In this document: positions 1-24,825 of the stretch, piece by piece
Position numbering within the stretch: position 1 is the first letter of the stretch
Layout of the letters: each line of letters opens with the position of its first letter
Source: a virus
Direction: 5' to 3' (one strand)
IMG/VR virus record: IMGVR_UViG_3300021976_000071
Location: 1-24,825 of that record
DNA: 24,825 nucleotides
Program-made: the position numbers and the translations under genes
Notes under the pieces: model-generated
The model's input: the letters and a program-made list of their open reading frames with translations, nothing else
Told to the model about the DNA's origin: nothing
Database searches by the model: none

Positions 1-760
1 CAACAAGCAGGAGGGTTGTGCGCTTGGCGTCGGCCGCTTCGGGATTGACCGAGTAGTCCACGACGTAGGCGTCGAAGTCTTTGGCCCATTCCGTCAGACC
101 GATGAAGCCTTCGGCCTTCATTGCCGCCGCGATCAGCTTTTGCATTTCCTGCAAGCGCTTGAGCGCAGTCTTGTCGGCGGTCGGCTTCTTCGAGATCCAC
201 GAGATGATCTGATCATCCGTGATCGCGATGGTCTCGACGTTGGCGACCGCGTCACCCAGCTTTGCGACTTCGCGGTTCACCTTTGCGAAGCTCGAATACG
301 CGCTTGCGCTTCGGTCTTCGGCGCCGAGCTCATTGCGCAGCCGCACAACCCGCTCGTAAATCCCGTTGCCCTGCGCCAGAACTGCGCGGTGCCCGAAAGT
401 CTTGAGGATGGACGCGCCGCTCTTGATGACACTTTCGCCCATGAACTCGACCGACGCGGTCTGACCGAGCAGCGGCACCGCCGCGTTGTGGCCTTTGGCG
501 TAGGCTTCGTACACCTTGCGGGCATCGTCAGCCGTGATCGGGTTGTCCTTGTCGCGGCACGCATCGGCGAACTTGATCGCCAGTCTGGACAGCTGCGCCT
601 TGCCACGTGCGGCCATTGCACCGAAATGTTCGACCACCTTGAAGAACTCGACCGTGATGGTCTCGGAGTTCGTCGCCCGGGTCAGCAACTCGGCAGCAAT
701 CGCGGCCTCATTAGCAAGTACTTCTTCAGCAGTCAGCTTAGGCTGTTTTGCGGTAGTCAT
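1..760 (-). CDS. Hypothetical phage protein, 3' end missing (cut by left edge)
   Basis: The reading frame is open from an ATG at 760 down to base 1 with no stop, giving at least 253 residues; the C-terminus lies outside the window. The start is well supported by AAGGAG at 769-774, 8 bases upstream. The predicted protein is mostly helical, rich in Ala, Lys and Glu, and has no signal peptide or membrane segment. It begins MTTAKQPKLTAEEVLANEAA. I do not recognise a family or catalytic motif. It is divergent from the ribbon-helix-helix gene at 1002, and the 241 bases between them probably hold the promoters of both. A leftward gene outside the structural block could be an early or DNA-metabolism gene, but that is only inference from position. 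A plus-strand frame across the same bases is its shadow. Confidence 0.8.
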   Translation of the reverse strand, partial: MTTAKQPKLTAEEVLANEAAIAAELLTRATNSETITVEFFKVVEHFGAMAARGKAQLSRLAIKFADACRDKDNPITADDARKVYEAYAKGHNAAVPLLGQTASVEFMGESVIKSGASILKTFGHRAVLAQGNGIYERVVRLRNELGAEDRSASAYSSFAKVNREVAKLGDAVANVETIAITDDQIISWISKKPTADKTALKRLQEMQKLIAAAMKAEGFIGLTEWAKDFDAYVVDYSVNPEAADAKRTTLLLV

Positions 761-808
761 GATCTATACTCCTTAGAGGGTTGAGTTGGTGTTGTATGCT
801 TGCATTCT

Positions 809-814
809 ACTATA
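809..814 (-). promoter_or_regulatory. Possible -10 element for the leftward gene
   Basis: Read on the minus strand these bases are TATAGT, five of six matches to TATAAT, about 50 bases upstream of the leftward ATG at 760. No convincing -35 hexamer lies at the usual spacing on the far side, so this is a weak, position-supported guess. Confidence 0.25.
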
Positions 815-835
815 GCAGCACGGAAAATAACTACG

Positions 836-852
836 GGTATTCCAGAATAACC
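836..852. repeat. Small imperfect hairpin sharing a 15-base core with the terminator at 9670
   Basis: The 15 bases tattccagaataacc at 838-852 recur exactly at 9678-9692. Here they form GGTATT-CCAG-AATAACC, a stem with one bulged A. At the later site the same core is part of a perfect 12-bp stem. No T-tract follows here, so it is not an obvious terminator. Confidence 0.5.
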
Positions 853-857
853 GACGG

Positions 858-898
858 CCCACCCCCCACACCTGCCCAACGCCCCCCACCCACCCCCC
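858..898 (-). other. G-quadruplex-type sequence on the minus strand
   Basis: The plus strand has six C-tracts of 3, 6, 3, 6, 3 and 6 bases, starting at 858, 862, 875, 882, 889 and 893. They are separated by loops of 1, 7, 4, 1 and 1 bases. The minus strand therefore satisfies the G3+N1-7 rule with two tracts to spare. It sits in the divergent control region between 760 and 1002. Folding in vivo and a role are inference. Confidence 0.55.
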
Positions 899-965
899 AC
901 GCTTTTTTAGGCCTTCCCCACAACTATGAGAAAAAACCAATATCGGGGTTACTAAGAAATTTAAT

Positions 966-995
966 TTGACAAACTGAAACGTAACAAACTAAGTT
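966..995 (+). promoter_or_regulatory. Candidate promoter of the 1002-2310 operon
   Basis: TTGACA at 966-971 is a perfect sigma70-type -35. The only -10 candidate at a sensible distance is TAAGTT at 990-995 (18-base spacer), which is poor. Transcription would then start at about 1001-1003, that is at the ATG itself, and no Shine-Dalgarno sequence is visible before that ATG. Confidence 0.4.
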
Positions 996-1001
996 AGCCC
1001 C

Positions 1002-1355
1002 ATGACAGAGACCCAACCGTTCGCCGTGAAAGAAAAAAAGCCCACTGGAGCCGCAGCCGTCACGTATCGCCGCGACGAAATGCGGCCACTCCCGATGCGT
1101 ATTTCCCAGAAGCAATACGAAGACCTCCTCCTGTTTCGGGACCATGACTCGATCCCCGTGCAGGAACATGTTCGCAGGGCAGTCGCCATGTACGCCCAAG
1201 CCCAGCACAGAGCGATCGCCACCGCGGCAGCAGCGAAAGCGATCTTGGCGGCACAACCACTAGCCAAGGAATTGGCACCCTATGCAGGAGCGGAGAAACC
1301 GTCTAACGTGAACGCTTCCCCAGTTAACCAGCTACCAAAGGTCAGGTCCAAGTGA
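1002..1355 (+). CDS. Small protein with a ribbon-helix-helix-like segment
   Basis: This 117-residue protein has a basic N-terminal tail. Residues about 28-66 (from RPLPMRISQKQYEDLLLFRD through VRRAVAMYAQA) follow the ribbon-helix-helix pattern: a short strand with alternating residues, a helix, a turn containing IPVQE, then a second helix with VRRAV. RHH proteins bind operators as dimers, so a local repressor or activator is a reasonable inference. The C-terminal third is Ala-rich and probably a helix or tail. It is the first gene of a three-gene rightward operon, and its stop overlaps the GTG of the next gene. The start has no ribosome binding site and may be leaderless. Position beside the divergent control region fits a regulator. 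Confidence 0.75.
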   Translation: MTETQPFAVKEKKPTGAAAVTYRRDEMRPLPMRISQKQYEDLLLFRDHDSIPVQEHVRRAVAMYAQAQHRAIATAAAAKAILAAQPLAKELAPYAGAEKPSNVNASPVNQLPKVRSK

Positions 1356-2092
1356 ACGCCAAGGCAAGCCCCAAGAAGGTCAACATCGAAAACTACACCG
1401 CAGGTGCCGAGATCGACCCGGCGATAGCCGAGATGGAGCAGGATGTCGATGCAGCGCTGCTGAACCTGACCAACCTTGATGAGGTTGTTGCCGAGCCCGA
1501 CCTGCCCGGCTTCGCCGTATCGGACGAACCTTTGCCGCCACCAAGCCCCCCTGTAGCCGAGAACGAGTTCCTGCGGGAAAACGCTCCCGGTTACTCGGGC
1601 TTGATAAACTCGCTGGCGCAGGGTCACGAGAGTTTCACTGATGCCCGCAACGACATGGCGCGGCGTGCCAACGAGCCCGGACCGCAGCCCGCCAGTGACG
1701 AGCTCTTCGGGGATATCATTCCCCCGGACACCGACCCGACGCACGTCAAATACGAGAGCCGGATAAGAATTCTGGAAGCGTGGCAGTACAACGGCGGCGT
1801 GGCTGAAGCGCCTGAGTTCATTGACCGTAACTGGGTGGGTTGGTCGGACTACGATGCCGTGCGCCAGATGGAGCCGGGGCCGTGCCTCAGGGTTCCGATA
1901 GAGGGGACGAGCACGGTGACTATTTGCCGCCCGGGGGACTATGTCGTCAGGCAGGAAACCCTGTTGCAGCCGGGGATGCCGACGGATGAGAAGCGCGAAG
2001 TCTGGGAGAAGAACCAGTTCCAGCGATTGTTTATTCCGTCGCTGGTCGAGACCCGGGAAGTCGACGGACCGGACGATCAGGACGTTCCCTGA
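1352..2092 (+). CDS. Phage protein with an acidic linker and a C-terminal PGDYVV domain
   Basis: The 246-residue protein starts at GTG 1352 in a GTGA overlap with the preceding stop, with AAAGG about 11 bases upstream. Residues 1-130 are acidic, Pro-rich and probably disordered. Residues about 134-230 resemble a widespread small phage protein family: an opening RILEAWQYNG, a middle EGTSTVTICRPGDYVV (PGDYVV at 194-199), and a C-terminal FQRLFIP. The known small family members have a similar vIEAxQw...PGDWIV...F..tY order and no established function to my knowledge. Here the domain is fused to a long N-terminal extension, which is unusual. It is coupled to the RHH gene upstream and overlaps the next start (TGATG). 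The assignment to that family is from memory of its motif. Confidence 0.75.
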   Translation: MNAKASPKKVNIENYTAGAEIDPAIAEMEQDVDAALLNLTNLDEVVAEPDLPGFAVSDEPLPPPSPPVAENEFLRENAPGYSGLINSLAQGHESFTDARNDMARRANEPGPQPASDELFGDIIPPDTDPTHVKYESRIRILEAWQYNGGVAEAPEFIDRNWVGWSDYDAVRQMEPGPCLRVPIEGTSTVTICRPGDYVVRQETLLQPGMPTDEKREVWEKNQFQRLFIPSLVETREVDGPDDQDVP

Positions 2093-2310
2093 TGGACGTC
2101 AGGCTGGTCCCGGACCTGCACGACAAGACCGCCGAGCAGATGCTGGCGGAACTGATCGTGTCGGGCAGGACAGTGGGTGTCACCGGGGACAGCAACGGCT
2201 GGCGCGTGAGTTCAAACATCTGGCGCGGCGTCACAGCCCACGCCGGGTCACTGTACGAAGCGACGCTCGAGGTTTACGAGGCGGTGTTTCCACCGCCCCC
2301 ACCGGATTAA
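2092..2310 (+). CDS. Hypothetical 72-residue protein
   Basis: This short reading frame starts at ATG 2092, overlapping the previous stop (TGATG), so it is probably translationally coupled. It contains one predicted helix (HDKTAEQMLAELIVSG), a basic and aromatic middle part, and a C-terminal proline run ending in PPPPPD. I recognise no family. Its stop TAA (2308-2310) overlaps the stop of the leftward large terminase gene (2307-2309 read on the minus strand), so the two convergent genes share the four bases TTAA. Confidence 0.6.
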   Translation: MDVRLVPDLHDKTAEQMLAELIVSGRTVGVTGDSNGWRVSSNIWRGVTAHAGSLYEATLEVYEAVFPPPPPD

Positions 2311-3698
2311 GTCCAGCCCAGATTGGACACCCGGCGACTCCGGTCTGGCATGGCGCGAGGCCGGATTTTCTTTGCGATGATGTTCACGAGGCCCGAGTTG
2401 TAGGTGAGGCACACATATTGGAGGCAATCCGCGAGATCGGACCAGGGATGCGACTTTTCAGGCAGTGGTTTGGCCCTGCCGTCTTTCGTTTTTGTGTACC
2501 GGTAAGCTCCGTTGAGGGCGCGCACCAGCATTGGACAGCGCGTGCGGTCGATAAGGATGGCCGCTCCGCCGTCACGCTGCTGCATGAACAGGGCCTCGAC
2601 TGCACCGAGGCGCGGATCGATATTATTTGTCGGGGCCGGGAAAGCTGGGATGCCGAGTCGGCGCAGGACATCGAAGGAATTTTCCTCCAGCATGTTGCCT
2701 TTGCTTGTGCCCGATGGATCGCCTACCGCCGCGAACATTCGTCCCATGTAGCGCTCCGAGTAGAGTGCGGGTTTGAGAGCACGTGCAACATGGGTCTCGA
2801 GGCCTATGTCTTCGGCTATTACTTCCTCGAGCACCAGGAGACGCCCTAGATGGTCGGGTTGGCAAAGAAGCGAGCACGGGCTGCGACCAAAGTCCTGGCC
2901 CACAAGTATGGGAAATCCTGTTATGGGTTCGAGCTCATCGATAGTGTGAAACGAACGCTTGAACGATGCGCGAAACACGGCGCTCCCGCTCGGGTCTTCG
3001 CCATACTCGCTGAGCACGTAACGCTGGACCCAAGCGGTGTTTGGATTTTGGACAAGACGGGCATAGTAGCCGGGTGGGAGGTTCTCGACATTCTCCGCGT
3101 TCGGCGCCAGACCACTTGGCTGGTGAAATACTCGCCAGTCATGGGGGCGGTCCTCCTCGAAAAGTTTCCACCAGTCACTGCCGATAACGGGACAGTTCGT
3201 ATCGCAGATGATGCCGTGCCAGCTTGGTCCGCCGTTCGCTTTGGAGGGATATCGTCCGACACGGCCGGCGATGGCGCTGATGAAATCAGGGGAGATCTCG
3301 ATGCACTCGTTGACGACAGCACCGGTTAGCTGCATGGACAGGAGGCGCTGTTGATCTTTCTCCTCCTCGAGCGGGATAAGGTAAATCTCAACCTCCACGT
3401 CGTGGAAGCGGAGAGTTACCAGCTGCTCGGACACCTTGTAGGTCGCTACCGGCCGGAACCACGTGAGAAGATCCGACAGTATGGTCATCTTCAGCTGCGA
3501 CAGGGTCTGGCGGACTATGGCCCACCGCGTGCGTCGCAGACCATCTGGGCCCTGCCGTTGCTCGATGGATCGCCGGAGGAGCTCCATGAGTACCCCAGTC
3601 GTTTTACCAGACCCGACGGGCCCCATGACGATGCGGACGAAGGCGTCGGAGAGCATAAAATCAGCTACTGTTTTTGGCGCAGTGTAATTGAGATCCAT
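2307..3698 (-). CDS. terL: Terminase large subunit (packaging ATPase and nuclease)
   Basis: The 463-residue protein has the two-domain layout of phage TerL. The ATPase domain has Walker A GPVGSGKTT at residues 26-34 and a Walker B-like AVVNE ending at Glu131, with Asn in place of the usual Asp before the Glu. The nuclease domain has acidic residues expected of the RNase H fold: Asp269 in GQDFGR, Asp327 in GDPSG, and Asp421/Asp424 in HPWSDLADCLQY. It drives DNA into the prohead through the portal and cuts the concatemer. The ATG at 3698 is 3 bases after the stop of the small subunit, with GAGG 8 bases upstream. It is transcribed opposite to portal and capsid genes, which is less common than co-orientation. 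Packaging strategy (cos or headful) cannot be told from this sequence. Confidence 0.93.
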   Translation of the reverse strand: MDLNYTAPKTVADFMLSDAFVRIVMGPVGSGKTTGVLMELLRRSIEQRQGPDGLRRTRWAIVRQTLSQLKMTILSDLLTWFRPVATYKVSEQLVTLRFHDVEVEIYLIPLEEEKDQQRLLSMQLTGAVVNECIEISPDFISAIAGRVGRYPSKANGGPSWHGIICDTNCPVIGSDWWKLFEEDRPHDWRVFHQPSGLAPNAENVENLPPGYYARLVQNPNTAWVQRYVLSEYGEDPSGSAVFRASFKRSFHTIDELEPITGFPILVGQDFGRSPCSLLCQPDHLGRLLVLEEVIAEDIGLETHVARALKPALYSERYMGRMFAAVGDPSGTSKGNMLEENSFDVLRRLGIPAFPAPTNNIDPRLGAVEALFMQQRDGGAAILIDRTRCPMLVRALNGAYRYTKTKDGRAKPLPEKSHPWSDLADCLQYVCLTYNSGLVNIIAKKIRPRAMPDRSRRVSNLGWT

Positions 3699-3701
3699 GA
3701 C

Positions 3702-4169
3702 TTACGCCTCGTGTTCTATGACGGTGGCTTCTGGGATGTCGGCCTTGAGCTCCCGAGTCACGTTGCCAATATTCAGCGTGATGTTGAAGCCCGAGCCGCC
3801 GCCTCCCGAGAGTATGTTCGCAGTGTCAACTTCCCCGATCCTCGCGAGGAACTTACCCGCCTCGACGCGCTGGTTAAGGGGGATCTCGGTATCCCCAAGG
3901 TCGCGTATGAAAGTCTCAAGCTGGCTCTCGAGACCGGTCGCCGCCTTTACCTTGATGCGGTCACGGGTCGAAAGCGCTGAGTTCCAGTCGCGCACCATTT
4001 CGCCCAGCATATGCTGGAACTTCGGGTTGCGTTCGATCTGCAACCATTCCTCTTCGGTGAGCTTGTGCGCTGCGATGATATCCTTGACTTCGAAGATATC
4101 CATGGCAATCTCTCGGGCGAGAGCCGCGAACTCGACAGTAAAAATTTCGGTAGGATCGGTGGAGGTCAT
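3702..4169 (-). CDS. terS: Putative terminase small subunit
   Basis: The 155-residue protein lies directly upstream of TerL on the same strand with a 3-base gap. Its sequence fits podovirus-type small subunits: an N-terminal helical part with VKDIIAAHKLTEEEWLQIE (residues about 28-46), likely DNA-recognising. A middle region follows with WNSALSTRDRIKVKAATGLE and PLNQRVEAGKFLARIG, and then a Gly-rich tail and beta-like end (SGGGGSGFNITLNIGNV). TerS recognises the packaging site and regulates TerL. The start at ATG 4169 has AGAAAGG about 11 bases upstream on the minus strand. It is divergent from the portal gene with only about 20-50 bases between, so promoters for both directions must overlap here or lie within genes. 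Confidence 0.8.
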   Translation of the reverse strand: MTSTDPTEIFTVEFAALAREIAMDIFEVKDIIAAHKLTEEEWLQIERNPKFQHMLGEMVRDWNSALSTRDRIKVKAATGLESQLETFIRDLGDTEIPLNQRVEAGKFLARIGEVDTANILSGGGGSGFNITLNIGNVTRELKADIPEATVIEHEA

Positions 4170-4208
4170 TGCGTTACCAGCCTTTCTAGGTGTATTTCTG
4201 CCTAAACA

Positions 4209-4214
4209 TAGGGA
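4209..4214 (+). promoter_or_regulatory. Candidate ribosome binding site that decides the portal start
   Basis: TAGGGA lies 8 bases before the in-frame TTG at 4223. The longer in-frame alternative, GTG at 4190, has no Shine-Dalgarno sequence in front of it. This favours TTG 4223 but does not prove it. Confidence 0.4.
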
Positions 4215-4222
4215 ATTTGGCC

Positions 4223-6337
4223 TTGGCAGTACTTCAGATCGTATCCCCAGACCAGCTTAACCAGCAAGAGGCGAATGATAACGCTGCCCGAGTGGCTCAG
4301 GAAGACACTGCCAACCAGAACCAGCAGCTTGCCAATTCTCTGATTTCCTTCATCGACAACCAGTTCAACATGATGGTCCGCCACCGCGATGGTTCTGCCG
4401 GCTGGTCCGATCGGCTGGTCGCCGCGATGCGGGTTTTCAATGGCCAGTACGACAGCCAGAAGCTCCAGGAGATCCGCAAGTTTGGCGGGTCCGAGATCTA
4501 CGCCCGGCTCATCGCCACCAAGTGCCGCGGTGCCACGTCGCTGCTGCGTGATGTTTATCTTAACACCGAGAAGCCATGGGGTCTGACCCCGACTCCCGAC
4601 CCGACACTGCCGGACAACGTCATGCAGGACGTCATGAGCATGGTCGACGCCGAGATTGGCAACGCCCAGCGCGGTGGTCAGCCGCCAGATCCGACGGCCA
4701 TCCGCGACCGGGTCAACGGCCTGGTCGACGCTGCCAAGCGTGCAGCCCTCAAGCGCGCCCGGATCGAGTCGAAGAAGTCGTTCGCTAAACTGGACGATAT
4801 CCTGACCGAGGGTGGGTTCTACGAAGCCCTAGCTGCATTCCTCGTGGACCTTCCGCTGTTTCCCTTCGCCTGCATCAAGGGTCCCGTCGTGCGGGTTGTA
4901 CCCCAGGTCACATGGGAGAACGGCGTCGCCAGGTCGGTGAACAAGCCGAAGATGTTCTGGCAGCGGATCTCGCCGTTCGACGTGTGGTGGACCCCGGGTG
5001 TCTCGAACATCGCTGATGCTGCCGTCATCGAGCGCACGCGCGTTACCCGCGCTGATCTCAACCAGCTGATCGGTCTCCCCGGGTACAACGACGATGCCAT
5101 TCGCGAAGTGCTGAAATGGTACGGCCGGTCGGGCTACGTCGAGGCCAATGCCTCGCAGAACGAAAATGCCCGCGCCACCATGGAGAGCCGCGAAGATCCC
5201 CGGATGAACGAGTCCGGGCTGATCGACATGCTCGAATACCATGGCTACGTGCAGGGGGATCTGCTGATCCAGCAGGGCTTCACTCCCGAGCAGATACCAG
5301 ATCCGCTCATGGACTATTTCATCGACTGCTACAAGATCGGTCGATACGTCATCAAGGTTCAACTCTCTCCGTCGCTCAGGAAGCGGCCCCCGTACTACGT
5401 CACGTCTTTCGAGAAGGTGCCTGGCACCGTCGTCGGCAACGCCCTGCCGGACATCTTGCAGGACATTCAGGACGCCTCCAACGCAGCCCTCAGATCGCTG
5501 ATCAACAACATGTCGATCGCGTCAGGCCCGCAGGTAGTCGTGAATGACGATCGTATCGCGGACAACGAGGATGGAGACGAATTATACCCATGGAAAAGGT
5601 GGCATACGGTAACCGACCCGCTCGGGAACAACTCCCAGCAGCCAGTAAGTTTCTTCCAGCCAGCATCCAACGCGCAAGAACTGCTTGGCGTCTACGAGAA
5701 ATTTACGCAGATGGCCGACGAACTGTCCGCTATTCCGCGCTACATCACCGGTTCCGATCGTATGGGCGGCGCCGGGCGCACCGCTTCTGGGCTGGCTATG
5801 CTGATGGGCAACGCCGCAAAGATCTTGCAGACGGTAGCCGCCAACGTCGATAACGACGTGATCGAGCAGGCGGTGTCCGAACTATACGACATGGTAATGC
5901 TCACCGATCGGACAGGAATGCTCCGTGGGGACGAGAGCATCGTGGTGCTGGGTGTCAACGTTGCGATGCAGCGCGAGACCCAGCGCCAGCGTCAGATGGA
6001 GTTCCTCCAGATTACGGGGAACCCGATCGATGCTCAGATCGTCGGCATCCGGGGCAGGGCGAACGTCCTGCGCGAGGTTGCAGATGGGATTGGCCTCACA
6101 GGGGAGAACGTGGTACCACCCGACGACGAGATCGCAGCGATGCAGAACGCCCCGGGTGGTCCACAAGGTCCAGGAGGCGGTCAGCCACCAGGCGCACCGG
6201 GGGGCGGTCAGGCGCCAGCGGGCCAGGGCTCGATAGCCCCGCCATCTGCGCCAGCAGCAGCACAGACGAACGTTGTCGGGCCCACGGCGGGGGCCGGACA
6301 AGGGACGGGAATTAACCCCGCTGCGGGGCCAGCCTGA
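4223..6337 (+). CDS. Portal protein (podovirus type)
   Basis: The portal forms the dodecameric ring at one head vertex through which DNA passes. The predicted protein is 704 residues from TTG 4223, or 715 from GTG 4190; TTG is preferred because TAGGGA precedes it. It has the size and late features of the large portals of short-tailed phages: an N-terminal WSDRLVAAMRVFNGQYD region, a central part with FWQRISPFDVWWTPG, then TASGLAMLMGNAAKILQTVA, and a closing segment PIDAQIVGIRGRANVLREVA. The last roughly 60 residues are Gly, Pro, Gln and Ala rich and probably disordered. It begins the long rightward structural operon and ends overlapping the next ATG (TGATG). Family assignment rests on these motifs, size and gene order. 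Confidence 0.88.
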   Translation: MAVLQIVSPDQLNQQEANDNAARVAQEDTANQNQQLANSLISFIDNQFNMMVRHRDGSAGWSDRLVAAMRVFNGQYDSQKLQEIRKFGGSEIYARLIATKCRGATSLLRDVYLNTEKPWGLTPTPDPTLPDNVMQDVMSMVDAEIGNAQRGGQPPDPTAIRDRVNGLVDAAKRAALKRARIESKKSFAKLDDILTEGGFYEALAAFLVDLPLFPFACIKGPVVRVVPQVTWENGVARSVNKPKMFWQRISPFDVWWTPGVSNIADAAVIERTRVTRADLNQLIGLPGYNDDAIREVLKWYGRSGYVEANASQNENARATMESREDPRMNESGLIDMLEYHGYVQGDLLIQQGFTPEQIPDPLMDYFIDCYKIGRYVIKVQLSPSLRKRPPYYVTSFEKVPGTVVGNALPDILQDIQDASNAALRSLINNMSIASGPQVVVNDDRIADNEDGDELYPWKRWHTVTDPLGNNSQQPVSFFQPASNAQELLGVYEKFTQMADELSAIPRYITGSDRMGGAGRTASGLAMLMGNAAKILQTVAANVDNDVIEQAVSELYDMVMLTDRTGMLRGDESIVVLGVNVAMQRETQRQRQMEFLQITGNPIDAQIVGIRGRANVLREVADGIGLTGENVVPPDDEIAAMQNAPGGPQGPGGGQPPGAPGGGQAPAGQGSIAPPSAPAAAQTNVVGPTAGAGQGTGINPAAGPA

Positions 6338-6558
6338 TGGACCTGAAAGGCAAGCGTCAGAGCACTCATGTGGATTACTATACTCGTCCGCAGAAGGATG
6401 ACCGCGATGGGTACGCCAAGGCTGAACCGACTGATAATACGTCCACGCCAGGGGTTATGAGCATAAAAGCTGGAGCTACTCGTATGGATGAAGCACTTAC
6501 CACAGACCGTAAAAAATCTAAATGGTTGCGCAGGTCGCGGTTGCGTGGTGAGAATTAA
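6337..6558 (+). CDS. Hypothetical small basic protein downstream of portal
   Basis: The 73-residue frame begins at an ATG that overlaps the portal stop, so it is probably made by translational coupling; no good ribosome binding site is visible. It is hydrophilic and charged, with Lys/Arg clusters at both ends (DLKGKRQ at the start and DRKKSKWLRRSRLRGEN at the end) and no hydrophobic core obvious from sequence. I recognise no family. It is the first of five small genes between portal and scaffold, a place where head-completion, decoration or internal head proteins are often found. That role is inference only. Confidence 0.6.
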   Translation: MDLKGKRQSTHVDYYTRPQKDDRDGYAKAEPTDNTSTPGVMSIKAGATRMDEALTTDRKKSKWLRRSRLRGEN

Positions 6559-6584
6559 CTAAGCAAGCAACCAAGGAGATCACC

Positions 6585-6833
6585 ATGGCCGCGAAGAAGG
6601 CAACGTCCAAGTCAGCAAGCGCACAGAAGATCGGTGCAGGCCCATCGGGCAAAATGAAGAAGTTCGGAGCCGTTGGCACCCAGAAGCCTGGTGTGTCGTC
6701 GGTGTCAGCTGGGTCTACCGGGGGTAAGTTCCCGGCCGGTGGACCATCGGGCAAGATGCAGAAGTTCACCCCGGTGAAGCCGCAGAAAGCCGGTGGGTCG
6801 GCCGTTACCAACTCGGGCTACGCGAAGAAGTAA
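6585..6833 (+). CDS. Small lysine/glycine-rich protein with an internal repeat
   Basis: The 82-residue protein has a strong ribosome binding site (AAGGAG, 7 bases before ATG 6585). It is Lys, Gly, Ser and Ala rich with almost no acidic residues, so its charge is strongly positive. Two 18-residue repeats, GPSGKMKKFGAVGTQKPG (19-36) and GPSGKMQKFTPVKPQKAG (53-70), are spaced exactly 34 residues apart. It ends in SGYAKK, and the next gene product also has GYAK near its end. Such a protein is likely disordered and could bind DNA or the acidic inside of the capsid. No family is recognised and the role is inferred. Confidence 0.7.
   Translation: MAAKKATSKSASAQKIGAGPSGKMKKFGAVGTQKPGVSSVSAGSTGGKFPAGGPSGKMQKFTPVKPQKAGGSAVTNSGYAKK
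6639..6794 (+). repeat. Two direct copies of an 18-codon unit inside a small basic gene
   Basis: Copies lie at 6639-6692 and 6741-6794. Both encode GPSGKM-x-KF followed by a QK-x-G end, with the DNA core ccatcgggcaa-atg-agaagttc nearly identical. The copies are in frame and 102 bases apart, which suggests an internal duplication under protein-level selection. Confidence 0.65.
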
Positions 6834-6834
6834 C

Positions 6835-7152
6835 ATGGCCAAAGCCCCTTCAGCCAAGGTATCGAAGTCATCGGGACAGGGCGTGTCCCGTTTGTCGTAC
6901 CAAAAGGGTCGTTCCCTTGGCAATAAGGGCTCTGCTTCACCTGGGGATACTCAGGTGAAGATGGCCACCGCGATCCAGTCGAACAACGATTTCGGCAAGA
7001 CTGGCAAGGTCAAATACCCCGAGGGGATCAACGTCTCCTACGGTAATACGTTCAAACCGACGGACCTCAAGGATGTGCAAGCGTTGGGCAAGGTTACGCC
7101 TCCGAAGGGTCTCAAAACTGGTTACGCCAAACAATCGAAGAAGCTGAAATGA
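6835..7152 (+). CDS. Small basic protein, paired with the preceding gene
   Basis: The start is taken as ATG 6835, one base after the preceding stop, giving MAKAPSAKVSKSSGQG; a longer frame from 6793 would overlap the previous gene by 41 bases without need. The 105-residue protein is rich in Lys, Gly and Ser, with few acidic residues and no clear hydrophobic core. It ends GYAKQSKKLK, close to the SGYAKK end of the preceding product, so the two may share a C-terminal binding peptide. It overlaps the next gene by ATGA. No family is recognised. Position between portal and scaffold suggests a head-associated protein. Confidence 0.65.
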   Translation: MAKAPSAKVSKSSGQGVSRLSYQKGRSLGNKGSASPGDTQVKMATAIQSNNDFGKTGKVKYPEGINVSYGNTFKPTDLKDVQALGKVTPPKGLKTGYAKQSKKLK

Positions 7153-7319
7153 AAACGGGACCAAAGAAGGCGCGGCAGCTGCCGCAACGAGGCGCTCTGA
7201 ACGATCTGGCCAATAGCGATCGGTCTCTGGCGGACTACGCCAAGGTGTCACCGATACAGCCGGACGAGCCTGACACGAACATCATTCAGAACTTGCAGCC
7301 GGTGAAGAAGATCACCTGA
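7149..7319 (+). CDS. Hypothetical 56-residue protein
   Basis: This short frame starts at ATG 7149 in an ATGA overlap with the previous stop and ends at TGA 7317-7319, where the next ATG overlaps (TGATG). Both junctions are the type used throughout this operon, which is the main support for it being real. The N-terminus is basic (MKTGPKKARQLPQRG) and the rest is mixed polar, with SDRSLADYAKV as the only likely helix. I recognise no family. Confidence 0.6.
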   Translation: MKTGPKKARQLPQRGALNDLANSDRSLADYAKVSPIQPDEPDTNIIQNLQPVKKIT

Positions 7320-7582
7320 TGGCAAGCAATGAAAAGGTGGTAATAGCCGCCGTCAGGCTGCGGCAGTCGGAACCTGAGCTATGGCATGGCTTCGTGCAGG
7401 GGATGCGTGATTACGCGGCCCAGATCGCCGTCGATATGATCAAGGCGGCACCGGAGCACCTGCACAAGGCACAGGGAATGGCGATCATGGCGAACGAGAT
7501 CGCCGAGATTATCCGCCAGGCACCGGAGATCTACGAGCGCAACCAGAAACTGATCAACAAGAAGGCAGGGACACATGTCTAA
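7319..7582 (+). CDS. Hypothetical helical protein upstream of scaffold
   Basis: The 87-residue protein starts at ATG 7319, overlapping the previous stop, and its own end overlaps the scaffold start by 8 bases. It looks all-helical: LRQSEPELWHGFVQGMRDYAAQIAVDM, then HKAQGMAIMANEIAEIIRQAPEIY, and a short polar tail. There is no signal peptide or membrane segment. A small helical protein just before the scaffold is common in short-tailed phages, but I know of no function that sequence alone would support. It may be a scaffold partner or a capsid accessory protein. Confidence 0.65.
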   Translation: MASNEKVVIAAVRLRQSEPELWHGFVQGMRDYAAQIAVDMIKAAPEHLHKAQGMAIMANEIAEIIRQAPEIYERNQKLINKKAGTHV

Positions 7583-8639
7583 AATCGCAGAGTCGAAGAA
7601 AATGGATACCACGGTGGTATTGCCCAAGCAGGTGCGCGACCAGATCGCCGCAGCCAGCGAGCATTACGCCATTCCCGGTGACAAGTCCCAGATCGAGGAC
7701 GCCATCGTCATACCACAGGACGCACCACGGGGAGAGCAGCCCCCGGTGCCGTCTCAGCCGGGATCACCCCCACCGCAGTCCCCCACGCCTGCCCCGATCC
7801 CGGCTGAAGACCAATCATGGGAGCAGCGCTACAACTCCCTTCGCGGCCGATACGACACGTTGACCCGCAATTACTCGGACACCAACAAGCGGATGAACGA
7901 CATGGAGGCCCTTATCGCCTCCATGCAGGCGCGCGGTGCGGAGCCGACGCCGGACACCGACCCCGCCAATTTGCGCCAGGATCGCGCCCGACTCGTGACC
8001 GAGGAGGAAGAGAACGACTACGGCAAGGATATGCTCGACGTCGTCGGCCGCAGGGCCCGGGAAGAGGTCCTACCGGAAGTGGAGCAGCTGCGCGGCGAGC
8101 TCGCCAACCTCAAGGGTCGCCTCGAGGGCGTCGGCACTGTCATGGCTGGCACGCGCCAGCAGCAGATGTACGATCGGATGGATGCAGCTGTCCCCGAGTG
8201 GCAGAACATCAACCAGACGCAGGAGTTCATCGACTGGCTCCAGAACGTCGATGCGTTTTCCGGCCGTAAGAAGCACGATCTTTTGCTCGATGCGTTCAGT
8301 AGACAAGAAACAAATCGGGTGCTAAGTTTCTTTCAGGGATTTTTAGCTGAGGCTTCCGGCCTCCCGCCAATACCCCCGAGCCCAGGGAATGCAGCGCCCC
8401 CTCTTGCCCAACCAGGTAATGGTAGCGGAAAACCCTCCCTCGAGGACTTTGCGGCACCCGGAAGAGCCAGATCTGCGCCACAGGTAACTGCGCCAGACAA
8501 ACCCAACTACACGACCGCTCAGATTGCCAAGTTCATGGCAGATAAGCGCACGGGTAAGTGGAGAGGCCGAGAGGCTGAAGCAGATGCCATCGAAGCGGAT
8601 ATCTACCTTGCACAACATGAAGGGCGGATCACTCAATAG
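7575..8639 (+). CDS. Putative capsid scaffolding protein
   Basis: The 354-residue protein lies immediately before the major capsid gene. Residues about 45-78 are Pro-rich and disordered (PPVPSQPGSPPPQSPTPAP). Residues 82-118 begin WEQRYNSLRGRYDTLTRNY and form a likely coiled coil, and a second helical stretch covers about 155-190. Residues 257-300 are again Pro/Gly-rich. The C-terminus (311-354) holds YTTAQIAKFMADKRTGKWRG and EAEADAIEADIYLAQHEGRI, a conserved-looking end that could bind coat protein, as C-terminal ends do in P22-type scaffolds. The alternation of coiled coil and disorder, the position and the size support scaffold. There is no protease gene next to it. Certainty is moderate because scaffolds diverge quickly. 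Confidence 0.7.
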   Translation: MSKIAESKKMDTTVVLPKQVRDQIAAASEHYAIPGDKSQIEDAIVIPQDAPRGEQPPVPSQPGSPPPQSPTPAPIPAEDQSWEQRYNSLRGRYDTLTRNYSDTNKRMNDMEALIASMQARGAEPTPDTDPANLRQDRARLVTEEEENDYGKDMLDVVGRRAREEVLPEVEQLRGELANLKGRLEGVGTVMAGTRQQQMYDRMDAAVPEWQNINQTQEFIDWLQNVDAFSGRKKHDLLLDAFSRQETNRVLSFFQGFLAEASGLPPIPPSPGNAAPPLAQPGNGSGKPSLEDFAAPGRARSAPQVTAPDKPNYTTAQIAKFMADKRTGKWRGREAEADAIEADIYLAQHEGRITQ

Positions 8640-8664
8640 GCTCATTTAGCTCAGAGGATCAGCT

Positions 8665-9660
8665 ATGGCATTTCCAGTCGCAGGTGCAGGTACCACACCT
8701 CCAATCTATCCCACCGGTTCCGCTACACCGAACCCAGCGTACTCGGGAACCTTCATCCCGGTACTCTGGTCCACGAAACTGATCGAGAAGTTCTACGCAT
8801 CGACTGTCCTTGCTGCCATCAGCAACACGGACTACGAGGGCGAGATCAAGAACAAGGGTGACCAGGTCATTATTCGGACCAAGCCCACGATCACCATCAA
8901 GGACTACCGTGCCGACGGTCTGCTCGAAGTCGAGCGTCCCGCCTCCAACATTATCACGCTGAACATCGACAAGGGTAAGTACTTCAACCTGATCCTTGAC
9001 GACGTAATGGAGGTCCAGTCGGATCTCAACATGATGAACATGTGGTCGGACGATGCGGCGCAGCAGTTCAAGATCGTGGTCGATCGTGAAATTCTCCTTG
9101 GCCTCCTGGGTCAGGCAGATACCGCCAACAAGGGCCTCACGGCTGGCAAGATCTCCGCAAACATCAACCTTGGTGTGACCGGTACTCCGCTCCAGATCGT
9201 CGCTCGCAACCCCACTGCCATCGTTGGCAAGGTCGAGATCGTGGATCTCCTCGTTCGCATGGGTCAGGCCCTGGACGAGCAGAACATACCGGAACAGGGC
9301 CGTTGGGTCGTGCTGCCGGCATGGGTCGCCGCTCAGATCAAGATGTCGGAACTTCGCGACGCTGCCCTCACGGGTGACGGTGTGTCGATCCTGCGCAACG
9401 GTCGTCTGGGCATGGTGGATCGCTTCACGATCTATGTCTCCAACCTCCTGCCCAAGGGTGTTCCAGCTGGTCTGGCCGCTTCCGAGTGGGTGGTCTACGC
9501 AGGCACGCAGCAGGCGCTGACGTTCGCTTCGCAGATCAACAAGGTCGAGTCGATCCAGTCTGAAATGACTTTCGGCAAGCTGCTTCGTGGCCTCCAGGTC
9601 TACGGATCGAAAGTGCTTGACGGAACAGCGCTGGTACAGGCAATCATCACTCCTGGTTAA
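8665..9660 (+). CDS. Major capsid (coat) protein
   Basis: The 331-residue protein is the expected size and in the expected place, after a scaffold and before a terminator and head-tail connectors. Internal features fit the HK97-fold coat proteins of podoviruses: an N-terminal PVLWSTKLIEKFYASTVLAA (residues about 32-51) and the segment NKGDQVIIRTKPTITIKDY (63-81). A long helix-type stretch, WSDDAAQQFKIVVDREILLG, lies at about 127-146, followed by a C-terminal part with RWVVLPAWVAAQIK and ASEWVVYAGTQQALTFASQI. AGAGGAT precedes the ATG. I see no decoration protein gene next to it. Coat identity is inferred from motifs and synteny, and the exact family is less sure. Confidence 0.88.
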   Translation: MAFPVAGAGTTPPIYPTGSATPNPAYSGTFIPVLWSTKLIEKFYASTVLAAISNTDYEGEIKNKGDQVIIRTKPTITIKDYRADGLLEVERPASNIITLNIDKGKYFNLILDDVMEVQSDLNMMNMWSDDAAQQFKIVVDREILLGLLGQADTANKGLTAGKISANINLGVTGTPLQIVARNPTAIVGKVEIVDLLVRMGQALDEQNIPEQGRWVVLPAWVAAQIKMSELRDAALTGDGVSILRNGRLGMVDRFTIYVSNLLPKGVPAGLAASEWVVYAGTQQALTFASQINKVESIQSEMTFGKLLRGLQVYGSKVLDGTALVQAIITPG

Positions 9661-9669
9661 GCTGACGGA

Positions 9670-9704
9670 GGTGGGGTTATTCCAGAATAACCCCACCACC
9701 TTTT
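9670..9704 (+). terminator. Rho-independent terminator after the capsid gene
   Basis: A perfect 12-bp stem (9670-9681 with 9686-9697) closes a CCAG loop and is followed by a short T-run at 9701-9704. It lies in the 61-base gap between the capsid stop and the next gene. No promoter is visible after it, so downstream genes probably depend on read-through, which would give more capsid than tail mRNA. Confidence 0.75.
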
Positions 9705-9721
9705 GCTGAAGAGGAGCTCAG

Positions 9722-10084
9722 ATGCCAGCATTAGACACAGTAGGCCAATACGTCACTGAAGCCCGCCGCCTGTTGCAGGACGAGAGGGTGCCGTACCGTT
9801 ATCCAGACAAGGATATCGTGGATGCACTCAACATCGGACTGACAGCAGCCAGGCGGCTCCGTGCCGATTTGTTCATAGCAGTCAACTTCACAGTTCCTTA
9901 CTTCGACACATCCGGCGCACCCAACATGGCTGCAAAGGTAGCGATGGACCCGATGTACAGGGAGTCGCTCGTGTACTACATCATCGGCCGCATCCAATTG
10001 CGGGATGACGAGGCTACGACAGACCAGCGTGCAGCTGGGCTGCTCCAGAAATTCACATCGCAGATGCTGGTGATTGCGTCATGA
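9722..10084 (+). CDS. Putative head-tail connector (adaptor) protein
   Basis: The 120-residue protein is the first gene after the capsid terminator, with AGAGGAG before the ATG. The sequence is helical: VGQYVTEARRLLQD, then VPYRYPDKDIVDALNIGLTAARRLRADLF, and a C-terminal helix with DPMYRESLVYYIIGRIQLRDDE. The RYPDKDIVDALN pattern is like the DUF6682-type phage adaptor proteins that attach to the portal, to my recollection. It ends in an ATGA overlap with the next gene. The name is inferred from this pattern and position, since no catalytic motif exists to test. Confidence 0.6.
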   Translation: MPALDTVGQYVTEARRLLQDERVPYRYPDKDIVDALNIGLTAARRLRADLFIAVNFTVPYFDTSGAPNMAAKVAMDPMYRESLVYYIIGRIQLRDDEATTDQRAAGLLQKFTSQMLVIAS

Positions 10085-10800
10085 CGTGCGCCCCGACAGA
10101 TCGGCTGCTCCAGACACTCAGGGTCATGATACCCGGGGCTGGCGATGACATGCTCAATCTCCAGATCTTCAACACGATCGACGTGTTCCTGCGACGCACC
10201 AATGCGTGGAAGATCGAGAACGACATCATACTCAACGGCGACGAGCTCGAGTACGACCTGGGTGTGCCAGGGGATGCTGCGATCGTCCGAGTCATGAGTG
10301 CGGAGCACAGGAATATCCCGATCGCCAACACCCAGTCCGGCGTGGTGCAGTCCTCGTTCGGTACCCTCGTGCCGGAACTGACGTTCCCCGATGGCGATGC
10401 GATCTTCGACCCAGTCTCTATGGGCGAGACGGCACCGGGTATATTCACATGGGCTATATACCGCCCGAATTACATCTCGTTCACGGGCGTGCCCGACGAG
10501 GAGGGGCGGAAGTTCCCGTTCAAGCTGGTGATCTCGCTCTCGCTCGCCAAGCACTGCCTCGAGGTCGAGTGCAGCGAATGGGACGTACCCGAATGGATGT
10601 ACGACACCTACTTCGATGACTGGAAAACCGGCGTGCTCTCGGAGCTCTACGGGATGCCGGCCAAGCCGTGGTCGAACCCGGCGCTTGGCATGTTCCATGG
10701 GAAGAAGTTCCGCAGCCAGATGGGCTTCCGTAAGCAGGAGGTCGCCCGCGGCTTCGCTTACAACGTCCCAAGATGGCGTTTTCCGCGAGGTGGATGGTGA
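10081..10800 (+). CDS. Putative neck or tail-tube-type protein of a short-tailed phage
   Basis: The 239-residue protein follows the adaptor in an ATGA overlap. It starts with a helical LQTLRVMIPGAGDDMLNLQIFNTIDVFLRRTNAW (cited by its ends, residues 10-43). Beta-rich stretches follow, and the C-terminus reads FRKQEVARGFAYNVPRWRFP. The first helical part and the aromatic, basic tail are typical of stopper or tail-tubular-A-like proteins of podoviruses, which bridge the portal and the nozzle. Length is close to T7 gp11 (about 196 residues) but a little longer. The assignment is from gene order and style, not from a diagnostic motif. Confidence 0.5.
   Translation: MTCAPTDRLLQTLRVMIPGAGDDMLNLQIFNTIDVFLRRTNAWKIENDIILNGDELEYDLGVPGDAAIVRVMSAEHRNIPIANTQSGVVQSSFGTLVPELTFPDGDAIFDPVSMGETAPGIFTWAIYRPNYISFTGVPDEEGRKFPFKLVISLSLAKHCLEVECSEWDVPEWMYDTYFDDWKTGVLSELYGMPAKPWSNPALGMFHGKKFRSQMGFRKQEVARGFAYNVPRWRFPRGGW
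10787..10790 (+). promoter_or_regulatory. Ribosome binding site that decides the start of the next gene
   Basis: GAGG lies 6 bases before GTG 10797. That GTG overlaps the previous stop as GTGA, as also at 1352. The alternatives ATG 10794 (spacing only 3) and ATG 10773 (no site seen) are less good. Confidence 0.4.
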
Positions 10801-11213
10801 ATAACATCTATGACACCGCCCGCTTCAAATTTGCCACTGCCGGTCTGAACTGGAACACGGCGCCGCTATTCCTCCTCGCGTACTCCGGCAACCCGGACTT
10901 CCACGCGGAGGACGGGTTCATCTCTGACATCACCACCAGGGCGACGACGACGTTCGTGCAGCAGTCGCAGGCGATCATCGGCAAGAACGTCTCGCCGCAG
11001 GGGTACCTCCAGACGGGCACGGTGATGTTCGAGGAAGTACCGATCGGTCTGCCGATCACTCATTTCATCATGGCGAGTGTGCCTGCTGCGCTGTCAGCCG
11101 GTGTACCGCTTTTGTTCTTCGATGAAGCATATGACCTGCCGTTCACGCCGAACGGCCTGGATATACCGGTCACACCTGACTGGTTCCAGCAGCGCGGATG
11201 GGGGAGGCTATGA
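10797..11213 (+). CDS. Phage tail-associated protein of unknown role
   Basis: The 138-residue protein starts MNNIYDTARFKFATAGLNW and ends LLFFDEAYDLPFTPNGLDIPVTPDWF...GRL. This start and end are familiar from a family of phage proteins that read A...F..A.inw......L, then ...idtA.GLP.TPNG.di...W. In other phages the family lies among neck and fibre genes; I do not know a proven function. The core is probably beta-rich with VTPDW near the end. Start choice: GTG 10797 overlaps the stop before it and has GAGG 6 bases upstream. Its end overlaps the next gene by ATGA. Confidence 0.65.
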   Translation: MNNIYDTARFKFATAGLNWNTAPLFLLAYSGNPDFHAEDGFISDITTRATTTFVQQSQAIIGKNVSPQGYLQTGTVMFEEVPIGLPITHFIMASVPAALSAGVPLLFFDEAYDLPFTPNGLDIPVTPDWFQQRGWGRL

Positions 11214-11515
11214 GCGATTGGCCAGATCCAGCCACTAACTGGGAGTTTTACGACCCTTTCCTGGGCGCGCTGCGTCACCCGCAGCTGCCAGCCGGGATGA
11301 ACACGACTTCCATAGACGGCGACATGATGGACGGTCCCGGTGTCAACGCACCGGTTTGGCCGCTGGTGTTCAACACCTTCGAGGCGTTCGCCCCGGTCCT
11401 GCTCACCGCTGACCATATGGATACCTTCAACGAGATCCCTGATCTGGCTATACCGGCCACGAACAGCACCGTGGTATTCCCTCGAGAAATCCGCAGCACC
11501 CAGGGGGGCACATGA
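11210..11515 (+). CDS. Hypothetical structural-region protein
   Basis: Starting at ATG 11210, in an ATGA overlap with the preceding stop, this gives 101 residues (MSDWPDPATNWEFYDPFLG...). GGAGG lies only 2 bases before it, a short spacing, so the ATG at 11198 is an alternative with no visible site. The sequence is acidic and aromatic at the N-terminus, Pro-rich and lacks Lys almost completely. The C-terminus (PATNSTVVFPREIRSTQGGT) looks like beta strands. I recognise no family. Between neck and fibre genes it could be a small virion component. Confidence 0.55.
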   Translation: MSDWPDPATNWEFYDPFLGALRHPQLPAGMNTTSIDGDMMDGPGVNAPVWPLVFNTFEAFAPVLLTADHMDTFNEIPDLAIPATNSTVVFPREIRSTQGGT

Positions 11516-11811
11516 GCCGCATCGTCAAGACCTTCCAGAAATACACGGTGGACCGGCGCAAGCTTCAGCTGGATTACACCTGCTGGCTCGAGGACACCGA
11601 GACACTGACCGATACGCAGGTGGTGATCGTGCCGTACACCGTGGATGCGCCATTGGCGATCACGACCGGGTACACTGACGTGACCAACAAGAAGATCGCC
11701 ATGTTCGCCGCTGGCGGTGTCGCCAACACGAATTACACCGTGTCGATGATCGTGCGCACCAGCGACGGCCAGACGAAGCGCGACGATATCGGGATAAGGG
11801 TGGTGGCATGA
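11512..11811 (+). CDS. Small beta-sandwich-like (fibre-associated) protein
   Basis: The 99-residue protein starts in an ATGA overlap and is preceded by a run of six Gs. The sequence follows the alternating pattern of an Ig-like beta sandwich: KLQLDYTCWLEDTETLTDTQ, VVIVPYTVDAPLAITTGYTD, KKIAMFAAGGVANTNYTVSM and IVRTSDGQTKRDDIGIRVV. The order D-Y-x-x-W-L-x-D then a GG-x-x-N-T-x-Y-x-V strand and a T-x-x-G-Q turn is known from phage structural proteins with a fibre or baseplate-like role. It ends ATGA-overlapping the first large fibre gene. It may be a small fibre-base or adhesion-domain protein. Confidence 0.65.
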   Translation: MSRIVKTFQKYTVDRRKLQLDYTCWLEDTETLTDTQVVIVPYTVDAPLAITTGYTDVTNKKIAMFAAGGVANTNYTVSMIVRTSDGQTKRDDIGIRVVA

Positions 11812-12833
11812 GCGTTATCTACACCAACAACGCATCGAGCAGGCTCGCAGTAGATACCCCCGGGGCGTCCGGTACGATCTCTGTCCTGCCAGGCGAGGGT
11901 GCGAAGTTCCCCAACCCGGGGCCTGGTGACTACTTCGTGGTTACCCTCGAGGACCGGCGCACGCGGCAGATCGAGATCTGCAACTGCACTGCACGCTCCA
12001 ATGACATTATGGTGCTCACGCGCGCCCAGGAGGGCACCGTGGCGCAGGCATTCTACGCCGGGGCGACAGTATCCAACCGCCTGACGGCGGCTCAGATCAT
12101 TGATATCCTGGGTTCCAGCTACACGAAAGCTGAGTCTGACACCCGGTATATCAACGCAGCTGGCGACGATATGCTCGGCCCGCTGATGCTCGCTGATGAC
12201 CCTGTCGAGCAACTTGAGGCGACGACGCGCCGCTATGTCGACAATGCCCTGTCGCAGCGCTCGCCGGCCGCACTGGCGACCGCCGCTACGCTCACCTACA
12301 AGGCGACGGCGGGGCAGCTGACGTTCAACCTCATCACACCCGATCTTTGGGGCGACACATACACGCTGAGTCAGGCCAACCCTGAGAACGTGGATGTCTA
12401 CATCAACGGGGTCCGCAAGCTCCAGACCAAGACGCCTGTCACGGGCGACTTCACAGTGAGTGCTGCCCTCAACCGGATTACGATGGCGGCACCCAGCACC
12501 TTGAACGCGGTGATACAGATCGACGTGCATACGCCGCGCAGCTTCCTCTCGCCCGGTCAGGTGGACGTGTTCCTGCTTCGAGACATTGACATCGCGGCTG
12601 ACGGCGTGACGACGGGCCAGGTCGACGGCACAAGGACAACATTCTACCTCGCCAAGGCATCCGACGGGTCACCATGCGCCGTCATCGCCGACGAGGAAAT
12701 TGCGTTCTATATCGATGGTATCCAGCAGATCCCGAACGTGGACTTCACGGCATCTGGCACGACGTTGACGTTCTCGACGCCGCCAGCTGTTGATGCAGGA
12801 CGCTGGGGTCTCTGGTTCCGTGCAAGCGCATAG
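11808..12833 (+). CDS. Tail fibre protein
   Basis: The 341-residue protein has a virion-anchoring type N-terminus: YTNNASSRLAV, a FPNPGPGDYFVVTLED strand pair, then RAQEGTVAQAFYAGATVSNR, a pattern known in phage tail fibres. Residues about 112-148 carry the fibre repeat motif GDDMLGPLMLADDPVEQLEA followed by RRYVDNAL, usually part of the trimeric shaft. The second half has two related beta modules with YINGVRKLQ and YIDGIQQIPNVDFTASG, and ends AGRWGLWFRASA. It lies first in the fibre cluster and overlaps the preceding small gene by ATGA. It binds the host surface by inference. No enzyme motif is seen. Confidence 0.85.
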   Translation: MSVIYTNNASSRLAVDTPGASGTISVLPGEGAKFPNPGPGDYFVVTLEDRRTRQIEICNCTARSNDIMVLTRAQEGTVAQAFYAGATVSNRLTAAQIIDILGSSYTKAESDTRYINAAGDDMLGPLMLADDPVEQLEATTRRYVDNALSQRSPAALATAATLTYKATAGQLTFNLITPDLWGDTYTLSQANPENVDVYINGVRKLQTKTPVTGDFTVSAALNRITMAAPSTLNAVIQIDVHTPRSFLSPGQVDVFLLRDIDIAADGVTTGQVDGTRTTFYLAKASDGSPCAVIADEEIAFYIDGIQQIPNVDFTASGTTLTFSTPPAVDAGRWGLWFRASA

Positions 12834-12841
12834 GGGTTGAT

Positions 12842-14488
12842 ATGACGGTAACGAGATCACAGGTAGTTCGCTCAGACGTCAAAGGCACCCGGCCGGCCGG
12901 GCGTAAGAAGGGCGAGCTCTTCGTCAATTTCCCTGACAAGCAGTTTGGTGTTGTCGGTAATGCTGCCGCTACGATCGACCTCCTGTCGATCCCGTTCCAC
13001 TCCGACACGGCTGACTACCCCACGGGTGCACTGGTGGTCAAAGACGGCGTGATCTACCAGGCTCTGGCCCCGGTAACGGCCATACCGTTTGCCGCTGCGC
13101 AGTGGAAGACTGTCGGTGCCGACGCGGTGGTCACTGCCACCCTGGCTCCGGCTGTCGCCCTGCTGAACCTTGGCACGATGTGGTTCAACCCGAACACCAG
13201 CAACCTCTATGTGCTCTACCTAGACGTCGCGACGAAGGTCTGGCGCCAGATCGCCAACGGGCTGGTCGCACCAAGCACCCTGCCACCAGCTTCGCCGCAG
13301 GTTGGCCAGTTGTGGTGGGAGACTGACAGCGGCAAGCTGTACATGTGGTGGGACGACGGCACCAGCCAGCAGTGGGTGGAGGCATCCGGTGGTAGTGGCA
13401 TGAGCGAGGCGCCAGTCGATGGCGAGCCCTACGCGCGCAAGGACGCAGCCTGGGTGGCGGCGGTTCGCAAGACTGCCAGCAATGACAACATGGTCTTCAA
13501 CCCCGGGATGCGCGCGTCACAGGAGCGTGGCTCGGTACTAGACTACACAGTTACACCATACTTCTTTGCTGATCAGTGGTCGCGGGAGTTGCTCCTTACA
13601 GCTGGGACAATATCGATCCAGCGTGTTGACACCCTGAGCCCGCTTTCTGACGCTGGGTACAGTACCTGTGCCCAGGCTAAGGTCGTGGCAATCAATGCCG
13701 CCCCTGCGGTGAATAATTTCTTCCTGTTCGAGCACTATGTCGAGGGGCACAGGTTCGCGCGTCTCAAGTGGGGGCAGGCTGACGCCGTACCTGGCCTCTT
13801 GGCTTTCCGGGCTAGCTACCCTGCTGGCACCTGGTCTGTCTGTGTCTCCAACGAGGCGTTGAACCGTAACTTCACTGCGACGTTCACCATCAGTGCTGGG
13901 CAGGCCAATACGTGGGTTCTGGTCAAGATCCCGATACCGGCGCAGACGACTGGCTTCTGGGAGTTCTATACCGGCAAGGGCTGCAACATCACGTTCACCC
14001 TAGTTGCTGGTACCGACTTCGTAGCTGCGGCTCCAGGCTGGAACACGGTATCTGACAAGTTCTGTGCTCCGGGGTGCACCAACTTCGCATTGGTGGTGAA
14101 CGACACAGCCCGTGTGACAGATGTATGCCTCTACCCAGACCCGGAGAATACCCAGACCCTACCCTGGTTCATCAAGCCAACTCTTCAAGAGGAATTGGCT
14201 GAGGCTGAGCGCTTCTGGCAGCGGACAATGACCCATTTCCAAGGTGCGACAGTTAATGCCCAGAACTTCATGGCTTTCGCGTATTTGCGCACTCCGATGT
14301 CCGCAACCGTGCCGACAATTAGTGGAGTGAATTATAACGCTCTGGGCTTCGCTGCTGTTGCGGGGGCCCTTACGTACTACGGTTCCGCCCAAGGATATCC
14401 TTGGACTATTCGGGAGAGTCGCGCAGCCAATTCGACGTCTGGGTACAACTCTTTCCAAACTATCGTTACTGCGAATGCGAGGTTCTGA
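12842..14488 (+). CDS. Tail fibre or tail spike protein with modular N-terminus
   Basis: The 548-residue protein starts MTVTRSQVVRSDVKGTRP. Residues 23-38 read KGELFVNFPDKQFGVV, which resembles the start of the collar-type protein at 15331. A module near 154-180 (GQLWWETDSGKLYMWWDDG) is of the kind found in many fibres. At 190-205 it has APVDGEPYARKDAAW, almost repeated in the next gene. Residues from about 216 on (NMVFNPGMRASQERG, then a long beta-rich region with PYFFADQWSRE) resemble the receptor-binding C-terminal parts of phage fibres. It overlaps the next start (TGATG). It probably binds host surface carbohydrate. I see no catalytic residues, though a hidden one in the C-terminal part cannot be excluded. 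Confidence 0.8.
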   Translation: MTVTRSQVVRSDVKGTRPAGRKKGELFVNFPDKQFGVVGNAAATIDLLSIPFHSDTADYPTGALVVKDGVIYQALAPVTAIPFAAAQWKTVGADAVVTATLAPAVALLNLGTMWFNPNTSNLYVLYLDVATKVWRQIANGLVAPSTLPPASPQVGQLWWETDSGKLYMWWDDGTSQQWVEASGGSGMSEAPVDGEPYARKDAAWVAAVRKTASNDNMVFNPGMRASQERGSVLDYTVTPYFFADQWSRELLLTAGTISIQRVDTLSPLSDAGYSTCAQAKVVAINAAPAVNNFFLFEHYVEGHRFARLKWGQADAVPGLLAFRASYPAGTWSVCVSNEALNRNFTATFTISAGQANTWVLVKIPIPAQTTGFWEFYTGKGCNITFTLVAGTDFVAAAPGWNTVSDKFCAPGCTNFALVVNDTARVTDVCLYPDPENTQTLPWFIKPTLQEELAEAERFWQRTMTHFQGATVNAQNFMAFAYLRTPMSATVPTISGVNYNALGFAAVAGALTYYGSAQGYPWTIRESRAANSTSGYNSFQTIVTANARF

Positions 14489-15141
14489 TGGCCGCTTTTA
14501 ACTTCCCAGGATCACCCTCGCTCAACCAGGAGTACACTGCCAACGGCAGGACGTACATCTTCAATGGGTACGCGTGGGATATCAAGCCAGTCGCTGGCGG
14601 TGGAGGCGGAGGCGGAGGTATCGCCGATGCTCCGGTGGACGGCAACACCTACGCTCGCAAGGACGCGGACTGGTTGCAGATCGTTATTCCGACGATCGTC
14701 AATCCTGCCAACTTCTCCTGCGTTGTCGCCAACACCAACGTGCAGTCAATCCCAGCCAATGCTGTGACCCTGGTCACAAACATGGACACGGTTGATCATG
14801 ATCCTGCTGGGGCTTGGGACATCACCAGTTCCAGCTTCATATGCAAGCGAGCAGGTCTTTACTCGATTGACTGCAAGGCTGTGATATCGACCTTGGATGC
14901 GGGCGCGCGCCTCGTGGTGTTCGTCTACAAGAACGGACTCAACTACGCCATGATGGGGCGCGGTGTCGCTGGTGCCGGTGGGCAGATGGCAGGGTTCGGC
15001 GGTGGCTTGCTGATACCGATGGTTATCAATGATGCGCTGGATATGCGTGTGTTCCATGCCAACGCCGCAGCTACTGACCTCGTCGGTGTCGGTGGTTCGG
15101 AGACTCGCTATACGACCTTTGCTGCAACGTTTATAGGATAG
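14488..15141 (+). CDS. Tail fibre protein with a C1q-like C-terminal domain
   Basis: The start is ATG 14488, overlapping the stop of the gene before (TGATG) with GAGG upstream; a longer frame from 14401 lies inside the preceding gene. The 217-residue protein begins AAFNFPGSPSLNQEYTANG and RTYIFNGYAWD, a compact N-terminal domain common in phage short fibres. A linker of eight glycines (37-44) is encoded by GGN codons, followed by the shared APVDGNTYARKDADW motif. Residues about 73-217 form a likely C1q/TNF-like jelly roll (FSCVVANTNVQSIPANAVTL, FICKRAGLYSIDCKAVIS, VFVYKNGL), which often makes a trimeric knob. It may recognise the receptor. Chain folding is inferred from the pattern. Confidence 0.8.
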   Translation: MAAFNFPGSPSLNQEYTANGRTYIFNGYAWDIKPVAGGGGGGGGIADAPVDGNTYARKDADWLQIVIPTIVNPANFSCVVANTNVQSIPANAVTLVTNMDTVDHDPAGAWDITSSSFICKRAGLYSIDCKAVISTLDAGARLVVFVYKNGLNYAMMGRGVAGAGGQMAGFGGGLLIPMVINDALDMRVFHANAAATDLVGVGGSETRYTTFAATFIG

Positions 15142-15144
15142 ACG

Positions 15145-15330
15145 ATGGTGATCCTTTACGCCCAGTATGTGAAAAATCCTTTCGGCGATCCTAACGACCT
15201 TATCAGGGCGCACGGTGACGACGGGGTTGACTACTGGATATCAAACCCACCAGACGACGTAAGGTGGCGACCATGGGTCGACTTCATGGCTAACGGCGGT
15301 GTGATCCAGCCCGCGGACGGAGAAGAGTAA
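15145..15330 (+). CDS. Small tail-fibre-associated protein
   Basis: The 61-residue frame starts at ATG 15145 with AGGA a few bases upstream and ends directly before the next gene (stop then ATG). It reads MVILYAQYVKNPFGDPNDLI and ends RPWVDFMANGGVIQPADGEE. The end matches the style of short phage proteins found beside fibre genes that end in x-x-W-L-A-x-G-N-T-P-x-P-A-D. In other phages such proteins are named tail fibre assembly or are uncharacterised. An assembly partner for one of its neighbours is plausible but unproven. Confidence 0.55.
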   Translation: MVILYAQYVKNPFGDPNDLIRAHGDDGVDYWISNPPDDVRWRPWVDFMANGGVIQPADGEE

Positions 15331-16218
15331 ATGTCACAGCCCGCACCAGGCTCGACACAACCCGGGGAACTCTACGTCGATCTTGCGTCTAAGGAGATGT
15401 GGATTGGCGTCGATCCGTCTGAAGATCCCAACGGTTCTGTCATCATATCCGATTACATCGGTCTCCAGCTGGCCATCGAGCAGGCGCTTCTGGACGCCAA
15501 TGAACACACCGATCTGTCGCTGTCAGGCAAAGCCAACACAATTCACACGCACACTGCGTCCCAGATAACTGACTTCGAGGACGCTGTTCAGGCAGTCACG
15601 GGCGGTGGTAGCGGGGCTGGCTTCGCAGCCAAGATGATCATGATGTATGGTGGTTCGCTCGCCGACATCGGCGTCGGCTCCCTTGCCGGCTGGGTGTTAT
15701 GCGACGGCTCGAACCAGACGCCTGACCTCAGAGACAAGTTCGTTCTGGGCGCTGGCAACAAGGCCATCGGCGCGACGAACTCCCTCTCGTCAGCAGTTTC
15801 TAGCGCTGCCGGTTCACACTCTCATACGATCAGCGCCACGGCGATCACCGAAGCCCAGATGCCGTTCCACGCGCACGCAGTGTCGGCGTCCGGTTCCGGT
15901 AGCGGCGGCACCGACGCACAGGGCAACCACGCCCACTTATATCTTCGTCCGGTACTGGGGAGTGACTCGGACAGAGGTACAGGCGGGTCGCAGTGGAGTA
16001 TCGATAATCAGCAAAATGGTGGTACCGAAGCTGCTGGTATCCACGCGCACAATGTCTCGGTCAATGTCAGTGTTACCGGCGCCACCGACGGGCGTGGCGG
16101 TAACCAGGGGCACACTCACGCCGAGTCCGTCGCCCCGGACCACACCCACTCGTTCACGTCCGCTACCATCCGCGAGGTCACGCCGTACTACGCGCTGGCC
16201 TTCATCATGAAATTATAG
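15331..16218 (+). CDS. Tail collar-type fibre protein with seven His-x-His motifs
   Basis: The 295-residue protein has an N-terminal GELYVDLASKEMWIG stretch (12-26) like that of the 12842 gene. After an acidic coiled-coil-like part and a Gly-rich linker (90-97), residues about 119-140 show the phage tail-collar signature GWVLCDGSNQTPDLRDKFVLG. From 160 on, His-x-His pairs at 163, 180, 200, 238, 261 and 271 alternate with beta repeats; a seventh is at 72. In T4 gp37 such motifs bind a row of iron ions in the trimer axis, so metal binding is expected here. The end EVTPYYALAFIMKL is typical of this family. It is probably a trimeric receptor-contacting fibre. Confidence 0.85.
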   Translation: MSQPAPGSTQPGELYVDLASKEMWIGVDPSEDPNGSVIISDYIGLQLAIEQALLDANEHTDLSLSGKANTIHTHTASQITDFEDAVQAVTGGGSGAGFAAKMIMMYGGSLADIGVGSLAGWVLCDGSNQTPDLRDKFVLGAGNKAIGATNSLSSAVSSAAGSHSHTISATAITEAQMPFHAHAVSASGSGSGGTDAQGNHAHLYLRPVLGSDSDRGTGGSQWSIDNQQNGGTEAAGIHAHNVSVNVSVTGATDGRGGNQGHTHAESVAPDHTHSFTSATIREVTPYYALAFIMKL

Positions 16219-16227
16219 GAGCAAGAC

Positions 16228-16554
16228 ATGTCCCGATCGCAGTATCACAAGCAGTATATTCAGAGCTACGACAGCGATGGTGATCCGGGCCTTTACGTCC
16301 GGCCGACGTTGACCTCGCTCACGCCCAGCACCGCAGCCAATGGCACAACTGGTGCTCTTACGGTGGCTGGTGCCAACTTCACCACGGGGGATAAGCTCAA
16401 TTTCCGCGGCGTGGACTATGCCATCGCTACGCTCACCAACCGGGGCAGCATGATCACTGTCACTGTGCCGAAAGGCGCGGCCGGCTCGATCCCGGTGTTC
16501 ATCAAGAAAGCAAATGGCCAGGTATCAGGAACGATCACATATGTCGTGACATAA
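16228..16554 (+). CDS. Small virion protein with an IPT/TIG (Ig-like) domain
   Basis: The 108-residue protein has TAGGAGC before its ATG. Residues 25-108 follow the IPT/TIG pattern: PTLTSLTPSTAANGTTGALT, VAGANFTTGDKLNFRGVDYA, MITVTVPKGAAGSIPVFIKK and ANGQVSGTITYVV. The first 18 residues, MSRSQYHKQYIQSYDSDG, match the starts of the genes at 16565 and 18193 far better than chance suggests. It is therefore probably an Ig-like domain with a docking peptide, attached to the same place on the tail as the SGNH spike. Ig-like domains on phage virions often bind surface carbohydrates. It has no catalytic motif. Confidence 0.8.
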   Translation: MSRSQYHKQYIQSYDSDGDPGLYVRPTLTSLTPSTAANGTTGALTVAGANFTTGDKLNFRGVDYAIATLTNRGSMITVTVPKGAAGSIPVFIKKANGQVSGTITYVVT

Positions 16555-16564
16555 GGGGAACGCG

Positions 16565-18193
16565 ATGACGCGCTCACAGCTGCATAAACTCCGGGTTCAA
16601 GGAGTAACATCCAACGGGTTCACTGGCGGTATAGTAGTTGTGCCACCAGTAAATCCCATCGTCCTGACGCAGACCCTAGACGCGACGTACCCAACGGTCG
16701 TCGGGTTTGGCGACAGCGTCATGGTGGGCAGCTTCGCGTCTATCCCGGCACTCCAGAACATCAATCTGTTTGCTACCGGCAAGAGTGCTGGCACACCGCT
16801 GAACAAGGGCATCGGTGGCACCTGGATCACCAACCTGCCAAGTGTCGCAACTGCTCCGGCTGCGACAGTGGACAATGGGCGTGACCGCTTCCAGGCCGAC
16901 TTGATGAAGGCCAACAAGCGCGACTTCCTCGTGATCAACTACGGCTTCAACGACAGCCGATATACTCAGACCGCCCACGCCACGCAGCTGGGCGCGTTCA
17001 TTGACGACTACCGCGAGGTGCTGAACGGGCTGATCATCGACGGATACAAGCCCGAGAGGATCATGCTCGGGAACATGTACTGCGTCTCGGTGGCCCGCTT
17101 GAACAACACAGTTCCGCCGCAGCCACGTGTCGACTACGAGGATTTCGTCAATGCGATCGAGGCACTGGCCAAGGAGTACGGCACCTTCTTCGCCCCGACG
17201 TACCAGTTCATGAACTCCAATGGGGGCCCCGGCGCGTTGATAGGTGGCGACGATCTGCACCCGAACGACGCAGGACACGACATAATCGCGGACTGCTACC
17301 TCGCTGCTATCCGCACCTACACTGGCACGCCGACGAACATTAAGATGGTTGGGGCAGCTGACGGCTCGCTCACCATCAGTTGGGACTCGGTGCAGGCTGC
17401 ACAGTCCTATGAGGTCGAGGCCACGCTGAAGACCGGCCTGACGTTCACCAGCCAGACCACCAGCGTCACGTCGCCCAAAGTGATCACTGGCCTAGCTGCC
17501 GGGGATTATGTCTGCCGCATCCGGCCGGTGTTCGCTGGCGGTGTGCGCGGGTCCTGGGGCTTCCAGAATATCCCGGTCGAGGTGGGTGGTGTCCTGTTCG
17601 CGCTCGATAATTTCTACGATGTCGACGGTACGCTCATCACTGCTCACGTCGGGGATGGTGGGCTCACATGGATACGCCAACCTGTGCTCGCGGCCCCAAG
17701 CAGCGACATCGACATCCAGGGTGGGCGCCTGCGGGCAACCAGTGCCAACGCATCTGTCTACCAGGCATCAACGGCGCCGCCATCAGCGAACTACTCAGTG
17801 ACGACGTGGGTCGAGATCGAGACCATCGCGCTCAACGCCCAGGCAGGACCTGCCGGCCGAATGCAGGCAGCTGCCAACACGTTGTACTATGCCCGTTATA
17901 CTGAGGGCGCGAGTCCTGTGTTCTCGCTGCACAAGGTAGTCGCTGGCACCACCACGCAGCTGGGTGCAAACGTCAATACGACAGGCCTCCTGCCCCGGGT
18001 GGGTGAGCGCGCCAAGCTGACGCTTTCCATGGTCGGTACGACGATCAAGATGCTGGTTGACGATGTCGAGGTGGTGAGCGTAACGGATGCCTCGATCGCC
18101 GTCGCTGGTAAGGCCGGTGTCCGCATGGCTGGTGTGAACACCGGGCCGAACACCAACGCACAAATTCAGTCTTTCTACGCAAAGGGGCTATAA
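16565..18193 (+). CDS. Tail spike with an SGNH/GDSL-type hydrolase domain
   Basis: The 542-residue protein starts with the tag MTRSQLHKLRVQGVTSNG. Residues about 43-250 are an SGNH/GDSL hydrolase: block I GFGDSVMVG with likely nucleophile Ser51, block II with Gly84 in NKGIGGTW, block III GFND with Asn129, and block V GGDDLHP with Asp229 and His232. Thus all four blocks are recognisable. Residues about 253-340 look like a fibronectin-III-type domain (SLTISWDSVQAAQSYEVEAT...YVCRIRPVFAGG). Residues about 345-542 look like a lectin-type jelly roll. Phage SGNH domains in fibres usually remove acetyl groups from host polysaccharide, so O-deacetylation or related ester hydrolysis is expected. It ends with TAATG overlapping the next gene. 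Confidence 0.85.
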   Translation: MTRSQLHKLRVQGVTSNGFTGGIVVVPPVNPIVLTQTLDATYPTVVGFGDSVMVGSFASIPALQNINLFATGKSAGTPLNKGIGGTWITNLPSVATAPAATVDNGRDRFQADLMKANKRDFLVINYGFNDSRYTQTAHATQLGAFIDDYREVLNGLIIDGYKPERIMLGNMYCVSVARLNNTVPPQPRVDYEDFVNAIEALAKEYGTFFAPTYQFMNSNGGPGALIGGDDLHPNDAGHDIIADCYLAAIRTYTGTPTNIKMVGAADGSLTISWDSVQAAQSYEVEATLKTGLTFTSQTTSVTSPKVITGLAAGDYVCRIRPVFAGGVRGSWGFQNIPVEVGGVLFALDNFYDVDGTLITAHVGDGGLTWIRQPVLAAPSSDIDIQGGRLRATSANASVYQASTAPPSANYSVTTWVEIETIALNAQAGPAGRMQAAANTLYYARYTEGASPVFSLHKVVAGTTTQLGANVNTTGLLPRVGERAKLTLSMVGTTIKMLVDDVEVVSVTDASIAVAGKAGVRMAGVNTGPNTNAQIQSFYAKGL

Positions 18194-18582
18194 TGGGTTC
18201 TCAACGTCACAACGTTTACATCCAGGGCCTCGCAGCAGATGGGGCTCAAAACGCGGAAGGGATGGCTGCTATGGGATTTACACCGGAACCGATTGACCCA
18301 AATGCAATGGTCGAGCAGGGCGCTACGGCGTCCCCGATCATTGACACGCTGGGCAACTTCGAAGCACCAAGATCCGGGTTCGAGTTGGTGGTGAATGGCC
18401 GCATGTTCGAATACTGGGACAACGTCTTCATCGACAGTGTGCCCTACCCGACCGAGTACAACTCCACTATACGTCTGACAGCCACGATTACGGCAGCTGC
18501 CAATCTATCGGTCGGCATCCACAAGGTCACCGTCGGCATGTCCAGCCGCCGTTCCAACGAGCTCAACCTGAAGGTATTTTAA
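18193..18582 (+). CDS. Small virion protein with an Ig-like domain and the shared N-terminal tag
   Basis: The 129-residue protein starts MGSQRHNVYIQGLAADG, the third copy of the tag seen at 16228 and 16565. The second half (about 45-129) is again IPT/TIG-like: SPIIDTLGNFEAPRSGFELV, VNGRMFEYWDNVFIDSVPYP, TEYNSTIRLTATITAAANLS and VGIHKVTVGMSSRRSNELNL. Linker residues 18-45 are Ala, Pro and Gly rich. Both of its junctions are TAATG overlaps. It is probably a second Ig-like decorating or adhesion subunit at the same docking site. Its domain call is a little weaker than for 16228 because the first strands are less clear. Confidence 0.75.
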   Translation: MGSQRHNVYIQGLAADGAQNAEGMAAMGFTPEPIDPNAMVEQGATASPIIDTLGNFEAPRSGFELVVNGRMFEYWDNVFIDSVPYPTEYNSTIRLTATITAAANLSVGIHKVTVGMSSRRSNELNLKVF

Positions 18583-20351
18583 TGGGCGTACTGCGCATCA
18601 AGGACTTTGGAGGTGTCATTCCGGTATCGGGCGATCGTGCCTTGCCGGACGGTTTTGCCACCGAGTCCGTGAACACGTGGCTCTACGGCAATGAGCTACG
18701 CGGCGTGCGTCCGCCAGTAGATGTAATCGCTATAACTCCGACAACCCGGAAAGTGCTGCGCATTCCCAAGCGCACTGTCGGCGGAGATCCCGCGTTTCCC
18801 ACACTGATCCCGCCACCTAGCTATCTGGGGGACAGCGTCTGGGTGCAGTTTATAGATCCCGACACGGACATCGTGAAGGGTCAATTGGTGGAGGACTCCT
18901 ATGAGCGATATTATTTTTGCAGCCCAACTACTGGCCCTATGTTCAATACATATGCTCGCTTACAGAGTGGTCTCCCACCGTATAAGCTTGGTGTACCCGG
19001 GCCGAGTACGGTTCTCGACGCCCTTCAGAATAACGCCTGGAAACCGACAATCCCATCTATCACGGGTGGAGCGGCTCCGGTCGTCACGCGATCATACACA
19101 TACACATGGGTGAATGAGTTCGGAGAGGAAAGCACCCCTGCTCTCCCTGTCACGGGTGCAGGTAATGCTAACGGGGTCTGGAATATCGGTAACATTGTCG
19201 ACCCTGTCGCAGTTGCAGGGTATGCCAATTACACTAAGAAATATCTATACCGAACCATTACGGGGACGTCCGGCCAGACGACGTTCTACCGGGTCTCCGA
19301 GGTAGCGATCGGTGTGACCACCTTTGCCGACAACGGAGCGCTCCTGACGGATGCCATTCTGGCGGGCAAGCTGACGCTCGAGAGCACCAGCTATAACCTG
19401 CCACCGGCGACCCTCAAGGGTTTCGTCGCCATGCCAAACGGCTTTCTCATCGGTTTCGACGGGAACTCGGTCTACATGTCCGAGAGCTTCCAGTTTCACG
19501 CTTGGCCGGCCGACTACAAGCAAGCGACCGAAACCCCGATCGTGGGGCTGGGCGTGCTGGGCCAGACCTGTGTGGTCTGCACTCAGGGTTATCCCGCAAC
19601 GATCACTGGGGTGAAACCCGCGACCTGTTCCTTCACCAAGTCCAACGCCGATGAGCCATGCCTGTCCAGGGGCTCGATCGTGTCGTCGCCGGACGGGGTG
19701 ATCTACGCTTCCCAGAACGGCCTTATCCTCGTCGGCCCGTCTGGCATCCAGAACGTGACGAAGGACCTGATCACCCGCGATGACTGGATCAGGCTCTACT
19801 CACCACAGTACCTGCGTGCCGTCCGCTACCAGAATGGGTATCTGGCGCTAAAGGCGGTGCCTGGCCAATCTGGTCAGGCTTTCTTTGTTGACCCCACGGC
19901 TCTCAAGGTGGCGCTGACGACGTTCAGTGACTTCGAGATCATCGTCAACCTCAACTCCGACTTCTGGTCTGGTGAGGTGCTGATGCTCGAGGCCGGACAG
20001 ATCATGCGCTGGGATACGCCGTCGGATAACATCCTGCCGGTCAAGTGGGTGTCGAAGGAGTTTCAGTACCCCTTCAAGGAGAACTTCGGGTGCTATGCGA
20101 TCTACTGGGATGATGCACGTTATTCCGAGAATAACTTCGGGCTGGCGTTCATCCCGGCCGATGAGAAGGCGCGGTTCCTCGTTTATGCCAATCGTGTGCT
20201 AATCTATGACCAGGAGGTCCCGGTGAGCGGGGAGGGCATTCGCCTCCCGTCAGGGTTCAAATCGGACATCTGGCAGTTCGAGATCCGGGCCCGGGTGCCG
20301 GTCTATTCCATGCACGTGGCCTCGACCATGAAGGAGTTGAAGAGTGTCTAA
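18582..20351 (+). CDS. Putative tail nozzle (tail tubular B-like) protein
   Basis: The 589-residue protein starts MGVLRIKDFGGVIPVSGDRA and contains SYTYTWVNEFGEESTPALP at 171-189, a signature of short-tailed phage tail proteins. Later segments (LKGFVAMPNGFLIGFDGNSV, MSESFQFHAWPADY, then many short strands) fit a beta-propeller. T7 gp12 (794 residues) and P22 gp10 play this role: they form the tip channel that penetrates the outer membrane. This protein is shorter than gp12 but has the same style and place, after connectors and before the injection proteins. The call is by motif memory and gene order. Confidence 0.7.
   Translation: MGVLRIKDFGGVIPVSGDRALPDGFATESVNTWLYGNELRGVRPPVDVIAITPTTRKVLRIPKRTVGGDPAFPTLIPPPSYLGDSVWVQFIDPDTDIVKGQLVEDSYERYYFCSPTTGPMFNTYARLQSGLPPYKLGVPGPSTVLDALQNNAWKPTIPSITGGAAPVVTRSYTYTWVNEFGEESTPALPVTGAGNANGVWNIGNIVDPVAVAGYANYTKKYLYRTITGTSGQTTFYRVSEVAIGVTTFADNGALLTDAILAGKLTLESTSYNLPPATLKGFVAMPNGFLIGFDGNSVYMSESFQFHAWPADYKQATETPIVGLGVLGQTCVVCTQGYPATITGVKPATCSFTKSNADEPCLSRGSIVSSPDGVIYASQNGLILVGPSGIQNVTKDLITRDDWIRLYSPQYLRAVRYQNGYLALKAVPGQSGQAFFVDPTALKVALTTFSDFEIIVNLNSDFWSGEVLMLEAGQIMRWDTPSDNILPVKWVSKEFQYPFKENFGCYAIYWDDARYSENNFGLAFIPADEKARFLVYANRVLIYDQEVPVSGEGIRLPSGFKSDIWQFEIRARVPVYSMHVASTMKELKSV
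20331..20336 (+). promoter_or_regulatory. Ribosome binding site for GTG start at 20344
   Basis: A perfect AAGGAG lies 7 bases before GTG 20344, inside the end of the nozzle gene. It supports the small gene that overlaps the nozzle stop. Confidence 0.55.
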
Positions 20352-20559
20352 CAAGCGAGTTCAGCAGACAATCCCCGAGCCGTTCGAAACGCTCTCTTCC
20401 CTTCGCTCCACCGCTATGGCAACAAAGGAACTGGTGGAGACAATTTCTGGACAGCGCGGCCACGCAAACGACGCAGCAGTAACCTGGGCGGATCTTGTAA
20501 ACCTGGGTTTAATCAAAGCAGATCAGGTGCCGAAAAATGTTGGATCGTATCGCCCTTAA
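20344..20559 (+). CDS. Hypothetical 71-residue protein
   Basis: The start is GTG 20344, supported by AAGGAG 7 bases before it, overlapping the nozzle stop by 8 bases. The protein (MSNKRVQQTIPEPFETLSSL...) is a mixed polar helix set: STAMATKELVETISGQRG, then DAAVTWADLVNLGLIKADQV. No family is recognised. It overlaps the following gene by 23 bases. Small helical proteins in this place may be tail or injection accessory proteins, but that is a guess. Confidence 0.65.
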   Translation: MSNKRVQQTIPEPFETLSSLRSTAMATKELVETISGQRGHANDAAVTWADLVNLGLIKADQVPKNVGSYRP

Positions 20560-20986
20560 CGAACCGGAGTGGGGCCCAAGAATTGGAGTGATCGCCGGGT
20601 GTGTCTACAACCCGGCGATCGATATAAACTTCGCAAGAGTTATCGATGACGTCCTGCTGGGGGGTGTCATCTTCAACAACTTCACCGGAGAGAGCATCGG
20701 CATCCATTCCGGTGCTCTTGAAGCATCCTGGATCAACCGTGACATGCTGTTCGTGACCTTCGACTATCCGTTCAAGCAGCTGGGCGTGAACCGGATCTTC
20801 GGGCAGGTGCCAGCCGATAATGTGCACGCCCGCGAGTTCAACAAGAAGCTGGGCTTCAAGGAGATCGCGGTGATCAGTGGCGTCTACAGGAACAACGTCG
20901 GTTGTGTGGTAATGCGCATGGAGCGGGACGAGTGCAAGTACCTCAATATCAAGCCGCGGCATCTTCAGTCGAAAAAGCTTAACTAA
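20537..20986 (+). CDS. GNAT-like (acetyltransferase-fold) protein
   Basis: The 149-residue protein overlaps the previous gene by 23 bases. Residues about 76-128 follow the GNAT/RimJ-like pattern: a helix PFKQLGVNRIFG, then a strand and helix with NVHAREFNKKLGFKE (95-109), and a final strand VGCVVMRME. The lGF segment after an Asn is the most typical part. The acetyl-CoA P-loop (R/Q-x-x-G-x-G/A) before the 76-90 helix is not seen, so catalysis is doubtful. GNAT-like genes next to tail and internal protein genes occur in several short-tailed phages, and their role is unclear. It could be a virion component or a modifier of host or phage proteins. Confidence 0.65.
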   Translation: MLDRIALNEPEWGPRIGVIAGCVYNPAIDINFARVIDDVLLGGVIFNNFTGESIGIHSGALEASWINRDMLFVTFDYPFKQLGVNRIFGQVPADNVHAREFNKKLGFKEIAVISGVYRNNVGCVVMRMERDECKYLNIKPRHLQSKKLN

Positions 20987-20997
20987 GGACATCGCAC

Positions 20998-22125
20998 ATG
21001 GGCGGTAAGAACGAAGCACCAGAAGCACCGGACTACGGCCCTCTCGCTGCCGCATCTGAGAAGTCCGCTGCCTATGCGTATGACCTGGCCAAGCAACAGC
21101 AGGCGTGGGCTGAGAAGGTCTACGCCGATAACAAGGGCGTTTCCGATATCGTGATCGACAAGGCGCTGGGCCAGCTGGACCAGCAGACTGCCGACGCGCA
21201 ACGAGCTCGAGAGCGGTACCAGTCTCTCTTCGAACCTCTCGAGGAACAGCTTGCGAAGGATGCTCAGGACTATTCCACTCCTGAACGTCAGGAGCAGGAA
21301 GCAGGAAAGGCTGAAGCAGATGTTGCATCTCAATTCGCCACGGCGCGTCAGACTGCCCAGGACAGACTTGAGGCTTACGGTGTCGACCCCAGTTCCACTC
21401 GCGCAGGTGCCCTCGATCTTGGTACGCGCATTGCGGAGGCGGCTGCGCAGAGCAGTGCTGGCAATCAGGCACGCACGCAAGTTGAGAACACTGGCCGAGC
21501 TCTACGCTCTGAGGCGATCAACGTCGGTCGAGGATATCCGGGCCAAATTGCTAACAGTTCAGCTGCTGCTGGACAGGCAGGAAACCAGGCAGTTAACACA
21601 GGACTCGCTCAGACAGCATCCGGCGCCCAGACCATGGGAACCGGACTAGGCTGGCAGTCCATGGGCAACAACGCCATCGGCACCTGGGGCAACGTCCTTA
21701 ATCAGGGCTTCAGCAACGAGCTCGATGCGTGGAAAGCCAACGAAGCTTCCAGTTCTGGATGGGGCTCAGCATTGGGCCTCGTCGGCGGGCTGGCGTCGAA
21801 GGCGTTCGCGCTGGCAGAAGGCGGGGCTATCCCAGCACCAGGGGGTGGTCCCGTTCCCGTCGAAGCGAGCCCGAGTAACGGTGCCGTCACGGACGATGTG
21901 CCCGCCACGATCGAGGGAGCGATCCCCGCCAAGCTGAACGCCGGGGAGTTCGTATTCCCGAAAGACGTCATGGCATGGCGCGGCGAGCAGTGGGCGCAGA
22001 AGGAAGTCATGAAGGCGCGCAAAGAAATGACTGGCGGAGAAGGCGAACGTCCTGCACAACCAGACGTGCAGGAGCAGCCGATGCCCGTTAACAGCCCCGG
22101 CGCTATACCTATGAGAGGAGCCTGA
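20998..22125 (+). CDS. Putative internal virion (ejection) protein
   Basis: The 375-residue protein has AAGGA 8 bases before the ATG. Residues 15-110 are long helices rich in Ala, Gln and Glu (likely coiled coil). Residues 110-250 are low-complexity Ala, Gly, Ser, Gln and Asn, with many short helices. Residues from 277 hold AEGGAIPAPGGGPVPV, then TDDVPATIEGAIPAKLNAGE and FVFPKDVMAWRGEQW, a phage motif of the kind NxGEFVxPxDVVxxxG found in internal and minor virion proteins. It sits between the tail genes and a muramidase-bearing protein and shares AIPAP with it. It is likely ejected with DNA and helps span the envelope. No enzymatic residues seen. Confidence 0.65.
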   Translation: MGGKNEAPEAPDYGPLAAASEKSAAYAYDLAKQQQAWAEKVYADNKGVSDIVIDKALGQLDQQTADAQRARERYQSLFEPLEEQLAKDAQDYSTPERQEQEAGKAEADVASQFATARQTAQDRLEAYGVDPSSTRAGALDLGTRIAEAAAQSSAGNQARTQVENTGRALRSEAINVGRGYPGQIANSSAAAGQAGNQAVNTGLAQTASGAQTMGTGLGWQSMGNNAIGTWGNVLNQGFSNELDAWKANEASSSGWGSALGLVGGLASKAFALAEGGAIPAPGGGPVPVEASPSNGAVTDDVPATIEGAIPAKLNAGEFVFPKDVMAWRGEQWAQKEVMKARKEMTGGEGERPAQPDVQEQPMPVNSPGAIPMRGA

Positions 22126-22126
22126 C

Positions 22127-24825
22127 ATGGGTTTCGGCGCAGAAATGAAGGACTTCATCTCCGGCTTCAAGACGGGGACACAGTTCTGGGACGACGTTGA
22201 AGACAACAAGATGAAGCGCGCGCAGCGGGATAAGATCCGCAAGCCGACGGATGAAGAGATTGATGCACAACCGGGAATGGGAACAGGCGCCAATAAAGTT
22301 GGTGAAAGGGCCCCGTCGTCTGGGTACGACTACAGTGACATTAACATTAAGGATGACCCCGAAGCCTCCAGCGTACTCGGATTTATCCGCAAGTACGAGG
22401 GTGGTGAGAAGGACCCATACAACAAGATGGTCGGGGGTGGCGTCAAGCCTCTGACCTCGATGTCCGTGCAGGAAGTGCTGGACACACAGAAGAGCATGAT
22501 ATCACAGGGCCACGAGAGCACGGCGCTGGGCGCGTATCAGTTCATCAACCCCACCTTGCAGGGTCTGGTCAATGACCTGAAGATCGATCCGCTCCTGCCG
22601 TTCGATCAGGCGATGCAGGATCAGCTGGGTTATTCCCTGCTCCAGCGCCGTGGCTGGAATGAGTACAAGTCCGGCGCGATCTCCAAAGACAAGCTGATGG
22701 ACAACCTCGCCGGTGAGTGGGCAGCACTGCCGCTCGCCAACGGCAAGAGCGCCTACGAGGGTGTCGGCTCGAACAAGGCTGGCGTCGGCCGTGACCAGTT
22801 CGCCTCCGCCGTGCCGGATATCGGCGCTGGCAGTGGTGGCTCGCAGACCGCTGACACAGGTGGAGGAGCGATCCCTGCACCGACGGAGCGCACCCAGACG
22901 AAGGTCGGGGATGTCATCCCCGTGCCACCAGCCGAGGACTCAGCGCCTCCACCTGCTGCGCCGGTCGAACAGGCGATCCCCACGCAGAGCGCCACGACTG
23001 AGGACGGCTTTCAGGAGGATGCTCCTGTCGATGAGCCCCAGTTCGATGAGTACGGCAACCAGATCAGCGCGCTGGCACCGCGCCAGCAGATCTACGGCGG
23101 CTTGCCGACCAACCCGCTCACGGCACAGATGTCCCGCCCAGTTGTCGCTGCGGCCGACGGTGGTGCTATCCCGGCGCCAGCCAAGGACCCATACAACCCG
23201 GGCCGGGCGATCACCGTTATCTCACCGACACCAACGTCGCCAGCTAACTCATTCGTGCCTCGCCGGGTGGGCGCATCACCCATGCCAGGGGCGACGCCAA
23301 CCCCCGTGGGTCCGAGCGAGAGCCAGGTCAAGTTCCGTGACGCGCAGGCTCGAGCAGCGATACCTGCTCCGGTCGCAGCGCCGCAGCAAGCCACGACGAT
23401 CGCCGGCTGGGGCGCACGCGAGGGCCAGCAGCCCACGGTGACGAACCAGGCAGCGATGGACAAGATGACAGACCAGCAGTTGCAGCAGTTGGTTTCGGGT
23501 GCCTACATGACACCCGAGTCGACGCGCAACGGCAAGGTAAATCCCCAGCTGAGCGAGCAACTCCAGTACGCCCGCTGGCGTCTGGGTGAGCAGGGGTACC
23601 AGACAGGTGTCGCTGGCGCTACAAACGCTGCCAAGGAGTACGACCGCAGGGTTAACTATATGGGGAACCGTAACCACGCTGAAGGTGGCATGGTTTCACT
23701 CGCCAGCGGTGGCACGGTTCCTCCATATGAGACGGCAGCGATTGACCCGGCAGAGCAGCCGCTCCCACCGGTAGCAGCCGCCGTACCGACAGCCCCACCA
23801 GCCCAGCAGCAGGTGGCCATTCCTGCACCGCGGCCGGTCAGCGCCCCGCCAGCCCCACCCCCCGTCCCTGCTGGCGGGGCGTCTGGTGCTGCGCTGCCCG
23901 TTCGCGATCAGGCCGCAGCTGGTGACGAGATGATCGCCGGGCCTGAGAAGACAGCACAGAACCCGCGCACCCAGAAGGTCGTCTCGCAAGCGCTCGATCA
24001 GGGTGTGCGCTTCCTGACGGATCATTTCGGTCTGAAGGGTAAGGGAGCGGTTCCTGGTAAGGATGATGGTGCCAACTCAGAGGCAGGCTCACGCAGGTTC
24101 GCCGAGGGTGAGGGCGCTGCCACACGGCAGGAGGTCGCAGCAATTGACGACAAGATCGACCCCGAGCGCCAGCTGTCCGAGGGTGATCGGCAGATGCAGC
24201 GCATCTCCAAGACCATGCAGTGGTACCTCAGCCAGGGACGCAAGCAGGAAGCCAGCGCCGTCGCTGCCTCTCTTATGCAATACGGCGCTCAGCGTTTCGG
24301 CCAGCTGGGATCACTGGCGGGTGCTGCGTATTCCCAGTACGAACAGACGGGCGACCCGCAGCACCTGGATCATACGCTCAAGTTCCTAGACAAGGCTTAC
24401 GAGATGGTGCCTGACGGTGCCAGCTTTGATATCGCCGTGGACCCGAAGTCGCACAAGATCATCGCCACCCGCACTGACAGCGAGGGCAAGACCGAGGAGC
24501 ACCCGATCACGCCACAGGAACTGCCCAAGCTGCTTCAGTCTGTGCAGAACAAGTCCCTGTACTGGAATATGGTCTACCATCTTGCTGACCCGGCCGGTGC
24601 CACCGCCAAGGATAACCAGATGGCAGTCGATGCACGCAACAAGGAGAACCTGAAGTTCCGTGAGAAGCAGACGATCTACACGCAAGGAGAGACGTCCAAG
24701 CGCGCGGCTGCGAACCAGACAGCAGTAGACAAGCGCACCAAGGCGCAGCAGGAGGCCGTTGATAAGAGGTCCGCGGCCACGCGTGAGGACGCTAATACGC
24801 GCGCAGCTGCTAACACGGAACTTCA
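22127..24825 (+). CDS. Giant internal virion protein with muramidase domain, 3' end missing (cut by right edge)
   Basis: The frame is open from ATG 22127 to the edge without a stop (at least 899 residues); GAGGAG stands about 8 bases upstream. Residues about 81-225 resemble the lambda endolysin R family (GH104): GFIRKYEGGEKDPYN with likely catalytic Glu91, a Gly-rich loop, HESTALGAYQFI (129-140) and GEWAALPLANGKSAYEGVG (196-214). Then comes a roughly 450-residue low-complexity, Pro/Ala-rich part with four AIPAP peptides, followed by a helical region and, at the visible end, an 11-residue repeat. A peptidoglycan-cutting domain in a long late protein suits an ejected internal protein like T7 gp16, which opens the wall for DNA entry. 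The C-terminal part is unseen. Confidence 0.8.
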   Translation, partial: MGFGAEMKDFISGFKTGTQFWDDVEDNKMKRAQRDKIRKPTDEEIDAQPGMGTGANKVGERAPSSGYDYSDINIKDDPEASSVLGFIRKYEGGEKDPYNKMVGGGVKPLTSMSVQEVLDTQKSMISQGHESTALGAYQFINPTLQGLVNDLKIDPLLPFDQAMQDQLGYSLLQRRGWNEYKSGAISKDKLMDNLAGEWAALPLANGKSAYEGVGSNKAGVGRDQFASAVPDIGAGSGGSQTADTGGGAIPAPTERTQTKVGDVIPVPPAEDSAPPPAAPVEQAIPTQSATTEDGFQEDAPVDEPQFDEYGNQISALAPRQQIYGGLPTNPLTAQMSRPVVAAADGGAIPAPAKDPYNPGRAITVISPTPTSPANSFVPRRVGASPMPGATPTPVGPSESQVKFRDAQARAAIPAPVAAPQQATTIAGWGAREGQQPTVTNQAAMDKMTDQQLQQLVSGAYMTPESTRNGKVNPQLSEQLQYARWRLGEQGYQTGVAGATNAAKEYDRRVNYMGNRNHAEGGMVSLASGGTVPPYETAAIDPAEQPLPPVAAAVPTAPPAQQQVAIPAPRPVSAPPAPPPVPAGGASGAALPVRDQAAAGDEMIAGPEKTAQNPRTQKVVSQALDQGVRFLTDHFGLKGKGAVPGKDDGANSEAGSRRFAEGEGAATRQEVAAIDDKIDPERQLSEGDRQMQRISKTMQWYLSQGRKQEASAVAASLMQYGAQRFGQLGSLAGAAYSQYEQTGDPQHLDHTLKFLDKAYEMVPDGASFDIAVDPKSHKIIATRTDSEGKTEEHPITPQELPKLLQSVQNKSLYWNMVYHLADPAGATAKDNQMAVDARNKENLKFREKQTIYTQGETSKRAAANQTAVDKRTKAQQEAVDKRSAATREDANTRAAANTEL
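24671..24825 (+). repeat. 11-residue (hendecad) coiled-coil repeat at the visible end of the giant protein
   Basis: Four consecutive 33-base units encode TIYTQGETSKR, AAANQTAVDKR, TKAQQEAVDKR and SAATREDANTR, then AAANTEL and the edge. Each ends in K/R-R or T-R. An 11-residue period with Ala and Val at regular places suggests a right-handed coiled coil that goes on past the window. Confidence 0.6.

Follow-up and report, generated by a model that had tools for sequence, protein, structure and literature searches.

The window that we have analyzed, that is, the whole stretch of DNA with its full length of 24.8 kb, is a record from an uncultured virus. Its structural module has both of the features of SU10-like podophage morphogenesis that we tested, a portal of the SU10 type (4190..6337; Pfam SU10_portal, PF23899, 1e-12) and a nozzle-type tail protein (18582..20351; phrog_511, 4.4e-107), a candidate docking partner whose probable function as a nozzle is taken from its family and from the gene order. 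Relatives of this nozzle-type protein were found in 158 phage records. The cultured kin of the window are podophages, among them the Rhizobium phage RHph_TM3_14A with 37% identity, and Bcep22-like, Pseudomonas, Erwinia and Vibrio phages with about 27%. A collar-like tail protein (15331..16218; tail families phrog_5795/8469/1800) marks the upstream bound of a slot that extends to the nozzle gene, and this interval is filled by three genes, all of them on the + strand like the portal, collar and nozzle genes. Gene 1 is an ORF at 16228-16554 (108 aa, N-terminus MSRSQYHKQYIQSYDSDG), gene 2 lies at 16565-18193 (542 aa, N-terminus MTRSQLHKLRVQGVTSNG) and gene 3 at 18193-18582 (129 aa, N-terminus MGSQRHNVYIQGLAADG). 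Sequences resembling a ribosome-binding site are located 5' of genes 1 and 2.

The three genes have in common an N-terminal peptide of about 18 residues, a putative docking tag, encoded at 16228..16287 in gene 1 (MSRSQYHKQYIQSYDSDGDP), at 16565..16624 in gene 2 (MTRSQLHKLRVQGVTSNGFT) and at 18193..18249 in gene 3 (MGSQRHNVYIQGLAADGAQ), again all on the + strand. The three N-termini fit the pattern described in the first-pass annotation of this DNA. A 16-column profile built solely from the tags of other phages, leaving the window out, gave them 33.5, 33.8 and 27.1 bits, respectively, and just these three came out on top among the 33,578 six-frame positions of the window, the next best being 11.7 bits. 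The same profile reached a maximum of 16.3 bits on 200 shuffles of the proteins of the window. The gene at 12842 (N-terminus MTVTRSQVVRSDVKG) was considered as a fourth tagged gene and rejected, its 11.7 bits being below this maximum. Comparing the 16-residue tag cores by pairs, we found 8, 8 and 6 identities. Peptide rather than DNA is conserved, as had been proposed, since the conserved tag residues use differing codons (TCG/TCA/TCT for S, CAG/CAG/CAA for Q and CAC/CAT/CAC for H). Besides, the tag of gene 2 and that of its ortholog in another record, L129, differ by eight synonymous codons and a single non-synonymous one.

Behind the tag, gene 1 (16228..16554) codes for one IPT/TIG (Ig-like) domain (Pfam TIG 8e-6, residues 26–105; NF058597 3.8e-9). 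Gene 2 (16565..18193) codes for a SGNH/GDSL hydrolase (about residues 45–249; Pfam Lipase_GDSL_2 1.5e-14) followed by a Fn3 domain (about 253–340, with a match to 3mpc at 0.013) and a beta-rich C-terminal part. All the SGNH catalytic blocks are present (GDS at 49, GIGG at 82, GFND at 127 and DDLHPN at 229), and residues 101–249 resemble the acetyl xylan esterase 3w7v (8.5e-4). In gene 3 (18193..18582) the tag is followed by a linker, similar in the alignment to the linkers of L003, L004 and L259, and by an IPT/TIG-like domain (NF058597 1.6e-8, residues 55–127). The bodies of genes 1 and 3 have no BLASTP similarity, yet both match the NCBIfam domain NF058597 (IPT/TIG-like), so that the bodies in the window are of two kinds and not three. 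Genes 1 and 3, which had been counted as different, belong to one domain family. Whole-protein searches retrieved no relatives of genes 2 and 3 from INPHARED, nor of gene 3 from IMG/VR.

The AlphaFold model of gene 1, run on an alignment of eight rows, has residues 1–26 as coil (pLDDT 53–56 over the first 20) and residues 27–108 as a beta domain (pLDDT mostly 72–86), for which the best Foldseek matches were the IPT/TIG domains of EBF1/EBF3. The tag is predicted here as an unstructured arm ahead of a folded IPT/TIG domain, something that suits a peptide that becomes ordered on a partner, without proving it. The model of gene 2 was uninformative (mean pLDDT 29.8).

We have found a total of 27 tagged genes, at least 24 of them outside the window, over 20 distinct related podophage contigs (near-identical contigs were counted once). 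The tag consensus is M-x(1,2)-R-S-Q-R-H-[KLM]-x-E-[VI]-Q-G-x-D-S-x-G, and without exception it stands at the start codon. Whether the pattern is always N-terminal had been raised with the original description, and in the collected loci scanned with the profile all matches that reached 21 bits lay at start codons, internal ones attaining at most 20.3 bits. A lower value, only 17.8 bits, was accepted for the second tagged gene of L093 (a 56 kb record), where the tag is N-terminal and a second gene with the tag lies next to it; its tag HMM match, at 3e-7, is partly by construction since this HMM includes the gene itself. The close nozzle relatives in IMG/VR have one or two genes with the tag at the equivalent location. 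There are three tagged genes in the window and two each in G003, G004, G005, G001 and G082.

Further tags were sought over all IMG/VR by DNA patterns combining ribosome site, start and tag, which gave further cases among random short frames. With AAGGA as ribosome site there was no tagged ORF among the at least 120 matches listed, and therefore few pattern matches are real. A weak match of the tag HMM in G065 corresponded to a frame of 59 residues and was discarded. The HMM matched none of 13 cultured relatives and nothing real in the PDB, a sorting nexin match there being due to chance. A tblastn search of INPHARED with the 20-residue consensus gave no matches, with a query too short to be decisive, and a composite tblastn with the tagged proteins gave mainly matches to the Ig bodies; some matches apparently extended into the tag, namely in Salva, Yut1, cm3 and Simon, but these sequences are without it. 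Searching genome contigs with the nozzle profile yielded only two loci, and the examined loci had no tag. The tag is also missing from many of the nozzle relatives that are at least 40 kb long, so that it has to be considered an optional accessory. A tree of 41 nozzle proteins calls for about four changes of its state, a count that took in only the tagged records and the untagged contigs of 40 kb or more.

As to the genomic position, in the eight contigs of the clade of the window (the window itself, G001–G006 and G010) all 14 genes found in the slot between collar and nozzle are tagged, the contigs G001 and G002 ending inside the slot. In L068 and L075 a tagged gene of 119 residues is directly 5' of the nozzle gene. 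Other lineages have the tagged gene elsewhere: directly after the portal gene in six records (L264, L266, L267, L268, L270 and G022), between portal and scaffold in L269, after the nozzle and one small gene in L262, amid the fibre genes in L260 and L093, and in L261 at the end of the contig, next to a divergent portal gene. The first-pass annotation had described the tag on fibre-region genes, and the seven records with the gene after the portal or between portal and scaffold show that it is not confined to them. Nevertheless, the readable contexts are all within the structural module, and the tag is confined to structural-module genes of one broad group of podophages.

The sequences behind the tag are diverse. 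Comparison of the 27 tagged genes by BLASTP gave 11 body groups with no detectable similarity between groups, and the matches of these bodies fall in tail, head-decoration and carbohydrate-enzyme families. Many are single Ig-like domains of 80–110 residues. Apart from the IPT/TIG body of gene 1 of the window, there are four IPT/TIG domains in L131, a He_PIG body in L262 and other Ig-like bodies in L264, L266–L268, L270 and L093. The Ig domains of L266 and L093 match Hoc-like PHROGs, and for L266 the hit is to phrog_4069, a family of Hoc-like head decorations (7.9e-5). Enzymes are also among the bodies: the window has the SGNH esterase with Fn3, and L093 has a GH5 cellulase accompanied by an Ig-like domain. 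The latter record, from an uncultured podophage, repeats the design of the window in sequences unrelated to it, a short Ig-like protein with the tag being followed by a tagged protein of 848 aa (4076-6622) that carries the cellulase, the Ig-like domain and a C-terminal part that seems lectin-like.

Our preferred reading, to which we would give a probability of roughly 70%, is that the tag is a virion-docking peptide for interchangeable surface modules, and we infer that the tagged proteins are present in the virion, attached by the tag. One of the structural proteins of the particle would have a site that accepts the first ~18 residues, which are without structure as long as the protein is free, and the body, be it an Ig-like/IPT domain, an esterase or a cellulase with Ig, Fn3 or lectin-like parts, would be displayed outside to bind or trim polysaccharides of the cell surface. 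Genes with new bodies could be swapped into the slot provided that the tag is retained. The idea of a shared attachment peptide for different modules, already put forward in the first-pass annotation, is the reading best supported by the strictly N-terminal location, the 11 body groups, the occurrence on structural-module genes only, the fully tagged slot, the synonymous codon changes and the unstructured arm of the AlphaFold model; but the tag is not confined to the fibre region, and the bodies in the window are of two kinds.

The neighbouring tail nozzle/adaptor complex is the most likely dock, by analogy with the short fibres of SU10, although we would put it at slightly under even odds. 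This tail dock is favoured by the tagged genes that adjoin the nozzle in the clade of the window, but gene order does not imply it, since in several lineages the tagged gene is not adjacent to the nozzle gene. Adjacency to the portal gene in seven records makes a dock on the capsid or the portal possible beside the nozzle, and together with the Hoc-like Ig bodies in other lineages it favours the head. The tag would then be a capsid-binding peptide and the tagged proteins head decorations, functionally similar to Hoc or pb10, at the capsomers or near the portal vertex, and the enzymes too would be carried by the head. Such a reading still belongs to the docking explanation and competes only with the tail as partner, and we regard it as possible but rather doubtful. 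T5 pb10 does bind hexamers via its N-terminal domain (PMC5292684), and relatives of the Ig bodies in the Stenotrophomonas phages Salva and Yut1, with another N-terminal part, come directly after the major capsid gene. However, in the clade of the window, in L093 and in L262 the tagged genes are in the tail, fibre or nozzle region, away from the capsid gene; the known capsid-binding parts are folded helical domains and not peptides of 18 residues, and a polysaccharide esterase or cellulase would be unusual on a head.

Three other explanations compete with docking. An assembly or chaperone-binding signal, acting in folding, oligomerisation or timing and making no contact in the finished virion, is unlikely: an arm predicted to be unstructured and too short to fold alone would agree with it, but the contexts examined have no dedicated chaperone gene beside the tagged genes, and single-Ig proteins should need no chaperone. 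Still less probable is a head-targeting sequence, comparable to the N-terminal capsid-targeting sequence of the internal proteins of T4, by which the tagged proteins would be directed into the head, to be injected. In its favour, the peptide is N-terminal and common to unrelated proteins, in some lineages encoded next to the portal and scaffold genes, and some tags contain L-x-E (e.g., HLREIQG), similar to the site cut by the prohead protease of T4. But the T4-type cleavage motif (L/I)xE is missing from all three tags of the window and L-x-E from several others, the adhesion domains and polysaccharide enzymes behind the tag are expected outside, and in the clade of the window the slot is in the fibre/nozzle region. 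At the bottom of the scale we place common descent or a constraint at the DNA level (recent duplication or a conserved start-site sequence) with no role in docking. The phages with the tag are indeed akin by their nozzle, portal and capsid genes, and some bodies are homologous; against this, the conserved codons have changed synonymously, the tag stays while bodies are replaced or diverge beyond recognition, and positions and gene neighbours vary among lineages.

Under the docking reading there are several known systems to compare with. In phages K1-5/SP6 and in Klebsiella phages, conserved peptides, some as short as 7–11 residues and others longer, dock second receptor-binding proteins (PMC6872550), and the RaK2 proteins have an N-terminal motif common with other tail spikes (PMC3622015). 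The K1-5/K1E/SP6, KP32, KP34, Menlow and phiK64-1/RaK2 groups are similar to our case in having a short N-terminal sequence on several virion enzymes of one phage with a body free to change, the virion location being presumed for the tagged proteins. Systems of the K1-5/KP32 kind differ in that most of their bodies are large depolymerase spikes, which dock on an anchor protein carrying a T4gp10-like domain (PMC6872550, PMC3622015). No match to the T4gp10-like family appeared among the neighbouring tail genes scanned with PHROGs and Pfam, such HMM absence not being proof. The tag of the window is also unlike the peptide motifs of these systems as quoted in excerpts of PMC6872550 and PMC3622015, and the tagged family differs from them in its many bodies of a single Ig-like domain of 80–110 residues and in being found also beside the portal gene.

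The short tail fibre of SU10, gp16, docks on the dock loop of the nozzle via N-terminal residues (PMC9509320). Both phages have an SU10-type portal, and the likeness would be in the mode of docking; gp16, however, is a trimeric fibre. Hoc, pb10 and Sf14 gp20 combine a conserved capsid-binding part with variable Ig-like domains (PMC10385173, PMC5292684, PMC11821841), comparable to the Ig-like bodies that we recognized by TIG, He_PIG and Hoc-like PHROG matches; but their binding part is folded, largely helical and of 60–120 residues, and here there is only an arm of 18–26 residues that is also found on enzymes. The spike gp63.1 of G7C is a deacetylase (PMC10743462) and offers a parallel in which a deacetylase/esterase is carried on the tail, bound to a second protein of the virion, although it docks on gp66 via a positively charged surface (PMC10743462, PMC6872550). 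Finally, in the Burkholderia phage DC1, a distant Bcep22-like relative, adjacent tail fibre genes begin alike, but with a module of ~90 residues, the size of a folded domain and unrelated in sequence, and the RSQRH tag is absent from DC1.

The letters of the tag sequence were not found in the literature searched. The remark of the first-pass annotation that it knew of no described tag of this kind holds for the sequence but not for the kind, as receptor-binding proteins with short N-terminal docking peptides are known. Within the literature and databases searched, there seems to be no earlier description of the peptide family, of the breadth of its cargo or of its use in two genomic locations. 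Tentatively, and at somewhat under even odds, we propose a general-purpose plug: one peptide of ~18 residues by which a broad group of uncultured podophages may exchange single-domain adhesins and unrelated polysaccharide enzymes on one structural site, possibly with many copies on each particle, and with the head or portal vertex taking the place of the tail in some lineages. As a sequence signature the tag allows small surface proteins and enzymes of uncultured podophages, otherwise annotated as hypothetical, to be recognized from their first 18 residues and, if docking is true, it illustrates in a compact form how cargo modules can be exchanged on a virion.

Other N-terminal modules were seen along the way. 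Genes of the fibre region have a second recurring one, F-[DN]-F-P-x-[ST]-P-x-x-x-Q-...-Y-x-[FYW]-...-W, which is not the RSQRH tag. It was located at 14488-14580 in the window, at 2032 in L016, at 5354 in L017 and at 2631 (reverse complement) in L130; it heads several adjacent genes per phage, for example in L002, L004 and L130. A third module (xNNA..L, ~90 residues) is found in one gene of the window (11808-12833) and in four tail fibre genes of the Burkholderia phage DC1 (L009 7540-11926). The Ig-like proteins mentioned above for Salva and Yut1, which are siphophages (L273 13944-14399 and L275 5686-6141), have an Ig domain that resembles that of the tagged L093 proteins. Besides, a gene annotated as Acyl-CoA N-acyltransferase (20537-20986; phrog_4470, 8.4e-31) is located amid the tail genes of the window, and genes with this annotation are at the equivalent location in many of its distant relatives.
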